Assembly: GCF_964033635.1 (NCBI RefSeq)
Contig: NZ_OZ035533.1
Coordinates: forward strand, 3,534,001 to 3,598,000
DNA: 64,000 nt
Reading direction: 5' to 3'
From: Chitinophaga sp. MM2321
GTDB lineage: Bacteria > Bacteroidota > Bacteroidia > Chitinophagales > Chitinophagaceae
Made by a program: the position numbers and the translations under genes. Positions within the stretch are counted from its first letter, which is position 1; each line of letters begins with the position of its first letter. Below the pieces are notes generated by a model that was not told where the DNA came from, ran no database searches, and worked only from the letters and a program-made list of their open reading frames with translations. Of the stretch, positions 1 to 64,000 are shown one piece after another.

Positions 1-440
1 AGCCCCAGCCGCTGCTTCATACCGCGTGAGTAAGCCCCTGCTTTTTTATGCATCTCCGCTCCCAGTCCTACCATTTCCATTGTCTTCTGCGCGCGTGATG
101 CTATTTCATGTTCTGCAATTCCATTAAGACGGCCTATGTACATCAGGTTCTCAAGCGCGGTTAGATTATCATAGAACCCTACGTTATCGGGCATATAACC
201 TACTTTCCGCTTCACAGCAATGGGATTGCGGGTGGCATTTATTCCGCAAACAACGGCCTTCCCTCCAGAAGGCTCTGCCAACCCCAACATCATTAATATG
301 GTGGTGGTTTTGCCTGCTCCGTTGGGACCCAGGAGGCCAAATATTTCTCCTTTACTTATTTTCAGGGAAAGGTTATCTACAGCCTTTACAGCACCATAGG
401 ACTTTGTTAATCCTTCCAGTTCAATGATCGGATTTTCCAT
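1..440 (-). CDS. ABC transporter ATP-binding protein (partial, 3' end outside window)
   Basis: This open frame begins at an ATG (reverse complement of 438-440) and runs off the left edge, so only about the first 146 residues are visible. It starts MENPIIELEGLTKSYG, has a Walker A site GPNGAGKTTT near residue 42, and reaches a signature-like SRGMKQRLG at the window edge. These are the hallmarks of an ABC nucleotide-binding subunit, which would hydrolyse ATP on the cytoplasmic face to drive transport. It begins 6 bp after the stop of the NEW3-domain membrane protein and is surely co-transcribed with it. Such ATPases usually have a permease gene immediately downstream, which would lie outside the window. 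The substrate cannot be told from the sequence. Confidence 0.93.
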   Translation of the reverse strand, partial: MENPIIELEGLTKSYGAVKAVDNLSLKISKGEIFGLLGPNGAGKTTTILMMLGLAEPSGGKAVVCGINATRNPIAVKRKVGYMPDNVGFYDNLTALENLMYIGRLNGIAEHEIASRAQKTMEMVGLGAEMHKKAGAYSRGMKQRLG

Positions 441-446
441 AACAAT

Positions 447-1295
447 TTATCTTCTTCCATATTTACGAATCAGGTAATATACTATTCCCAGAGAAAGGAA
501 GATAACCAGTATACCGATCCACCCGGAAAGTAGAGAGGTTTTTACAGTCATACGGAATGCAGCATTGCTATTGACATTATTGTTCTTTACTGTAAAGTTG
601 GTAACATAATCACCGGCAATGGTTTTATCCGGAACATTCAATGTTGCAATAACATCCTGCGTTTGACCGGCATCAATCCTTTCAATTTTTGATGGCGTGA
701 ACGTTGCATTCCATTTTACGGGCGTTTGTGCTGACAACTCCAATCCTTCAAGCGGTAGCGTGCCGGTATTCCTGATGGTCAACTCAATCTGCTTGCTTTT
801 GCCTTCTGTGATATCATTACTCAGTCGCCCCGAAGGCGTGGTCAGCTCAATACCATAGTTGCCTTTTACCACTGCTTCCAGTTCAACGCGAAGTGTATCA
901 GCATCGGTGACAGCGATAACCGGTATGTTGTATTTACCCGGTTTTACCAAAGGGGCGGCAGTGATCTCAATGGAAATTTCCTGCGTTTTGCCCGAATCCA
1001 GTCTCAGTCCTGCCACCTGGCTACCTTCTGTGCGAAGAACAGTATTCCAGCCCTCAGGAGTAAGCGTTTCCAATTTATATATCTGCGTATGGCCGCTCCC
1101 GTTATGCAGAGAAGCATTATACCGGAAGGGGTCTTTCGTTGTTGATTCAATATTCATCAACCGGACTGTAAAAGCAGATTCCACCTTGCTTTTGCTCTTC
1201 TGAGCATGGGCGGGTATTGCCAAAGCAAGAATAAAAAAAGGAAGACAAAAAAGCGAAATTAAATAAATCCGTAGATCGTAAAATTGTGCAGACAT
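447..1295 (-). CDS. NEW3-domain membrane-anchored protein of an ABC transporter operon
   Basis: The 282-residue product has an N-terminal signal segment (hydrophobic residues about 10-31, ending AHAQ) and one C-terminal membrane helix (GWIGILVIFLSLGIVYYLI, about 257-276) followed by a short basic tail. Between them are two Ig-like beta-sandwich stretches, with the pattern (IRNTGTLPLEGLELSA, TPVKWNATFTP, NLNVPDKTIAGDYV) typical of NPCBM-associated NEW3 domains. Most of the protein should therefore sit outside the cytoplasm, tethered by its C-terminus. The gene is immediately upstream of an ABC ATPase, a common arrangement in Bacteroidota, where the NEW3 protein is an accessory subunit of unknown role. 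Family assignment is confident; function within the transporter is not. Confidence 0.85.
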   Translation of the reverse strand: MSAQFYDLRIYLISLFCLPFFILALAIPAHAQKSKSKVESAFTVRLMNIESTTKDPFRYNASLHNGSGHTQIYKLETLTPEGWNTVLRTEGSQVAGLRLDSGKTQEISIEITAAPLVKPGKYNIPVIAVTDADTLRVELEAVVKGNYGIELTTPSGRLSNDITEGKSKQIELTIRNTGTLPLEGLELSAQTPVKWNATFTPSKIERIDAGQTQDVIATLNVPDKTIAGDYVTNFTVKNNNVNSNAAFRMTVKTSLLSGWIGILVIFLSLGIVYYLIRKYGRR

Positions 1296-1348
1296 AGCAA
1301 AAAGGATAATAATTAAACTGGCTATAGTTTAAGAAAATAATAAATAAA

Positions 1349-1378
1349 GGACCGTCTCAATAATTTTGAAACAGCCTC
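1349..1378 (-). terminator. probable intrinsic terminator after the groES fragment
   Basis: Read on the minus strand, GGCTGTTTCAA and TTGAGACGGTCC can pair around an AATTA loop, with G-U wobbles, and TTTATTTATT follows. It lies about 90 bp beyond the stop of the GroES-like fragment and upstream of the NEW3 gene, so it could insulate the ABC operon. The stem is imperfect. Confidence 0.4.
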
Positions 1379-1465
1379 ATTAATTCAGCAAATAATTTAA
1401 GGGTGAAAAGAGTAACTCATTTCACGCGGTGCCGGCGAACAGCCGAGATTTCTTTAACAACAGGA

Positions 1466-1624
1466 TCAGGGAGCTAAAGGATTGCCGGAATAGCTGGTGT
1501 CCTGTGGAGATTTTTCTTTGGCGGTATCGGAGATAATGATGCCACCGGTTGTTCTTTCATCTGTGGAAACGGGTTTTACAAGTACCCTGTCAAGTAGTGT
1601 TTTGGTTTTTAAAGTGGTCGTCAT
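1466..1624 (-). pseudogene. N-terminal fragment of a GroES co-chaperonin
   Basis: A 52-codon frame from ATG at 1624 to TGA at 1466 reads LLDRVLVKPVSTDERTTGG then IIISDTAKEKSPQ. This matches the first third of GroES (LADRVLV.P...E..T.GGIII.DTAKEKPQ), including the start of the mobile loop. After SPQ the similarity stops abruptly, the frame ends in DTSYSGNPLAP, and no other frame downstream continues the GroES fold. Intact GroES is about 90-100 residues and is normally followed by groEL, which is absent here. It is therefore a truncated stray copy, though the clean ATG, stop and following hairpin leave a small chance that it is an expressed micropeptide. Too short for ordinary gene callers. Confidence 0.75.
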
Positions 1625-1971
1625 GCTAAATGAAATTGAATCGGTTCAAAACAAAATCAAGTAGAAAATAGGTCATCCTTCAGGTAGCTGTTTGATGAAA
1701 AATATCCGTTTCCATGTGCATGCCAATCCATATTTCTATATCTAAGCAACACATTTTGACATTTTTCTTTGAAAAATGACAGCCTATACTTTCTTCAAAA
1801 TCGGAACTTCGACAATCGTAATGGTCGAAAGTTAAAATTTCAATTGTTATAATAATGTTAAAACCATATTATCTATGTACTGCACGCTCTCTAAAATTTT
1901 CCCGATCGTGTAAACTTTTCCTTTTTCGTCATCGGAACTTTGTAGAAGTTTTAATCAACCAGTCAATGTAA
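1625..1971. promoter_or_regulatory. leader of the TonB receptor gene, with a short inverted repeat at 1808-1829
   Basis: This AT-rich 347-bp stretch contains no convincing gene. TTCGAC at 1808-1813 and GTCGAA at 1824-1829 form a 6-bp inverted repeat with a 10-bp spacer, about 145 bp before the receptor start. A GAACTTTG at about 1935 is one base from a TAnnTTTG -7 box. Siderophore receptors are usually iron-controlled, but no recognisable Fur box is seen. Both calls are weak. Confidence 0.25.
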
Positions 1972-4392
1972 ATGTCCAGATTTTTATTTTTCTTATCTAC
2001 CCTCCTCTGTTCTGTAACAGTATACGCCCAGAACGGTATCATCAATGGCAGTGTAACAACTAAAGATGGTCATCCGGCCATTAATGTTACCATCAGCGTA
2101 GAACGCACCAAGCTTGGTAGTATCAGCAATGAAAACGGAGAATATTCCATCAAAAATATCAAACCCGGCAACTGGACACTGCGCATTACGTCCGTTGGCT
2201 CCGTTACCCAGCTAAAAGAAGTAACGGTAGCCTCCGGACAAACGCAGCAAGTGAACTTTACCCTCAACGAAAGCGCCGCCCAGCTGAGCGAAGTAACCGT
2301 TTCCTCCCGCAACATGAACCGGGAAAGCAAAACAGTAGCCAAAATGCCACTCAAAAACCTGGAGAATCCCCAGGTTTATAATGCTGTTTCCGCTGAAATC
2401 ATGAAGCAACAAGGCATTACCTCCTACGACGATGTGATGCGCAACGTTCCTGGTATTGTGCAAACCTGGCAGTCCACCGGCAGAGCCGGCGACGGCGCCT
2501 CCTACTTCGCACTCCGCGGTTTCGATGCACAACCGTCTCTCATCAACGGGCTCCCTGGCCTCACCAGCGGCAACCTCGACCCCGCCGATGTAGAAGAAGT
2601 GCAGGTAATGAAAGGACCTTCCGGTACCCTCTTCGGCGCCAGCTTCTATAGTTATGGCGGTATCATCAACACCATTACTAAAAAACCTTTCTACGGCTTC
2701 GGTGGAGAAGTTGGATACAGCATCGGCAGCTTCGGGCTCAACCGCGTTACTGCTGATGTAAATACCCTCCTCAGCAAAAAACAAAAAATCGCGATGCGGG
2801 TAAATGCGACCTATACTTCCGAAAACTCTTTTCAGAACGCAGGCTTCCGGAAAGACTTCTTCATCGCCCCCTCCTTCTCCTACGAAGTAAATAACCGCCT
2901 CTCCTTTCATGTGATGGCCGAAATACTCCAGGAAGAAAGGGCCGTACCACCGGTATTCTTCCACTCTGACCGCGTTAGTCCGCTCGACTTCAAAAACATC
3001 GATGAGCTTAACCTCAACGTGAAAGAATCATTCACCAGCAACGAACTGACCATTAAGAATCCCCGGATAAACTTCCAGGCACAAATGCTGTACAAGCTCT
3101 CCGGCAATTGGACCTCTCAGACTGTTTTCTCCGGTGGCAGGGTAAAATCCGACGGCGTCTATACCTATATCTGGGATCAGGACCCGGGAGATAAATGGTT
3201 TGGCCAGGATTTCCACATCGAAAATCAAACGACCAAAACGTTCGATATACAACAAAACTTCAATGGCGATTTCAAAATCGGTAGCCTGCGCAACCGCCTG
3301 CTGATCGGGCTCGACTACTTCCACCGCAACGTGGTGGATAACGGTGGCGGCTGGGCAACCGGCAGGAACGTAAGTCCGCAGGGTGACGTTACCGACTATA
3401 CGGACCCTTCTAACGGAGAAGTACACACGGCGGTACCGCTGACAAAAGATGCGGTATATGCGCTCCTCGCCGGCACCGGTAGTACCAACTCCAATGTTAC
3501 CAATGGCTTCTACAGCGCCTATGTATCCGATGTACTGAATATTACACCTGCTTTCATCGCCATGGTAAGTCTCAGAGCCGATTACTTCCATTCAAAAGGT
3601 GATAAAAATGCGACGGATGACGATGGCTACAACCAATTTGCTTTATCGCCTAAGTTTGGATTGGTTTACCAGATTGTACCTGATAAAGTATCCGTTTTCG
3701 GTAGCTATATGAACGCATTCCTGAACGTATCCCCCTCTTCTGTTTACGATACTGATGGAAATTATCAGCGTACGCAATCGTTCAAACCGGAACATGCCAA
3801 CCAGGTGGAATTTGGTATCAAAACAGACATCTTTGCAGATAAATTATACGCTACGTTATCTGTCTATGATATTAAAGTGGATAACAAAGTAATCCCCGAC
3901 AGTAAAAACCCGATGAACTCTACCCAGGGTGGTAAATTCGGTAGCAGTGGATTTGAGATAGACCTGAACGCTCACCCAACACAAGCCCTGAACATCATTG
4001 CGGGCTACAGCTACAACCATACAAAAGTGCTGGAAGGTAATAAGGATGACTTCTACAGTGAACCAGGCAGAGCGCCGGGTGGACAAGGCCCACAAAACCT
4101 CGCCAACATCTGGGCTACCTACAAGTTTGTCAGCGGAACACTGAAAAACTTCGGTATCGGCGCAGGTGGAAACTATGCCAGCAGGTATAAAGTCATTGAC
4201 AACAGTGTAACAGGTGTTTTCTACCTACCAAGCTATGCACTGATGAATGCCGGTGTATTCTACAATGCCAGAAAATTCAGGGTATCCTTCAACGTGAATA
4301 ACATCACCAACGAAGTTTATTACACCGGCTACTGGTCTGTAAACCCACAGAAGCCAAGCAACTTTGTGGGAAGTGTTGCGTTTAAATTCTAG
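1972..4392 (+). CDS. TonB-dependent siderophore-type outer membrane receptor
   Basis: The 806-residue protein has a signal peptide (to VYAQ, about residue 20). A carboxypeptidase-regulatory-like domain follows at about 22-95 (GSVTTKDGHPAINVTISVE), then a plug at about 125-235 (SYDDVMRNVPGIVQTW, FALRGFDAQPSLINGLPG, VEEVQVMKGPSGTLFG, GGIINTITKKP) and a 22-strand-type barrel ending in FVGSVAFKF with a terminal Phe. The plug motifs are those of FhuA/FoxA-type siderophore receptors rather than SusC. It should import a ferric chelate or similar ligand through the outer membrane using TonB energy. The gene is monocistronic, preceded by about 350 bp without genes and followed by a strong terminator. 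No siderophore synthesis or periplasmic binding genes are adjacent, so the ligand is unknown. Confidence 0.92.
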   Translation: MSRFLFFLSTLLCSVTVYAQNGIINGSVTTKDGHPAINVTISVERTKLGSISNENGEYSIKNIKPGNWTLRITSVGSVTQLKEVTVASGQTQQVNFTLNESAAQLSEVTVSSRNMNRESKTVAKMPLKNLENPQVYNAVSAEIMKQQGITSYDDVMRNVPGIVQTWQSTGRAGDGASYFALRGFDAQPSLINGLPGLTSGNLDPADVEEVQVMKGPSGTLFGASFYSYGGIINTITKKPFYGFGGEVGYSIGSFGLNRVTADVNTLLSKKQKIAMRVNATYTSENSFQNAGFRKDFFIAPSFSYEVNNRLSFHVMAEILQEERAVPPVFFHSDRVSPLDFKNIDELNLNVKESFTSNELTIKNPRINFQAQMLYKLSGNWTSQTVFSGGRVKSDGVYTYIWDQDPGDKWFGQDFHIENQTTKTFDIQQNFNGDFKIGSLRNRLLIGLDYFHRNVVDNGGGWATGRNVSPQGDVTDYTDPSNGEVHTAVPLTKDAVYALLAGTGSTNSNVTNGFYSAYVSDVLNITPAFIAMVSLRADYFHSKGDKNATDDDGYNQFALSPKFGLVYQIVPDKVSVFGSYMNAFLNVSPSSVYDTDGNYQRTQSFKPEHANQVEFGIKTDIFADKLYATLSVYDIKVDNKVIPDSKNPMNSTQGGKFGSSGFEIDLNAHPTQALNIIAGYSYNHTKVLEGNKDDFYSEPGRAPGGQGPQNLANIWATYKFVSGTLKNFGIGAGGNYASRYKVIDNSVTGVFYLPSYALMNAGVFYNARKFRVSFNVNNITNEVYYTGYWSVNPQKPSNFVGSVAFKF

Positions 4393-4420
4393 TACGAACA
4401 GATACAGACAAATAAAAAGG

Positions 4421-4452
4421 AAGAGGATGTCTCAAAAGGACATCCTCTTTTT
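4421..4452 (+). terminator. strong intrinsic terminator of the TonB receptor gene
   Basis: AAGAGGATGTC at 4421-4431 pairs perfectly with GACATCCTCTT at 4439-4449 around a 7-nt loop, and the run of T continues to 4452. It begins 29 bp after the receptor stop. It also lies just past the 3' end of the convergent porin gene. Confidence 0.9.
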
Positions 4453-4495
4453 GTCTAAAAAAAAGAAATTAGTTTACATAACGATTGAGGTGATT

Positions 4496-5707
4496 CTACA
4501 ATGATATATCCCATTGTAATCTAAACCGCCATTGATCGGTGGGTACATCACTTATTTTATCATAATTGAAATAACTTACCTCCGCTGTTACTTTATTCTT
4601 ATGCCCATTAAAAAACCAGTTGGTAGCTACAGAAGTTTCTCTCTTCTTCGTTTGATCCGCTTCCCTGTTAGGCATATAACCGGCATTGCGGGCCGCTATT
4701 TCCAATGGTTCCGGCCACCAGTTAACCAACTGGTGAAAGAAATAACCGGCCTCCACATAATATCCATGAAGATTATCGGTTTTATCATTGTCAAATCTAT
4801 CGATGATTTGTTTCCAGTGAAATTCTGACTGCCAGCTAAAACCCTTGTACTTAAAAGCCGTTTCAATGTTAGCCTGATTTACGCTGTATTGCCCTGGAAG
4901 TCCATTCTCATATCCTTCAAGAGCCCCTCCGCCTGCCTGGGAAAAACGTGTATATGGGCTTCTGTTTGTGACACCGGATACTGCTATTTCCGCAGCAGGA
5001 TGCAGATGAATTTCCAGGTCACTACCTTCAAAATCCAAATACGGTCCTAAAAAATTCCATTGTACCCTTCCGAAATACATCAGATGGCTGTCATCGTTTT
5101 CCCTGCTACCCCGGCCTGTTCCGGTAGCGACAGCCACCCAGTAGTTAAAATCTACCAGCCCCTTACCTTTAATATGGCCATAAATTTCCGCACCCTGCTG
5201 CCTGTCAATCGTGAAGGCCCGGTTTATGACTGAACGATCTACCATTTGTTGCTCACCGCTACTTATCCTTCTTTCCCTGGTGTATTCAACTTTCCATTGA
5301 CCAACCATGAATTTCATCCACTCCCATTTATCTATCGTAATAGTATAATTAAGAAGATTTGATTGACTCAGTTCATACTCCCAGTAATATTTTAGCCAGG
5401 GTTTAAATGCATGTCCTCCCACTTTTAAGCGCGCCCGGTTTATACTGAATGAAGCATTCTTTTTACTATCAAAATCATCAAATGTAACGGGGTCCTGGTC
5501 TTCCGGCGTGGCAAATCTAAATTGAAGCCGGCTTTGTATTTGCAGCAGGAACTTATTATCCCTGGTCCTAAACTCAAACCCTTTATTACCATATTTTACC
5601 GGGGTATATGCAGCAGTATCCATATCGTTCTCCTGTCCGAAACCATCCAGGCTCAGGAAAAATAATATCATCACAATAAAAAAACTATTACCGGTGAAGA
5701 AATACAT
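4496..5707 (-). CDS. phosphate-selective porin O/P family outer membrane protein
   Basis: The 403-residue product has a signal sequence ending near DGFGQ (about residue 25) and a barrel rich in alternating aromatic strands. Diagnostic stretches are FRTRDNKFLLQIQSRLQFRF, SINRARLKVGGHAF, WLKYYWEYELSQ and MVGQWKVEYTRERRISSGE, which match the Porin_O_P family. C-terminal strands end WRFRLQWDISL. Such porins pass phosphate, pyrophosphate or other anions across the outer membrane. It is the last gene of a minus-strand set with the HAD phosphatase (32 bp upstream) and the sulfatase, which suggests uptake of anions released by those enzymes. A terminator-like hairpin separates the sulfatase from the HAD gene, so this gene and the HAD gene may also have their own promoter. 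Confidence 0.85.
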   Translation of the reverse strand: MYFFTGNSFFIVMILFFLSLDGFGQENDMDTAAYTPVKYGNKGFEFRTRDNKFLLQIQSRLQFRFATPEDQDPVTFDDFDSKKNASFSINRARLKVGGHAFKPWLKYYWEYELSQSNLLNYTITIDKWEWMKFMVGQWKVEYTRERRISSGEQQMVDRSVINRAFTIDRQQGAEIYGHIKGKGLVDFNYWVAVATGTGRGSRENDDSHLMYFGRVQWNFLGPYLDFEGSDLEIHLHPAAEIAVSGVTNRSPYTRFSQAGGGALEGYENGLPGQYSVNQANIETAFKYKGFSWQSEFHWKQIIDRFDNDKTDNLHGYYVEAGYFFHQLVNWWPEPLEIAARNAGYMPNREADQTKKRETSVATNWFFNGHKNKVTAEVSYFNYDKISDVPTDQWRFRLQWDISL

Positions 5708-5738
5708 ACGCGTCTCTTTTGATCCGGAAAAAAATCAT

Positions 5739-6782
5739 CTATTCGCTCTTTCTTCCAGGAAAAATAGTCTTCCAGTCAATTTTCATATCTGCAACCAGCC
5801 ATTTATTTTGCATAGCCTCATCCAATCCCTTATCCAATTTACCAATGGAAGATTGACGATCATATGCCCATTCCCTGTCTGCATCGGTATGATGCACATA
5901 CAGTTCAAGATTGCTGTATTTGTTTGATGCAGTCCACTGCAGCATTTGCAGATCCCCATCAGAATTTCCGCACGCAAAAACAGGCTTACGTCCGATGAAT
6001 TTCTGGATACCTACAGGTTTTCCTTCATGATCGTCTATAAAATCTAATTCCGGCAGCTTAACAATAACAGGGTTTCCATCAGTATCATCAAATTTTGCTT
6101 TGATGCTACTTCCAATAATCTGATCTTTAGGTATACCATAAACTTTTTCGGCCCATACCCGCATAAAATCCACACCTCCACCGGATACAATAAACGTTTT
6201 AAACTGGTGACCCTGCAGGAACTTTAACAGTTCCAGCATTGGCTGGTAAACCATCGCGGTATAATGTATTTTTTTTACCGGGTGCAAAGCGGTATCAATC
6301 CATTGCCCCACAGATGAATCAAATTCATTGGTATTCATACCCGCATGGGTTACAGCTACGATTTGAAGAATACCCTTTTCTCCCTGCTTCATAACTCCTG
6401 CCATATCATTGTTTAATACGGATTTAAAAGGTTCCTGGGTCTTCCATTCAGGGTGACCCGATGACATAGATTTTACTTTATCCAACGCATAAAAAAACTG
6501 GAAATATACAGGCTGTTCAGCCCATAGGGTACCATCATTATCAAAGGTGGCAATCCGGTCTGCTATGGGAATAAAATCAGCACCATCCGCATTAGTGACA
6601 TTATTTACATAATCAATAATAGCTTTCTTAACGTCCCCGTCGTTCCATGACGGCAACGGATCTTTAGCATACAGTGTATCTCTTTTTTCGTCACCATTCC
6701 TGTTGGTATTTTCAGTTTTGCTCGTGCATGCAACCAGCACGGACATGGAAACTACGATCATTGTAAATGAAATTATTTTCAT
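5739..6782 (-). CDS. HAD-superfamily phosphatase, lipoprotein
   Basis: The 347-residue protein begins with a lipobox (VSMSVLVACTS, Cys about residue 19), so it should be lipid-anchored outside the cytoplasm. HAD motif I is FDNDGTLWAEQP at about 89-100 with the DxD pair, motif II is the Ser in TFIVSGGGVDFMRVW, and motif III/IV is FACGNSDGDLQML. This pattern is that of phosphoserine-phosphatase-like or acid-phosphatase-like HAD enzymes that hydrolyse phosphomonoesters. The gene stands between an arylsulfatase (upstream) and a phosphate-selective-type porin (32 bp downstream), consistent with scavenging phosphate or sulfate esters. Substrate is not predictable from sequence. Confidence 0.85.
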   Translation of the reverse strand: MKIISFTMIVVSMSVLVACTSKTENTNRNGDEKRDTLYAKDPLPSWNDGDVKKAIIDYVNNVTNADGADFIPIADRIATFDNDGTLWAEQPVYFQFFYALDKVKSMSSGHPEWKTQEPFKSVLNNDMAGVMKQGEKGILQIVAVTHAGMNTNEFDSSVGQWIDTALHPVKKIHYTAMVYQPMLELLKFLQGHQFKTFIVSGGGVDFMRVWAEKVYGIPKDQIIGSSIKAKFDDTDGNPVIVKLPELDFIDDHEGKPVGIQKFIGRKPVFACGNSDGDLQMLQWTASNKYSNLELYVHHTDADREWAYDRQSSIGKLDKGLDEAMQNKWLVADMKIDWKTIFPGRKSE

Positions 6783-6830
6783 ACACCCTGATTGATATTA
6801 AAAAATAATAAAGTTGAGAAGCCTTACAAG

Positions 6831-6878
6831 GACAATAAAACCCTGGCGCATCCTGCAGATTCGTATAATGCGCCAGGG
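6831..6878 (-). terminator. terminator or attenuator between sulfatase and HAD genes
   Basis: CCCTGGCGCAT at 6841-6851 pairs perfectly with ATGCGCCAGGG at 6868-6878. On the minus strand the stem is followed by TTTTATTGTC. It lies 10 bp after the sulfatase stop and 59 bp before the HAD start. It should end most sulfatase transcripts, giving differential expression if the three genes share a promoter. Confidence 0.8.
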
Positions 6879-6887
6879 GGGAAATTA

Positions 6888-8507
6888 TTATTGCTTATTC
6901 AATTCAGCAGGTAATTTTATACCCTTGTTTTCCATCAGTTTCTTAGCCTCCTGGATTGTACGGAATTTATTGATTTCCATGGGACCTGAATAAACTTCAC
7001 TCTGAAGAGGTCTTGGAGGATACTTGATGTAAGAGTCCATTAGTTCCTGCATTGCTTTATTAAAGATGGGCAATGTCCAGGTTTTTTCGGTAAAGCTATT
7101 CATGAAGAGATCATACCTTTCCTGTGGATCTGCCCAGAGGTCATAAACAGCGGGAACCGTAGCCACATAACTTTCCGCACCTCTCCATCCCAGTTGCTGA
7201 CCAGGCATATCGCTACCAGCAAGCGCACCGTTATCTCCGCGTGTATTAAACACGGCCTTCCAGCGTCCTACCCTTGCTGCACCAGGAGTTAATTCTGATT
7301 CAGTAAAATAAAACCACCTATCGCGCAATGGTTTCCCTTCGTCAAAAAGAACATTGGACATATCATAGCTGTCAAAAATAATGGGCTTACCATCCCTGTC
7401 ATTTTTGGGCAGGTTTATACCAGCCAGGCTGGCAAAGGTTGCCATCAGGTCAAGCCCTCCGACAATATCATGATTATCGCTTCCTGCCTTAATCTGACCC
7501 GGCCACCAGGCAATGGCAGGAACGCGGCTGCCTCCTTCCCTGTCAGTGCCTTTCGAGCCTCTGAACGGGGTATAACCAGCATCAGGGTGTACATCCTGCC
7601 ATGCGCCGTTGTCAACAGTATAGACAACAAAAGTATTTTCACTTATTCCCAGTTTGCGGACTTCATCCATAATGCGACCCACATTATAATCCATTTCTAC
7701 TACGCAATCAGCATACTTGCTTTTAGCAGATGATTTGCCTGCAAACTGTTTTGATGGTACATTAGGCTGATGGTTTTTAGCAAAATTGATACACATAAAA
7801 AACGGACCTGATCCTTTTGCATATTCATCTAACTGCTTAAGTACATTTTCAGTCATTTGCATATCCAGCTCACCAATATTTTCTTCTGTTACCTTTGTAA
7901 CCTCCCTCGTCTTGCCTCCGGCTTCACCTTCAAGCACACCGGTTGTTACTTTCTTAAAGAAAGCCAGCATCTCCCCGGACATCTCCGGATTCCAGGATGG
8001 GAAAGCATAAGTATATGCATTCAGGTGATACAATACCACGTTTTGCATTTTATCAAATCCCTGTGCAATCGGCATTGCATAATCGGCCTCACCCAAATGC
8101 CATTTGCCACTGAAATAAGTTTTATAATCCGCCTGTTTGAGTACTGATGCAAGCGTCCATTCAGCAGCCGGCAAACCTCCTCCCTGACCTTGAAATGCCA
8201 CAGTGGTCATACCACTGCGGTTAGGTATCCGGCCCGTTAACATAGCTGCTCTTCCAGGTGTACAGCTTGGCTGGCCATAGAAATTCCAGAACTGCATTCC
8301 TTCTTTTGCCAACCTGTCCAGGTTAGGTGTTGGCATACCGCGACCTACACCACCACCATAGACGCCAAGATCACCCCAACCGGTATCGTCTGAGATGATC
8401 ATTATAATATTTGGTTTTTTAGGGTGATCTTTTTTTTGTCCAAATACACAACTAATACTGATGGTATTTGTGATTAAAAGAACCCATAACATTAGTCTCC
8501 TCATCAT
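6888..8507 (-). CDS. secreted type I arylsulfatase (formylglycine sulfatase)
   Basis: The 539-residue protein has an N-terminal signal (LMLWVLLITNTISISCVFGQ). Metal-ligand residues are in IIMIISDDTGWGDLGVYGGG at about 35-54, and the sulfatase signature CTPGRAAMLTG at about 83-93 has the CxPxR core whose Cys becomes formylglycine. A later YTVDNGAWQD, YTPFRGSKGTDREGGSRVP segment matches the substrate-site region. It should hydrolyse sulfate esters in the periplasm or outside the cell, after activation by a formylglycine-generating or anaerobic maturase encoded elsewhere. The C-terminal tail (PPRPLQSEVYSG) is typical of one arylsulfatase subgroup. Two in-frame ATGs at 8507 and 8504 make the start slightly ambiguous. 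The gene is upstream of the HAD phosphatase and porin but separated by a hairpin. Confidence 0.93.
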   Translation of the reverse strand: MMRRLMLWVLLITNTISISCVFGQKKDHPKKPNIIMIISDDTGWGDLGVYGGGVGRGMPTPNLDRLAKEGMQFWNFYGQPSCTPGRAAMLTGRIPNRSGMTTVAFQGQGGGLPAAEWTLASVLKQADYKTYFSGKWHLGEADYAMPIAQGFDKMQNVVLYHLNAYTYAFPSWNPEMSGEMLAFFKKVTTGVLEGEAGGKTREVTKVTEENIGELDMQMTENVLKQLDEYAKGSGPFFMCINFAKNHQPNVPSKQFAGKSSAKSKYADCVVEMDYNVGRIMDEVRKLGISENTFVVYTVDNGAWQDVHPDAGYTPFRGSKGTDREGGSRVPAIAWWPGQIKAGSDNHDIVGGLDLMATFASLAGINLPKNDRDGKPIIFDSYDMSNVLFDEGKPLRDRWFYFTESELTPGAARVGRWKAVFNTRGDNGALAGSDMPGQQLGWRGAESYVATVPAVYDLWADPQERYDLFMNSFTEKTWTLPIFNKAMQELMDSYIKYPPRPLQSEVYSGPMEINKFRTIQEAKKLMENKGIKLPAELNKQ

Positions 8508-8512
8508 AACTT

Positions 8513-8689
8513 TTATTTTATATTAACAATAGGATATACATTTTTCCTTAGCTGAGGGAAATATGACGGAGATAGATTTGCATCCGGGAATCGTTTCAGC
8601 AAACAATAGTCATACTGAACAGGAATGTCTTTTTTTACATTAAAGGAGGAAATAAAGCTTCTTACCAAAAACTGTGTTTGGATATCCAT
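8513..8689 (-). CDS. possible 58-residue leader ORF before the sulfatase
   Basis: An open frame from ATG at 8689 to TAA at 8513 ends 5 bp before the sulfatase ATG. The peptide (MDIQTQFLVRSFISSF, then KRFPDANLSPSYFPQLRKN) has no recognised domain, membrane helix or lipobox. Its placement would allow translational coupling to the sulfatase. An open frame of this length is not rare by chance, no ribosome-binding site is evident, and no homologue is recognised. Confidence 0.22.
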   Translation of the reverse strand: MDIQTQFLVRSFISSFNVKKDIPVQYDYCLLKRFPDANLSPSYFPQLRKNVYPIVNIK

Positions 8690-9042
8690 GATAGTATTAT
8701 TTGATTTTGCTCAAATAGTTTACCCGGCGATTGATAAGAATGCTAAAAGTTGAGTATGCTTAAGCCTGTTAGATGGGTGCTAACGATTGTATATGCTTAA
8801 GAATGGAGTAACGACGAGAGAGAGGCAGGTAAAATCCTCTTTATTGAAACATTCATACCTTCCTTTTTGTTTAAAAATTAATTTAATTGTGCTTTGATTT
8901 CCCGGTGATCAAATTTATCCGGACTCCCGGAAATATAAATGCTACCCTTATAATAAAGAGTAGCATTTACATGTTATAGGATCAATCCAAATGCGTCTGA
9001 CTTTTCAGGAACGTTTCACAGCTTTCTCAAAGTTAACTTTGT
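8690..9042. other. intergenic region between sulfatase and dioxygenase genes
   Basis: No gene is seen. The region holds the hairpin at 8937-8968 and two copies of TATGCTTAAG (8755-8764 and 8792-8801), 37 bp apart, upstream of the sulfatase. It presumably contains the sulfatase promoter, but no clear TTG/TAnnTTTG pair was found. Confidence 0.4.
8937..8968 (-). terminator. hairpin, likely terminator of the PhyH-type gene
   Basis: AAATGCTAC at 8937-8945 and GTAGCATTT at 8960-8968 are perfect 9-bp arms, with further CTT/AAG pairing inside. It is about 75 bp past the dioxygenase stop. The following minus-strand bases (ATATTTCC) are only moderately T-rich. Confidence 0.5.
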
Positions 9043-9825
9043 TTAGTCGTTCAAGGCTAACCGGACAGCTTGCTCTACAGGAGTATAGCCAATATCGGAA
9101 TCCGTAATAATTAATTCCTTTCGTAGTAACAAAGGAGGTTGCGCCATAAACTTAGGTGTATTGCCGCTGTGTGCCTGGGCTGCATGCACCAAAAAAGGGT
9201 GACACAGATAAACAGTTCCTGCTTTACCAATTGCCAACACTTCTTCACGTTTTGGCAATTCATCCAACCTGCCTGCAAGATCCATAAAGGAAAGGCCCTT
9301 ATCACCTTCCCGATATAAAAGTTTTGCTACATCGATGTGCGACTTCCTGTAGATGACCGTCGGGGCATCTGTTTCAGCCACACCGGAATATAAAATCAAC
9401 ATTAATAAAGCACGTCCTTTGGACTTTATATTAACACGCCATTCAAAATAATTGGAAGGGTCATCGCCAGGAAAACTTGCATCCACGTGCTTACCAGTGT
9501 CGTTCGGTTGCTTGTTTGAGGGAAATCTGACTGGAAATGTTCCTACACTACGACACGGCATCCATTTATCTGCACCAATCAATTGATTAAAAGCTGCATG
9601 CAACCCCGGTGTGTTAACCGAATCAATAAAAGGCTGCTGCGCGTACATGCCCAGGCGGATTACTGGCTCAGTCCAGGTATTGGGGTTCGTGCGTTCAAAA
9701 GGAATATCCTTCCATAAAATATCCAAAGCGGCGGCAGCAACATCTGAAGAAAATGCATTGTCAATCCTAACAAATCCGTCGGTAATAAACTGTTCGATTT
9801 CTTGTTTGCTTAATATATCTGGCAT
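9043..9825 (-). CDS. phytanoyl-CoA dioxygenase (PhyH) family protein
   Basis: I place the start at 9825 (MPDILSKQEIEQFITDGFVRI), giving 260 residues. The frame stays open for 67 further codons upstream, but that extension (rich in Cys and Ser, no domain) is unlike PhyH proteins, which start with exactly this kind of helix-turn entry. Iron ligands fit GKHVDASFPGD (HxD at about 118-120) and the distal His in YLCHPFLVHAAQ at about 215-225. PhyH enzymes are Fe(II)/2-oxoglutarate oxygenases that hydroxylate small molecules. The gene is monocistronic, followed by a hairpin, and divergent from the response regulator at 10287. A 26-bp element also found upstream of the sensor kinase lies 145 bp before its start. 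Substrate unknown. Confidence 0.85.
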   Translation of the reverse strand: MPDILSKQEIEQFITDGFVRIDNAFSSDVAAAALDILWKDIPFERTNPNTWTEPVIRLGMYAQQPFIDSVNTPGLHAAFNQLIGADKWMPCRSVGTFPVRFPSNKQPNDTGKHVDASFPGDDPSNYFEWRVNIKSKGRALLMLILYSGVAETDAPTVIYRKSHIDVAKLLYREGDKGLSFMDLAGRLDELPKREEVLAIGKAGTVYLCHPFLVHAAQAHSGNTPKFMAQPPLLLRKELIITDSDIGYTPVEQAVRLALND

Positions 9826-9969
9826 AAAATTTACTTTTATGATTACATCCATAGCACAACAATCCTGTTGTAAAAGGATAAATGAAATAACGAGTGGTGA
9901 AGTATACGATGAAATTATTCGCACCATGGAGAACATGGTGCATTGCTTAAGTGTTAAGCCAAGGGAAGA

Positions 9970-9995
9970 TTTTATAACATTACGGTCATTCTCAT
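9970..9995. repeat. 26-bp element, copy 1 (copy 2 at 27283-27308)
   Basis: TTTTATAACATTACGGT, then one variable base (C here, A in copy 2), then ATTCTCAT: 25 of 26 bases are shared with the copy 17.3 kb away. Copy 1 is in the PhyH/response-regulator intergenic region; copy 2 is 71 bp before the sensor-kinase start. Both are in the same orientation relative to the minus-strand gene downstream. A common operator is the simplest reading. Confidence 0.7.
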
Positions 9996-10207
9996 ATCCC
10001 GAAAATAGAAAAAATTTAACAAGCAACCAAGTTTCGCTAAACTATATGCTCAAAATCCAGGGCATCCCCTGCTTTCAACTATATTCCTAATACATGCTGG
10101 AACAAGTTTTGTCCCGTAAGACTTTCTCATCTCGATTCTATAGATATCCAGGGAAATATGGATACCCGATATCGAAAATGAAGGAGATGATGACATTTGA
10201 AGAATTA

Positions 10208-10238
10208 CCGCTTAATTATTATATATTATAATTAGCGG
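10208..10238. promoter_or_regulatory. long A/T palindrome upstream of the first response regulator
   Basis: CCGCTTAATTAT and ATAATTAGCGG are near-complementary arms (one extra T in the left arm) around a TATATT-type centre, 49 bp before the response-regulator ATG. The upstream region of the paralogous regulator at 23573 has TTAAGCGGCTAATTA at about 23509-23523, which reuses both half-site words. A shared autoregulatory site is possible. Confidence 0.4.
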
Positions 10239-10286
10239 CGTATGTGTATTTTTATGTGATAAGCATATGATAATTACCCTATACAG

Positions 10287-10925
10287 ATGAAGAAAATACT
10301 GATAGCCAATGAACATTTTGTGATAAGGACCGGACTGGCTCAAATCATATCCGCACTTCCAATAAACACCATCACTGAAGAGGCAGTCACGCTGGATGAA
10401 GTGATCATTAAACTACAAAAGCAGCATTATGATCTACTGATATTGGACACAGACCTGCCAGGCGGTACTCATCTCAATACGGTCGCAGCAACAAAGCTCC
10501 GGCAGCCAACCCTCAGCGTGTTGATCTTCTCCGATTTATCCGAACAATTGTACGCCCTTAACTACCTGCAAGTCGGCGCAGATGGTTATCTCGATAAAAA
10601 GGCGAAAGAGGAAGATATACAGCTGGCGCTTATCAGTACGCTCGAAGGGAAAAAATACATAAGTCATGTCATGAAAGGCGAAATGCAAAAGAAACTCGTA
10701 GAGCTAACGGCTGAAAGTACAAACAAAGTTAACAGTTTTTCACCCCGGGAAAAAGAAGTGATGCAGCTGATCTGCAAAGGGTTGCCGGTAAATGAGATTG
10801 CCGCCACACTACTGATACATGCCACCACAGTAAGTACTTATAAAGCACGCATCTTTGAAAAAATGCAGGTTACCAATATCATTGATCTCGTAAAGAAAAT
10901 GGAACTTTTCAACCTGAAAAATTAG
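10287..10925 (+). CDS. NarL/LuxR-type response regulator (RR1)
   Basis: The 212-residue protein has a receiver domain at about 1-120 and a LuxR-type HTH at about 148-205 (FSPREKEVMQLICKGLPVNEIA, HATTVSTYKARIFEKM). The phosphoacceptor Asp is in LLILDTDLPGG (about residue 53), the conserved Ser in VLIFSDL and the Lys in GYLDKKA. The acidic pair after strand 1, usually DD or ED, reads NE (LIANEHF), so Mg binding and phosphorylation may differ from the norm. The paralogue at 23573 retains ED. It should bind DNA as a dimer to control transcription. It is convergent with the OmpA gene of the adhesin operon and shares its terminator, which points to that operon as a target. Confidence 0.92.
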   Translation: MKKILIANEHFVIRTGLAQIISALPINTITEEAVTLDEVIIKLQKQHYDLLILDTDLPGGTHLNTVAATKLRQPTLSVLIFSDLSEQLYALNYLQVGADGYLDKKAKEEDIQLALISTLEGKKYISHVMKGEMQKKLVELTAESTNKVNSFSPREKEVMQLICKGLPVNEIAATLLIHATTVSTYKARIFEKMQVTNIIDLVKKMELFNLKN

Positions 10926-10962
10926 GCCGGTCAGTTTACATGTCTTTACTGCCGGCCTTTTA
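10925..10962. terminator. bidirectional terminator between RR1 and the adhesin operon
   Basis: GGCCGGTCAG at 10925-10934 pairs with CTGCCGGCC at 10949-10957 with one bulged T. On the plus strand TTTTAT follows; on the minus strand TAATTTTTC follows. It therefore serves both the response regulator and the convergent OmpA gene. Confidence 0.85.
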
Positions 10963-10985
10963 TCTACCCCTATGAATGCTACATA

Positions 10986-12953
10986 TTATCGTTGAAGTAT
11001 GCGTACTTCCGTTCTCCTGTTCTGCTGGTGTTCCTCCTCTGTACAATCCAATCCATCAGCACAGCGGTTCAGCAGGCGGCTTTCCCCATAACCTATTGCT
11101 ATGATCCGTTCTTCGCTAATGCCCTTGCTGATAAGATAAGCTGCTGCCGAAGCGGCTCTGCGGTTGGACAATATCAAATTGTACTCCGTGCTGGCCCTGC
11201 TGTCTGTATGAGCAGCGAGTTCTACACGCATCCCCGGATAACGCTCCATTGTAGCTGCCAGGGAATCCAGTGCCATCACAGCATCGGGACGGATATGATA
11301 ATCGTCACGATCATAATAAATATTTTGCAAAACAAAAGTATTGCCCACAACAGGTGGCGCTTTCGGTAGCTTTAACTCCAGGCGTAATGTATCTTTACCC
11401 TTTGCGGTAAACCTTACTGGCACTGCAAATGCGTGATCCTTTCCCGTAGCAAATATCACGAACCGGTGTTCATCTGTGAGTACCCACCGTAGTTTTCCTT
11501 CATGATTTGCCAGGAGTGTCCACATTTCATTCCGGTCCTCATCCTTCAGGCTTACAACGGCATCTTTTACAGGTAAACCGGTTTCACTATCATAAACAAA
11601 TGCTTCCAGTATTTTTGGCTCAGCAACAGATACAAGCGCCGCCGGCTGCGATAAGGATTCAAAAGCATAAAGGTCATCATCCCCCCGGCCGCCCTCCCGG
11701 TTGGAGGCGAATATGCCATGACCGTTTGGCTGTTTTACCAGGCAAAAATCGTCGCCTTCAGAATTAAAACCATTGCGCAGGTTTAGGGGTATGGACCAGG
11801 TAGTGGCATAGCCCTGAGCAGAAAAAATGTCAAATCCACCCATACCCGCATGTCCTTTACTGGAAAAGTATAAACGTCCTTCCTCGTTAATAGTGGGAAA
11901 AGCTTCTTCCTCTTCTGTATTGATGACGGGACCACAATTCCGGGGGTTGCTCCAACTGCCGTCAGCCTGCTTTTCACAGTACCAGATATCTGTTTTTCCG
12001 AAACCACCGGGCATATCACTGGTAAAATAGAGGATATGATTATCGGCCGTTAATGCAGCGTGTCCCAGGGAATAAGCAGCAGGATTATTATAAGCAAATG
12101 GTTCAGGCGTCTGCCACTCCCCTTCCTTTTTTATGCTGTAATGCAGTTCCAGGCGCCGGGTATAATATGATTTCCGCCCATGATAGGTGCCTTTGTCCAC
12201 ATTCGTCAGCGTGAGATAGGCAGTATCACCTCCTGCCGAAAAAATCACCGGTCCGATATGGTAACGGTAACTATTCATCTTTGCATCGAAGCCACGGATA
12301 ATTATCCCGTTGGGATTATTGCCTACGGAATCCACCCGGTATAATTTCGAGTAGTCATTTCCAGTTCTTCCTACCTCCTTCTTTGAAGCAGCAATCATCG
12401 TATAGCGTAAACTGTCTGACGTAAAAACCAACTGCTTTCCAAGGTACCAGGTAGCGCCCCATTCAGAAGCGCCGGTATTTAATTCACTCAGATTTCTTGT
12501 ACTAAACTCCGGGCGTATTGCTTTCCAGTGTATTGCAGAATCACAACCCGCCATCTGTTTTGATGCATCGCTGCCGCCCTGCTGCATGTAGCGGGCATAT
12601 ATTTCTTTTGCCCTGGCGTAGTCGCCTGTACTCTTTAATGCATCCGCATAGTAAAGCAGGTCTTCTGATTGTACACTGTCCAGGGTTATTATTTTGCTGT
12701 AACAGGTGGCTGCCTTCAAATAATTATTCGTATTACGGTAACAATCCGCCAGCTTACGGAATATTGCAATGTTGGTGTTTTTCTTTGAAGCTGCTTCCTC
12801 GTAAAATACTGCCGCCTGTTTGTATTCATAGCGCAGGTAATGTGCATCCGCCAGTGCTAAAGCCGATTTTTGCTCCTGCGCAAATACCATCGTAAAAACG
12901 CCCATTAAACCACCTGTCAGCAATGCCTTATTAAAATGCCTTTTTATGATCAT
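10986..12953 (-). CDS. TPR-PD40-OmpA outer membrane protein (PorE-like) of the adhesin operon
   Basis: The 655-residue protein has a signal peptide (to VFAQ, about 26) and TPR-like helices at about 30-165 (ALADAHYLRYEYKQAAVFYEEAA, KLADCYRNTNNYLKAATCYSKI). PD40/WD40-like blades span about 215-430 (ILYFTSDMPGGFGKTDIWYCE, RLYFSSKGHAGMGGFDIFSA, GIFASNREGGRGDDDLYAFE). A carboxypeptidase-regulatory-like domain lies near 445-520. A C-terminal OmpA peptidoglycan-binding domain spans about 535-655 (IYYDRDDYHIRPDAV, LAAHTDSRASTEYNLILSNRRA, IAIGYGESRLLNRC). This order matches PorE-type proteins that link T9SS parts to peptidoglycan. It is third in the operon, 24 bp after the PorP/SprF gene, so it likely anchors or serves the giant adhesin. 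Confidence 0.9.
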   Translation of the reverse strand: MIIKRHFNKALLTGGLMGVFTMVFAQEQKSALALADAHYLRYEYKQAAVFYEEAASKKNTNIAIFRKLADCYRNTNNYLKAATCYSKIITLDSVQSEDLLYYADALKSTGDYARAKEIYARYMQQGGSDASKQMAGCDSAIHWKAIRPEFSTRNLSELNTGASEWGATWYLGKQLVFTSDSLRYTMIAASKKEVGRTGNDYSKLYRVDSVGNNPNGIIIRGFDAKMNSYRYHIGPVIFSAGGDTAYLTLTNVDKGTYHGRKSYYTRRLELHYSIKKEGEWQTPEPFAYNNPAAYSLGHAALTADNHILYFTSDMPGGFGKTDIWYCEKQADGSWSNPRNCGPVINTEEEEAFPTINEEGRLYFSSKGHAGMGGFDIFSAQGYATTWSIPLNLRNGFNSEGDDFCLVKQPNGHGIFASNREGGRGDDDLYAFESLSQPAALVSVAEPKILEAFVYDSETGLPVKDAVVSLKDEDRNEMWTLLANHEGKLRWVLTDEHRFVIFATGKDHAFAVPVRFTAKGKDTLRLELKLPKAPPVVGNTFVLQNIYYDRDDYHIRPDAVMALDSLAATMERYPGMRVELAAHTDSRASTEYNLILSNRRAASAAAYLISKGISEERIIAIGYGESRLLNRCADGLDCTEEEHQQNRRTEVRILQR

Positions 12954-12977
12954 TTATTATTGGTTTAATCGGTGAGA

Positions 12978-13988
12978 TTAAAAATACCTGGGACTAAGCA
13001 CCCTATCCTGGCGCTTTTTACTAAGAAGTAACAGTCCAATGGATATTTCATGCGAACCAGATTGGTAGCTGGATAGTCCACTTGTTGTGAAGTCATAGGA
13101 ATAGCCTATTCTTAACCGATCATTTGCAAAAAACTCTACAATAATGCTGGCTGCGTTGGACTTCATCAGTCCGTCCTGAAGACTATGTTTCTTCCAGATA
13201 TCCGCAGAAGAGCGGTAAGAACCTCCAAGCCAGAGCTTTTCATTCAGCAATAAAAAAGCATTCAGATCGAAACTTGTTGGTCCTTTAAAATCTTCCTTCA
13301 CCATAATGGAAGGTTTTAATTTTAATTGGTCAGATAAGTCAATCAGAAAGCCGGAAGTGAAATAATAATGTTTCGTTCTTTTGATAACCAGGTACTCGCG
13401 GTCACCGCCGGTAATTGCAATCTTTCCTGATAATTCCTGCGAAAACAACTGTAAAACGGAAGCTCCTGCATAAAAAGTCGATGTATTGTAGTAGACTCCA
13501 AAGCTGGCATCCGGCTTGAGTGCATTGATTTTACCCGCTGGTGCAGAAGGGTCGTTCACATCTGTGAACTGCAATACGTTGCCTTTTACGCTATACTGCG
13601 CCAGGCTTAATCCCATACCGATACTTAGTCTTGAACTCCCGGACTCGTTTAACGGAATGCGGTAGGCGTAAGATCCTCCTAAAGAAAGATATTCCTGTGG
13701 TCCCAGTTTATCCCATTGGGCCTGAATCCCCAGTCCTACCCGCTCATCCTGGATCCAGTTGGGAAGCCCATCTAATGATACAACGCCCGTTTGCGGAGCT
13801 CCCGGAAAATCCACCCACTGCTTGCGGTAAGTGGTATTCAGGTAAGCATCACCTCTATACCCGGCATAGGCGGGATTTACGGCTAATCCATTAAATGCAT
13901 ACTGACTAAACTGTACTTCCTGCTGGGCACTTACTGAAAGACAGACAACAGTAGAGAATAGCATCAGAAAAAATATTTTTACACGCAT
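12978..13988 (-). CDS. PorP/SprF family T9SS membrane protein
   Basis: The 336-residue protein has a signal peptide ending VSAQQ (about 23), then the family hallmark QEVQFSQYAFNGLAVNPAYAGYRGDAYLNTTYRKQWVDFPGAP read as overlapping strands. Later come GLGIQAQWDKLGPQEYLSLGGSYAYRIPL and a C-terminal RIGYSYDFTTSGLSSYQSGSHEISIGLLL. PorP/SprF proteins are outer-membrane barrels. Individual SprF-like members are paired with one large type B substrate and needed for its secretion or surface attachment. Here the gene starts 10 bp after the stop of a giant protein with a type B sorting domain, which is the canonical SprB-SprF-like pairing. The dedicated role for that substrate is inferred from this linkage. 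Confidence 0.93.
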   Translation of the reverse strand: MRVKIFFLMLFSTVVCLSVSAQQEVQFSQYAFNGLAVNPAYAGYRGDAYLNTTYRKQWVDFPGAPQTGVVSLDGLPNWIQDERVGLGIQAQWDKLGPQEYLSLGGSYAYRIPLNESGSSRLSIGMGLSLAQYSVKGNVLQFTDVNDPSAPAGKINALKPDASFGVYYNTSTFYAGASVLQLFSQELSGKIAITGGDREYLVIKRTKHYYFTSGFLIDLSDQLKLKPSIMVKEDFKGPTSFDLNAFLLLNEKLWLGGSYRSSADIWKKHSLQDGLMKSNAASIIVEFFANDRLRIGYSYDFTTSGLSSYQSGSHEISIGLLLLSKKRQDRVLSPRYF

Positions 13989-13998
13989 CGCTTTTGTT

Positions 13999-16900
13999 TT
14001 ATTTCAGTAACTGGATCCAACCTTTATATGCTTTGGCGCCTTCTGGTATTTTTAGTTTCAATACATAGTAGTAAGTACCACCACCCAAGCCGTTACCATC
14101 CCAATTGTTATTATAGTTGCCGGAATAATACACTTCATTACCCCAGCGATTAAATATGGATAGCGAGCTACCGGGATATTTGTAGAGATCCGGTATTACA
14201 AAACGGTCATTTATACCATCATTATTAGGTGTAATGGCATTTGGTATAAAGAATCCATCCTCAGTAACCGTAATTCTTACGATAGCTTCATTTGAAATAT
14301 TACCTGCAAGGTCTTTCACCTGATAAGCAAATACATCTACCCCTTTGAATCCAGCATCTGGCATATATATTATCTTACCATCCGCATCTATTCTTAAGGT
14401 GCCTCTGGCTGGCCGGGTTGTAATTATTATGTCGGCAAAGCCGGTCAATCCCGTATCATTATCCAGTACACTCACCACGACTTCCCTTCCTGGCAAGGTT
14501 TGCGCTGTATCATTCACAGCGCCCGGCAATGGCTTTACTGTAACGGTAACAGTGGCCGGATTTGACACGTCATTGCGAGTATTACGGATGGTATAACTGA
14601 AGATATCTGTGCCGATGAAAGCAGTGACAGGCGAATAGGTTACGGTGCCGTTAGCATTTATACTAATTGTGCCTTTAGATGGCTGACTCACGATGATGAC
14701 AGAGGAGAGGTCAAGCAAACCGCCGGTTTGAACATCGTTGGCAATGAGATTAATCAGCACCGGAATATTTACAAATGTCGTTGCCACATCATTATTAGCC
14801 ACCGGAGGTTGTTGGTTATTACATTTATTAACGGTAATGTTTATCACCTTGCTGCTGCTACATCCACTCATGTTCGTTACGGTGTAAGTGATTGTTGCAT
14901 TACCAGCTGTTACACCTGTTACAACTCCAGCAGCATCTACGCTGGCCACAGCCGCATCACTGCTGCTCCATACACCGCCCGTAGTAGTGGAACTCAATGT
15001 TGTGGTTCCGTCTACGCAAACAGTACCTGTACCTGTAATGGCTGCCACAACTGGCAGACCGTTTACGGTGATAGTCATGATCTGAGAAGCCTTACAGCCA
15101 TTCACATTCGTTACCGTATAAGTTATTGTTGCGCTACCTGCTGTTACACCAGTCACAATACCGGAGGCATCTACGCTAGCCACAGCGGCATCACTGCTGC
15201 TCCATACACCACCGGTAGTAGTGGAACTCAATGTTGTGGTTCCATCTATACAAACAGTACCTGTACCTGTGATGGCAGCTACAACTGGCAGACCGCTTAC
15301 AGTGACATTCATGATCTGAGAAGCCTTACAACCGCTCGCATTGGTTACCGTATAAGTTATTGTTGCACTACCAGCTGTTACTCCTGTTACAATACCGGAG
15401 GCATCTACGCTGGCAACAGCTGCATCGCTGCTACTCCATACACCACCGGTAGTAGTAGAACTTAATGTAGTGGTTCCATCTATACAAACAGTACCTGTAC
15501 CTGTAATGGCTGCCACAACGGGCAGACTACTTACAGTGACATTCATGATCTGAGAAGCCTTACAGCCACTCACATTCGTTACCGTATAAGTGATTGTTGC
15601 GCTACCAGCTGTTACTCCTGTTACAATACCGGAGGCATCTACGCTGGCCACAGCCCCATCGCTGCTGCTCCATACACCACCGGTAGTAGTGGAACTTAAT
15701 GTAGTGGTTCCATCTATACAAACAGTACCTGTACCTGTGATGGCAGCCACAACTGGCAGACCATTTACGGTGACATTCATAACCTGCAAAGCCTTACAAC
15801 CACTCACATTGGTTACGGTATAAGTGATTGTTGCACTACCCACTGTCACACCTGTTACAACACCGGAGGCATCTACGCTGGCAATAGCCGCATCGCTGCT
15901 GCTCCATACACCACCGGTAGTAGTGGAACTTAATGTTGTAGTTTCATCGATACAAACATCACCTGTACCAGTAATGGCAGCTACAACTGGCAGACCGCTT
16001 ACGGTGACATTCATGATCTGAGAAGTCTTACAGCCACTCACATTCGTTACGGTATAAGTTATTGTTGCGCTACCTGCTGTTACTCCTGTTACAATACCGG
16101 AGGCATCTACGCTGGCCACAGCCCCATCGCTGCTGCTCCATACACCACCGGTAGTAGTGGAACTTAATGTAGTGGTTCCATCTATACAAACAGTACCTGT
16201 ACCTGTGATGGCAGCCACAACTGGCAGACCATTTACGGTGACATTCATAACCTGCAAAGCCTTACAACCACTCACATTGGTTACGGTATAAGTGATTGTT
16301 GCACTACCCACTGTCACACCTGTTACAACACCGGAGGCATCTACGCTGGCAATAGCCGCATCGCTGCTGCTCCATACACCACCGGTAGTAGTGGAACTTA
16401 ATGTTGTAGTTTCATCGATACAAACATCACCTGTACCAGTAATGGCAGCTACAACTGGCAGACCGCTTACGGTGACATTCATGATCTGAGAAGTCTTACA
16501 GCCACTCACATTCGTTACGGTATAAGTTATTGTTGCGCTACCTGCTGTTACTCCTGTTACAATACCGGAGGCATCTACGCTGGCAACAGCGGCATCGCTG
16601 CTACTCCATACACCACCGGTAGTAGTGGAACTTAATGTTGTAGTTTCATCTATACAAACATCACCTGTGCCTGTAATGGCTGCCACAACGGGCAGACTAC
16701 TTACAGTGACATTCATGATCTGAGAAGCCTTACAGCCACTCACATTCGTTACCGTATAAGTGATTGTTGCGCTACCTGCTGTTACTCCTGTTACAATACC
16801 GGAGGCATCTACGCTGGCAACAGCGGCATCGCTGCTACTCCATACACCACCGGTAGTAGTGGAACTTAATGTTGTAGTTTCATCTATACAAACATCACCT

Positions 16901-19900
16901 GTGCCTGTAATGGCAGCTACAACTGGCAGGCCATTTATAGTGATAGTCATGATCTGAGAAGCCTTACAACCGCTCGCATTCGTTACCGTATAAGTTATTG
17001 TTGCGCTACCTGCTGTTACACCTGTTACAATACCGGAGGCATCTACGCTGGCAACAGCGGCATCGCTGCTACTCCATACACCACCGGTAGTAGTGGAACT
17101 TAATGTTGTAGTTTCATCTATACAAACATCACCTGTGCCTGTAATGGCAGCTACAACTGGCAGGCCATTTACAGTGACATTCATGATCTGAGAAGCCTTA
17201 CAACCGCTCGCATTCGTTACGGTATAAGTGATTATTGCGCTACCAGCTGTTATACCTGTCACAACACCAGAGGCATCTACACTGGCCACAGCAGCATCAC
17301 TGCTGCTCCATACACCACCGGTAGTAGTGGAACTTAATGTTGTGGTTCCATCTATACAAACATCACCTGTACCTGTGATAGCTGCCACAACTGGCAGACC
17401 GTTTACGGTGACAGTCATGACCTGCGAAGCCTTACAACCGCTCGCATTCGTTACCGTATAAGTTATTGTTGCGCTACCAGCTGTTACACCTGTTACAACA
17501 CCGGAGGCATCTACGCTGGCAATAGCCGCATCGCTGCTACTCCATACACCACCCGTAGTAGTGGAACTTAATGTTGTAGTTTCATCTATACAAACATCAC
17601 CTGTACCAGTAATGGCAGCCACAACGGGCAGGCCATTTACAGTGATATTCATGATCTGAGAAGCCTCACAGCCACTCACATTCGTTACCGTATAAGTTAT
17701 TGTTGCGCTACCTGCTGTTACACCTGTTACAACACCAGCAACATCTACGCTAGCCACAGCCGCATCGCTGCTACTCCAAACACCACCGGTAGTAGTGGAA
17801 CTTAATGTTGTAGTTTCATCTATACAAACATCACCTGTACCAGTAATGGCAGCCACAACGGGCAGACCGTTTACAGTGACATTCATGATCTGCGAAGCCT
17901 TACAACCGCTCACATTCGTTACCGTATAAGTGATTGTTGCGCTACCCGCTGTTACTCCTGTTACAACACCGGAGGCATCTACGCTGGCAATAGCGGCATT
18001 GCTGCTACTCCAAACACCGCCCGTAGTAGTAGAACTTAATGTAGTGGTTCCATCTATACAAACAGTACCTGTTCCTGTAATGGCTGCCACAACTGGCAGA
18101 CCGTTTACGGTGACATTCATGACCTGCGAAGCCTTACAGCCACTCACATTGGTTACGGTATAAGTTATTGTTGCGCTACCTGCTGTTACTCCTGTTACAA
18201 TACCAGCAGCATCTACGCTGGCAACAGCCGCATCGCTGCTGCTCCATATACCACCCGTAGTAGTGGAACTTAATGTTGTAGTTTCATCTATACAAACAGT
18301 ACCTGTACCGGTAATGGCAGCTACAACGGGCAGACTACTTACCGTAACAGTGACGGTCTGACTATTGGAGCATCCTCCTCCATTCGTAATGGTGTAGGTT
18401 ATCGTAGCAGTACCGGTGGTTACACCAGTCACAACACCAGCAGCATCTATGCTCGCCACAGCCGCATCGCTGCTACTCCATACACCGCCGGTAGTAGTGG
18501 AACTTAATGTAGTGGTTCCATCTACGCAAACAGTACCTGTACCTGTAATGGCAGCCACAACTGGCAGACCATTTACAGTGACATTCATGACCTGCGAAGC
18601 CTTACAGCCACTCACATTCGTTACGGTATAAGTTATTGTTGCGCTACCGGTTGTTACACCTGTCACAACACCGGAGGCATCTACGCTGGCAACAGCCGCA
18701 TCGCTGCTACTCCATACACCACCGGTAGTAGTGGAACTCAATGTTGTGGTTCCGTCTACGCAAACAGTACCTGTACCGGTAATGGCTGCCACAACGGGCA
18801 GACCGTTTACGGTGACATTCATGACCTGCGAAGCCTCACAACCGCTCGCATTGGTTACCGTATAAGTTATTGTTGCGCTACCTGCTGTTACACCAGTTAC
18901 AACACCGGAGGCATCTACGCTAGCCACAGCTGCATTGCTGCTACTCCATACACCACCGGTAGTAGTGGAACTTAATGTTGTAGTTTCATCGATACAAACA
19001 GTACCTGTACCAGTAATGGCAGCCACAACGGGCAGACCGTTTACAGTGACATTCATGATCTGCGAAGCCTTACAACCGCTCACATTCGTTACGGTATAAG
19101 TTATTGTTGCGCTACCCGCTGTTACACCAGTCACAATACCGGAGGCATCTACGCTAGCCACAGCCGCATCGCTGCTGCTCCATACACCACCGGTAGTAGT
19201 GGAACTTAATGTTGTGGTTCCATCTATACAAACATCACCTGTACCGGTAATGGCTGCCACAACGGGCAGACTACTTACCGTAACAGTGACGGTCTGACTA
19301 TTGGAGCATCCTCCTCCATTCGTAATGGTGTAGGTTATCGTAGCAGTACCGATGGTTACACCTGTCACAACACCAGCAGCATCTATGCTCGCCACAGCCG
19401 CATCGCTGCTACTCCATACACCGCCGGTAGTAGTAGAACTCAATGTTGTATTGAAGCCAAGACACACTGCCGTAGTTCCTGTGATAGGACTCACCGGCAC
19501 TACTGTCTGTTTTATATTAATAGTATCGCTAACAGAACAGCCATCAGGGAAGCTGACCCTCACATAATATTTACCCGGACCGTTTGCTATCAGCTTGTCC
19601 TTAGTACTGTTGTCATTCCAGAGATATTGGGAAGAAGGTGATCCAAAAAAGCCCTGGGTATTCAATTCGTAAGGGAAAGCAGTGGAACATATTTCAACAT
19701 CATCTCCTAGTCCCTGAATGGGTGAGGAGCCATTATATGGCACAACTGTCCAGCCAATATTACCTCCCTGATCAGTACTATGTTGTTTGATAGAGAATGA
19801 CGCACCACCGGTACCTGTTATCCTCTGGAGGCGTATGTAGTCAAACTCTACTGAGCCAGCCGGTTTAGTAATTGTGGCATTCGTAGCATTACTGCTTTTG

Positions 19901-22900
19901 ATTTCGGTAAGACGGCAAGGAGTACCACTACCGAACCATTCATGCCGGATGGTGGTGTTACTACCGCCGGCAAATGTATAAATGTCGCCTGGAAAAAAGA
20001 TCAATGTATCAATCGTATTACCTGTACCATAAATACCTCCACTACCCTTATACTCCACGTAGCCAATGGTATTATTGGTGCCGTTTATACCAGCTGCCGA
20101 GGTGGTCGCGGGGTCTGTAAAAACAAGTGATTTAACGGTTGTATTGGAGATGGTAGCGTTGGCCGCAACCATTCCCGGCACAGTGATGATATTATAGGTA
20201 AACCCATTTAAGGTAACGGCACCGGTAATATTCGAATTAGCCGCGTTCAGTGTCCGTTTGGTGGTGGTACCATAGTAGCGGATATCCCCTTTGATGGTAC
20301 TGCCACTAATATCAAGGGCAATCTGGTTATCGCGGCCAGCATTATCTATACTAGCAATATTCAGCACCTTGCCGGAGGCGGTGAAGTTACCATCTACCAG
20401 GAAAAAACGGGTAAGTGTATTGGTATAATCATTCGCGAGTGTAAGGCCACTTCCCGGTTTGTTAATCTCTAAGTCAAAACTACCTTTACACTGTCCCGTC
20501 ATCACCGTTTGCTCCGTTCCCTTTAGCAACAATGTAGATATATTCAGTGTAGACGCCGGGTTCAGCACAATACTGTTTCCCCAGCATTCCATGGTCCAGG
20601 CATTATTTTTTGTAAAGACCGGATCATTGGCCGCACCCGCCCAGCTCACATTATGAAAGTAGGCATTACCGTTATTAATGGTCACCGTTTTAGATGCAGC
20701 GGTAAAGCCGCTGTTCGCATCAAAATACACATCATCTGTTACAGTAGGTACACAAGCGCCGCCAACACCATTACTGGTGGTACTCCAGTGACTCGCATCA
20801 TTCCAGTCGCCACTGCCGTTAATCCAATAACGTGCACTCCCTGTTGACGAGCCGATAGTCCACCCACTGTTTCCTCCCGCATCTGCTCCGCTAAATGCAA
20901 TAGGAAGTGTTAAGGTGCCTCCACCACCTGTAGCGGCGATATTTACCAAATAAACATTGGCTATATCCACTTTCGCATTCGGACCGAAATTAACTGTACT
21001 GATGGCGGTTGTTCCGCTTCTGACTTCTCCTAATCCACTGCAGGAGGGATGGGTAGCTTTGTAATACTTATTAATGGTGGTTGTATTGCCGGTGCCCACG
21101 TTGTAAAAGAAGAAATTACGGTTCTCGGCAGTAACCAGTGAATCCATCATGTTACCAGTACCCAGGATCATTCCCTGCCCTTTAAATTCCAACTTCCGTA
21201 TGATATTCCCGGTATTTATCCTGGCGGCACTTGTAAGCCCGTTGTTGGTAAACGTAAGCTGGCCGAAAGTAGTTGTTGAGACGTCCATATTACCGGCCAC
21301 CGTCGCGTCACAATCCACCACATTATAGGTAGCGGCGCGTGTAGCTAACAGTAAACGCGCCAACAAGTATGAATTGGTAGCATTGAGCGTAAAGAGGCTA
21401 CCGGTGTAATTCCAGTTGCTTACCGAGATACGCGCATTACTGATGTCGATTGATCTTGCCAGAGAGCCGGTACTGGTTATTGCATATATGTTCACCGTAC
21501 GCCCGCTTAAATTCAACGCACCTCTCGCAACTACGAACCCGGAACCGGCGTTAGTCCAGTTATCCAGCAGTGTGAGACCGGCTCCCGGACTGCCTGCATC
21601 TTTCCAGACGGTATACTGGCTTACCCCCAGCGTACTGCCGTTTGTCGTAAGCATTGCAGCGGAAGTGCCACGCATGTCCACAAAGGCATTCATCGTTACC
21701 GTGGGTTCCAGCACCACAGAGCCATAGATCTGCATTACAAATGCAATGCTTTCATTAAATGTGGGACTACCGGTGACGCCGCTGGCCCAGGTCATGTTAT
21801 TACAATAGGTATTGGCACTGGTAGTAACCGTATTACTGCCTGTCACAAAACCACTGTTAATGTCAAACACCACATTATCCCTGATAAAAGGGATACAAGC
21901 GCCTCCCGGCCCCCCGCTACTGGTACTCCAGTGAGAATTGTCGTTCCAGTCTCCCGCTCCATTCACCCAATACAGGGTAGTGCCTGCGACAGATGGCGAG
22001 TTGATAATAAACCCGCTATTCCCTTCACCGTCAATACCATTTAAAGTGATGGGCGCAATGCTGCCGGTGGCCGTCACATTCGTCAACAATACATTATCGA
22101 TGCTGGCTGTTGCCCCCACTCCAAATGCCAATGTGCCGGTTGAAGTTCCTGTAAGCTCCGTAAAGCCATTGCAAGGGGCCCCACCCGCCCTGAAATGTTT
22201 ATTGATGGTAGTTGTACCTGCAATAGAGATATTACGGTTAGGCGTGGTCAGCAATGTGTCAAAGGTGTTGCCTCCACTGGCAATACCCAAAGGCCCATTG
22301 AGCACTGTCACATATTTAAGATAATTACCGCTTCCTCCTATGGTCGCTGCCCCCTGGCAGCTTATATAATTCACATTATTACTATTGGCCCTTACTGCTC
22401 CTGATCCCTTAAATATCAATGTATCAATGGTGTTCCCCGAATTTATACCCACTTCTGAGACGGTCGACGTATTTGTAAAAGTCAGTTTTTTGAAGGTGGT
22501 ATTAACAATCGTAACATGGGTGAACAGGTTGGCACCTGATTCAACAATATTATATAGTCCGGCGTCGGAATAAAACCTGCCGGTTTTAATCACACTACCT
22601 GCTGCATTCAATGTTTTATTTGCACCTTGACAATTATAGCCAAGGTAGATATTCATTTCTGTGTTACTTATATCTATACTTCGTGCAAGTGCACTGCTGG
22701 TGGCAAATGTGTAGGCAGATATTTTTCTCCCGGGTGCGTTAAATGTACCGGCAGTCAAAGTGATGGTATTTCCTCCCGAAGCAGGCGCATTATAAATCAG
22801 GTCATCTGCCAATGTGAAACTGCCTCCCGGTTTATTGATATCAAAACCTATCGACCCCAGTACAGGGCCATTGGTGGTTAGTGTAGCAGCAGATCCGGTT

Positions 22901-23274
22901 GTAAACGTAACCATGATTCCTTCACAAGTTACGCTGGGGGCAAGAGAAAGACTTTCGGTAATTGTCAGCGTGGAGCCGCCCTGACGGATGAACAGGGGAT
23001 TCTTTGGTACATCTGTGGTCCAGATCATATTGGCACAAAACGCATTTGCATCCAGCTTTACCGAGTCGTTATCACCAAAACCACTATCAGGCCCGAAAAT
23101 AACATTATTCGCAGCAGAGGGTATGATTCCGGGAATACTCCCATTGAAACTGCCTATCCGCCAATGATTCACATCACTCCAGCGTCCTCCGCCACCAACC
23201 CAATAATAATCGTCGGCCGCTTTCAACGAAAAGAAAGACAATAACAAGCATACAAGGGTAGTAAATCTCTTCAT
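13999..23274 (-). CDS. giant T9SS-exported Big_2-repeat surface adhesin
   Basis: I choose the ATG at 23274 (MKRFTTLVCLLLSFF) since it starts a clean signal peptide; an ATG six codons earlier is possible. The product is about 3091 residues. Residues about 20-430, 433-810 and 813-1180 are three modules each opening with a WVxGxGxWxDxxHW motif and continuing as beta-rich, N- and G-rich sequence. An Ig-like segment with Cys pairs follows (DDVEICSTAFPYEL). Twenty Big_2-type domains of 78 residues span about 1260-2815. Two cadherin-like/Big_9 domains (AVNDTAQTLPGREV, GTLRIDADGKIIYMPD) come next. The last about 85 residues (FIPNAITPNNDGINDRF, IFNRWGNEVYYS) are the gliding-motility-associated T9SS type B sorting domain. 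It should be exported and displayed on the surface, possibly as a motility or attachment adhesin. It heads an operon with PorP/SprF and OmpA genes. Confidence 0.95.
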   Translation of the reverse strand: MKRFTTLVCLLLSFFSLKAADDYYWVGGGGRWSDVNHWRIGSFNGSIPGIIPSAANNVIFGPDSGFGDNDSVKLDANAFCANMIWTTDVPKNPLFIRQGGSTLTITESLSLAPSVTCEGIMVTFTTGSAATLTTNGPVLGSIGFDINKPGGSFTLADDLIYNAPASGGNTITLTAGTFNAPGRKISAYTFATSSALARSIDISNTEMNIYLGYNCQGANKTLNAAGSVIKTGRFYSDAGLYNIVESGANLFTHVTIVNTTFKKLTFTNTSTVSEVGINSGNTIDTLIFKGSGAVRANSNNVNYISCQGAATIGGSGNYLKYVTVLNGPLGIASGGNTFDTLLTTPNRNISIAGTTTINKHFRAGGAPCNGFTELTGTSTGTLAFGVGATASIDNVLLTNVTATGSIAPITLNGIDGEGNSGFIINSPSVAGTTLYWVNGAGDWNDNSHWSTSSGGPGGACIPFIRDNVVFDINSGFVTGSNTVTTSANTYCNNMTWASGVTGSPTFNESIAFVMQIYGSVVLEPTVTMNAFVDMRGTSAAMLTTNGSTLGVSQYTVWKDAGSPGAGLTLLDNWTNAGSGFVVARGALNLSGRTVNIYAITSTGSLARSIDISNARISVSNWNYTGSLFTLNATNSYLLARLLLATRAATYNVVDCDATVAGNMDVSTTTFGQLTFTNNGLTSAARINTGNIIRKLEFKGQGMILGTGNMMDSLVTAENRNFFFYNVGTGNTTTINKYYKATHPSCSGLGEVRSGTTAISTVNFGPNAKVDIANVYLVNIAATGGGGTLTLPIAFSGADAGGNSGWTIGSSTGSARYWINGSGDWNDASHWSTTSNGVGGACVPTVTDDVYFDANSGFTAASKTVTINNGNAYFHNVSWAGAANDPVFTKNNAWTMECWGNSIVLNPASTLNISTLLLKGTEQTVMTGQCKGSFDLEINKPGSGLTLANDYTNTLTRFFLVDGNFTASGKVLNIASIDNAGRDNQIALDISGSTIKGDIRYYGTTTKRTLNAANSNITGAVTLNGFTYNIITVPGMVAANATISNTTVKSLVFTDPATTSAAGINGTNNTIGYVEYKGSGGIYGTGNTIDTLIFFPGDIYTFAGGSNTTIRHEWFGSGTPCRLTEIKSSNATNATITKPAGSVEFDYIRLQRITGTGGASFSIKQHSTDQGGNIGWTVVPYNGSSPIQGLGDDVEICSTAFPYELNTQGFFGSPSSQYLWNDNSTKDKLIANGPGKYYVRVSFPDGCSVSDTINIKQTVVPVSPITGTTAVCLGFNTTLSSTTTGGVWSSSDAAVASIDAAGVVTGVTIGTATITYTITNGGGCSNSQTVTVTVSSLPVVAAITGTGDVCIDGTTTLSSTTTGGVWSSSDAAVASVDASGIVTGVTAGSATITYTVTNVSGCKASQIMNVTVNGLPVVAAITGTGTVCIDETTTLSSTTTGGVWSSSNAAVASVDASGVVTGVTAGSATITYTVTNASGCEASQVMNVTVNGLPVVAAITGTGTVCVDGTTTLSSTTTGGVWSSSDAAVASVDASGVVTGVTTGSATITYTVTNVSGCKASQVMNVTVNGLPVVAAITGTGTVCVDGTTTLSSTTTGGVWSSSDAAVASIDAAGVVTGVTTGTATITYTITNGGGCSNSQTVTVTVSSLPVVAAITGTGTVCIDETTTLSSTTTGGIWSSSDAAVASVDAAGIVTGVTAGSATITYTVTNVSGCKASQVMNVTVNGLPVVAAITGTGTVCIDGTTTLSSTTTGGVWSSSNAAIASVDASGVVTGVTAGSATITYTVTNVSGCKASQIMNVTVNGLPVVAAITGTGDVCIDETTTLSSTTTGGVWSSSDAAVASVDVAGVVTGVTAGSATITYTVTNVSGCEASQIMNITVNGLPVVAAITGTGDVCIDETTTLSSTTTGGVWSSSDAAIASVDASGVVTGVTAGSATITYTVTNASGCKASQVMTVTVNGLPVVAAITGTGDVCIDGTTTLSSTTTGGVWSSSDAAVASVDASGVVTGITAGSAIITYTVTNASGCKASQIMNVTVNGLPVVAAITGTGDVCIDETTTLSSTTTGGVWSSSDAAVASVDASGIVTGVTAGSATITYTVTNASGCKASQIMTITINGLPVVAAITGTGDVCIDETTTLSSTTTGGVWSSSDAAVASVDASGIVTGVTAGSATITYTVTNVSGCKASQIMNVTVSSLPVVAAITGTGDVCIDETTTLSSTTTGGVWSSSDAAVASVDASGIVTGVTAGSATITYTVTNVSGCKTSQIMNVTVSGLPVVAAITGTGDVCIDETTTLSSTTTGGVWSSSDAAIASVDASGVVTGVTVGSATITYTVTNVSGCKALQVMNVTVNGLPVVAAITGTGTVCIDGTTTLSSTTTGGVWSSSDGAVASVDASGIVTGVTAGSATITYTVTNVSGCKTSQIMNVTVSGLPVVAAITGTGDVCIDETTTLSSTTTGGVWSSSDAAIASVDASGVVTGVTVGSATITYTVTNVSGCKALQVMNVTVNGLPVVAAITGTGTVCIDGTTTLSSTTTGGVWSSSDGAVASVDASGIVTGVTAGSATITYTVTNVSGCKASQIMNVTVSSLPVVAAITGTGTVCIDGTTTLSSTTTGGVWSSSDAAVASVDASGIVTGVTAGSATITYTVTNASGCKASQIMNVTVSGLPVVAAITGTGTVCIDGTTTLSSTTTGGVWSSSDAAVASVDASGIVTGVTAGSATITYTVTNVNGCKASQIMTITVNGLPVVAAITGTGTVCVDGTTTLSSTTTGGVWSSSDAAVASVDAAGVVTGVTAGNATITYTVTNMSGCSSSKVINITVNKCNNQQPPVANNDVATTFVNIPVLINLIANDVQTGGLLDLSSVIIVSQPSKGTISINANGTVTYSPVTAFIGTDIFSYTIRNTRNDVSNPATVTVTVKPLPGAVNDTAQTLPGREVVVSVLDNDTGLTGFADIIITTRPARGTLRIDADGKIIYMPDAGFKGVDVFAYQVKDLAGNISNEAIVRITVTEDGFFIPNAITPNNDGINDRFVIPDLYKYPGSSLSIFNRWGNEVYYSGNYNNNWDGNGLGGGTYYYVLKLKIPEGAKAYKGWIQLLK
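14830..19490 (-). repeat. 20 tandem 234-bp repeats encoding Big_2 domains
   Basis: The repeat unit is 78 codons with no frame change. It carries the recurring words TTTLSSTTTGG, WSSSDAAVASVDASG, GSATITYTVTN, SGCKASQ and LPVVAAI. I count 20 units. Units 1 and 5 (protein order) share a divergent block (TNGGGCSNSQTVTVTVSS and ASIDAAGVV), while the others are very similar at the DNA level. The last unit is also divergent (SGCSSSKVI). Very high DNA identity implies ongoing recombination or gene conversion within the array. Confidence 0.95.
15609..16590 (-). repeat. recent 468-bp (two-unit) duplication inside the Big_2 array
   Basis: DNA from about 15609 to about 16120 is repeated 468 bp further on with no mismatch seen by eye. 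Units 14-15 and 16-17 in protein order share private variants (GVTVGS, CKALQ, SSSDGAV) not found elsewhere. The period equals two 234-bp units, pointing to one recent unequal exchange. A collapsed or expanded assembly could mimic this. Confidence 0.8.
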
Positions 23275-23450
23275 AGCATATGGTATAAACATAAGAATGT
23301 CTGTTTGCCGCCATCCCTATGAGGGGAGCGGCAATTTTACCTGCCCGGTACCGGGGAGTCATTCATCGTAAAAACTGAGGAAAATCTTATTTCATAGGAA
23401 TATCTGGTTACAAAATACAGTCGTCTGCCTATCTTATAAAATATTCAGGA

Positions 23451-23478
23451 TTTGCCGCTTATCAAAAATATATCTTTG
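23451..23478 (+). promoter_or_regulatory. Bacteroidota-type promoter of RR2
   Basis: TTTG at 23451-23454 and TATCTTTG at 23471-23478 match the TTTG / TAnnTTTG primary sigma consensus with a 16-bp spacer. The predicted start point near 23485 leaves an about 88-nt leader before the ATG at 23573. TTAAGCGGCTAATTA at about 23509-23523 lies within that leader. Confidence 0.55.
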
Positions 23479-23572
23479 AAGCTTGTACATGCATAGAGAC
23501 TTTTCTAAATTTAAGCGGCTAATTATTTGATACATAGAAAATTTTCTATCCTAACGAAAGCAGAACCCGGTC

Positions 23573-24223
23573 ATGAAATCAATTTTAATAGCAGAAGATC
23601 ACAGTGTACTGAGAATGGGAATTAGTCTTATCACTGATGAAGTTTATCCTGGCGTTATCATTAAAGAGGCAGATACCTTTTACGACACCCTGGAGCATTT
23701 ACGGCATAATACCTTTGACCTCCTGATACTGGACATCCAGTTGCCGGGTGGCGGCAGTCCCCAGATGATAGCAGCGGCAAGAGCCCTGCAGCCTGATTTA
23801 CGGATTCTGATTTTTTCTTACTTCGAAGAAGATACGCACGCTTTAAGTTATATCAAAGCAGGAGCCAACGGCTACCTTCCCAAGACGGCGCCACCGGATG
23901 TAGTAAAAGAAGCTATTAAGTATGTTTTGCAGGGTAATACCTTTGTGAGCGGCATCGTACAAACGCAAATGATCAATACGCTGCAACATTCAAAACAAAA
24001 GCCGGATGGGACTATGCCGTTACTATCGCCACGGGAAACACAAGTGATGCAGCTGTTGATCAGGGGCACAGGAAACCAGGATATCAAGTCAGCACTCAAT
24101 ATTCAATCTTCTACCCTAAGTACTTTTAAACTAAAAATCTTTACAAAAATGAAGGTCAACAATGTAGTGGAACTTGCCGCCAAGATCAATGCTATGCATG
24201 CCGGCGAAAAGATACAATCGTAA
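23573..24223 (+). CDS. NarL/LuxR-type response regulator (RR2), paralogue of RR1
   Basis: The 216-residue protein has the same layout as the regulator at 10287: receiver at about 1-120 (LIAEDHSVLRMG, LLILDIQLPGGGSPQM, LIFSYFEED, GYLPKTA) and a LuxR-type HTH at about 150-210 (LSPRETQVMQLLIRGTGNQDI, SSTLSTFKLKIFTKMKVNN). All receiver catalytic residues are present, including the ED pair and phosphoacceptor Asp. The last 32 bp overlap the 3' end of the convergent sensor-kinase gene, and it diverges from the giant adhesin. The two regulators bracket the adhesin operon, so RR2 is the likelier direct partner of the adjacent kinase. That partnership is inferred from position only. Confidence 0.92.
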   Translation: MKSILIAEDHSVLRMGISLITDEVYPGVIIKEADTFYDTLEHLRHNTFDLLILDIQLPGGGSPQMIAAARALQPDLRILIFSYFEEDTHALSYIKAGANGYLPKTAPPDVVKEAIKYVLQGNTFVSGIVQTQMINTLQHSKQKPDGTMPLLSPRETQVMQLLIRGTGNQDIKSALNIQSSTLSTFKLKIFTKMKVNNVVELAAKINAMHAGEKIQS

Positions 24224-27212
24224 AACTACTGCCTTCACCTTCACTGCTGTCCAGGGTTATTTTCAGTCCCTGTGCAACTGCCAGCTCCTTCACGATGAGC
24301 AGTCCTATGCCGGATCCCTTCCTGGGACCGGCCTCGCTCCCCGGCTTGTTAAACCAGTGTTTCACATCTTCGGGTACGCCCGGCCCGGTATCCCTTACAC
24401 GGAGCAACAGCAGATCATCTTCCATGATCATCTCCATCACGATTACTCCTTTCCTGGTTACCTTTACGGCGTTGTCCACCAGGTTGTATAACATGACTGA
24501 TAAAAGTTGTTCATCTCCCCACAACATCAGCCAGTCAGGAATATTATTCAGGATCTCTGTGTTCTTTTCTGAAGCGATAGCCAGGAATATTTTTTGTATA
24601 TCTTCCGCAACAGCCGCAGGCGAATACACACCGCTGACAGGCCCCATCTCCACCTGGCTTTTCAGGTATTTCAGTAAATTAGACACCATGTAGAACAGAT
24701 AGCTGGTATGTTCGTTCATTGCAGACGCCATTTTTACGGTAGCTCCTCCGTCCTTTTTCGCAGCTGTTAAAATTTTCTCTGAGAGGAATTGCTGATACTG
24801 CAGCGGACTTAGTACATTATGACTGACTGACTGTACAATCCTTTGCTGGAACATAGTCCTCTTCTTTAATTCCTTTGTTTTTAAGTCTACCATCATGTCG
24901 AGCAGCAAGGCTTTATTTTGCAAATACCGTACACGCAAATGGACAAACAACCAGGATAAGATCAGTAACAACAGGGCACAGGTAACATAGAACCAGCGTG
25001 TTTCATGCCAGGCTAACGGCACTGCAAACTGTAACACCTTATCTGAAAAATTGCCATAGCCAAATCCATTCAGTTTTCGTACTACCAGGCTGTAATCTCC
25101 TGCCGGCAAGGTGGAGATAGATACTTTGCCTTCTGCGGGTAATGGCAGCCAGGTGGTATCGCCTGCGTTCTTTACCAACGCGTAAGTGACAATGAGGTTT
25201 TTACTATTCCCAAAATAGGGGCTGCTATACATTACCTGCAGCAACGAAAACTCACGTGGTAACTTCACCTTATTTTTGACCGGCAATGGCGAATTATCCA
25301 ATAACAGCTGGTCAATCGTCATCGCAGCCTCCGGCAATATTGGTTTGATGGAATCCGGATTAAAAAATACCATCCCTTTAAGAGAGGGTAGAGAAATGTA
25401 ACCATTGTTCAGGCTAACAGCACAAGGCTGACATCCGCCGTTGAACTCATTTGTAAAAAATCCGTCTTCCTTGTCATAGTATTGGTAATAAAGCGGAAAG
25501 GTTCCGTTTTCCGAATAAGCCAGCAAATCTTTTTTGCTCACCTGAAACAGTCCCCTATTGGTGGTAATCCAGAAAAAACCTTTTCTATCCGGTACCATAC
25601 AGTGGGCAGTAGTAATATACCCATCCGGATCATAGGGAAAATGTGTCAGTTTGCCTTTATGATAAAGATAAAATCCATGATCATAAGTGGTGGCCCATAT
25701 TTCTTCTGAACCGGTAACCGTGATGCTGCGTATATACTTTCCTTCCAGGCCCTTTATGGTATCTATGCTGCCATTTAAAGGGTTCAGCAGGAAAAGTCCT
25801 TCGTCTGTACCCACACACATCTGCCGGGAATTAAGCTTGGCGAAGTAGGTGATCTCTCCTTTAAATGCATGCAACAATACCGGCACTGCATCCTTCCTGT
25901 TGTCATCCAGCACGGCAATTCCTTTACTCTCCTTCAGCCCTATCCAGAGCAAGCCTTTATCATCGCGGTATAACATGCTAACAGAGCTGGGTAGCGTATC
26001 CGTTGAAAGTAACCGGAATGTCGACAATTGCAGGTGATACAACCAGATTCCCCTGCTGGTCCAGCTACCACCATTTCCATCGGTGCTGATACTATAAAAG
26101 CCGGAGATGTTTTGCCTCCTGAAAGGCGGCAATGGAATAGCGGCTCCTTTGGGTTTCAATATATACCCGTTGGGTATCAGTATACCATCCTGCCCATAGG
26201 GCATCTGGCTGTAATAACTTGCAGATCCTTCTCCTCCGTACTTTGCAACAAACTGTTGCAGCGACAATACAAATAAACCGTTTGTAGCACTACCGAGCAA
26301 CAACCGGCCGTCCTTTGCGCTATAAAAAGCACAGCGTATTTCCTTTCCCGTTATGTCAAAATTGTCTACCAGTTTACGCGTTACCAGTTCATCATTGCTA
26401 TTCCTTGTTACAAGATAGAAAGTGTGATTAAAATAGACCAGTAGATGGCTCGTATCATATATACTCCAGAAAGGCACTACCTGCCTGCCTGAATGGCGAT
26501 AAAAAGGGTCCGACAGGATATCGCCTTTTAATGTGGAACGCTTTATCTGTTTACTGAATTCAGTTACTTCTCCATCACTTTCAAGGTGAAAAAAACGTCC
26601 ATCCAACATAAAGAAGTTCCAGCATTTATCAACAGGGAATGGTAATGTATTGCGGACAACTCCATCCCGGACATAGCTTACTGTATCGTTATGGTATAGA
26701 TAAAAACTCCTTTCATCCCGGTACAATTTCAGTTCATGAATTCTGGCGCCCCATCTTGTACTTTCATTGGGCAGTGACAGGGCATATGAAGTACCGTGGT
26801 GATTTTTCATTCCCGGCTGGTACCATTTCTGGTAATGACGCCGTTCGTTTGAATGAAACCTATATCGCATGGCTACCCCTTCCACTATATGCACCGCCTC
26901 ATCTTTTTCGTTGAGCGCACCCACATTGCCCAATGTATCCTGGAATATAGTATAAAAGCGATTGGATTTCAACGACAGATTTCTTATATCTGCCACTTTA
27001 AATTGATCTCCATCAAACCGCACAATTCCATTTTCGGTAGTCAGCCAGATATAGCCATACTTATCGTGTACAATCGTATTCACACTATTTTGCGGCAACC
27101 CATTACTGTTATCGAAATGGCGAAGGGAATAAGTTAAGGAATCGGTTGCCTTACCAGTAAGGCTACACAGGCATAACAACACAATAGTGACAGTAATAAA
27201 AGGCGATTTCAT
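24192..27212 (-). CDS. two-component-propeller sensor histidine kinase
   Basis: The 1006-residue protein has a signal peptide (to GKATD, about 23) and a periplasmic beta-propeller of two-component-regulator repeats (HDKYGYIWLTTENGIVRFDG, DDKGLLWIGLKES, DRKGFFWITTNRGLF). A Y_Y_Y domain lies at about 660-735, followed by one membrane helix (YVTCALLLLILSWLFVHLRV, about 745). A dimerisation/H-box region contains VSHNVLSPLQY (His near 795), and the HATPase_c domain has NLVDNAVKV (about 910), VRDTGPGVP and GSGIGLLIVKEL. Unusually, the residue after the H-box His is Asn where HisKA kinases have Glu or Asp. It lacks the fused receiver and AraC domain of hybrid two-component systems. Its 3' end overlaps that of RR2 by 32 bp. 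Confidence 0.93.
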   Translation of the reverse strand: MKSPFITVTIVLLCLCSLTGKATDSLTYSLRHFDNSNGLPQNSVNTIVHDKYGYIWLTTENGIVRFDGDQFKVADIRNLSLKSNRFYTIFQDTLGNVGALNEKDEAVHIVEGVAMRYRFHSNERRHYQKWYQPGMKNHHGTSYALSLPNESTRWGARIHELKLYRDERSFYLYHNDTVSYVRDGVVRNTLPFPVDKCWNFFMLDGRFFHLESDGEVTEFSKQIKRSTLKGDILSDPFYRHSGRQVVPFWSIYDTSHLLVYFNHTFYLVTRNSNDELVTRKLVDNFDITGKEIRCAFYSAKDGRLLLGSATNGLFVLSLQQFVAKYGGEGSASYYSQMPYGQDGILIPNGYILKPKGAAIPLPPFRRQNISGFYSISTDGNGGSWTSRGIWLYHLQLSTFRLLSTDTLPSSVSMLYRDDKGLLWIGLKESKGIAVLDDNRKDAVPVLLHAFKGEITYFAKLNSRQMCVGTDEGLFLLNPLNGSIDTIKGLEGKYIRSITVTGSEEIWATTYDHGFYLYHKGKLTHFPYDPDGYITTAHCMVPDRKGFFWITTNRGLFQVSKKDLLAYSENGTFPLYYQYYDKEDGFFTNEFNGGCQPCAVSLNNGYISLPSLKGMVFFNPDSIKPILPEAAMTIDQLLLDNSPLPVKNKVKLPREFSLLQVMYSSPYFGNSKNLIVTYALVKNAGDTTWLPLPAEGKVSISTLPAGDYSLVVRKLNGFGYGNFSDKVLQFAVPLAWHETRWFYVTCALLLLILSWLFVHLRVRYLQNKALLLDMMVDLKTKELKKRTMFQQRIVQSVSHNVLSPLQYQQFLSEKILTAAKKDGGATVKMASAMNEHTSYLFYMVSNLLKYLKSQVEMGPVSGVYSPAAVAEDIQKIFLAIASEKNTEILNNIPDWLMLWGDEQLLSVMLYNLVDNAVKVTRKGVIVMEMIMEDDLLLLRVRDTGPGVPEDVKHWFNKPGSEAGPRKGSGIGLLIVKELAVAQGLKITLDSSEGEGSSFTIVSFRRHA

Positions 27213-27282
27213 CCGGGCGATAAAAATAAGGGTGCAAGGTAGCCAAAAATATATGCTATAAGGAATCGCTTTTATATAAATG

Positions 27283-27308
27283 TTTTATAACATTACGGTA
27301 ATTCTCAT
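27283..27308. repeat. 26-bp element, copy 2 (copy 1 at 9970-9995)
   Basis: This copy differs from copy 1 by one base (A at 27300). It lies 71-96 bp before the sensor-kinase ATG, the usual position for an activator or repressor site on that minus-strand gene. Confidence 0.7.
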
Positions 27309-27346
27309 GCGACGACATCCCCCATCCGCCTCTGATACAATAAGTC

Positions 27347-27814
27347 TTATGGATTATGGGCCATCTGCTGTGCAGTAATCAATGCTATCCGTTGAGCCGA
27401 TGATGGGAAAGCAACTTTTCTTAAAGGATGCCCACTGTACAACTCGTAGCCAGGTAAAGCATCCCCATTGAAAACTACCCGTTCTACCCGGATAATTTGA
27501 TCCGGAATATTGGCACCATACCACAAAGAATCGGATTTTTGTTTCCAGGTAACTTCATAAAGTACCGAGCCAGCGGGGTAAGCATTGCCGCTATTCAGTT
27601 TTGCATGTTGCATGGCCTCGTTATTTCCATATAAGGTAGACATACTGCCTTCTTTAGGATTAATAGAAAATGTTATCGGGATGAGCAATAAGGGGTTTTC
27701 CGGCAATTCATCTGCTGCCTGAACAGATGCTTTTTCATTTAAGTTGTCCCTATCCGGGGAAGTACAGCTAGCTAAAAACAAGGCTACCGCAACAGCGTAT
27801 TTAATATATTTCAT
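27347..27814 (-). CDS. small lipoprotein resembling a cytochrome P460-type fold
   Basis: The 155-residue product carries a lipobox (VALFLASCTSP, Cys about 17). The rest (ITFSINPKEGSMSTLYGNNEAMQHA, YPAGSVLYEVTWKQKSDSLWYG, QIIRVERVVFNG) resembles the P460-type domain of its upstream neighbour (GTMRIIFGNSIAVKAI, WPDGAIFAKTAWKQQ). No CxxCH haem-attachment motif is present, so if the fold is right, covalent haem binding has been lost or never existed. The gene follows the haem-binding protein by 10 bp and must be co-transcribed. Anchoring in the inner leaflet of the outer membrane or the periplasm is expected. The fold assignment is tentative. Confidence 0.55.
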   Translation of the reverse strand: MKYIKYAVAVALFLASCTSPDRDNLNEKASVQAADELPENPLLLIPITFSINPKEGSMSTLYGNNEAMQHAKLNSGNAYPAGSVLYEVTWKQKSDSLWYGANIPDQIIRVERVVFNGDALPGYELYSGHPLRKVAFPSSAQRIALITAQQMAHNP

Positions 27815-27824
27815 ATTATCATTT

Positions 27825-28796
27825 TTATCTTGTGGTGGTATCAGATTTATTTATCTCCAGTTGTAAAGGCGCCGTAAAAACATAATCATTATCCTTTACG
27901 GGATTATGGCAGCTAATACACTCCTGAACAAAAACGGCGCGCTCTCCATAGGGTTTTAAATGATCCCCTTTCCATCGTGCCCATCCCCAGCCTTTGGTAG
28001 CAACATATTTTTTGGCGTCTTTTATCATAAATTCCACCTGGACAAAATCTCCGGCGGCAACAGTGCCATCAGGCTGGACTTGTTGCTTCCAGGCCGTTTT
28101 TGCAAAAATGGCTCCATCCGGCCAGGGATTGGTGTGGTGCTCTCTGATGGCTTTTACAGCGATGCTATTACCAAAAATAATACGCATGGTCCCATTGTCA
28201 AACCGATCTGTTGTACTGATAGCCTTCCAATCCCGGTAATCAGGTATGTAATTGATACCATTGGCGGTGGGCGCTACCTTCTTAGGATCCAATGCTGTTT
28301 TAGTGACAGGTGGATTAGCAGTGGCTTTATCACTGATAGGCAATGGTTCCTTCAAGGCCGTTCTCATGAGAGAAAGAGAAGTGACATAACTTTTCAATGT
28401 ACTGATAGCCGCTTTATTTAATTTCGCATCCCGATGTATGGCGCTGTAAGCGGGCAGCGGCATCTCACCGGATAAGATCTTATTAAAAGCATAATATAGC
28501 AGAGCACTTCGCTGAGGTTGTTTTAGACTATCCCAATTTGAAAAATTAAGAACGCTTCTTCCATCCCTTATGTGTCCACTAACGATAAAGTTGGCAGGTG
28601 TTAACTGATCATACCAGCTCAGGTTAGTTTGATTAGAATGGCAGTCAAAACAGGAATTTCTCAAAATATCGCTCACCTCTTTGGGTACATCAGAGAGATC
28701 TTTTGCTGGTTCACTTTCAATTTTTTCAGGTCTCCAACATTGTATTAATACAATTCCTATTAACAGGAAAACGACTATTTTAACCCTCTTTTTCAT
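27825..28796 (-). CDS. haem-binding plus cytochrome P460-type protein
   Basis: I place the start at 28796 (MKKRVKIVVFLLIGIVLIQCW), which gives a proper signal or lipobox; the frame extends 18 codons upstream without domain content. The N-terminal half (about 40-160) is a Haem_bd domain with CFDCHSNQTNLSWYDQLTP (CxxCH). The C-terminal half (about 195-310) is P460-like (YIPDYRDWKAISTTDRFDN, GTMRIIFGN, TKGWGWARWKG) and ends with a second CxxCH in VQECISCHNPVKDNDYVF. It is therefore a probable di-haem periplasmic c-type protein, plausibly in electron transfer or oxidation of small nitrogen compounds. Enzymatic activity is not shown. It is the first gene of a two-gene minus-strand operon. Confidence 0.82.
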   Translation of the reverse strand: MKKRVKIVVFLLIGIVLIQCWRPEKIESEPAKDLSDVPKEVSDILRNSCFDCHSNQTNLSWYDQLTPANFIVSGHIRDGRSVLNFSNWDSLKQPQRSALLYYAFNKILSGEMPLPAYSAIHRDAKLNKAAISTLKSYVTSLSLMRTALKEPLPISDKATANPPVTKTALDPKKVAPTANGINYIPDYRDWKAISTTDRFDNGTMRIIFGNSIAVKAIREHHTNPWPDGAIFAKTAWKQQVQPDGTVAAGDFVQVEFMIKDAKKYVATKGWGWARWKGDHLKPYGERAVFVQECISCHNPVKDNDYVFTAPLQLEINKSDTTTR

Positions 28797-28968
28797 TGGT
28801 GATACATTTTTACGTTGTTGTTTGATGAATCGAAAATACCTGCAACTCATTGATTTTTAGACTACTTTCCGGGGAAAGGGAATTTTTTGACCTTGAAGCC
28901 GAATATTTTAAACTGAATAATTTGGCTACTTTCGTTTTTATCATAAAAGGAGCAGGACCTTTTCTAAA

Positions 28969-30138
28969 ATGGCAGGGCCCTCCATTTTATTTAATCAAAG
29001 AGGTATACAACAAGTGAAAAAAACGCGGCTATATACTTTAACACTCGTAGGGATAAGCATCGTTGTTTTGATGATCAGCCTGGCATCCACCCAATATCTT
29101 TACAATGCTGCCAGGGAAAAGTTGTGGAGTACCAAATTAGCATCCGGAGAGCGGGAAGCAAGGGAAATCGCTCACCTGCTGGAGCAGCAACTCAATAGCG
29201 GACTAACACAACAACAGGTGATCAATAACCTGCAGAGAAGCATCGAAAATACCGATGTCAAAAGTGATTTCATCTGCATGTATAACCAAAAGGGAATTGA
29301 ACTGTGCCATCCGAACCCCGCCCTTATCGGTCAAATCATCGGGGAAGAAAACTCAGCGATAAAAGAACTAAAAACCGGGGAAAGCAGCTCTTTCATTGCT
29401 GTTTTACAAGCAGGCGTAAAAAGAAATGGGCTGCGCACATTCTCCGGCAATTCTCAGAAAAGCTCCGAAATAGTAACAGTTTATCCGGTACCACAAACGG
29501 ATTGGATGGTAGCCTCCCACGCTAACTTAACGGTGTTACAGGAGCAGTTGTCTGATTTACACCTGCAGTTCCTGGTTGGTTTGCTGCTGAGTGCTATCGC
29601 CATCAGCCTTTGCTGTTATATGCTCATCCGGCTGATTTACAGAAAATACGAAGCTGATATTGACCACGAAATAAAGGAGTTAAATGATAAAGTGGTGGGA
29701 TTGCAAGCCTTAAATCTGCAATTAAACACCCAGCAGGAAAAGTTACAGCAGCTTCCACATCCGTTGATGGCCCCTGCTGCTGCATCTGATACTGAAATAG
29801 TAAAAAAGAGAGTGATCACCTATCATAAAGATGAACTGATAAAATTAGATACCCACGACATTGCCTATGTTTTTCTGGACAACGGACTTCCTTATTTCTA
29901 CACATTTGAAAATCGTCCCTTCAATAGTAATAATAGCCTGGATGAAATAATGAAATGGCTGGATAATACCAATTTCTATAGAGCAAACAGACAATTTATT
30001 ATTAATATCCGGGCCATACAGAGCATATTGCTGTATGGAAAAAATCAGCTGAAACTGATTATGAAACCGGCGCCAGATATGGATGTTATCATCAGCAAGA
30101 ACAAGGTAGCTGAATTTAAACAATGGCTGGATCAGTAA
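28969..30138 (+). CDS. membrane-bound Cache-LytTR one-component regulator
   Basis: The 389-residue protein has an N-terminal membrane helix (about 22-45, LYTLTLVGISIVVLMISLA) and an extracytoplasmic Cache-like domain at about 50-200 (DFICMYNQKGIELCHPNPALIGQ, TVYPVPQTDWMVASHANL). A second helix (FLVGLLLSAIAISLCCYMLI, about 205-225) and a coiled-coil linker rich in L and Q follow. The C-terminal LytTR DNA-binding domain spans about 280-388 (HDIAYVFLDNGLPYFY, FYRANRQFIINIRAI). It should sense a small ligand or redox state outside the membrane and bind DNA directly from the membrane, without phosphotransfer. It is divergent from the haem/P460 operon, which is a candidate target. The first 15 codons may be non-coding, since a later Val start is possible. 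Confidence 0.82.
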   Translation: MAGPSILFNQRGIQQVKKTRLYTLTLVGISIVVLMISLASTQYLYNAAREKLWSTKLASGEREAREIAHLLEQQLNSGLTQQQVINNLQRSIENTDVKSDFICMYNQKGIELCHPNPALIGQIIGEENSAIKELKTGESSSFIAVLQAGVKRNGLRTFSGNSQKSSEIVTVYPVPQTDWMVASHANLTVLQEQLSDLHLQFLVGLLLSAIAISLCCYMLIRLIYRKYEADIDHEIKELNDKVVGLQALNLQLNTQQEKLQQLPHPLMAPAAASDTEIVKKRVITYHKDELIKLDTHDIAYVFLDNGLPYFYTFENRPFNSNNSLDEIMKWLDNTNFYRANRQFIINIRAIQSILLYGKNQLKLIMKPAPDMDVIISKNKVAEFKQWLDQ

Positions 30139-30242
30139 AAGCGCGGGCTCCCGGAATTACTACCAGCTTCCCATAATTTGACAGGATTTTCTACACAGAC
30201 CAGTACTTCCGATTTATACAATATTCCATTTCTTCGACATTC

Positions 30243-30250
30243 TACCTTTG
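30243..30250 (+). promoter_or_regulatory. TACCTTTG -7 box abutting the AhpD-like start
   Basis: TACCTTTG matches the Bacteroidota -7 consensus TAnnTTTG and ends one base before the annotated ATG at 30252. A transcript from it would begin inside the first codons. Either the mRNA is effectively leaderless or translation begins at the ATG at 30324. Confidence 0.4.
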
Positions 30251-30251
30251 T

Positions 30252-31244
30252 ATGTTGAAAGAAGGAAATAAAACAGGAACTGCAGTATTCGTGAATGCCC
30301 CGTTAACTAACAAAATAAGTGGTATGCGACTTAAAAAAGTAGAAAAAGGAGATGGTTTTTTTCGTGCCTTATTGATCAGGTTTATCTCAACCGTATCGGG
30401 AATGCGCCTGCCTGACGCCGCGCGTATCGTTATGTATCATAGAGATTTTTATGGAAAGCCAATGACAACCTGGACGCAGGCGGCCATGCGAGGCGAAAGC
30501 AGTTGGTCTGTTGGTGAGCGGGAACTTTTCGCGGCTATGACGGCAAAATGGAATTCATGCCCGTTTTGCATAGACGCGCACGGTGCTATTGCGTCATTGG
30601 CTTTGAATAAAACAATGGTAGCGGCATCACTTGCGGATTTTCGCCAGGCGAACCTACCTTCTAAATTATATGCCATCCTGGAGGTCCTGGAAATACTCAC
30701 CAAAACACCAGATGAACTGACTAAGGAACAAGTGGCTACGGTACTTCAAAACGGAATATCCGCACGGGAACTGGAAGATGCAATGGCAATTGTCGCCCTG
30801 TTCGGCATTACTGTTCGCTGCGCGAATACTTTCAATTTTGAGATGTTGGATAATGCTGAATTATTCCAGGCAGCCAAGCGAATGCTGACACAGGGTTATG
30901 TTTTCGGCAAGGGCAAGATGAAAGGTCTCCCGGATCACAGGACCTTGGCCGAAGAACTGCGCAAACGCGTGCTTGAAGGACCTGGATTAACAAATACTGA
31001 ATTTCGACAGGCATTTGCGAAACGAGCAACTGACGGCCCCGCTCTATCTGATCCAGATTATGACAAGCTGGCGCTACAAATTGGGCAATGTTCTTACAAG
31101 GTTACAGATGAACAGGTAGTAAAAGTAGTCCGGAAATCCGGAAGCGAAAAAGCCGCCTTTGAATTGATGACGGCAGCTGCTGTTAATTCGGGGCTTTATC
31201 GCTGGCAGCGGGGGCTTAGCTTATTAAAGGAAGTAGAAAAATAA
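30252..31244 (+). CDS. AhpD/carboxymuconolactone decarboxylase-like protein
   Basis: The 330-residue frame contains an AhpD-type core at about 85-175. ERELFAAMTAKWNSCPFCIDAHG carries the CxxC pair (C103, C106) and His110, and NTFNFEMLDNAELFQAAKRM follows. Such proteins act as alkylhydroperoxidase or thiol-disulfide reductases using the Cys pair. The C-terminal about 100 residues (LRKRVLEGPGLTNTEFRQAF and following) are helical and unassigned. The upstream -7 box abuts the ATG used here; the alternative start at 30324 (MRLKKVEKG) would remove 24 residues outside the domain. It lies 113 bp after the Cache-LytTR gene on the same strand, and both relate loosely to redox sensing. Confidence 0.82.
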   Translation: MLKEGNKTGTAVFVNAPLTNKISGMRLKKVEKGDGFFRALLIRFISTVSGMRLPDAARIVMYHRDFYGKPMTTWTQAAMRGESSWSVGERELFAAMTAKWNSCPFCIDAHGAIASLALNKTMVAASLADFRQANLPSKLYAILEVLEILTKTPDELTKEQVATVLQNGISARELEDAMAIVALFGITVRCANTFNFEMLDNAELFQAAKRMLTQGYVFGKGKMKGLPDHRTLAEELRKRVLEGPGLTNTEFRQAFAKRATDGPALSDPDYDKLALQIGQCSYKVTDEQVVKVVRKSGSEKAAFELMTAAAVNSGLYRWQRGLSLLKEVEK

Positions 31245-31361
31245 AACTATCTGATAATTAATTATTAATAGAAGATTATATAACCCCTTTTCGCATCAAA
31301 CAAAACTTCCTTTTTGTAGTTTTTCTTCGAAAAAGCAGCAAACAAATTAATCGCTAAGATC

Positions 31362-31559
31362 ATGGAGAAATTTTGTATCTCTCCGAAGATCCGAAAACGC
31401 TTGCTAAATCAGTGCAGATCGGCACAAAATATATTTGGCTATAACTTCGAAGTATATCTGGTTTATATCCTTGCGAAGCGGAAAGGCTTATCAATGGAAA
31501 TGCTGCGACTCCTGAAAAACGGAAAGCACTCGGTAGTTGCCTTACAGATTAAGATGTAG
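31362..31559 (+). CDS. small hypothetical protein (65 residues)
   Basis: An ATG-started frame encodes a basic peptide (MEKFCISPKIRKRLLNQCRS, ending LLKNGKHSVVALQIKM) with no recognised domain. It sits alone between the AhpD-like gene and the convergent Fic gene, ending 10 bp before the Fic stop. A T-rich stretch at 31309-31328 could hold a promoter. Length and composition are compatible with a real small gene or with chance; there is no homology I recognise. Confidence 0.35.
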   Translation: MEKFCISPKIRKRLLNQCRSAQNIFGYNFEVYLVYILAKRKGLSMEMLRLLKNGKHSVVALQIKM

Positions 31560-31569
31560 CTTCTTTTCG

Positions 31570-33147
31570 CTATTTAGTTTCTGGTAATTTAGCTACCATC
31601 TTGCCATGTAACTGCTCGTTAACTAAATAGCCAATAAAGGAGGCAAACGAAGTTATATCCTGTCCTACGCTTGCCTGCTCTAATGCCTGCATGTATTCAG
31701 TTCTTCTTTCCACAGGAATAACAGTCCACGGATATCCACCTGAAGCCAACATTGCATTCATTAGAAAACGTCCTATTCTTCCGTTGCCATCCATGTACGG
31801 GTGAATAAAAACAAAAATGAAATGACCCAATACCGCTCTAACCGATGCCGCTGGTTCTTCTTCCAATAATTCAAATAGTATGGGCATGGCATCCCTCATA
31901 GCATCAACATTCAAAGGAACGTGTTTGGAGTTGCCGATATGTACCTGATGATTGCGATACCCGGCAAGGTCTGCGGCCTTTAATAGTCCGGCAGCAACAC
32001 TTGGGTCGAAGAGCTGTCTGTACCATTTTGAGTGATCTTTATCCACCTGCTTTCCCGAATTAGCTCCTTTCAATATGGCTGTGATGGTTTCTTTCACCTG
32101 CAAAAAGGCTTGGAAGTAGCCTCTTGCCGCCATTGCATCCCTTTGTTTTCGATCTTCTTCGTTTCCTTTGCTATTCCACTTGCCACTACTTACCCTTTCG
32201 ATCAGTTCAGGTGTCACTCTATATCGCTCAATAGAAAGTGAGTGATAAGCATCAGTTACATAAATATCGTCAACGTCCTTTAAATAGGCTTGTGAATCAT
32301 CGGGTATGCCGGGCGCTTGGGGAAAGTTGGCAATAATAATCTCACGCATTTGCTGCCACATGAGCCTGATTCGATTTGCATAAGGAGAACGTTCACGGGA
32401 GGAAAGGTTCAGGTTCAGTTTGGCTTCAAAAGGATCTTCTTCCCGTATATCATAATCGGCCTGCTTAACAGTATCAACAATCTGGTCAGCTATTTTATCC
32501 CTGTTTATATTTCTAAAAGCACCTGCTAATCTGCCGGCAAATGTTGTATGCCCCTTTTCTAAAAGAATAGGCAATACTTCTGAAGCATCTCTTATCAATG
32601 CAAGGGCTGTGCGGGCATCTATGGCATTTCTTGTATAAATACCCGGTGAGCTATAAACCAAAGCAGCAGGCAGACTGTATATCCTCATTCCATCCAATAC
32701 GACGGTTTGATCCGCAGGTGGAATACTGGTCTTTAAATTGAATAAGGAAGTATTATGCGGCAAGGGTGTAGGATTATTATTTCCTTGCGGTGAACGTACC
32801 ATCAGTTGCTGTGGCACTGTGCTGTTTCCTGCATGGATGAGAAGTGACTGATCTGCCGACAAACACCATTCATTACCAAACTTATAGTTTAGGAACTTCA
32901 CAACGAAGTCCCAATAGGAACTATACCAAGACGTAGTTTCGCCTTCCTTTTCCGCGGGGTCTGTAGGTATGTACCAACCCTTTGTAACTTCACGGATAAA
33001 GCCATTTTTAAGTAATAATTCCCTGTATTTCCGATTGGGAATTTCATCGGTATGAATACCGACAGCTCCTTTATCCTGCAACTCCTGCAGGAATTTCAGG
33101 GATTCAACTAATCTTTCCCGGGGTGTCGCCATAATAAAACCTTGCAT
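31570..33147 (-). CDS. Fic-domain AMP-transferase-like protein with AbiEi-like N-terminus
   Basis: The 525-residue protein has a Fic motif HPYMDGNGRIGRF at about 446-458, containing the catalytic His and the anion-binding loop. A candidate inhibitory-helix motif SLSIER lies at about 298-303, close to the [ST]xxxE[GN] consensus but with Arg in the last position. Fic enzymes usually transfer AMP to hydroxyl groups of target proteins. The N-terminal about 220 residues (winged-helix-like VGIHTDEIPNRKYRELLLKNGFIREVTKGWYIP, then LLIHAGNSTVPQQLMV) resemble AbiEi-type antitoxin/transcription-factor proteins. The whole would combine a DNA-binding-like module with a Fic toxin. The gene is preceded by the 24-bp-pitch box array. 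Start at 33147 or 33132 (MATPRERL) cannot be decided. Confidence 0.85.
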   Translation of the reverse strand: MQGFIMATPRERLVESLKFLQELQDKGAVGIHTDEIPNRKYRELLLKNGFIREVTKGWYIPTDPAEKEGETTSWYSSYWDFVVKFLNYKFGNEWCLSADQSLLIHAGNSTVPQQLMVRSPQGNNNPTPLPHNTSLFNLKTSIPPADQTVVLDGMRIYSLPAALVYSSPGIYTRNAIDARTALALIRDASEVLPILLEKGHTTFAGRLAGAFRNINRDKIADQIVDTVKQADYDIREEDPFEAKLNLNLSSRERSPYANRIRLMWQQMREIIIANFPQAPGIPDDSQAYLKDVDDIYVTDAYHSLSIERYRVTPELIERVSSGKWNSKGNEEDRKQRDAMAARGYFQAFLQVKETITAILKGANSGKQVDKDHSKWYRQLFDPSVAAGLLKAADLAGYRNHQVHIGNSKHVPLNVDAMRDAMPILFELLEEEPAASVRAVLGHFIFVFIHPYMDGNGRIGRFLMNAMLASGGYPWTVIPVERRTEYMQALEQASVGQDITSFASFIGYLVNEQLHGKMVAKLPETK

Positions 33148-33176
33148 TTGTATGGCAGGCTATGCCGTCCATTATT

Positions 33177-33296
33177 TATTAAACATGGGTATGCAGTTAC
33201 TATTAAATTGTGCCGTCCCCATACTATTAAACAAAGATGCGACAAATTTATTAAATCATGTCGTGCTATTTCTATTGAATACTGATCATATATCCT
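33177..33296. repeat. five boxes TATTRAA at exact 24-bp pitch upstream of the Fic gene
   Basis: TATTAAA begins at 33177, 33201, 33225 and 33249, and TATTGAA at 33273. The pitch is exactly 24 bp in all four intervals. Positions 8 (Y), 12 (G, five of five) and 24 (Y) of the unit are also constrained; the remaining bases vary. Read on the minus strand, each unit has a CGRCAY-like word followed by TTTAATA. The array ends 30 bp before the Fic start codon. It is not a CRISPR (no long identical repeat) and shows no coding logic. Iterated operator sites or a degenerate minisatellite are the two readings. Confidence 0.8.
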
Positions 33297-33348
33297 TTCA
33301 TTGCCATATAAATACAATGCCGCACTTAATTTTAAAACGCTGCCATCG

Positions 33349-33495
33349 TCACCAAGTCCCCCTCCTTTTACCATTGGCTTTACGGATTTGCTGCAGCATT
33401 TTCCTGACAGTGCGTTCACTCCTACCGGTAATATTCTGGATGTCTTTTGCATAAATCACTATGCGATTAGGTACTAATATGTGCAAATTCGGCAT
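33349..33495 (-). CDS. truncated small HTH DNA-binding protein
   Basis: A 48-codon frame (ATG at 33495, TGA at 33349) reads MPNLHILVPNRIVIYAKDIQ, then NITGRSERTVRKMLQQIRKA and NGKRRGTW. This fits a small Bacteroidota HTH family in which the N-terminal helix-turn-helix (YAKDIxxITGRSxRTxxxxLxxIR) is normally followed by a second helical part ending near 75-90 residues. Here the protein stops right after the HTH, so it is probably truncated, though the HTH itself is intact. It is divergent from the hypothetical gene at 33639, 143 bp away. A decayed paralogue is at 45589-45774. Too short for ordinary gene callers. Confidence 0.6.
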   Translation of the reverse strand: MPNLHILVPNRIVIYAKDIQNITGRSERTVRKMLQQIRKANGKRRGTW

Positions 33496-33589
33496 AATCG
33501 GAATGGAAATTTTGCAGGGTTAAAATGCCGGCTTAGTTTGGTGTGGTTAAATGCAAATTTACAACATCCTGCGCAGATGTAAGCCTAAC

Positions 33590-33617
33590 GGGCCTGGCTA
33601 TGTGAAAGCCCTTTTTT
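33590..33617 (+). promoter_or_regulatory. short hairpin with T-run in the leader of the 33639 gene
   Basis: GGGC at 33590-33593 pairs with GCCC at 33608-33611, and six T follow. It lies 22 bp before the ATG of the conserved hypothetical gene. The stem is only 4 bp, so attenuation is a guess. Confidence 0.3.
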
Positions 33618-33638
33618 ATTATCTAAAATTATTTTCCA

Positions 33639-34406
33639 ATGGCAAAACAAAACGGAATAATTCCCTTGGAAGGAACTATTGGCAATATCACTTTTTATAA
33701 AACAAAGGACGGTAACCTCGCCCGTGAGAAAGGAGGTGTTGATGCCAACCGCATCGCGACAGATCCGGCGTTTATACGTACCCGTGAAAATGGTGCAGAG
33801 TTTGGCCGTGCCGGTAAGGCAGGGAAAGTACTGCGGACAGCCTTCCGGGCAATGCTGTTAAACGTCCGGGATGGTCGCATGACACCACGGCTGGTTCGTG
33901 AGATGGTGAAGGTAATCAAGGCGGATGTCACGAATCTGAGAGGGCAACGCAACATTATCGATGGTGAGGCGGAATTGCTGAATGGGTTTGAGTTCAATGG
34001 TGATGCACCTTTAGGTGGTTCCCTTTATGCACCTTTCACGGCTACCATTGATCGCGCTGCCGGCATGCTTACGGTAGACATTCCAGCTTTCATTCCTGCT
34101 AATATGGTGGCAGCACCGGATGGAGCCACGCATTTTAAAATTGTGGCTGCTGGCGCTGAGATAGATTTCGAAGCGGAAACGTTTATCAATGGTAATGCTG
34201 CGACTCCTGAAACGGCTACTAATGCGGCGACCGTCGATGTGGCAAGTCTGGCGATAAATGTCATGGCAAACAGTACAAAACCATTGTTCCTGGCTTTGGG
34301 CATCGTGTTTTACCAACAAGTAAACGATGTACTGTATAACATCAAGAACGGCGCTTACAATGCACTGGCGTTGGTTGCTGTTTCAGGCACTGCACCGACG
34401 CCATAA
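33639..34406 (+). CDS. conserved Bacteroidota hypothetical protein of a repeated cassette
   Basis: The 255-residue protein begins MAKQNGIIPLEGTIGNITFY and KTKDGNLAREKGGVDANRI, a start shared by a widespread Bacteroidota family of unknown function. It continues with basic helical sequence (RTRENGAEFGRAGKAGKVLR) at about 55-120. The C-terminal half is a beta-rich, Ala- and Asn-rich domain (IDRAAGMLTVDIPAFIP, LGIVFYQQVNDVLYNI). There is no signal peptide or membrane helix. The gene is monocistronic, divergent from a small HTH gene, and followed by a very strong terminator. The combination recurs in decayed form at 45.6-46.7 kb, which suggests a mobile or duplicated cassette. I do not know its function. 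Confidence 0.8.
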   Translation: MAKQNGIIPLEGTIGNITFYKTKDGNLAREKGGVDANRIATDPAFIRTRENGAEFGRAGKAGKVLRTAFRAMLLNVRDGRMTPRLVREMVKVIKADVTNLRGQRNIIDGEAELLNGFEFNGDAPLGGSLYAPFTATIDRAAGMLTVDIPAFIPANMVAAPDGATHFKIVAAGAEIDFEAETFINGNAATPETATNAATVDVASLAINVMANSTKPLFLALGIVFYQQVNDVLYNIKNGAYNALALVAVSGTAPTP

Positions 34407-34489
34407 TACTTCTGTGGCATTCAAAGACGGCAGTAGATAATAACAGCGGTTCATCCGCTACGAAATAGTTCTTCTGGCCACAGGTATGG

Positions 34490-34521
34490 TTACCTTACGG
34501 ATTGTTTGGTGTAATGGGTTC
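34490..34521. repeat. 32-bp identical repeat, copy 1 (copy 2 at 46660-46691)
   Basis: The shared stretch starts TTACCTTACGGATTGTTTGG and runs to the first bases of the terminator stem; similarity then continues at lower identity for about 20 bp. It marks the 3' boundary of the 33.3-34.5 kb cassette. Confidence 0.85.
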
Positions 34522-34549
34522 CTGCGAATCGCAGGAGCCCATTACTTTT
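34511..34549 (+). terminator. 16-bp-stem intrinsic terminator of the 33639 gene
   Basis: GTAATGGGTTCCTGCG (34511-34526) pairs with CGCAGGAGCCCATTAC (34530-34545) throughout, with one G-U wobble, around an AAT loop, followed by TTTT. It is about 105 bp after the stop codon. A corrupted copy lies at 46681-46711. Confidence 0.92.
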
Positions 34550-34712
34550 GATACTGAAGTTTCTCTTGAACCAGGATTGAATATCACCAGGATTCATTCT
34601 CTGTATTTATAAATGACCATGCAAAGAAAGCATTCTTCTATTAAAAAACATGCAAAGTCCATCCATCCTTCTGGCCTCAAATAAAATTGAAAGGGAAGCA
34701 TTTAACTACCTG

Positions 34713-35630
34713 TTATTTTTTTTCCATCAATGGCATAGCCTGGGGCTGAATAATCACAAAACCAACCAACGTATATTCCTGCTTAATGGCTTTTCGTACC
34801 CTTTCTATTGCATCAGTAATTCCTTCAGTATCGAGATCTGCTTTAAAATAAACCATAAGCATGAGTACAATTTCATCAGGCGACTCATAAGTTGATAGTA
34901 TATTGCCTACCTTAATTACTGCCGGATCCCTCTCGGTCAGTTCCTTTATTTTTCGTTGCGTTTCGGGTGCTATGCCTTCACCCATCAGTAAGCTGCGGCT
35001 TTCACGCGCCAGTATCAATGAAGCAAAAACCAACAGTAATCCAACTAAAATGGAAGCCACGCCATCCAGAAAAGGCATATTAAAAGCATGGTTAATCAGC
35101 ATTAAAACGAAAACAGTGATCAATCCAAGTACTGCTGCTCCGTCTTCAAACAATACCAAAAAACTTGAAGGGTCTTTACTATTAATGACCGCTTTCCAAA
35201 AACCTGTGCTGCCCCTTGTCTTATTAAATTCCCTGATAGCAATAACGAACGAGCCCCCATCAAAAATAAAAGAAAAGCCAAGGACAATGTAATTCAGCAT
35301 GGGATCTATCAAAGGCTCCACTTTTTGGATATGTATAATGCCCTGGTAAATTGATAGCCCACCGCCCAATCCAAAAATAAGTATGGAAACAATGAACGAC
35401 CAGAAATACAATTCTTTACCATAGCCAAAAGGTCTATACTTATCCGGCGGTCTGGCACTTCTCTTTAAACCATATAAAAGCAAAATCTGGTTGATAGTAT
35501 CCACCAAAGAGTGGATACCTTCGGAAATCATTGATGAGCTATTAGTGCGCGCACCGGCAATAAATTTTACAATTGCTATCAGTACGTCTGCAACCAGGGC
35601 GCTGTAAATAGATGCATGATTTTTGGTCAT
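34713..35630 (-). CDS. cation diffusion facilitator (CDF) family transporter
   Basis: The 305-residue protein has about six membrane helices in its first 215 residues and a cytoplasmic C-terminal domain (VGNILSTYESPDEIVLMLMVYF). Metal-site residues are seen in TM2 (GIHSLVDTINQ, HxxxD) and TM5 (LFEDGAAVLG and LDGVASILVG with paired Asp). The product should export Zn2+, Fe2+, Mn2+ or similar divalent metals by proton antiport. Its ATG overlaps the stop of a 51-codon antiporter remnant (ATGA arrangement), so it may depend on that upstream frame for translation. The preceding 33 kb cassette ends over 150 bp from its stop. Confidence 0.9.
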   Translation of the reverse strand: MTKNHASIYSALVADVLIAIVKFIAGARTNSSSMISEGIHSLVDTINQILLLYGLKRSARPPDKYRPFGYGKELYFWSFIVSILIFGLGGGLSIYQGIIHIQKVEPLIDPMLNYIVLGFSFIFDGGSFVIAIREFNKTRGSTGFWKAVINSKDPSSFLVLFEDGAAVLGLITVFVLMLINHAFNMPFLDGVASILVGLLLVFASLILARESRSLLMGEGIAPETQRKIKELTERDPAVIKVGNILSTYESPDEIVLMLMVYFKADLDTEGITDAIERVRKAIKQEYTLVGFVIIQPQAMPLMEKK

Positions 35631-35782
35631 ATAGTTGATATCTTCTCAAAGATTATTACGGAAACCACCACCGAAATGGTAACAACGCCAGTAGTTCCGG
35701 GAAGTTTTATAAAGCGTTCATTCAGGTAAGAAAATATCGCGCTAATGCAAAAAAGTATGGTGAGGATGGTTAAAAGATCCAT
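35627..35782 (-). pseudogene. N-terminal fragment of a CPA1-type Na+/H+ antiporter
   Basis: A 51-codon frame reads MDLLTILTILFCISAIFSYL then NERFIKLPGTTGVVTISVVV. This is the first helix and loop of CPA1/NhaP-type sodium-proton antiporters (FxYxNxRFIKLPxTxG), which are normally 400 residues or more. The frame ends at TGA overlapping the ATG of the CDF gene. The rest of the antiporter is absent, so a deletion has fused the antiporter start region directly to the CDF gene. It probably survives as a leader supplying promoter and translational coupling. Too short for ordinary gene callers. Confidence 0.7.
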
Positions 35783-35887
35783 GTCAGATTCTTATTTTTG
35801 AGATGCCGGCAACATTGCTAATCGAATTCCCAAACACCTTGATTTGAGAGACTTCCATGATTCTTAGTATTAATTTGAACGAAAATT

Positions 35888-37363
35888 TTATTCCGAATTA
35901 TTTTTTTGTTGTTTTGAAGATTCTTTAGGAACTGTTATCCATATTGATATTATTGCTACAACAACCATAAAAACATTAAAAAGCAGTCCTAGGCCTGCTG
36001 CATATCTTACTGCTATATTATCAGTTCTTCCCATGAAGATATCTGCCATTGGGGAAACTCCTTTCAGAGTGCTTAACCCGTAAAAAATAGCCGCAGAAAT
36101 GGCAACGCCAAAGGCAGCACCCAGGGATGATGCCATCTTATATATGCCTGATGCTGATCCGGCCATATTTGCAGGAACGTTACTTAGGGCTGCGTCGGTA
36201 GAAGGTGTAGCATAAAAACCAAGTCCTACACCAAACAACGTAAACCCAACAAATGCAACAATGATATATTCTTTAGTCAATAGAAAAGTAAAACTTGTAA
36301 GCAGGATCCCCATCCCTGTTATGTAACAGCCGAGCAACATCGGTTTTCTTGGCCCCATTTTTTGAAGCAATTTTTCGCCCACCCGTATGGTGCTAAGTAT
36401 GGCTACTAAATAACCAACAGTTATTAACCCCGACTGCAAAGAAGACAAGCCTGCCTCGGTTTGTACAAGCGCCAATGCAACAAGCAGAGTACCGGCAGCA
36501 CCGTTTAATAGAAAATTGGATAGCGTAGCTCCTGAAAATGTTTGGTTTTTAAAAAGCGATAAATCAACGAAGCCGTTTTCACTCTTGCTCTCTATCCGGA
36601 GAAAAACAATAATGGATATGATAAAAATGACGCCGCAAATTATAATGGCAGGGCTTAACCAGCCAAGGCCCGATCCTTGTCCAATTACAATGTTTATGGC
36701 CAGCATGGCGATAATGAATGCGATGAGTCCTGCCCAATCGAAGGCTTTTTTGCCTGTAGTCGTTGATTTGCTTTCCGGTGTTCCCCTGATTAATAAATAA
36801 CTTATAATAGCGACAAGAATCGATATAACGAAAATCCACCGCCAGCCAATGGTGGAGGCCACCAACCCACCAAATAAGGAACAGAAACCTGAACCGCCCC
36901 AGGAACCAATAGACCAAAAACTAAGTGCCCGCTGGCGTGCTTTACCATCATAGTAGGTTTTCATCAACGCCAATGTAGCAGGCATGATACAAGCTGCTGA
37001 AAGCCCCTGCAAGATGCGTCCGGCTAATAGAAAAAGAGCGGTACCAGAAGGTGAGATGACGATAAGAAGGGAACCAATAATACTAAGTAGCAAACCAATA
37101 TAAGTAATTTTCACCCTGCCTATCCGGTCTGCCAGTCCACCGGCTACAACAATAAAAATCCCGGAAAACAATGCCGTAATGCTCACAGCAAGATTGTTCA
37201 CACTGTGACTAATTTTTAGATCTGCACTCATTGCAGGTGCAATGTTTAATGTGGTTTGGGCAAAAAGCCAAAAGGTGATGACAGCTAAAACAATTCCAAG
37301 AATAAGTTTGTCCGTTCCACGGTAGTTTGATGTGACTGTCTTTGTTTGATTAGAAGCAATCAT
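35888..37363 (-). CDS. MFS drug:H+ antiporter, DHA2 (14-helix) type
   Basis: The 491-residue protein has about 14 hydrophobic helices. The MFS motif A region reads GGLADRIGRVKITYIG between helices 2 and 3, and LLAGRILQGLSAACIMPATLALM and LFGGLVASTIGWRWIFVISILVA match the EmrB/QacA group. It should export hydrophobic compounds or drugs by proton antiport across the inner membrane. No membrane-fusion or regulator gene is adjacent, so it probably acts alone. The 5' end is 53 bp from a YceI remnant on the same strand. Confidence 0.88.
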   Translation of the reverse strand: MIASNQTKTVTSNYRGTDKLILGIVLAVITFWLFAQTTLNIAPAMSADLKISHSVNNLAVSITALFSGIFIVVAGGLADRIGRVKITYIGLLLSIIGSLLIVISPSGTALFLLAGRILQGLSAACIMPATLALMKTYYDGKARQRALSFWSIGSWGGSGFCSLFGGLVASTIGWRWIFVISILVAIISYLLIRGTPESKSTTTGKKAFDWAGLIAFIIAMLAINIVIGQGSGLGWLSPAIIICGVIFIISIIVFLRIESKSENGFVDLSLFKNQTFSGATLSNFLLNGAAGTLLVALALVQTEAGLSSLQSGLITVGYLVAILSTIRVGEKLLQKMGPRKPMLLGCYITGMGILLTSFTFLLTKEYIIVAFVGFTLFGVGLGFYATPSTDAALSNVPANMAGSASGIYKMASSLGAAFGVAISAAIFYGLSTLKGVSPMADIFMGRTDNIAVRYAAGLGLLFNVFMVVVAIISIWITVPKESSKQQKNNSE

Positions 37364-37415
37364 ACTAATATTTTTATTTGGTTTGCTATTCCGCCCGCCC
37401 CAGCTGTTACTAAAC

Positions 37416-37660
37416 TTACTGTTTAAAAAACTCGTCGTCTGCTTTTATCATTACATCGGTACTGATATCAAATGGATCTGGTGGGCCAACATTAAAATCT
37501 GTGCGATTGATAAAACCTGTTACCTGGAAGCCGGCTTTATATTTTTTGTAGGTAGAATCTTATAAAGTTCCCCTCTACCACATATTCATGGTAAGCTGTT
37601 TGGTAACCCCATGCATCGTGGGATCTCCCGACTTGTAAAATCCACATTTTGGGTTGTTTC
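37416..37660 (-). pseudogene. YceI-family protein remnant with frame disruption
   Basis: Two minus-strand frames together read as the second half of a YceI-like (polyisoprenoid-binding lipocalin-like) protein. The first is FYKSGDPTMHGVTKQLTMNMW followed by a stop near 37583. The second is KAGFQVTGFINRTDFNVG, ISTDVMIKADDEFFKQ ending at TAA 37416-37418. The GDPTMHGVTK word corresponds to the family hallmark GDLTIHGVTK. The N-terminal half is missing and the frame changes between the two parts, so the gene is dead. It lies between the MFS gene and the SnoaL-like lipoprotein. Confidence 0.65.
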
Positions 37661-37716
37661 AGGTAATGCAATCATCTGGTAACTTTTCGTTCAGAACAAT
37701 TTTTTATTGTTGGATT

Positions 37717-38313
37717 CTATTTACCGATCCCCATCTGATTCATGTACGTTTGGTTATCCCAGAATAGAGATTCTTCTATCATTAATCCATCTTTCCAATG
37801 GCCTACAGTACACATTGGTATCTTAAAAGATTTACCGGTGGGTTGAATGAATTTTCCGTTTCCGATGGGCATGGGCTTTGTAAAGGTTCCCTCCATAAAA
37901 CTTGTAACACAAGTCCATTCTCCGGTTCCGTTTCCAAAGCGGATCGGATGTACTTTTATCCGGGTGTCAGGGGCATATACAAACATAGCTTTCATGTCTT
38001 CAATATGCCTGGCAAGCCCATTGGTGTGATGGCCATCAGGCCAGTTTACAACAATATCATCTGAATGGTTTTCGTGGAAGCGAACCCATTCCTGCTGCGT
38101 GAATATCACAAAGTCCAGTGTATCAAATTTCACCAGATTTTTATCCAGTGTCGCATTTCCTTCTGCAATTGTTTTCAGAACATTTTGCATGGAATCAACC
38201 TTGGCCTTCATTTCGCTTGAATTACCATTGCTATTACTATTACAGCTTGTGAAAACCATGATAATAACCCCAAGAAAAATAGCAGCAGGTAAATCGAATT
38301 TTAGATGTCTCAT
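37717..38313 (-). CDS. SnoaL-like ester cyclase family lipoprotein
   Basis: The 198-residue protein has a lipobox (VIIMVFTSCNSNS, Cys about 24) and a coiled stretch (MKAKVDSMQNVLKTIAEGNATL). A SnoaL-like NTF2-fold domain follows at about 75-195 (WPDGHHTNGLARHIEDMKAMFVYAPDTRIKV, FGNGTGEWTCVTSFMEGTF, PTGKSFKIPMCTVGHWKDGLM, WDNQTYMNQMG). The final motif is typical of polyketide-cyclase-like SnoaL proteins, which in this setting may bind or modify small molecules outside the cell. No pathway genes are adjacent. A possible BlaI/MecI-type operator lies about 215 bp upstream. Confidence 0.82.
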   Translation of the reverse strand: MRHLKFDLPAAIFLGVIIMVFTSCNSNSNGNSSEMKAKVDSMQNVLKTIAEGNATLDKNLVKFDTLDFVIFTQQEWVRFHENHSDDIVVNWPDGHHTNGLARHIEDMKAMFVYAPDTRIKVHPIRFGNGTGEWTCVTSFMEGTFTKPMPIGNGKFIQPTGKSFKIPMCTVGHWKDGLMIEESLFWDNQTYMNQMGIGK

Positions 38314-39012
38314 TTTATATTTTTTTAATTGCTATTATAATTAATTGAGTAATGAAAAAGATCCCGCATATCCAATCAAATACTTTAAAAAAATTGAAAT
38401 TTATTTATCAATAAAAATATTCTTCCATAGTCCATAAATCATAATTTTACTGGCATTAGATTGTTTTGACCACAGAACCAACTTCATTCCAGCCGCCACT
38501 GATACGGTTGCGATAAACAGCATCACACTACACGACTTTTGTAGTCCTGAGGAAAAAGCAGCGTGTCTAAGCATGGTAATTTAATGTTATAAATGAAGGG
38601 TTTCTAAATGATTCTGTTATTGCCGGGATTGCTTTTAACTTCATTCACTTTTAAAACAAATTTTTCATGATTAGGTTCTATCGAAGTGTTTAATTTTAGT
38701 GGCACTATCTATCTTATTGTGCTTAACCTGATCCATTTTCCGAAAAGACAATGGCAGGTGGACTGAAAACAACCATTCCGTATCCTTAACCATATACACA
38801 AGTACTTAAAAGAACCTGAAATGCTTAGTCAGCGTTACATTACCGATATAATGAATATCAGTACCAATCGGGTAGGAAGTGAAAAGATTGATGATGTTCG
38901 CGATTGCTGGAAGGCGGTATCTGTTCCCTATTAAGGTCTGAATTTTCTTAATATAACTTTAGATTTTAATAGCTGCTTTTTTGCGAAGAAATGTATTTGC
39001 CCATGATACAAG
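38314..39012. other. gene-poor stretch with scattered remnants
   Basis: No intact gene is recognised. Besides the inverted repeat at 38527-38545, there is an open stretch at about 38801-38934 (EPEMLSQRYITDIMNISTN, then VRDCWKAVSVPY and stop) that reads like the end of a protein I cannot assign. The region leads into the VOC remnant and looks like decayed DNA. Confidence 0.4.
38527..38545. promoter_or_regulatory. inverted repeat resembling a BlaI/MecI operator
   Basis: ACTACA (38527-38532) and TGTAGT (38540-38545) flank a 7-bp spacer. BlaI/MecI-type repressors bind TACA...TGTA dyads, and Bacteroidota carry many such regulators with M56 peptidases. No such gene is intact here, so this may be debris of that system. 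Confidence 0.25.
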
Positions 39013-39201
39013 GATTATGTTATTCCTGCGCAAACCCATATAGGGCATGTACATTTAAAAGTATCCAACCTTGAACAGGTGCTGAAATTCTACCGTGACC
39101 TATTGGGCTTTGAGCTTACCTATATTGGGATCGCCCAAGGGAACAGTGGCCACATCATCCGGATGGCTCATTGGAAATGTATACCCATGTACTGGGCCTA
39201 G
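39013..39201 (+). pseudogene. VOC (glyoxalase/dioxygenase superfamily) remnant
   Basis: The frame reads DYVIPAQTHIGHVHLKVSNL then EQVLKFYRDLLGFELTYIG, the first beta-alpha-beta-beta-beta unit of a VOC-superfamily protein, with the metal-ligand His in GHVHL. It continues with GNSGHIIRMAHW but then hits a TAG at 39199-39201. A following stretch (NAINHVDIG near 39220) may be the second unit in another frame. No start codon, promoter or full-length domain is present, so it is a decayed gene just upstream of the M20 amidohydrolase. Confidence 0.65.
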
Positions 39202-39381
39202 AAGAGCTATTGAAAGAACGCCATTAACCATGTAGATATCGGGTGCTTTAGCTACTTTGCAGTAGTCGCTAAATAATAAGGAGGTGAAATCGAAGAAAGG
39301 CGAAATGCGCAAATAATACTGATACTTATATTGACAAAATTGGGTTAACTTTAGTAACAGAGTATTACACCTAATAAAACT

Positions 39382-40647
39382 ATGGAAAACGCGCAGATTA
39401 AAACCTTCAACAAGACCATGGACAGCTTTATTGACAAGCTGCTTCCCGAACTGGAAGAGATATATAAAGATATTCATAGCAACCCCGAGTTATCAATGCA
39501 GGAATTCCGGACGGCTAAAATTGCTGCGGATTATTTAACCAAATATCAATATGAGGTTTCCACGGCCATAGGGGTAACCGGTGTGATAGGTTTGATGAAG
39601 AATGGAGACGGACCGACCGTAATGCTTCGTGCGGATATGGATGCGCTCCCTGTGACAGAGGCTACAGGACTACCTTATGCCAGCACTAAAGTAGCCCGGG
39701 ATGAAGAAGGGATAGAGGTTGGTGTGTCGCATGTATGTGGTCATGACTTGCACGTCACCTGGCTCATGGGTGCTGCAAGGTTATTTTCCGAACATCGGGA
39801 TCAATGGAAGGGAACTTTAATGCTCGTTTTTCAACCGGGAGAAGAAGTTGGCCGTGGTGCACAAGGCATGATCGATGATGGCATGATGGATCGTTTCCCT
39901 AAACCGGATATTATTCTCGGGCAGCATGTCATGGTAGGCGAATCGGGCACGGTTGGACATCGCAGCGGTGCGATCCTATCGGCAGGCAATAGTCTCAAGG
40001 TTAAGCTTTTCGGGCGTGGCGCACATGGTTCACAGCCACAGACTTCCATAGACCCGGTAATTATGGCGGCAGCTACTACCATGCGCTTACAAACCATTGT
40101 TTCCCGAGAGGTCGCACCCATAGAAAACGCCGTGCTGACCATCGGGGCATTGCAGGCCGGTACCAAAGAGAATATTATTCCTGATGATGCCACCCTGAAA
40201 TTAAATATCCGCACTTTCGATGAGGGTGTGAGAGATCATATACTTTCGGCGGTTAAACGGATTTGTTGTGCAGAATGCGCTGCATCCAATGCACCAAGAG
40301 ATCCCGAATTCACCACATTAGATAGCTATCCGGTAACTGAAAATGATGCTGTAGCTACCCGCAGAGTGGCTGAAGCCTTTGATGCACAATTTGGCGATAA
40401 GTCATATGAAACGCAACCAGCTTCTGCCAGTGAAGATTTCAGTATTTTTGGAAGAAGCTGGAAAGTACCTTACGTTTTTTGGTTCGTTGGCGGAACGGAC
40501 GCTACAACATACCTGGAGGCTAAAAAGAACAATCAAATCAATTCTATTCCCAGCAACCATTCACCCAAATTTGCACCAGTCATAAACCCAACCTTAAAGA
40601 CAGGATTGCTCGCCATGATGACAGCCGCTATAGCCTGGTTGGATTAG
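39382..40647 (+). CDS. M20-family amidohydrolase/peptidase (M20D type)
   Basis: The 421-residue protein has the M20 metal site: RADMDALPVTE (about 84-94), VSHVCGHDLHVTW with CGHDxH, and PGEEVGRGAQGMI with the catalytic Glu pair. It also has GQHVMVG and a late SNHSPKFAP His. A dimerisation domain sits at about 205-320. The enzymes cleave N-acyl or amino-acid amides such as N-acetyl- or indole-amino acids and hippurate. No signal peptide is seen, so it should act in the cytoplasm. It is 12 bp upstream of the TRIC-type channel gene, forming a probable operon. The exact substrate is not predictable. Confidence 0.9.
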   Translation: MENAQIKTFNKTMDSFIDKLLPELEEIYKDIHSNPELSMQEFRTAKIAADYLTKYQYEVSTAIGVTGVIGLMKNGDGPTVMLRADMDALPVTEATGLPYASTKVARDEEGIEVGVSHVCGHDLHVTWLMGAARLFSEHRDQWKGTLMLVFQPGEEVGRGAQGMIDDGMMDRFPKPDIILGQHVMVGESGTVGHRSGAILSAGNSLKVKLFGRGAHGSQPQTSIDPVIMAAATTMRLQTIVSREVAPIENAVLTIGALQAGTKENIIPDDATLKLNIRTFDEGVRDHILSAVKRICCAECAASNAPRDPEFTTLDSYPVTENDAVATRRVAEAFDAQFGDKSYETQPASASEDFSIFGRSWKVPYVFWFVGGTDATTYLEAKKNNQINSIPSNHSPKFAPVINPTLKTGLLAMMTAAIAWLD

Positions 40648-40659
40648 ATTGTACTTCAA

Positions 40660-41292
40660 ATGGATAAACTACATACACTTTACTATTTTCTTGATCTCGC
40701 AGGTACTTTTGTTTTTGCGATCAGCGGTGCAACGGCTGCAAAGCAACGGGGGCTGGATCTGTTTGGCATCTGCGTGATCGCATTTATAGTAGCTTGCGGC
40801 GGAGGGATTATGCGCGATCTTTGTATCGGCGCTATTCCACCCGCTGGCTTATCAAACTGGCGTTACCTGGTAGTAGCCATGATCGCTACTGGAATGACGT
40901 TAGGTTTATATCCTATTGTACAAAAACTGAATCAACCCGTGTTATTTTTCGATGCCCTGGGCTTATCTTTATTCGCGATAACCGGCGCGCAAAAAAGTCT
41001 AGCCTATGGTCATAATGGAGAAGTGGCGGTTCTTTTAGGAATCACTACTGCCGTTGGCGGTGGGGTATTACGCGATATTTTGCTCAATCGAATCCCAGTA
41101 ATTTTAGAAAAAGAGATTTATGCATCGGCAGCCCTCTTAGGTGCTTTGATCGTGGTTTTAGGGAATCACTTAAAATGGATTTCAAGCGACTGGGTTTCCA
41201 TCTTTGCTTTGATTATTTGTTTCGCAATACGTTTATTAGCGTTACATTATCACTGGAATCTGCCGGTTTATTCGAAAAACAAGCCAGCATAG
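40660..41292 (+). CDS. trimeric intracellular cation channel (TRIC/UPF0126) family protein
   Basis: The 210-residue membrane protein has two internally repeated three-helix halves. Each contains a GGG-RD signature: ACGGGIMRDLCIGAIPP at about 45-61 and AVGGGVLRDILLNRIP at about 131-146. Seven hydrophobic helices are seen. Prokaryotic TRIC homologues form homotrimeric K+/Na+-permeable channels in the inner membrane. The gene follows the M20 amidohydrolase by 12 bp and is likely co-expressed with it, though no functional link is obvious. Confidence 0.9.
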   Translation: MDKLHTLYYFLDLAGTFVFAISGATAAKQRGLDLFGICVIAFIVACGGGIMRDLCIGAIPPAGLSNWRYLVVAMIATGMTLGLYPIVQKLNQPVLFFDALGLSLFAITGAQKSLAYGHNGEVAVLLGITTAVGGGVLRDILLNRIPVILEKEIYASAALLGALIVVLGNHLKWISSDWVSIFALIICFAIRLLALHYHWNLPVYSKNKPA

Positions 41293-41383
41293 GAATTATA
41301 AAAACAGCTAACGGTAAAGCCAGTTTGATAAATAATATTGCACCGGAATTTTGGAGAACAGATATAGATTAATTGAAAAGCCA

Positions 41384-41790
41384 TTATCCGTTGATCTCCA
41401 GTTTTTGCAGCAGTTCATCCGTGACAATTTCACTATAAATTCCATAACCATTAAAAAAATAGTCACCGGTATCGGGTATCCCCTGCTATTTTTTCTCCGG
41501 CCTTTTCATGCCCTTCATCAGCAATGGTAAAAAAACTAATACTGGTGGGGAAAGCGTAACACTCCCGGGTTTTGTTGACTTGCCTTCTATTAGTGGTAAT
41601 TCATCATTTGGCCCTAATTTTAATTCCCGAAAATGGACATACCACCTTCATCCCCTTTTCTATTGTGCGCAAATACATAAACACCCTGTACTCCATAACC
41701 AGCTTCACAAACATCTGTTCCCATTAGTTTTGCCCACAACAGTGCAGCCCAATAATTGGGTTTAGGCAAATTACTTGCTGTTATAGGCGG
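41384..41790 (-). pseudogene. C-terminal remnant of a heparanase-like (GH79-type) glycosidase
   Basis: In one minus-strand frame the sequence reads LPKPNYWAALLWAKLMGTDV, then VYVFAHNRKGDEGGMSIFGN before a stop. This resembles the late catalytic and C-terminal region of heparanase/GH79 proteins (PNPDYWxALLWKRLMG, AYAHC, GGITLL). Further down, SVTLSPPVLVFLPLL and DYFFNGYGIYSEIVTDELLQKLEING appear in other frames, ending at TAA 41384-41386. At least two frame changes and several stops are present. The family call rests on short motifs and is moderate. The rest of this 712-bp stretch before 42005 shows nothing else. Confidence 0.5.
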
Positions 41791-42004
41791 TTGATTTAAG
41801 CTTTGCCATTAACAATGAATTCTAATTACCATTTCTTCTGTGCCTTAAAAGATGAATTATCCCTAAAAATCAGCATTTTTGTTCCAACCTCTTTTTTCCA
41901 TGTAACTCCAATTTTGATTGGATCATTAATTTAGATAATTTGGGGCCATAACAAACCAGGCGCAATCGCCACATTAAACTTAATCTGACAGGATATACAT
42001 TAAA

Positions 42005-43117
42005 ATGGATATGAACAAAAGCACCGCGACAATTCTGCAAACAAAACAGCATTTCGACATTCTTGACGGATTAAGGGGCGTTGCGGCATTGGCCGTTGTA
42101 ATTTTTCATTTTATGGAATGGGTTTATACCGATTCCAGTCAGAACTTTATCGGACATGGTTTTTTAGCGGTCGATTTCTTCTTCTGCCTTTCGGGATTTG
42201 TCATCGGATATGCCTATGACGATCGTATAGCAAAAATGGGGCTTCTCGAGTTTTTTAAATCGAGGGTTATCAGGCTGCACCCGCTGGTTATAGCAGGATC
42301 AGTGTTAGGCCTGCTGGCATTTTTGTTCGACCCGTTTGGCGGCCAACCCGAATTGTACAGCACCGGTAAGATCATCCTGGCATTCTTGTGCTCCGTACTG
42401 CTTATTCCCTTGCCTATAATAGCCGACCGTGGATTTAACCTGTTCAGCTTCAATGCACCGTCGTGGTCATTATTCTGGGAATATGTCGCCAATATCGTTT
42501 ATGCATTTGTGCTTTGCAGGATCAGCCGCGGCTATCTACTGCTGTTAACCATCATCTCGGCGGTGGCTATTTGCTTCGTAAGTTACCGTTCCGGCAACTT
42601 ATTGGGCGGCTGGAGCGGCCCAACCTTTTGGGATGGGAGCGCCCGGATATCGTATTCTTTTTTAGCAGGACTACTTATTTACCGTTCCAACTGGATCATC
42701 AAAAACAAGCTGGGATTTACCGGCATAGCCGTATTATTGTTCCTGGCCTTTATCATGCCATCCTCACAATGGAATTGGTTATCCGAACCTTTGGTAGTAC
42801 TGTTTTACTTTCCCTTGCTGATAGCTTTGGGTGCAGGGGCTACATTAACATCCGGCTTAAAAAAGATTTGCATCTTTTCGGGAAAGATCTCTTACCCGTT
42901 GTACATGACGCATTATGCCGTGTTATGGATGTTCGGTAATTATTACACCAGTCATAAGCCCGGCACTATGCAACTGGCTTTCATCATCATAACCGGACTA
43001 ATTCTGCTGGTTGGAGCTGCGTACCTGGTAATGGTACTTTACGATATTCCTGTAAGAAAATATTTAAGCGATAAACGGAAGGAAAGGCTTGCCAAACAAA
43101 AAGCCGGCGGTGTTTAA
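42005..43117 (+). CDS. acyltransferase family 3 (OafA/YrhL-like) membrane protein
   Basis: The 370-residue protein starts near the family hallmark LDGLRGVAALAVVIFHF (about 19-36) with its conserved Arg and His, then AVDFFFCLSGFVIGYAYDDRI (about 60-80) and RVIRLHPL. About ten membrane helices follow and a basic tail (DKRKERLAKQKAGG) ends it. Such enzymes acetylate or otherwise acylate surface glycans or secondary metabolites, using the inner membrane as platform. It is monocistronic and convergent with the 43201-45414 gene, with a hairpin between them. Substrate unknown. Confidence 0.9.
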   Translation: MDMNKSTATILQTKQHFDILDGLRGVAALAVVIFHFMEWVYTDSSQNFIGHGFLAVDFFFCLSGFVIGYAYDDRIAKMGLLEFFKSRVIRLHPLVIAGSVLGLLAFLFDPFGGQPELYSTGKIILAFLCSVLLIPLPIIADRGFNLFSFNAPSWSLFWEYVANIVYAFVLCRISRGYLLLLTIISAVAICFVSYRSGNLLGGWSGPTFWDGSARISYSFLAGLLIYRSNWIIKNKLGFTGIAVLLFLAFIMPSSQWNWLSEPLVVLFYFPLLIALGAGATLTSGLKKICIFSGKISYPLYMTHYAVLWMFGNYYTSHKPGTMQLAFIIITGLILLVGAAYLVMVLYDIPVRKYLSDKRKERLAKQKAGGV

Positions 43118-43176
43118 ATTTATTTTTCCTAACGTCATACATTGTAATATCCGGGTTTGAAATTTCTGATGGCAAC

Positions 43177-43202
43177 AGCTCCCCTGCCGCCAAAGGGGAG
43201 CT
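43177..43202. terminator. hairpin between convergent genes
   Basis: AGCTCCCCT (43177-43185) and AGGGGAGCT (43194-43202) form a perfect 9-bp stem around an 8-nt loop. Neither side has a T-run, so it may block or stabilise 3' ends rather than act as a classic terminator. It overlaps the stop of the minus-strand gene. Confidence 0.55.
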
Positions 43203-45414
43203 ACCTCCTGGTACGCCTCAGTATTCTTTCCTGACCTAAAGAATTATCTGCATTCACCGCGTACATCTGCCAGGTATCTTTATCTTTCTGCATCAGGTGG
43301 TATCTATGCCCGGGCAATTTCATTTCCTCTTTCAGCTGCGGACTGAATACGCCGGCCTTCCTGGCTTCTTCCCAGGCCCTGAAAGTAGTAAACAGTTCAT
43401 TTTTATCTGCCCTCTGTTCTATACTTCTCTGACTAATACCTAACATATAGGTAGCATCCCATGCCACTGATTTGGCCTGAAGGTTCTCTATCACCTGTAT
43501 GTTCCAGTCTTTCTGTATATTCTGAATACCGAAAGTACAAGGGAAGTAGTTACTGTTAAATGAATAACGGATATCCTTTCCCTCAATACCCCACTTATTA
43601 TGTACCGGGTCAAACATATTATTTCCTCCTCCAACATTACAAACGCTCATGTAATGCCAGTTGCCTTCAAATACGCATGAACCCATCACTCTCAGATACG
43701 GTACCCCCATTTCTTTAAGATCGCCGAAAAGAATACGAAGAAATCTTTTGAAGGGATATTGACCATGACCCTGGTAGGTAAAACTTTCAAAGCCATCGAA
43801 ATCAATAAAATTCATTCCTCCATCGTGCAGCAGCCGGGCGTAGAACCGGGCATATTCATCCCCCAATTGCACATTCGGAATAAAGCCGGAATAACAATTC
43901 AGCTGTAGCTTGGCTATTTTCTCTCCGGCCTGATGACCTGACGCATTGGTTTTAAAAGCGCCTCTGCGAACACCGGTCAGGGTATAAGGTTTAGTGGTAG
44001 TGACCTCTTCATACTCAATCAACTCTTTATCAATTCTCAACGCGTTCACACTGTTTTGATCCCAGCCACCCCGTTCATTCAGATAGCTGGTATCAGCCAC
44101 CTCTATAACCGTATCAACCGATGATACTTCGTTTGTTATCTGCGTAGTCAGTACGGTGCATAGTCCCTCATTAGGTACCGGATGCACGTCGCTGCTGTGT
44201 GGTTGTACAAATTCAGTAAGGGTATGAAGACCATACGCAATACCATGTTTGTTTGTGAGGTCGGTTAAATCTTTAATAGGACGTTTCTGTTTATTGAGCG
44301 TCACATATTTACCGGCCCATCTATCGGCGGGGTTGACATAATACTCACCCATTCCTTCATCCTGTACCGCTTTCAGCCCGAGTTGATTGGCGTAAGACAC
44401 GAGACTGTCCTGTGGACCGGACCAGGCAAGATCAATTTCATAATTGGCGGGATCTTTTATCCATTTCCCATTCCGGGTTATATACGGCAACCCTTCGTTC
44501 TTCACTATCTTTTCTATTACTTTCAAACCCATTGAATCCGGGCAGGCGTATAAGGCTATGGAAGAACCGATATAATCTACATCTACCGGTGTCAGGTCCA
44601 TATGCCGGGGTGACTTAATACCCGGAAAATCGTTGAACAACGGATAGAAGATGGTCGTCGGTTTCTTACGATCGCGGGCATGCATAACAATGGAGATACC
44701 ATAGGCAGTATCCAGTTGTGCACCATTTCCGTTCATATACCTGTAGTATTCCTCCGGGTGTGAATAAAATGCCACATCGTTATTTCCATCACCTCCTATG
44801 CGAAAACGCTGGCCTTCTTTCAGATGAGCGGGTATAGGATATTTCACCAGATCCGGGGTATGAATGATATAACTCGACTGGGACATATCGCCTTCACAGG
44901 GAGGGCCACTTGTTGTATTATCATCCAGTCCCAGCATTCCGATAGCAAAATCGTCATCTCTTGCTACAGAAATAATCTCTCCGATATATTTTTTTATGTT
45001 TGTTTTGTAAGGTCCCCATATCACATTATCCACTCCATGAGCAGGGATAAGGGAAAGCAATTCAAAACGGAGATAATCTCCCTTAACGTCCGCCTTTATC
45101 GTGGCTACAGATCCATTGGGGTAGGAAAGTTGCACCTGTTTTTCTTTTTTCAGCCACTTCGCACCAGACGGATAAATAGTATGCTTATCCTTCTCCAGTG
45201 CAAGCAGTGGAGAGCTAAGGTGTGCGGGGTTATAGTCCCTGTTGGTAACACGGTCTTTAATACTGGTGATGTAACCTTCTTTATTAACCACCAATGCCGC
45301 GTATTTTGTAGACAATCTGATATCCTGTGCAATTGTACTCTTTGCCAGTATCAGAGAAGAAAACAGTAATGTTAATGCTACTGACCTTCGTTTTCCGTCG
45401 TTATTTTTTTTCAT
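43201..45414 (-). CDS. secreted protein, putative TIM-barrel glycoside hydrolase
   Basis: The 737-residue protein has a signal peptide (LLFSSLILAKSTIAQ, about 29) and an N-terminal beta-rich domain at about 30-270. The central part reads like a (beta/alpha)8 barrel: YEIDLAWSGPQDSLVSYANQLGL, HGIAYGLHTLTEFVQPHSSD, GGMNFIDFDGFESFTYQGHG, VPYLRVMGSCVFEGNWHY. The Asp-rich FIDFDGFE strand end is where GH36-like enzymes have catalytic residues, but I do not recognise a specific family. A short beta insertion (ALRIDKELIEYEEVTTTKPY, TLTGVRRGAF) resembles those in phage-like proteins. No SusC/D partner is adjacent. Likely periplasmic or secreted; activity unproven. Confidence 0.6.
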   Translation of the reverse strand: MKKNNDGKRRSVALTLLFSSLILAKSTIAQDIRLSTKYAALVVNKEGYITSIKDRVTNRDYNPAHLSSPLLALEKDKHTIYPSGAKWLKKEKQVQLSYPNGSVATIKADVKGDYLRFELLSLIPAHGVDNVIWGPYKTNIKKYIGEIISVARDDDFAIGMLGLDDNTTSGPPCEGDMSQSSYIIHTPDLVKYPIPAHLKEGQRFRIGGDGNNDVAFYSHPEEYYRYMNGNGAQLDTAYGISIVMHARDRKKPTTIFYPLFNDFPGIKSPRHMDLTPVDVDYIGSSIALYACPDSMGLKVIEKIVKNEGLPYITRNGKWIKDPANYEIDLAWSGPQDSLVSYANQLGLKAVQDEGMGEYYVNPADRWAGKYVTLNKQKRPIKDLTDLTNKHGIAYGLHTLTEFVQPHSSDVHPVPNEGLCTVLTTQITNEVSSVDTVIEVADTSYLNERGGWDQNSVNALRIDKELIEYEEVTTTKPYTLTGVRRGAFKTNASGHQAGEKIAKLQLNCYSGFIPNVQLGDEYARFYARLLHDGGMNFIDFDGFESFTYQGHGQYPFKRFLRILFGDLKEMGVPYLRVMGSCVFEGNWHYMSVCNVGGGNNMFDPVHNKWGIEGKDIRYSFNSNYFPCTFGIQNIQKDWNIQVIENLQAKSVAWDATYMLGISQRSIEQRADKNELFTTFRAWEEARKAGVFSPQLKEEMKLPGHRYHLMQKDKDTWQMYAVNADNSLGQERILRRTRR

Positions 45415-45588
45415 TGCAGTGTTCTAAATAATATAAAGTATAAATATCAAAGCATATAATCCAACAGAGACCGAAAGCGATATCTAATATTCAACTAAAG
45501 CTGAAGTTGTAAATTTCCTACTGTTAAAGACAAAAAACAACGCCAAATTTGCTTTCCATTGATGTTATATTGCTCACAATATTATTTT

Positions 45589-45774
45589 TTAATATAATGG
45601 ATCAAAAGTACCACCCCTGTTATTATTCTGTTGCCATGTTGCATTTTCAGCAAGTGGGGATTTAGGAATACCGTAAATATTAGTTTTACGGATCTGTTGC
45701 ATCATTTTCCTGGCGGTACGTTCAATCCTACAGGTAATATTCAGGAATATTGGGGTTTGGTTGTTTCTAGTCAT
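45589..45774 (-). pseudogene. decayed paralogue of the small HTH protein at 33349-33495
   Basis: The frame TPIFLNITCRIERTARKMM, then QQIRKTNIYG, aligns with NITGRSERTVRKMLQQIRKA of the HTH gene at 33.4 kb. The DNA is also close (AGGAAAATG, CAACAGATCCGTAAA against AGGAAAATG, CAGCAAATCCGTAAA). The conserved Gly and Ser of the turn are replaced by Cys and Ile, and the preceding YAKDIQ helix is lost, so DNA binding is unlikely. Orientation and distance to the 32-bp repeat at 46660 mirror the cassette at 33.3-34.5 kb. Confidence 0.5.
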
Positions 45775-45862
45775 TCCCGATCTCAAGCAAAAATAATTGA
45801 GTATTGGATATTGCAACATAACTTGTAATAGTTACTACTTGATCTAGCACCTATCTTAACTA

Positions 45863-46366
45863 CTAAAGAGGAGGCCGGTCCTCGATAATAGCTATAATGT
45901 ATAGATTTTTTGCTGTTGGTAATTCCAGGCACTTTTTAAGCACGCTATTTCTTTCCTTTTCATATTTCATTTCGTCAAAGAGGTATAGAAAGAAATATGG
46001 AATTTCTTCACAACAGGTGTGCGCTGATAAAATATTTAACGTATCCTCTTCAGTAAAAGGATCAAACGTTATGCGATGCCAAAAGTATCTCTCCCAAAAA
46101 TACAATTCAGCACATTCAGGGAATTTTAATTTTGCATCTGCTAATATCTCGCCACATCTATCAATACCTTTAAGTCTTATTTCATTCGGTATTTTATATG
46201 CATCTGCCCATGGAAATTCAGCAGCCGACACCCAATGTAAAAAGGCTAAATTAATAGATAAGTTTACATTAAACGCCTCTTTTTGGAGCGATAACTCGTA
46301 TTCTGCAATTGCTTCTATATATTTTTTTGATAAATCCAGATTTAATGCAAGGTTGGAATGGTACAT
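45863..46366 (-). CDS. TPR-like hypothetical, probable orphan immunity protein
   Basis: The 167-residue protein opens with a TPR-like pair (MYHSNLALNLDLSKKYIEAI, then AEYELSLQKEAFNVNLSINL) and continues as a helical protein with many Trp, Tyr and Phe (AELYFWERYFWHRITFDPF). It has no signal peptide or membrane helix and should be cytoplasmic. It starts 29 bp after the stop of a toxin-like C-terminal remnant on the same strand, which is the usual order for a polymorphic toxin and its cognate immunity gene. The toxin is inactive, so this would be an orphan. The immunity role is inferred from position only; a general TPR protein is the alternative. Confidence 0.6.
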   Translation of the reverse strand: MYHSNLALNLDLSKKYIEAIAEYELSLQKEAFNVNLSINLAFLHWVSAAEFPWADAYKIPNEIRLKGIDRCGEILADAKLKFPECAELYFWERYFWHRITFDPFTEEDTLNILSAHTCCEEIPYFFLYLFDEMKYEKERNSVLKKCLELPTAKNLYIIAIIEDRPPL

Positions 46367-46395
46367 GAGAAACTATTTATGTTATTTAGTTTGCA

Positions 46396-46650
46396 TTATT
46401 TTGGTGTTAAATTAACTCCTACATTATTTATTCTTCCGTTTCTCACAAAAACCCAAACCTGTCAGTTTCTAAAAGTTTGCGTGTAAACTTGAACACCAGC
46501 ATTAATACCTCCCTGTGGAATTAATCCCGAAATTAAAGCATCAGTCCTTAAATTTGCAGGATTATTTGCAACTTGTTTCAAACAATTCTATATATCGCCC
46601 CTGAGATATCTCCGTTGTAAAGTCATGCCATCCAGATTTTCGAACATATG
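46396..46650 (-). pseudogene. C-terminal toxin-domain remnant of a polymorphic (RHS-like) toxin
   Basis: Joining two minus-strand frames gives KSGWHDFTTEISQGRYIEL, then NNPANLRTDALISGLIPQGG, GVQVYTQTFRN, an in-frame TGA (46462-46464), and QVWVFVRNGRINNVGVN, TPK, stop (46396-46398). The parts read as one coherent small globular domain with one frameshift near 46585 and one nonsense change (likely GGA to TGA). An open C-terminal domain with no start codon, directly upstream of a small soluble gene, is the signature of a toxin tip detached from its RHS or CDI carrier. I do not recognise the nuclease or other toxin family with certainty. Confidence 0.45.
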
Positions 46651-46659
46651 AAGGTGTGA

Positions 46660-46711
46660 TTACCTTACGGATTGTTTGGTGTAATGGGTTCTTGCGATTT
46701 GCGGGAGCAAT
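46660..46711. repeat. copy 2 of the cassette-end repeat with decayed terminator
   Basis: The first 32 bp are identical to 34490-34521. The following bases (TTGCGATTTGCGGGAGCAAT) correspond to the terminator stem at 34522-34541 but no longer pair fully and lack the closing CCCATTAC. It borders the toxin remnant. Confidence 0.8.
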
Positions 46712-46744
46712 GATCGCCAATTCATATTATTAAAAAATATTTTA

Positions 46745-46766
46745 CACTTGTAACAAGTTACAAGTG
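46745..46766. promoter_or_regulatory. perfect 10-bp inverted repeat upstream of the 46833 gene
   Basis: CACTTGTAAC (46745-46754), AA, then GTTACAAGTG (46757-46766) is a 22-bp dyad. It lies 67 bp before the start at 46833, with no T-run, so it is better read as a repressor operator (TetR- or MarR-like in form) than as a terminator. No regulator gene is adjacent. Confidence 0.6.
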
Positions 46767-46832
46767 ATAAACGATTAACATGAGATAAGGGTATATGTTG
46801 CCTTAAAGCTTTTTACGGATAAATTGATTCCC

Positions 46833-47564
46833 ATGAAAAAACTTATTTTAACCCTACTTTTTACATTTATACCAGGCATCGTCTTTCCCCAGGCAAAAAA
46901 AGGTCTACTGGAAATTACACCCTACGTCAGATTTGATAAGTACCCACAATTCTCTTATGTAATACAAGAAAGGCCAACTACGGACTACGTGGATATAAAG
47001 GGAAGCAGCTTTGGCATAAATGTGATGTATAAAATTCCCATTTCGAAGTCCCTTTTTATAAAGCCAGGAATTGGCTATTACAAATATTCCTTCGATGACA
47101 TAAAAAAGGAAAATACGTTGTTTGGAAAAAGCGTGGCGAGAGATATAAACTACATCAGCCCTGTTTATATTCTATTCTATACTGATAAATATTGGTATCA
47201 TTCTATTGCCTTTAATATGGGCATTGAAGAAACTTTGTATCAAAATAAAACATTTGAACTCAACGCAGGGTTGAATCTATGCAATTATTTCACTTTCTCT
47301 CAGTACTATCATCTCAGGTACAACCCCGCAGGCGGCCAGGATTTTAAGAAGAAAAGGAGAGATTATTTCGGAACCTCCATTGCGGCAACCATAAATCCTA
47401 TTAAAAAATTGGGGAAGGTATGTATAGGCCCCTCTTTGATAATCCCTGTATATGACAGTTGGAAGACGGATCAAACCTTTCAGGAAGAATCCAATTCCGG
47501 CACCAGAAATAAATGGCTCAATGGAATAGGTGTCGGAATAACAATTCAGTATGCACTACCTTAA
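46833..47564 (+). CDS. putative outer membrane beta-barrel protein
   Basis: Start at 46833 (MKKLILTLLFTFIPGIVFPQ) gives a clean signal peptide; an ATG three codons earlier is possible. The 243-residue protein has alternating hydrophobic and aromatic strands (LLEITPYVRFDKYPQFSYVI, SLFIKPGIGYYKYSF, YHSIAFNMGIEETLYQ, GIGVGITIQYALP) with a hydrophobic C-terminus typical of small outer-membrane barrels. No specific family is recognised. It is monocistronic and preceded by a perfect dyad, so it may be under single-repressor control. Confidence 0.6.
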   Translation: MKKLILTLLFTFIPGIVFPQAKKGLLEITPYVRFDKYPQFSYVIQERPTTDYVDIKGSSFGINVMYKIPISKSLFIKPGIGYYKYSFDDIKKENTLFGKSVARDINYISPVYILFYTDKYWYHSIAFNMGIEETLYQNKTFELNAGLNLCNYFTFSQYYHLRYNPAGGQDFKKKRRDYFGTSIAATINPIKKLGKVCIGPSLIIPVYDSWKTDQTFQEESNSGTRNKWLNGIGVGITIQYALP

Positions 47565-47955
47565 AATTATTAACCTGGGAAAAAAATTACACAAGCTTTC
47601 TTTGGTATTGCTATGTGCCGCTATGTCTTAATTACAAGTGCACAGGTGAGTACAAAATTTTTCAGGGGTCATCCTGTGTAATGATTTGTGCTGTCATGTT
47701 TTGCATTTGTTTAATGTAACAGCAAAACAAAGAGGATTATTTACACACGGTTAGTAGCCATAAGAGTTTACAGGTTTTTTACCGGCATATCCGTCAATTA
47801 TAATTAAAGTAAGAGAAAGAGCCCATTTTTCCACTGTTAATGCTTTTTAATTATCTTTAGGTAGTAAGCCCCTGTCAGCAATATATAGATGAGCCCTTCA
47901 CCTATTCGCAACCGGTTGTGTAAGACTTTTAAAAATGTAAAAAAACAAAAGCTTT
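47565..47955. other. intergenic region before the TPR lipoprotein gene
   Basis: No gene is supported. A minus-strand stretch at about 47750-47850 (SLTLIIIDGYAGKKPVNSYG and stop) could be a protein tail, but is only about 30 codons. TATCTTTA at about 47853 is one base from a TAnnTTTG -7 box and may serve the gene at 47956. Confidence 0.35.
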
Positions 47956-49689
47956 ATGCCCCTGCCTTATTTAAGATTCATTGCTATTACCATCCTTTTT
48001 GCATGCAACAACAGCGATGGAAGCAAAGAAAACCAATCAACCAAAAAAGAGTCCCCGATTATTGGCTGCTACGTCCCTCAAACAAGCGATAAAGACTGGT
48101 ACAGCTCAGGAAAAAAAGCGCCGAAACTGGATGGATTGGAGGGTATTGATTTTAAAATTTCAACATCCAGTAAAGAGGCACAGGAATATTTTGCCCAGGG
48201 AATGATGCTGGCTTATGGTTTTAATCATGCTGAAGCCGCAAGGTCGTTTTATGAAGCGATCCGGTTGGACTCCACCTGTGCCATGGCTTACTGGGGTTTT
48301 GCGTATGTGCTGGGCCCTAACTACAATGCGGGAATGGAGGAAGATAATTTTCAGCGTGCGTACGAAGCATCTGCTAAAGCAACATTGCTTGCCAAAAACG
48401 GTACGCCAAAAGAAGTTGCATTGATTCAAGCATTAACCACCCGATATGCTTCAACACCGCCGGCTGACCGCAGACCATTGGATAGTGCCTATGCCGCATC
48501 TATGAAAAAGATTTATACCCGATATCCTACCGATCCTGATATCGGAGCTTTGTATGCTGAGGCGATGATGGATCTGCACCCCTGGGATTTATATGACAAA
48601 AAAACAAAAGCACCCAGGCAATGGACACCGCAGTTGCTGACTATACTGGAACATCTTATGAAAATCAATCCCAGGCATCCGGGAGCACATCATTTTTACG
48701 TCCATGCACTGGAGGCCTCAGCTACTCCTGAAAAGGCGTTGACAAGCGCAAAACTGCTTGAGACGCTGGTACCTGGTTCGGGGCACCTGGTACACATGCC
48801 CTCGCATATTTATATCAACACCGGAGACTATCATCGGGGTTCGCTGGCAAATGTTCAGGCATTGATCGTTGATAGTACTTACACCACAGCATGTCATGCA
48901 CAAGGTGCCTATCCATTGGCATATTATCCGCACAATTATCATTTCCTGGCTGCAACAGCCACCCTGGAAGGCCATTCAAAATTAGCCTGGGAGGCAGCAA
49001 TGAATCTACAACGACACACTGCAGCTGATATCATGCGCATGCCCGGCTGGGGAACATTGCAACATTATTATACCATCCCGTATTACATAGCCGCAAAGTT
49101 TTCGATGTGGGATACTATTGCTTCGCTCACGCCTCCGGAAAATGACCTCGTGTATCCCCGGGCCATCTGGCATTATGCAAGGGGCATGGCTTATTTAGGA
49201 AAGAATGGGCTGGCTAATGCACAAAAAGAACTGGATAGCCTGCGCATATTATCCACCGACACCACACTTCAGCAGCTTAGCATTTGGGGCATTAATACAA
49301 CTGCCGATCTTGTACAGATTGCTACAAAAGTATTGTCGGCCGGAATAGCATTCAAACAAGGTCAATCGGCTAAATCGGTTTCTTTGCTCGAAGAAGCTGT
49401 TGCCATTGAAGACAAACTCAATTATAACGAACCACCCGATTGGTTTTTCTCGGTCAGGCATCATCTGGGAGCGGTTTTGCTCAAGACGGGAAAATATGCT
49501 GAAGCAGAGAAAGTTTACAAACAGGATCTACAGACCTGGCGTAAAAACGGCTGGGCATTAATCGGATTATATAACTCTTTGGCATTATTAAACAGAAAGA
49601 GTGAGGCCCAAAAAGCTAAGTCTTCTTTTGAAGAATCCTGGAAATATGCTGATTTAAAAATCCTGTCGTCTTCAAGTATTGTGGATTAG
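47956..49689 (+). CDS. TPR-repeat lipoprotein
   Basis: The 577-residue protein has a short signal with a lipobox-like ITILFACNNSDG (Cys about 16). A TPR-rich body follows: EAQEYFAQGMMLAYGFNHAEAARSFYEAI at about 75-103, HLMKINPRHPGAHHFYVHALE near 235, and AVLLKTGKYAEAEKVYKQDL near 520. Histidine-rich turns (MDLHPWDLYD, GSGHLVHMPSHIYINTGDYH, YYPHNYHFLAATATL) recur and could bind metal, but this is not established. It should be anchored in the periplasm or outer membrane. The gene is alone, with no operon partners, so its role is unknown. Confidence 0.75.
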   Translation: MPLPYLRFIAITILFACNNSDGSKENQSTKKESPIIGCYVPQTSDKDWYSSGKKAPKLDGLEGIDFKISTSSKEAQEYFAQGMMLAYGFNHAEAARSFYEAIRLDSTCAMAYWGFAYVLGPNYNAGMEEDNFQRAYEASAKATLLAKNGTPKEVALIQALTTRYASTPPADRRPLDSAYAASMKKIYTRYPTDPDIGALYAEAMMDLHPWDLYDKKTKAPRQWTPQLLTILEHLMKINPRHPGAHHFYVHALEASATPEKALTSAKLLETLVPGSGHLVHMPSHIYINTGDYHRGSLANVQALIVDSTYTTACHAQGAYPLAYYPHNYHFLAATATLEGHSKLAWEAAMNLQRHTAADIMRMPGWGTLQHYYTIPYYIAAKFSMWDTIASLTPPENDLVYPRAIWHYARGMAYLGKNGLANAQKELDSLRILSTDTTLQQLSIWGINTTADLVQIATKVLSAGIAFKQGQSAKSVSLLEEAVAIEDKLNYNEPPDWFFSVRHHLGAVLLKTGKYAEAEKVYKQDLQTWRKNGWALIGLYNSLALLNRKSEAQKAKSSFEESWKYADLKILSSSSIVD

Positions 49690-49878
49690 AAAAAGATCAG
49701 GCGGAAATGCTGGGGTGAGAAATTTCTGTGAGATTTTTAGCAGATACAGAAAATTTCACTATTGTCATTCAGAATTTTTCAAGGTTAACAAACATGGATC
49801 AATCTCTTTCATTTTAAATAGTCGTATCCCACTTTACCCTGATAATGTATTCCTTCGAAACCGGGGGATTTTGCATGA

Positions 49879-51468
49879 TTACATATTTACCCAAATAGGG
49901 CTTGACCATGCAAGGTGATCATCATCAAGTGTTATACGAACATAATACCATGCTCCGTTCGGGATGGCTTTCTCTTTTGGATTCCAGGACGCTTCTAACT
50001 GCCTGGGTTCCAAAAACTGGACTGTCTTACCGTTGCAAATAAGATCAATACGTTGTATAACTAAATTACTTGCCGCCTCAATTTTTATCGTCATTTTTTT
50101 ATCCACTGTGATCTCTGACCCCATAGGATGATCATTGATTGAAAATTTCAACCAGGTCCGGTTATTAGTGGTTCCGTACACCCGGCGATTCCATAACGCA
50201 TTAAAAACTGATTCACGGGTCAGATCCTTTGCCCATACTCCCATTAAACCAGGCTTGAGTATATCTTTGTATCCTGGTGTCTTTTGAAGTTCGTGGAGTG
50301 CATCTCCCGGCCGGCCATCGTGCGTATCTCCTACGCCTATCATTCCCAATCGATACCCTTTTTTTAAGCCATCCACTACAAAATTCCCATAAGATGGCTT
50401 TTTCACCTGGCGACTTGGGAAAGAATTACCAGGCCCCGGAGGAATCTCATACCCCCCTCCGATTGAATAAACCTCTACTAAACGCTCCACTTCGGGGTCA
50501 TGCCCCTTTTCCCAATCGAAACCCCAGCCAACTTCAGCCGGATGATTTGCAATTACAAGCGCCTTATGATTGCGAGCAATAGCATACAGCTTGGATAGCG
50601 TATTTTGATTGGAGTCAGAGCTTCGGATAATTGGCCCATCATTACCCGGATAAATGAAATTATGATGACCGAATTCCTTACTGGTCCACTCTCCACCAAC
50701 AAATGCCACAAACTTTCCAGCCTCATTGAAAGTATTGGTTACATCCCTGAAATAATTCCATTGTCCATCACTTAACGCTTCTGTATGATCGGTAAGGGCA
50801 AATATATCCAGGAATGACTCGTCACGGGCAAAAGCGTAAATTTCTTCCGGGCTACGGACACCATCTCCAAAAATACTATGACAGTGAAGATCTCCCCAGA
50901 ATAATCGTTCGTTTGGTAATGCCACCGCATCTACATGGATTGGATTACTGATGCCTTCCAAACCGCTAACAGGATCAATTACCCGAATGTATTTTATACC
51001 AGGAGTGGAAAAGCTGAATCCTTCCAGCCGTCTGACCGGCCGTTTATCGTTTTCATAAGGTCCGGCGCCTTCTGAAAACGAGTAGGAAGAGGGTCCCTGA
51101 TAACCGCTAGTGCCGAAAATATTTACAACACCATCCCAGGTTGGCAAAACGTTGTCCATATAATGAGTCCCACGGGGAGACTGGTTAAATGGACCGTCAA
51201 CAGTAGCTCTTGTCCGATTCCATTGGGGAATCCATTTTGTAAAATATGGTTCTGTTAATATCCTGATGCCTACCCTAAATGTTTCGTTGAGGCCAATAGT
51301 GGATGGCACGGAAACCTGTATGGCAGTAGCTTTTTTATCCGCTATAAGGTTCTCTGTCGTTTTATCCTGATCATCTTTATTGTGATTATTTTTACCAAAA
51401 GCGGTAAGACTAAATAGTGCTGATCCACCTACAACCAGAGAATTACTTAAAAAATTTCTTCTTTTCAT
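49879..51468 (-). CDS. DUF3604 protein of the SusC/D locus, PHP-like
   Basis: The 529-residue protein starts with a Tat-like signal (MKRRNFLSNSLVVGGSALFSL). Its PHP-type metal motif is FWGDLHCHSIFGDGVRSPEEIY at about 188-210, with the HxH pair, followed by IFALTDHTEALSDGQWNYF and FVGGEWTSKEFGHHNF and later IANHPAEVGWG and IGVGDTHDGRPGD. These His and Asp clusters suggest a phosphoesterase- or hydrolase-like metal centre; DUF3604 itself has no fixed function. It is the last gene of the SusC-SusD operon, 26 bp after SusD, and probably acts on the ligand those proteins import. Confidence 0.88.
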   Translation of the reverse strand: MKRRNFLSNSLVVGGSALFSLTAFGKNNHNKDDQDKTTENLIADKKATAIQVSVPSTIGLNETFRVGIRILTEPYFTKWIPQWNRTRATVDGPFNQSPRGTHYMDNVLPTWDGVVNIFGTSGYQGPSSYSFSEGAGPYENDKRPVRRLEGFSFSTPGIKYIRVIDPVSGLEGISNPIHVDAVALPNERLFWGDLHCHSIFGDGVRSPEEIYAFARDESFLDIFALTDHTEALSDGQWNYFRDVTNTFNEAGKFVAFVGGEWTSKEFGHHNFIYPGNDGPIIRSSDSNQNTLSKLYAIARNHKALVIANHPAEVGWGFDWEKGHDPEVERLVEVYSIGGGYEIPPGPGNSFPSRQVKKPSYGNFVVDGLKKGYRLGMIGVGDTHDGRPGDALHELQKTPGYKDILKPGLMGVWAKDLTRESVFNALWNRRVYGTTNNRTWLKFSINDHPMGSEITVDKKMTIKIEAASNLVIQRIDLICNGKTVQFLEPRQLEASWNPKEKAIPNGAWYYVRITLDDDHLAWSSPIWVNM

Positions 51469-51494
51469 TATTGTTATTCGTTTGGACAGATCAA

Positions 51495-53150
51495 TTAATA
51501 ATTGGGGTTTTGAATCAATTCTTTATTCTTATCAATGGCTGATTGAGGAATAGGCAAAACATAATTTTTATCTGCATAAAATTTTCTTTGGCCTCCTGCT
51601 GCCGGTACTACTGTATATGTCCAATTGCCCCCAACATTATCTATCCGCATACCCAATAACTTTCGATTGAGGTTCACTTCTGCTATTTTCCATCTAACCA
51701 GATCCATTAAACGTTTTTGTTCAAAAGCCAATTCTACCCTGCGTTCCTGTCGTATTGCCTTACGCATTTCCTCCTGATCCATACCAGCGCGTAAACCAGG
51801 CAAATCAGACCGCTCCCTGACCTCATTGATGGCGTCATATACCGACTCATCAGGCCCTATTGCTTCATTCTGCGCTTCTGCATAATTTAATAATACTTCG
51901 GCGTACCGGAAGAATTTCTGACTGGCACTGTTTATCTGGTTATCTCCATGTACAGCATATTTAGGGTCCATTCCTTTTACTAAATCATACCCTGTATTTG
52001 TTCCCCCACGGGAATCGCCCGGATCAAATTCATTCAGGCTTCCTGACCCAACCTTATAGACCATAGTAGCACCTAGCCAATGAGCACCATCATAACAAAT
52101 AGATTGATAAAATCGCTTCTCCCTGTTTTCATAAGGGTGCTGAGGATCATAACCCGAGGCCGGGTCTGTGATCGGCAAACCATTTGCCATAAAATATTCC
52201 TGAACGAGATCCTGCGTGGGTCTCACACCACCATATGATTTGGACTCCCCTCCCACATTGTAAGGCGCTGTTAACCCTTCGCGACTTCCCCCCAGGCTTG
52301 TTCCCCCAACATATTGCCGGCTAAATATTTCCTCACTATTATTATTATTCTCTTCATAAAACATAGCCTGGTAATCCGGGAAAAGGCTATATACGCCTAA
52401 ATCCATTACCTGCTTGTTCGTAGCAGCGGACCTGGCCCATTTAGAAAGATCGTTAGCGGGATTCCTAAAGGCGCTGGCTTCAAATAGTTCGCACCACCCT
52501 TTTAGTGTAAGTGCGGCTCCCCGGGAAGCCCTGCCCTGATCTGCCACTAAAGGAAGATTCCCTGATATCTCCGCTAATTCATCCGTGATAAATTTAAATG
52601 TCTCTTCTGAAGTATTCCGGGCACGATAAATATCATCGCCCTGTGAGCTTTGGTCAAGTACATCTGTAATAATTGGCACTCCACCATAATTAATCCATAA
52701 TATCTGATAATAAAAGGCTCTTAAAAACCGGGCTTCTGCTAACCTTATATTCTTCCACTCCGCTGATAAATCAGAAGCTGTTACATTTTTAATAAATAAA
52801 TTACATTTCCGGATTTGGCTGTAATTGCTATTCCAGTAATTTGGTCCATCATTAGATGTATATATGGACAAGGCGAAGGTACTCCTGCTGTACTCGTAAC
52901 TCAAATCATTCATTGCATCATCCGAATAATTATCCACGGGGTCGGCAGAATTATAATATCTCGGTAATCCCAGATAAATATTATTTAAAAAAAGATCTGC
53001 ATTCTGTGACGAAGACCACACAGAAGCATCTGTAACCAGACTTTTAGATTCAACTTCCAGGTACTTCTTACAAGAAACAAAACCTGTTACACCTATTATT
53101 AATAACAATAGCGCAATTGTACTATTGTAGCTTCTCTTAATACTTTCCAT
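51495..53150 (-). CDS. SusD/RagB family nutrient-binding lipoprotein
   Basis: The 551-residue protein has a lipobox (IGVTGFVSCKKYLEVES, Cys about 27) and the SusD N-terminal start WSSSQNADLFLNNIYLGLP. TPR-like helices include LAEARFLRAFYYQILWINYGGVPIITD and LNYAEAQNEAIGPDESVYDAINEVRERS. The family C-terminal hallmark is REERRVELAFEQKRLMDLVRW-like (RQERRVELAFEQKRLMD). SusD proteins cap the SusC channel on the cell surface and bind the substrate. The gene follows SusC by 19 bp. Confidence 0.95.
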   Translation of the reverse strand: MESIKRSYNSTIALLLLIIGVTGFVSCKKYLEVESKSLVTDASVWSSSQNADLFLNNIYLGLPRYYNSADPVDNYSDDAMNDLSYEYSRSTFALSIYTSNDGPNYWNSNYSQIRKCNLFIKNVTASDLSAEWKNIRLAEARFLRAFYYQILWINYGGVPIITDVLDQSSQGDDIYRARNTSEETFKFITDELAEISGNLPLVADQGRASRGAALTLKGWCELFEASAFRNPANDLSKWARSAATNKQVMDLGVYSLFPDYQAMFYEENNNNSEEIFSRQYVGGTSLGGSREGLTAPYNVGGESKSYGGVRPTQDLVQEYFMANGLPITDPASGYDPQHPYENREKRFYQSICYDGAHWLGATMVYKVGSGSLNEFDPGDSRGGTNTGYDLVKGMDPKYAVHGDNQINSASQKFFRYAEVLLNYAEAQNEAIGPDESVYDAINEVRERSDLPGLRAGMDQEEMRKAIRQERRVELAFEQKRLMDLVRWKIAEVNLNRKLLGMRIDNVGGNWTYTVVPAAGGQRKFYADKNYVLPIPQSAIDKNKELIQNPNY

Positions 53151-53169
53151 GATTAATTTTAATTACCAG

Positions 53170-56100
53170 TTATTTAAACGTGATATTAAGTCCTAAAGAA
53201 AAGACGCGCTGCTGGGGATAACCCCGTCCCAATCCATCGCTGGTTTCAGGATCAAGGTTGACCCTGGCGAAATCACCACTCCATGTCAACAAATTCTGCC
53301 CCGAAACGTATACTCTGGCACTTTGAATTATGTTTAGTTTTTGAACCGGGATAATATAACTCAGCGTTGCGGATTTCAATCTTAAATACGCCGCATTTAG
53401 CATATAGAAAGAGGAAGCCTGCATATTATTAGAGGTAGGTGTACTCGTTAAACGAGGATTTTTGGCATTGGGATTTTCCGGTGTCCAAAAATCAAGATGG
53501 TTTGTAAACGCAGTCATACCGTTATAAAATATCCAAGCTGCGTTATTGTTCAAATAGAAATCTCTTTTCCCGGTTCCCTGAAATAACAGATCAAGACTAA
53601 ACCCTTTGTAGTTAATGCTTGTAGTTACTCCATATATGAGTTGTGGAACCTGGGGATCTCCAATCCTGGTAAGATCATCGTTATCGATCTTTCCATCCTT
53701 ATTTATATCTTCATACCTGATATCACCGGGATGAACGGTTCCCCATGGTTGTACTGCAATACCTGACTTCAAAGCACCGGCTCCGTCAAAATCATCTTCC
53801 TGAAAAAAGCCTAATGAGTGATAACCAAACTGTGTACCCAGCGGCTTACCGGTTAATCGACGGTTTGGATTATTATATGTTGCCGATGTCTCAAATATTT
53901 GCAGTAAAGTATTTTTTGCATACGTAAAGTTACCTCCCAAGGTTACCTGTAAATCTTTATTAAATTCATACCTGGTTCCAACAGAAAATTCAATACCCTG
54001 GTTTTTCATAACTGCGGCATTAACCTGGCTCAGACCTATTCCATATTCAGCAGGAACAATCACATCAGGGTTTACCAACATATTGGATCTTTTCTCAAAG
54101 AAATAATCAGCTTCAACATTCAAAATTCCATTCCACAAAGTTGCCTCTATCCCAACATCTGATTTTTTGGCTCTTTCCCAGGTAATATTACGGTTAGGTT
54201 CAGAACGCTCACTGATTGCCTGCACAGTTTCACCGCGAAGCGCATAAGCCGGACCAGCAACAGCGTAAGAACTCAGATATTGAAACGCACTGCCGGCAAG
54301 AGCTCCCACTTCCCCGTACGACCCTCTTAGTTTAAGATTATTTATCCATCCGATATGCTTCATAAAATTCTCTTCTGACAATCGCCAACCAAGAGAAAAT
54401 GCAGGAAAAAATCCAAACTGGTTTTCAGGTGCGAAATAATAGCTACCATCGTATCTACCACTTGCTTCGAATAAATATTTGCCGTTATAATCGTAATTCA
54501 GACGATAGACCACCCCCACTTGTCTGGCTACAGCAGAAGAGCCGCTATTTGACATATCAGCCTGACTGGAACTACCCATGCTGAGTTCATCAATATCCAG
54601 GTTATAATTACGACGAATGGCACCAAGACTCAGCGAGTTATTGTCTTTAGACTCCACTACTGCCAGCGCCATAACATTATTTTTACCAAAGGACCTGCTA
54701 TAATTTAAGCTGGCTTGAAATGTAAGCTGATACGCCTGCGCATAATTTTCAGTTAACGAAGATTTTGTCTGGCCATAAATACCATCTTTTATCACATAAG
54801 GTTGTTTTGTAGTATCAACGGTCGCCAACTGAACTGGCATTAACCAGGTTTTATTCAGGTTAAAGTTCGGATCATAAGCGACAGTTCCTTTAAATTTTAG
54901 ACCCGGCAGAAAATTAAGATCCTGTTCAAGAGATACCTGCGTATATATATTAGTGGACTTTTCAAAAGCGTATCCTTTATTGAAAATACTTCCCATGATA
55001 AACTTTCCATACATACCATTGCTAAAAACCAATGGACCTCCACGCCCAGGATGTGAATACCCTATCAATTCAAAGAGTCGGGCTGTGCCGCGGTCCTGAC
55101 CCACGGGAGGATACTTATCATTCCTTACAACGCCATTTATATTAAACAGGAATTTTGTAGTTTTAGTAACGGCCGCTTCCAGGTTTAGTGCAACGTTATA
55201 TTTATCTTCACTTGTAGTTGGCCATAATCCGGCCTGGTATAGATATCCCAAACTGCCATAATATTTTACTTTTTCATTTCCTCCGGAAACTTCAATATTA
55301 TGATTAGTTAACAGCGTATTTTTTCTCGTCAGTTCCTTCCATACATCATCTACCGGATACACGTCTGGTTCTGTACCATCCTTAAATTTTTGAAGTGCAT
55401 AATCATTATAGGGAGCAGGAAATCCATCATTAACTGCTGCCTGATTTTTTAACTGTGCAAATTGATACGGGGTTACCTGCTTCTGATGATTAGTAGGATT
55501 CTGGAATCCGATATAACCGTTATATGTCAATGAAGGAGCTCCGGTCTTTCCTCTTTTAGTTGTCACCAGGATAACGCCATTGGCACCAGCCACGCCATAC
55601 GGAGCCACTGCAGCGGCATCCTTTAACACCGTAAAAGACTCAATTGTATTGGGGTCAAGTTTTGAGGAGCTTCTCGGAATACCATCTACGATCACCAGCG
55701 GTTCAGTACCACCTATTGATGAAATACCCCTGATATAGATATTGGAGCCATCACGACCAGGTTCACCTGAACTTTGTCTAACGATCACGCCAGGTATTCT
55801 ACCGGCAAATCCATTGCTTATATTAGCAAGAGGAACAGATGATATCTCCTTTCCGGAAAGCGTGGAAATAGCTGCTGTAAGTGATGTCTTTTTCTGTTTA
55901 CCATAACCTACTACCACCACCTGATCCAGCGCCGATGGACTTTCTTCCATCATGATATTTACTAACGTCTGTCCATTAACCGGTATATTTCTCGTTGCAA
56001 ATCCTACATAAGAAAATACCAGTACTCCCTCACCCGGAACATTAATAGAATAATTTCCATTCTCATCGGTAGCGGTACCGGTAGTAGTTCCTTTTACAAT

Positions 56101-56568
56101 AACACTTACCCCTGGCAAAGGCTCGCCCCTTGAACTGGTTACTTTACCATTTACAATATTTGCCAAAGGAATAAATGGCGCTTCCTTTAGAAACATAGGT
56201 TGAATCAGCTTTTCTTTTATGACTACCGTACGTTCATAAATTTTATACATTAAAGGCTGATCTGAAAAACAAAGATTTAATGCTTGCTCCAAAGAAGCAT
56301 CATTCACTTTTAAGGTTACCGGAGAAGCTTTTTCCAATACTTTGTTTTCATAAAGAAAAGTATATCCCGTTTGATGCCCGATCTTCTTAAGTATCTTATC
56401 GAGACTGGTTTTATTTTCATTAAGGGTAACTTTTTGAGCAAATCCCTTTGCGCCTGCCTGTAAGCAGGCAAAAAGCATTAAATAAGTTACGAGCTTCATA
56501 ATCAAGAAAACTTTGATTTGGTAGAGCTTCACCCCTGGCGGGGTTTTGTAATCAGCAATCAATTCCAT
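53170..56568 (-). CDS. SusC/RagA TonB-linked outer membrane transporter with STN domain
   Basis: The 1132-residue protein has a long signal region (residues 1-46, ending AKGFAQ) typical of STN-type SusC proteins. A secretin/TonB short N-terminal domain lies at about 60-115 (LDKILKKIGHQTGYTFLYEN). A carboxypeptidase-regulatory-like domain follows at about 135-215 (GKVTSSRGEPLPGVSVIVKG). The plug at about 225-345 reads LDQVVVVGYGKQKKTSLTAA, GRIPGVIVRQSSGEPG, ANGVILVTTKRG, and a barrel completes it. It imports oligomeric nutrients with SusD. The STN domain makes it a likely signal transducer to the upstream FecR/sigma pair. The substrate is not evident: the only enzyme downstream is a DUF3604 protein. 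Confidence 0.96.
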   Translation of the reverse strand: MELIADYKTPPGVKLYQIKVFLIMKLVTYLMLFACLQAGAKGFAQKVTLNENKTSLDKILKKIGHQTGYTFLYENKVLEKASPVTLKVNDASLEQALNLCFSDQPLMYKIYERTVVIKEKLIQPMFLKEAPFIPLANIVNGKVTSSRGEPLPGVSVIVKGTTTGTATDENGNYSINVPGEGVLVFSYVGFATRNIPVNGQTLVNIMMEESPSALDQVVVVGYGKQKKTSLTAAISTLSGKEISSVPLANISNGFAGRIPGVIVRQSSGEPGRDGSNIYIRGISSIGGTEPLVIVDGIPRSSSKLDPNTIESFTVLKDAAAVAPYGVAGANGVILVTTKRGKTGAPSLTYNGYIGFQNPTNHQKQVTPYQFAQLKNQAAVNDGFPAPYNDYALQKFKDGTEPDVYPVDDVWKELTRKNTLLTNHNIEVSGGNEKVKYYGSLGYLYQAGLWPTTSEDKYNVALNLEAAVTKTTKFLFNINGVVRNDKYPPVGQDRGTARLFELIGYSHPGRGGPLVFSNGMYGKFIMGSIFNKGYAFEKSTNIYTQVSLEQDLNFLPGLKFKGTVAYDPNFNLNKTWLMPVQLATVDTTKQPYVIKDGIYGQTKSSLTENYAQAYQLTFQASLNYSRSFGKNNVMALAVVESKDNNSLSLGAIRRNYNLDIDELSMGSSSQADMSNSGSSAVARQVGVVYRLNYDYNGKYLFEASGRYDGSYYFAPENQFGFFPAFSLGWRLSEENFMKHIGWINNLKLRGSYGEVGALAGSAFQYLSSYAVAGPAYALRGETVQAISERSEPNRNITWERAKKSDVGIEATLWNGILNVEADYFFEKRSNMLVNPDVIVPAEYGIGLSQVNAAVMKNQGIEFSVGTRYEFNKDLQVTLGGNFTYAKNTLLQIFETSATYNNPNRRLTGKPLGTQFGYHSLGFFQEDDFDGAGALKSGIAVQPWGTVHPGDIRYEDINKDGKIDNDDLTRIGDPQVPQLIYGVTTSINYKGFSLDLLFQGTGKRDFYLNNNAAWIFYNGMTAFTNHLDFWTPENPNAKNPRLTSTPTSNNMQASSFYMLNAAYLRLKSATLSYIIPVQKLNIIQSARVYVSGQNLLTWSGDFARVNLDPETSDGLGRGYPQQRVFSLGLNITFK

Positions 56569-56642
56569 ACCTTTGGTTGGTTTTGGTTAAACAAGTAATA
56601 ACACTTACAGTTTTGTTAATTTGAATAGCCTGAACATTACAC

Positions 56643-56674
56643 CGGGCACTGACCTCCAATCAGGGCCCGTTTTT
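56643..56674. promoter_or_regulatory. hairpin in the SusC leader
   Basis: CGGGC at 56643-56647 pairs with GCCCG at 56665-56669, extended by CTGA/TCAG inside. On the plus strand TTTTT follows, though no plus-strand gene needs a terminator here. On the minus strand it lies in the 166-bp gap between FecR and SusC, so it may attenuate read-through or stabilise the susC message. Confidence 0.4.
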
Positions 56675-56734
56675 GTTAGCTATATCTTATTTTTAATTTT
56701 TATCGTGATTAATGTTCGCCTGGCAAACGATCAA

Positions 56735-57880
56735 TCAATTTTCCCATATAATTATCTTTTTATTTTCTATTTTCATATTCACACCGGTATATTCCAACAT
56801 GCTTATTAACTGGCTCAGGTTAACATTCCGGCTAATTTTCCCGGTTAATTTACGTGCAGGCTTTCTTCCTCTGTAGTCAAGTTCCACATCATACCATCTT
56901 GACACCTGCCTCATAATATCCGTAACAGATGCGTTATTGAATTCAAAGTTGCCATCTTTCCAGGCTACAACCTCCGCTACGTTTACTGCGCGATTAATTT
57001 TCAGGTTGCCGTCTTTAGCGAGACCTGCTTGTTCTCCGGGTTTTAATACAACATTATTATTTGGATTTGCGGACAACTCATTTTTCACTCTCACAGCACC
57101 TTCCAATAAAGTAGTAGCTACTGAACTTTCGTCTTCATAAGCATTCACATTAAAATGTGTCCCCAGTACTTCCACCTGGATATTATTCACGTTAACATGA
57201 AAAGGCATAGCTGCATTCTTCGCCACTTCAAAATATGCTTCTCCTGTCAATTGCACTGCCCTTTCTTTGCCCGAAAAAGCTGCCGGGAAACGCAACGATG
57301 ATGCGGCATTGAGCCAAACTTTGCTTCCATCGGCCAATACTATCTGATACTGTCCACCTTTTGGGGTGGATATCGTATTATATAAAACCTCTCCGGGCTT
57401 TTGACCGGATGGATTATAAGCAAGTTGCCCGTTATCAAGTTTAATAACCTTTGTATTTCCCTGTTGTGTTAATGCTCCGTTGGCGGCGCTGTCAAGGACA
57501 ATCTGTGTACCGTTTGCCAATGTAAGTATCGCTTTATTTCCACCTGGGGCCGCATCATTTTTATGGAGCTGGTGTTGTTCTCCGGTTTCGGCCATTCGCT
57601 TTGATGCCGGATTACTGAGAATAAAATAACCTCCCACTGAAAGCAATAAAAGGATACTCGCTGCGGCGGCCATCCTAAACCAGGTACTTTTGTACATCGG
57701 GATAACAGGAGCCTGCTGGGGTTCAAACATTTCCTGCCAGGTACCATCCATGAGCGACGAAATAGTCAATTCATCTTCAGGTGTATGCAGTATCTGAAGA
57801 AAATGTGCTAATTCTTCTTTAGAAATATCATCCTTCAGATACCGACTGTATAAAGATTGGATCGTTTCTTTTGTAGCCAC
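56735..57880 (-). CDS. FecR-family anti-sigma factor
   Basis: The 381-residue protein has an N-terminal cytoplasmic FecR_N part (about 1-75), one membrane helix (FRMAAAASILLLLSVGGYFIL, about 67-88) and a periplasmic FecR domain at about 130-240 (YNTISTPKGGQYQIVLADGS, KVWLNAASSLRFPAAFSGKE, RAVQLTGEAYFEVAKNAAMPF). A C-terminal STN-like part follows (ASVTDIMRQVSRWYDVELDYRG). It should relay the loading state of SusC to the sigma factor, releasing or activating it. It follows the sigma gene by 100 bp and precedes SusC by 166 bp. The set is the classic sigma/FecR/SusC surface-signalling unit. Confidence 0.93.
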   Translation of the reverse strand: MATKETIQSLYSRYLKDDISKEELAHFLQILHTPEDELTISSLMDGTWQEMFEPQQAPVIPMYKSTWFRMAAAASILLLLSVGGYFILSNPASKRMAETGEQHQLHKNDAAPGGNKAILTLANGTQIVLDSAANGALTQQGNTKVIKLDNGQLAYNPSGQKPGEVLYNTISTPKGGQYQIVLADGSKVWLNAASSLRFPAAFSGKERAVQLTGEAYFEVAKNAAMPFHVNVNNIQVEVLGTHFNVNAYEDESSVATTLLEGAVRVKNELSANPNNNVVLKPGEQAGLAKDGNLKINRAVNVAEVVAWKDGNFEFNNASVTDIMRQVSRWYDVELDYRGRKPARKLTGKISRNVNLSQLISMLEYTGVNMKIENKKIIIWEN

Positions 57881-57980
57881 TGAAAAAGTATTAGGAAGCC
57901 TTAGTAATAATTTTAATGATTGGCTTCTTTATATATACTGTTGGCAGGAAAAATAGTACTATACCGGTTACATATTTTTT

Positions 57981-58580
57981 TTAAACCAGTTGGGCGACAT
58001 GCATGGCGGCTAATAAAATAAAGGAGATATCGGGATGACCGGTGAGGTATTCACGGATAGATTTCAGTGAGTCAGACATTTGGTTGCGCACAGTATTTTT
58101 GGAAACGCCGAGTTTTTGGGCTATCTCTTCATAACTAAGTTCTTCCTGGCGACTTAGCATGAAAACAACTTTCTTTTGCGGTGAGAGCCTGTCAACTGCC
58201 TGTTGATAAAGCCTGGTAAGTTCTTTTTCGATCAACTCATCTACTGTAGTATTTTGCAATACCAGCATATTATGATAGATCTTCTGTTGAATTGTTTTAT
58301 CAAATGCGGCCTTTTTTAACCTATCAAGAATCAGATTTTTAGTAATAGTAAGCATATAAGCATTGAAATTCTTTTCAATCTTAACCTTTTCTCTATTTTC
58401 CCAAAGTCTGACAAAAACTTCCTGTACTATTTCCTCTGCCTCTGATTTTGATTTAGTTAACCGCAGCGCGAATAAAAAAACCTTTCCCTGATAGTACTCG
58501 TATATTTTCCTGAATGATTCAGCATCTCCTGCAATTAATTGCTGAAGTAATTCCAATTCATCAGAAGGTATTGGGTTCAT
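57981..58580 (-). CDS. ECF RNA polymerase sigma-70 factor
   Basis: The 199-residue protein has a sigma region 2 at about 25-95 (FRKIYEYYQGKVFLFALRLTKSKSEAEEIVQEVFVRLWEN, read as joined helices). Region 4 lies at about 130-180 (LSPQKKVVFMLSRQEELSYEEIAQKLGVSKNTVRNQM), and a hydrophobic tail (HPDISFILLAAMHVAQLV) follows. This tail is common in Bacteroidota FecI-like sigma factors. It should direct polymerase to the promoter of the downstream SusC/D genes when freed by FecR. The gene is first in the minus-strand order of the locus. Confidence 0.95.
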   Translation of the reverse strand: MNPIPSDELELLQQLIAGDAESFRKIYEYYQGKVFLFALRLTKSKSEAEEIVQEVFVRLWENREKVKIEKNFNAYMLTITKNLILDRLKKAAFDKTIQQKIYHNMLVLQNTTVDELIEKELTRLYQQAVDRLSPQKKVVFMLSRQEELSYEEIAQKLGVSKNTVRNQMSDSLKSIREYLTGHPDISFILLAAMHVAQLV

Positions 58581-58958
58581 ATCAATGCTGTTTGTTTTAA
58601 AAATATAGGGTTGCCGAAGCTAACATGATTCTGGTACCTGGTAACCGCCACCACAATTGTTTCACTGAAATAGATGCAAATAAAAAACAAAATTTGATAC
58701 TGGTCATATTTGGTCTGTTATTAAATTATAAAGATTATGCCTGATAACCACCGACAGGAAATGAGAGGTATACTGAATGGATGAGCGACTTAAGCTATAG
58801 ATTTTCACAAGGTTAAAATGTCCGCGAATTAACTCTTTTTATAAAGCAATTACCTTTCTGAGACAACCCTTGTTTTGAGCAGTCCTTCCTTTTACCGGAA
58901 GATTTACAGTTATTAAGCGAAATAGTGGTTGCCTGGAAGTTTGATCTGAAGGCAGGAT
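58581..58958. other. intergenic region with a possible gene-tail remnant
   Basis: No complete gene is seen. A plus-strand stretch at about 58815-58965 reads NVRELTLFIKQLPF, stop, then FEQSFLLPEDLQLLSEIVVA and WKFDLKAGFS before TAA. Two parts in one frame with a single stop suggest a decayed C-terminus, but I do not recognise the family. Confidence 0.3.
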
Positions 58959-59870
58959 TCAGTTAAAAGACCGCCTGAATTCAAGTGGAGATAATTTGGT
59001 TTTGGTTTTAAATAGCTTACTGAAGGACTGCGGATGTTCGAATCCCAGTGCGTAAGCTACTTCACTTACCGATAACTTAGTGGTAGAAAGTTTTTCCTTT
59101 GCCTTTTCAATCAGTTTATCATGGATGTGCTGCTGCGCATTCTGGCCAGTAAGTGCGCGCAGCATATCACTTAAGTAACTGGGGGATAAATGCAGGTTTT
59201 CGGCAAGATAGTGAACAGTAGGGATACCCGCATGTTCATTGCTGAAGTGACTGTTCAGCAGGTCTTCCAGCCTTTGCAGCAGATCGTGACTAACGACCTT
59301 CCGGGTAATGAATTGACGCTTATAAAAGCGGTTCGCATAATGCAGCAACAACTCAATCTGGGATATGATGACATCCTGGCTGAAGTCATCTATCCGGCTG
59401 TTCAGTTCCTCTTCCATGATCCTGAAAATAGAAATGATGGTAGCTTTCTCATTTTCGGAAAGGTGAAGCGTTTCATTGGCTGCATAGGAAAAGAAGCCGT
59501 ACTGACTGATCTTTTTAGCTATGGGATAACCTAAAAAGAAATCCGGATGGATCAGCAATGTATACTCAGCGCATATTGTTCCCTCATTTTCTACGCCACC
59601 CATCACCTGGCCGGGCACAGCGAACAGCAAGCCGCCTTCATCAAAATCATAATAGCCCTGACCATATTTTAATTTACCACCAAGTTTTGGCTTGTAAGAA
59701 ATTTTATAAAATCCCAGTACATGATGGCTGGACGGCTGGTGTAGTTCCGACCAGGAAGGCGCCTCGTTGATCATACTGATCAACGGATGCTTTGGATGAG
59801 GCAAGCCAAAGGCCCGGTGGGCATCGGAAAGTGTCTCAAATTTATGCGGGCTGTTCTCGTCCTTTTTCAT
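58959..59870 (-). CDS. AraC-family transcriptional regulator
   Basis: I place the start at 59870 (MKKDENSPHKFETLSD); an upstream in-frame ATG at 59903 lies in the loop of the hairpin at 59886-59922 and is unlikely to be used. The 303-residue protein has an N-terminal cupin-like sensor part (about 60-140; GLLFAVPGQVMGGVENEGTI, EYTLLIHPDFF) and a C-terminal double HTH at about 205-300 (VHYLAENLHLSPSYLSDMLRAL, LSVSEVAYALGFEHPQSFSKLF). It likely controls the upstream short-chain dehydrogenase gene, whose upstream region has two 21-bp direct repeats, the usual AraC site geometry. Confidence 0.9.
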   Translation of the reverse strand: MKKDENSPHKFETLSDAHRAFGLPHPKHPLISMINEAPSWSELHQPSSHHVLGFYKISYKPKLGGKLKYGQGYYDFDEGGLLFAVPGQVMGGVENEGTICAEYTLLIHPDFFLGYPIAKKISQYGFFSYAANETLHLSENEKATIISIFRIMEEELNSRIDDFSQDVIISQIELLLHYANRFYKRQFITRKVVSHDLLQRLEDLLNSHFSNEHAGIPTVHYLAENLHLSPSYLSDMLRALTGQNAQQHIHDKLIEKAKEKLSTTKLSVSEVAYALGFEHPQSFSKLFKTKTKLSPLEFRRSFN

Positions 59871-59885
59871 TTCAAAACAAATATA

Positions 59886-59922
59886 ATCATAACCGGTAAC
59901 CATTTTGATTACCGGTTATGAT
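59886..59922 (-). terminator. 14-bp-arm hairpin between dehydrogenase and AraC genes
   Basis: ATCATAACCGGTAA (59886-59899) and TTACCGGTTATGAT (59909-59922) are perfect complements around a 9-nt loop. It begins 7 bp past the dehydrogenase stop and precedes the AraC start chosen here. On the minus strand it is followed by TATATTTGTTTTG, weakly T-rich. It probably terminates the dehydrogenase message, or serves as an AraC-gene operator. Confidence 0.65.
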
Positions 59923-59928
59923 CAGTTC

Positions 59929-60771
59929 TTATTTAGCCATACCCTGGGCAGAACTGGAAACGGTGTCCCATTTTTCCCAAAGAGCCAGGCGTTCTTCATA
60001 GGCAGCACGTACCCCTGGCAGATTCTGACTACCCAGATTGAACCGTAGCGGTGGGTTTTCCGCATCTACAATCTGAAACAGTGCTTGTGGAGTGGCATTC
60101 GGATCGCCTCTTTCCATATCTTTTAATCTTCCGAAAAATTGCGTTTTAAAATCCGCGTATATTTCCATACCTGCCGCGAATTTCAAAGAATCCTGGCTAC
60201 CGAATTCCGTAGCATAAGCGCCCGGTTCGATAATGGTCACTTTGATACCAAAGTCCTTAACTTCTATAGCAAGACTTTCATGAATAGCCTCAAATGCCCA
60301 TTTTGATGAGCTGTAGTAGCCAATCACCGGCAGTGTCACATGGCCAAGGTTACTGGAAGTGCCCAGGATATGTCCGCTACCCTGTTCCCGAAGCAACGGT
60401 AAGGCAGCCTGGATAACAGCAAGTGCTCCGAAAATATTGGTTTCATACATCGCCTTAACATCTTCCGCACTCGCTTCCTCAATAGTGCCGACCAGTGAAT
60501 AACCGGCATTGTTCAGTACAATGTCCAATCTTCCGAAATAGGCATAGGCTTCGGCTATGGCTGTTTTTGCCTGACCAGGTCTGGTCACATCTAATTCAAG
60601 TGTCAATACTTTTTTACCATACTTTTTTTTGAGTCCGGCTAAGCTATCAACATTACGTGCGGTGGCTGCGACGCTATCACCGCGCTCAAGGGCGGCCTCC
60701 GCCCAAACGTGTCCAAAACCACGCGAAGCACCGGTAATGAACCAAACTTTGCTATTCATTTCATTTTCCAT
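59929..60771 (-). CDS. short-chain dehydrogenase/reductase (SDR)
   Basis: The 280-residue protein has the Rossmann start VWFITGASRGFGHVWAEAAL (TGxxxGxG, about 9-28), NNAGYSLVG (about 87-95), the catalytic Ser in LGTSSNLGHV, and YYSSSKWAFEAIHESLA with YxxxK. It is a classical NAD(P)-dependent oxidoreductase of unknown substrate, cytoplasmic. It lies upstream of an AraC regulator on the same strand, with a strong hairpin between them. Two 21-bp direct repeats at 60829-60870 precede it, which fits AraC control. Confidence 0.93.
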   Translation of the reverse strand: MENEMNSKVWFITGASRGFGHVWAEAALERGDSVAATARNVDSLAGLKKKYGKKVLTLELDVTRPGQAKTAIAEAYAYFGRLDIVLNNAGYSLVGTIEEASAEDVKAMYETNIFGALAVIQAALPLLREQGSGHILGTSSNLGHVTLPVIGYYSSSKWAFEAIHESLAIEVKDFGIKVTIIEPGAYATEFGSQDSLKFAAGMEIYADFKTQFFGRLKDMERGDPNATPQALFQIVDAENPPLRFNLGSQNLPGVRAAYEERLALWEKWDTVSSSAQGMAK

Positions 60772-60828
60772 TTTCTTGATCTTTTAATTATTGATGAAGC
60801 AAAGATCAGGAGTCCCCGCTGGCCGTAT

Positions 60829-60870
60829 GTAGTCTAATTGAGGATTTTTGTAGTCTGATTGAGGATTTTG
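60829..60870. repeat. tandem 21-bp direct repeats upstream of the SDR gene
   Basis: GTAGTCTAATTGAGGATTTT at 60829 and GTAGTCTGATTGAGGATTTT at 60850 repeat with a 21-bp period (two differences including the final base). Direct repeats at two helical turns are the typical AraC-family binding geometry. They lie 58-99 bp before the SDR start codon and about 20-110 bp before the divergent PadR gene. Confidence 0.8.
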
Positions 60871-60889
60871 TCCAGGGAGTTGAACTATT

Positions 60890-60917
60890 GTATGTAAAAT
60901 AAAATCATTTTACATAC
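60890..60917. promoter_or_regulatory. PadR-type operator overlapping the PadR promoter
   Basis: GTATGTAAAAT (60890-60900) and ATTTTACATAC (60907-60917) form a perfect inverted repeat with a 6-bp spacer, 22 bp before the PadR ATG at 60940. PadR proteins bind ATGTA...TACAT-like dyads and often repress themselves. The nearby TACATTTA could be part of the -7 box. Confidence 0.7.
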
Positions 60918-60939
60918 ATTTACGTAATTAATATCGGAA

Positions 60940-61272
60940 ATGAAAGGTACAAACCTCGGAGAATTCGAAGAACTGGTGCTACTCACCGTTGCAGCGTTGA
61001 TGAACGAAGCATATAGCGTAACGATATGCGACGAACTCTCGAACCATACCGGCCGTTCAGTGAAACTTGGTGTGGTACACGCGGTGCTCAACCGTCTGGA
61101 AGAGAAGGGACTTCTGAAAAGTGAGCTGGGGGAAGCAACGAAGGCCCGTGGTGGTAAACGCAAAAGATTCTATCAACTTACGATGCTGGGAAAAACAGCA
61201 TTGATCACCGCCAAATCGATGCGCGATCAGCTGTGGGCCAGGATACCATCGCTTGCCTGGAAAAATATGTAG
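60940..61272 (+). CDS. PadR-family transcriptional regulator
   Basis: The 110-residue protein begins MKGTNLGEFEELVLLTVAAL and has the winged-helix signature ELSNHTGRSVKLGVVHAVLN, RLEEKGLLKSELGEATKARGGKRKRFYQLT. This is the small PadR type found next to FtsX-like permeases. It is one base upstream of the permease gene and must be co-transcribed with it. It probably represses its own operon through the dyad at 60890-60917. Confidence 0.92.
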   Translation: MKGTNLGEFEELVLLTVAALMNEAYSVTICDELSNHTGRSVKLGVVHAVLNRLEEKGLLKSELGEATKARGGKRKRFYQLTMLGKTALITAKSMRDQLWARIPSLAWKNM

Positions 61273-61273
61273 C

Positions 61274-63919
61274 ATGAAAGAACAACGGCAACACCATCCG
61301 CCCTCCTGGGCACAACGATTTGTAGAATGGTATTGTAAGCCAGGACTTGTAGAGGACCTTACGGGGGATCTCAACGAATGCTTCGAGCGGAATCTACAAT
61401 CCATTGGGCCACGCCGTGCAAAGCTGATCTACATAATTGATGCCTTCAAGTTCTTCAGGAGTTATACGGTGAGAAGTTCAATATTTGTCAACCTTTTTAT
61501 GAACCGGATCATGATCGGAAGCTACTTCAAAACATCAGGGCGCAACCTCATGCGCAACAAGCTGTTCTCATTCATCAATATTCTTGGCCTGGCCATTAGT
61601 ATGTCCGTTGGTTTACTGCTGATCGCGTTTATACTCGACCTGCATTCGTACGACAGATTCCACAAAAATGGCGGGAGAATCTATCGCATTACCAATATTT
61701 TGACCTCCAACAGCGAAGAAAACGGCAAGTTTGCGTCCACATCCATAAAAACAGGAAAGCTCATCCGCGAGAAAGTGACCGGCATTGAAGATGTGGCTAT
61801 TATGCGCAACAACTTTTCAGGCGATGCGAAGGTGGGCGACAATATTCTCCCTATCAAGGGCTTCTGGGCAGAGCCGTCGCTATTCAGGATCTTTACATTT
61901 CCGATGGTGGAAGGCAACCCCGAAACGGCGCTAAAAGATCCTTATTCGGTTGTGCTCACGGAGACGGCAGCAAGGAAGCTGTTCGGCCAACAGGCTGCGC
62001 TCGGCAAGGCAATCAAGATCGATACACTCGTGTACCAGGTGACCGGTGTCATGAAGGACGTTCCCTTCTTTTCGCATATCAGTTTCGAAGCACTGGTATC
62101 GTTGTCCACGGCTGAACAAACCAATAAAGACGATAAAAGTTTTGCAGCATGGACAAACATGTGGTCCAACTCCGTGTACGTCCTCCCCTCAAAAAATGCC
62201 GACATGGCTGCAATCCAGTCGCAACTCGACAGACTTGCAAGAACGGATCTCAACGAAGAAAATACCAGGATCCAACTCGAACTGCTTCCTTTATACAACA
62301 TCGTGGTTGGAGAGAGCCTCCGTCAATCCGAGGGCGGTCCTGGCTTCGTGGGTCCTCACATGTCCCCTATGCTGCTTTGGATACTCAGCGGACTGGCATT
62401 TATTGTGATATTGTCTGCATGTTTCAACTATACCAATCTTTCGATAGCGCGTGCTACGCGCCGTATTAAGGAGATAGGTCTTCGCAAAGCTATCGGCGCC
62501 GGCAAGCGCCAGGTACAGCTACAGTTCCTGGCCGAGGCGGTCATGATCTCCCTGGCAGCCCTTCTTCTTTCATTCCTATTGTTTCTCGTATTGCGACCGC
62601 TACTGATCAACATGGCACCGGAGATGCAGCGCACGGTAACGCTCGATCTTACACCATCCATGATTGCAATCTTCATCGTTTTTTCGGTCGCCGTAGGAGT
62701 AATTGCAGGTTTCACACCCGCTATATTCTTTTCGAAAATCAGCCCCATCAATGCTTTCGGAAATGTTTCATCGGTAAAAATGTTCAAACACCTGACACTC
62801 AGGCGCGCTTTGGTGGTGATTCAATATACGGTTACACTGATCTTTATTACAACAACTGCCATCGGCTATGTACAGTATAAGAACATACTGGCATTCGACC
62901 TGGGATTCAGCACAGCAAACATTCTGAACATTAATATGCTGGATAATAAACCGGACGCACTACTCCAGGAACTCAGTGAGATGCCGGAAGTAACTGCACT
63001 GTCCCGGTCACTGATCACCACCGGCGTAGGGAACGCCTGGGGCGGTAATATGAAATATAAAGATTCGCGGGATTCTGTTCTGGTCATGACCAACCATGTT
63101 GACGAGAATTATTTACCGCTGCATAGCTATAAACTCCTTGCCGGCGAAAATTTTATTGCCAGACCCACCACAGCCCAGGCTGTCGGCGAGGTGATTGTTA
63201 ACGAGCAGGTTTTAAAGCGATTCAACATAGGCGCCAACAACCCCCAAAAAGCTATCGGGGAGCAGATCACATTGAATGGACGCAAAATGACCATTGTTGG
63301 CGTAATGCAAGACTTTCACTATGGTAAGGTGGAGAACCTCATCGGACCGGTAGCATTCACGTTCTGGACACCCGAAGACAGGGCCATCATCAGCGCCAAA
63401 ATACAAAGCACCGACATACAGGCCACCTTAGCCAGGATCGGGTCTGTATGGAAGAAGATCGATCGTGTCCATCCGTTTACCGCTGAATTCTATGACGAAG
63501 CAATAAAAGATGCATACAGCGAATTTTCCACCATGATCAAGATCATTGGCTTCCTTTCGTTTCTGGCCATTTCCATTGCATCAATGGGATTGTTCGGAAT
63601 GGTGGTATTCACCACTGAAACAAGACTAAAGGAGATCGGCATCCGAAAAGTGATGGGCGCCAGCGCCGGCAACCTTATATACTTACTGAGCCGAAGTTTT
63701 CTATTTCTCCTGTCAGTATCGGCGCTCATTGCCCTACCGGCTACTTACATCTTCTTCCAAACCGTTGTACTCTCTAATTTCCCCTATCATAAACCCGTGC
63801 AAATCACCGAGCTGTTCGCTGGCTTACTGGCGGTACTGCTGATCGCATTCATTATGATCGGGTCGCAGACGTTGAAGGCGGCAAGGACCAATCCGGTGGC
63901 TGTTCTGAAGAGCGAGTAA
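61274..63919 (+). CDS. FtsX/MacB-type ABC transporter permease with PadR-linked prefix
   Basis: Start at 61274 (MKEQRQHHPPSWAQ) lies one base after the PadR stop; an in-frame ATG seven codons earlier overlaps the PadR gene. The 881-residue protein has an N-terminal permease-prefix domain at about 1-75 (FVEWYCKPGLVEDLTGDLNECFERN) and two FtsX membrane blocks (LFSFINILGLAISMSVGLLL; FNYTNLSIARATRRIKEIGLRKAIGAGKRQ; ETRLKEIGIRKVMGASAGNL). MacB-like extracytoplasmic loops lie between. It needs an ATPase partner encoded elsewhere or outside the window. It could export a peptide or lipid, or act as mechanotransmitter; the substrate is unknown. Confidence 0.93.
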   Translation: MKEQRQHHPPSWAQRFVEWYCKPGLVEDLTGDLNECFERNLQSIGPRRAKLIYIIDAFKFFRSYTVRSSIFVNLFMNRIMIGSYFKTSGRNLMRNKLFSFINILGLAISMSVGLLLIAFILDLHSYDRFHKNGGRIYRITNILTSNSEENGKFASTSIKTGKLIREKVTGIEDVAIMRNNFSGDAKVGDNILPIKGFWAEPSLFRIFTFPMVEGNPETALKDPYSVVLTETAARKLFGQQAALGKAIKIDTLVYQVTGVMKDVPFFSHISFEALVSLSTAEQTNKDDKSFAAWTNMWSNSVYVLPSKNADMAAIQSQLDRLARTDLNEENTRIQLELLPLYNIVVGESLRQSEGGPGFVGPHMSPMLLWILSGLAFIVILSACFNYTNLSIARATRRIKEIGLRKAIGAGKRQVQLQFLAEAVMISLAALLLSFLLFLVLRPLLINMAPEMQRTVTLDLTPSMIAIFIVFSVAVGVIAGFTPAIFFSKISPINAFGNVSSVKMFKHLTLRRALVVIQYTVTLIFITTTAIGYVQYKNILAFDLGFSTANILNINMLDNKPDALLQELSEMPEVTALSRSLITTGVGNAWGGNMKYKDSRDSVLVMTNHVDENYLPLHSYKLLAGENFIARPTTAQAVGEVIVNEQVLKRFNIGANNPQKAIGEQITLNGRKMTIVGVMQDFHYGKVENLIGPVAFTFWTPEDRAIISAKIQSTDIQATLARIGSVWKKIDRVHPFTAEFYDEAIKDAYSEFSTMIKIIGFLSFLAISIASMGLFGMVVFTTETRLKEIGIRKVMGASAGNLIYLLSRSFLFLLSVSALIALPATYIFFQTVVLSNFPYHKPVQITELFAGLLAVLLIAFIMIGSQTLKAARTNPVAVLKSE

Positions 63920-63964
63920 GGGTTACATTGTCAATTTCCTATTATCTATTCTCCACAATACAGG

Positions 63965-63995
63965 TTGAGGAAAAGTTGTTTGTGTATTACCTTTG
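63965..63995 (+). promoter_or_regulatory. Bacteroidota-type promoter at the right edge
   Basis: TTG at 63965-63967 and TACCTTTG at 63988-63995 with a 20-bp spacer match the TTG / TAnnTTTG consensus. It points rightward out of the window, so a gene should begin shortly after position 64000. Confidence 0.65.
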
Positions 63996-64000
63996 CGACG

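What the first reader, a model, noticed from the sequence alone, without database searches (positions are those of the whole stretch)
33177..33296. Five TATTRAA boxes at exactly 24-bp pitch before the Fic gene
The boxes start at 33177, 33201, 33225, 33249 and 33273 with no deviation in spacing, while most of each spacer is free to vary; only positions 8, 12 and 24 look constrained. Such strict pitch with loose sequence suggests selected, helically phased protein-binding sites (about 2.3 turns) or an uncommon degenerate minisatellite. The array ends 30 bp before a Fic gene whose N-terminus resembles AbiEi DNA-binding antitoxins, so the Fic protein may bind its own promoter. I know no described array of this form.
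Basis: seen in the sequence. Interest (0 to 1): 0.72.

Follow-up and report, generated by a model that had tools for sequence, protein, structure and literature searches.

The report
Repeat operator array of Fic toxin
In front of a toxin-like Fic gene lies a row of five 24-letter DNA repeats, and nearly every related Fic gene examined carries its own row with the same spacing, most likely docking sites through which the protein controls its own gene.

Summary
Among 85 related Fic loci chosen by protein alone (79 genomic, 6 viral), 24 bp or its double is the best upstream period in 77 and 23 bp in 4. Controls: 12 of 271 other gene upstreams in the same loci, 2 of 24 genes of other Fic kinds. 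Neighbouring sites lie exactly 24 bp apart in 191 of 207 cases; 286 of 296 sites point with the gene. The protein is an AbiEi-antitoxin-like winged-helix region fused to a FICD-like Fic domain; the best PDB matches of the N-terminal model are Rv2827c and AbiEi, published autorepressors that bind 23-bp elements in inverted pairs. Promoter-like boxes lie in or just before many Bacteroidota arrays. Best explanation: a head-to-tail operator array bound by the Fic protein's own N-terminus, giving autorepression. Binding is inferred, not shown. New variant of a known kind; eight literature searches listed no description.

The parts
33256..33279 (-). unit 1 of the array (first in Fic direction)
   Evidence: PWM chain; coordinates
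33232..33255 (-). unit 2 of the array; contains the promoter-like box
33208..33231 (-). unit 3 of the array
33184..33207 (-). unit 4 of the array (lowest PWM score of the five, 6.1)
33160..33183 (-). unit 5 of the array, 27 bp before the conserved Fic start
33243..33250 (-). TAAATTTG, fits the Bacteroidota -7 promoter box TAnnTTTG (consensus recalled); inside unit 2
   Evidence: at this phase partly expected from the unit motif itself
31570..33132 (-). Fic gene, 520 aa, from the conserved ATG
   Evidence: AF2 model pLDDT 92.9
32413..33132 (-). AbiEi-like N-terminal region (residues 1-240); winged helix about residues 1-58 (32959-33132)
31747..31965 (-). Pfam Fic domain (residues 390-462) with HPYMDGNGRIGR motif
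31516..31569 (.). about 54 bp past the Fic 3' end that align to L015, where the end of a serine recombinase gene lies; remnant of the conjugative element
   Evidence: (L015 alignment)
33280..33333 (.). last stretch with homology to the conjugative-element relatives, where their second recombinase promoter would lie

Best explanation
The array is the operator of the Fic gene. Shown: a directional 24-bp unit, mostly 3-6 and up to 9 copies in one orientation, directly upstream of this Fic family in Bacteroidota and Proteobacteria; fixed pitch with drifting sequence; a protein whose predicted N-terminus has the AbiEi winged-helix fold; promoter-like boxes in or at the edge of the array in many Bacteroidota members. 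Inferred: each unit binds one Fic monomer through its winged helix, reading two blocks about one helical turn apart (information centres 11.2 bp apart); monomers sit head to tail every 24 bp, and contacts between them fix the pitch; the bound row covers the promoter or the start of transcription, so the protein represses its own gene and keeps a potentially toxic AMP-transferase low.
Confidence: 0.75

Rival explanations
1. RNA-level control: the array is transcribed as 5' leader and each unit is an RNA-binding site, either for autoregulation of translation or as a repeat antitoxin RNA in the manner of type III toxin-antitoxin systems.
For: Array on the coding strand, directly upstream, constant orientation; in 12 of 65 Bacteroidota loci the -7-like box lies 13 bp before the first unit, so nearly all units would be transcribed. 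Single arrays fold better than shuffles (L087 z -4.9, L118 z -4.1).
Against: No general RNA structure: mean fold z -0.79 over 20 of the 80 arrays. Of 15 de-duplicated loci with an in-array box at phase 6 or 15, 11 have at least one whole unit upstream of every such box, 3 (L085, L113, L119) of some, 1 (L098) of none; such units would not be transcribed from that box. The gap to the gene is often short (27 bp in the window). Exact pitch is not expected for flexible RNA. The N-terminal fold is that of DNA-binding antitoxins.
Confidence: 0.12
2. Operator read by a different, unlinked host factor rather than by Fic.
For: Binding by Fic was not shown, and unit divergence does not track the winged helix more than the Fic domain.
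Against: Related units follow the Fic gene across phyla and on plasmids and conjugative elements while neighbours change; a host factor shared by all is unlikely.
Confidence: 0.08
3. Degenerate minisatellite or mobile repeat without function.
For: Tandem duplication explains an exact pitch at birth; some arrays are nearly perfect (Pseudoalteromonas plasmid L050).
Against: Conserved pitch and motif with diverged units in 49 clusters; not seen at 24 genes of other Fic kinds; no second array in the genome.
Confidence: 0.02
4. Coding repeat: an eight-residue periodic peptide, since 24 bp is eight codons.
For: In some relatives the recombinase-side frame is open through the array, e.g. a 573-aa ORF in L051.
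Against: No common frame: in the unit register the best frame is open in 42 of 77 arrays; the L051 frame has a TAG stop in L015 (sequence).
Confidence: 0.02

Closest known systems
AbiEi / Rv2827c antitoxins of type IV AbiE systems (PMC7319586: abstract, section 14, passages; PMC3985639: passages)
   Same: Predicted N-terminal fold, winged helix plus second domain; published as autoregulators with 23-bp elements near their own start codon.
   Different: Here fused to a Fic domain, no DUF1814 partner among the two flanking genes tested, elements head to tail at 24-bp pitch instead of inverted pairs; no Pfam AbiEi hit.
CccR, Fic toxin and autorepressor of Yersinia pseudotuberculosis (PMC9755527: abstract and passages)
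   Same: Fic domain plus DNA-binding domain in one protein; published to repress its own promoter.
   Different: CccR has a C-terminal HTH and one 46-nt site with inverted repeats; here an N-terminal AbiEi-like region and a direct-repeat array.
BldC-type head-to-tail regulators (PMC5859096: passages)
   Same: Asymmetric head-to-tail binding on varying numbers of direct repeats.
   Different: BldC is a 68-residue MerR-like protein on 9-bp repeats; unrelated fold; no toxin.
Class II Fic proteins (FICD and kin; class names recalled)
   Different: AbiEi-like N-terminus.

Membership tests
AbiEi antitoxin (type IV TA) | two-domain AbiEi fold with N-terminal winged helix | tested here: met
   [not shown]
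AbiEi antitoxin (type IV TA) | recognised by an AbiEi profile | tested here: not met
   No AbiEi family among the 14 Pfam families hit at E<=1 by any of 67 members
AbiEi antitoxin (type IV TA) | adjacent DUF1814 nucleotidyltransferase toxin gene | tested here: not met
   The two genes flanking fic in the window are a CMD-domain gene and one without Pfam hit; neighbours of the other loci were clustered, not scanned for DUF1814
AbiEi antitoxin (type IV TA) | operator of inverted 23-bp elements | tested here: not met
   286 sites in one orientation, 10 in the other; best dyad correlation 0.37
Class II Fic | Fic motif HP(F/Y)xDGNGR | tested here: met
   HPYxDGNGR invariant in 67 of 67 rows
Class II Fic | inhibitory [S/T]xxxE[G/N] motif N-terminal to the Fic motif (recalled) | tested here: met
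   S298-L-S-I-E302 invariant in 67 rows; the G/N after E is R in the window protein
Class II Fic | AMP-transferase activity | not testable with these tools
   needs a biochemical assay
Type III toxin-antitoxin | tandem repeats upstream of the toxin | tested here: met
Type III toxin-antitoxin | endoribonuclease toxin | tested here: not met
   Fic domain only
Type III toxin-antitoxin | structured repeat RNA | tested here: inconclusive
   mean z -0.79 over 20 arrays, range -4.9 to 1.1
Autoregulated transcription factor | binds its own promoter | not testable with these tools
   needs EMSA or footprint

The most novel reading that the evidence does not exclude
The array is a scaffold as well as an operator: a row of Fic monomers assembled head to tail on 24-bp units holds the enzyme in an autoinhibited (or activated) state, so that repeat number sets a threshold and loss or occupation of the array, for instance by invading DNA or replication, switches AMPylation on. 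That would be a toxin-antitoxin system whose antitoxin part is a DNA array.
Probability: 0.12. Interest if true: 0.88.

Novelty: new variant of a known kind. Interest (0 to 1): 0.62.

Why it matters
It links a widespread Fic family that I found no study of (chromosomes, plasmids, conjugative elements, in one case beside Gabija genes) to a precise, testable regulatory design: head-to-tail operator arrays for an AbiEi-type domain. The array also serves as a sequence mark for the family, and the variable repeat number (2-9 by the matrix) offers a natural series for testing how array length sets toxin dose.

Tried and rejected
Minisatellite, coding-repeat and RNA-repeat readings were tested and are listed as rivals. 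I first thought that the array belonged to the serine recombinases of a conjugative element, because the first relatives (G239, G215, G029, G196, then G301 and G312) have fic - array - recombinase; rejected when G306 (Fic 62% identical, no recombinase next to it, Gabija GajA/GajB beside it) showed its own 24-bp array with another unit. Search for the N-terminal region without Fic: 120 of 274 hits listed, all short by the tool's length limit; several are named partial Fic, the rest are hypothetical or unnamed. This neither shows nor excludes a free-standing domain. Covariation of unit and winged helix: inconclusive. Similarity of the published AbiEi half-site to the unit: not above chance. No Rfam family reaches its threshold in the window. 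VIA-align on the whole protein shows only Fic entries in its 50 rows, so the N-terminus was modelled alone. Phage collection: 4 records match, none over 23% of the query. One two-unit pattern was mis-spaced and gave 0 matches; corrected.

Limits. The unit PWM was fitted on the same 90 upstream regions it describes; 10 of these fall below chain score 20 and were left out of the counts (L048, L086, L089, L094, L103, L127, L136-L139). Loci are not independent: L054-L060 and kin are copies of one conjugative element, L136-L139 are near copies; 49 clusters are used where stated. The 7 later plasmid loci are 7 of the 30 rows listed, picked by me for diversity, and were tested with a shorter window (48 instead of 72 bases, last 200 bp); the PWM chain exceeds all 200 shuffles in 5 of 7, not in L141 (23-bp array) and L146; L143 is close to L048, which was in the fit. 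The Bacteroidota set was sorted by me from record titles. The other-Fic control is 24 genes from the 26 loci L022-L047, nearly all from the window's own order. The literature lists were capped (12 of 177 shown; 12 of 28).

Full report
What is there. The window (G000, a single 6.78-Mb contig, position 3534001-3598000) holds a Fic gene on the minus strand, 31570-33132, 520 aa from the start codon conserved in the family. Directly upstream lie five units of 24 bp, 33160-33279, read on the Fic strand. Boxes and coordinates are exact. As a two-unit row the motif occurs in the genome only here, apart from four places with 2 mismatches.

Relatives. A three-box search of 294 sampled family genomes found 6 with matches: the window's own; G215, G239, G196 and G029, in which the same array lies between a close Fic homologue and a large serine recombinase; and G161, which has an 8-bp simple repeat. 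G301 and G312, found by the Fic protein, show the same arrangement as G215. In L015, L051 and L052 the order is: serine recombinase, Fic in opposite direction, array, second serine recombinase, tRNA-Lys; the recombinases of L051 are 66% identical to each other. Upstream of the first recombinase in L051 lie genes with TraJ, TraM and DUF4138 domains of conjugative transposons. A tRNA-Lys also lies in L014 and L016, but none was found in L017. Of the window stretch 29501-36500 only 31516-33333 aligns to four of these loci: Fic and array survive. Neither recombinase is found anywhere in the window, nor is a tRNA.

The array belongs to Fic. G306 has a Fic protein 62% identical to the window's, no recombinase next to it, Gabija genes beside it, and its own 24-bp array with another unit. 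I therefore collected relatives by protein only: the best 80 of 556 loci from GTDB genomes and 6 viral contigs. Of 85 with at least 150 bp upstream, the best period among 10-60 bp is 24 in 65, 48 in 12, 23 in 4, other in 4. Of these last four, L065 (47) and L095 (32) tie with 24; L134 gives 33 with 24 second; L089 gives 12 but has two units 23 bp apart by eye. Controls from the same loci: 12 of 271 other genes; genes of other Fic kinds: 2 of 24, none with a strong score. Seven more plasmid loci, from Alpha-, Beta- and Gammaproteobacteria and Bacteroidota: 6 of 7 best at 23, 24 or 48 bp, one at 47.

The unit. A position matrix gives WWTA[AC]TA[AG]WWWTARYACRNCANNA with 12 bits. It has little dyad symmetry (best correlation 0.37) and points with the gene in 286 of 296 sites. 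Neighbour spacing is 24 bp in 191 of 207 cases in 80 arrays and in 122 of 132 in the reduced set of 49 clusters, where adjacent units differ at about 7 of 24 positions. Substitutions accumulate and length changes hardly do, which suggests selection on geometry. The two conserved blocks are centred 11.2 bp apart, about one helical turn, as expected if one protein reads one DNA face per unit. The distance to the start codon varies from 0 to 127 bp.

How it probably works. Published work, seen in passages and one section: two AbiEi monomers bind two 23-bp elements and repress their promoter; Rv2827c binds four such elements within 131 bp of its start, with negative co-operativity (PMC7319586). 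The size of one element, the position before the own gene, and the fold match; the arrangement, head to tail at 24 bp, differs. BldC shows that head-to-tail rows on direct repeats are a real binding mode (PMC5859096, passages), and CccR that a Fic toxin can be its own repressor (PMC9755527, passages). In 65 Bacteroidota loci, boxes of the type TAnnTTTG (promoter consensus recalled) lie 13 bp before the first unit in 12 and at phase 15 inside the array in 12, against 0.0 and 0.1 expected from the motif; at phase 6, the window's, 31 boxes against 9.2. In 38 de-duplicated loci the counts are 7, 6 and 16 against 0.0, 0.06 and 5.7. A row of bound proteins would cover the promoter. In the conjugative element the same row lies next to the second recombinase's likely promoter, so Fic might also restrain excision there; this is inference from reading the sequence.

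What speaks against it or is open. Nothing shows binding. RNA-level action is not excluded, since many units lie downstream of the likely start. Covariation between protein and unit could not be separated from common descent. The published AbiEi half-site is not like the unit. Rv2827c's negative co-operativity does not favour the contacts that I assume.

Novelty. Eight literature searches in the open-access library listed no paper whose title or abstract start describes such an array at Fic genes; two lists were capped, I read passages of four papers only, and papers outside that library were not searched. The parts are each known in kind; the combination and its family-wide fixed pitch are new to me.

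Noticed in passing
L015, L051, L052 (also L014, L016, L017): Conjugative element with two serine recombinases flanking Fic, ending at tRNA-Lys (no tRNA found in L017); in L015 the second recombinase reading frame runs into the tRNA gene.
   Followed up: partly
window 31516-33333: Fic and array are the only part of that element seen in the window; recombinases and tRNA are absent.
   Followed up: yes
L053 5688-9777: Gabija genes gajA and gajB divergent from a Fic with its own 24-bp array.
   Followed up: partly
L066, L113, L118, L120, L121, L122: A shared neighbour family near Fic; in L121 it has HipA domains.
   Followed up: partly
[not shown]
   Followed up: no
L136-L139: Viral-collection contigs with a 47% identical Fic have a 23-bp instead of a 24-bp array.
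   Followed up: partly
L134 upstream of Fic: A strong 33-bp period in addition to two units at 24 bp.
   Followed up: no
L061, L064, L088, L093: Fic reading frame broken while the array is still present.
   Followed up: no
window 33142-33157 and 33302-33317: Imperfect 16-bp inverted repeat flanking the array, possibly chance.
   Followed up: no
window 14859-19449: Tandem repeat of 234 bp, about 19.6 copies, 88% matches.
   Followed up: no
L010, L012 (G161): Simple 8-bp repeat TATTAAAC/TTTTAAAC that mimics the three-box pattern.
   Followed up: no
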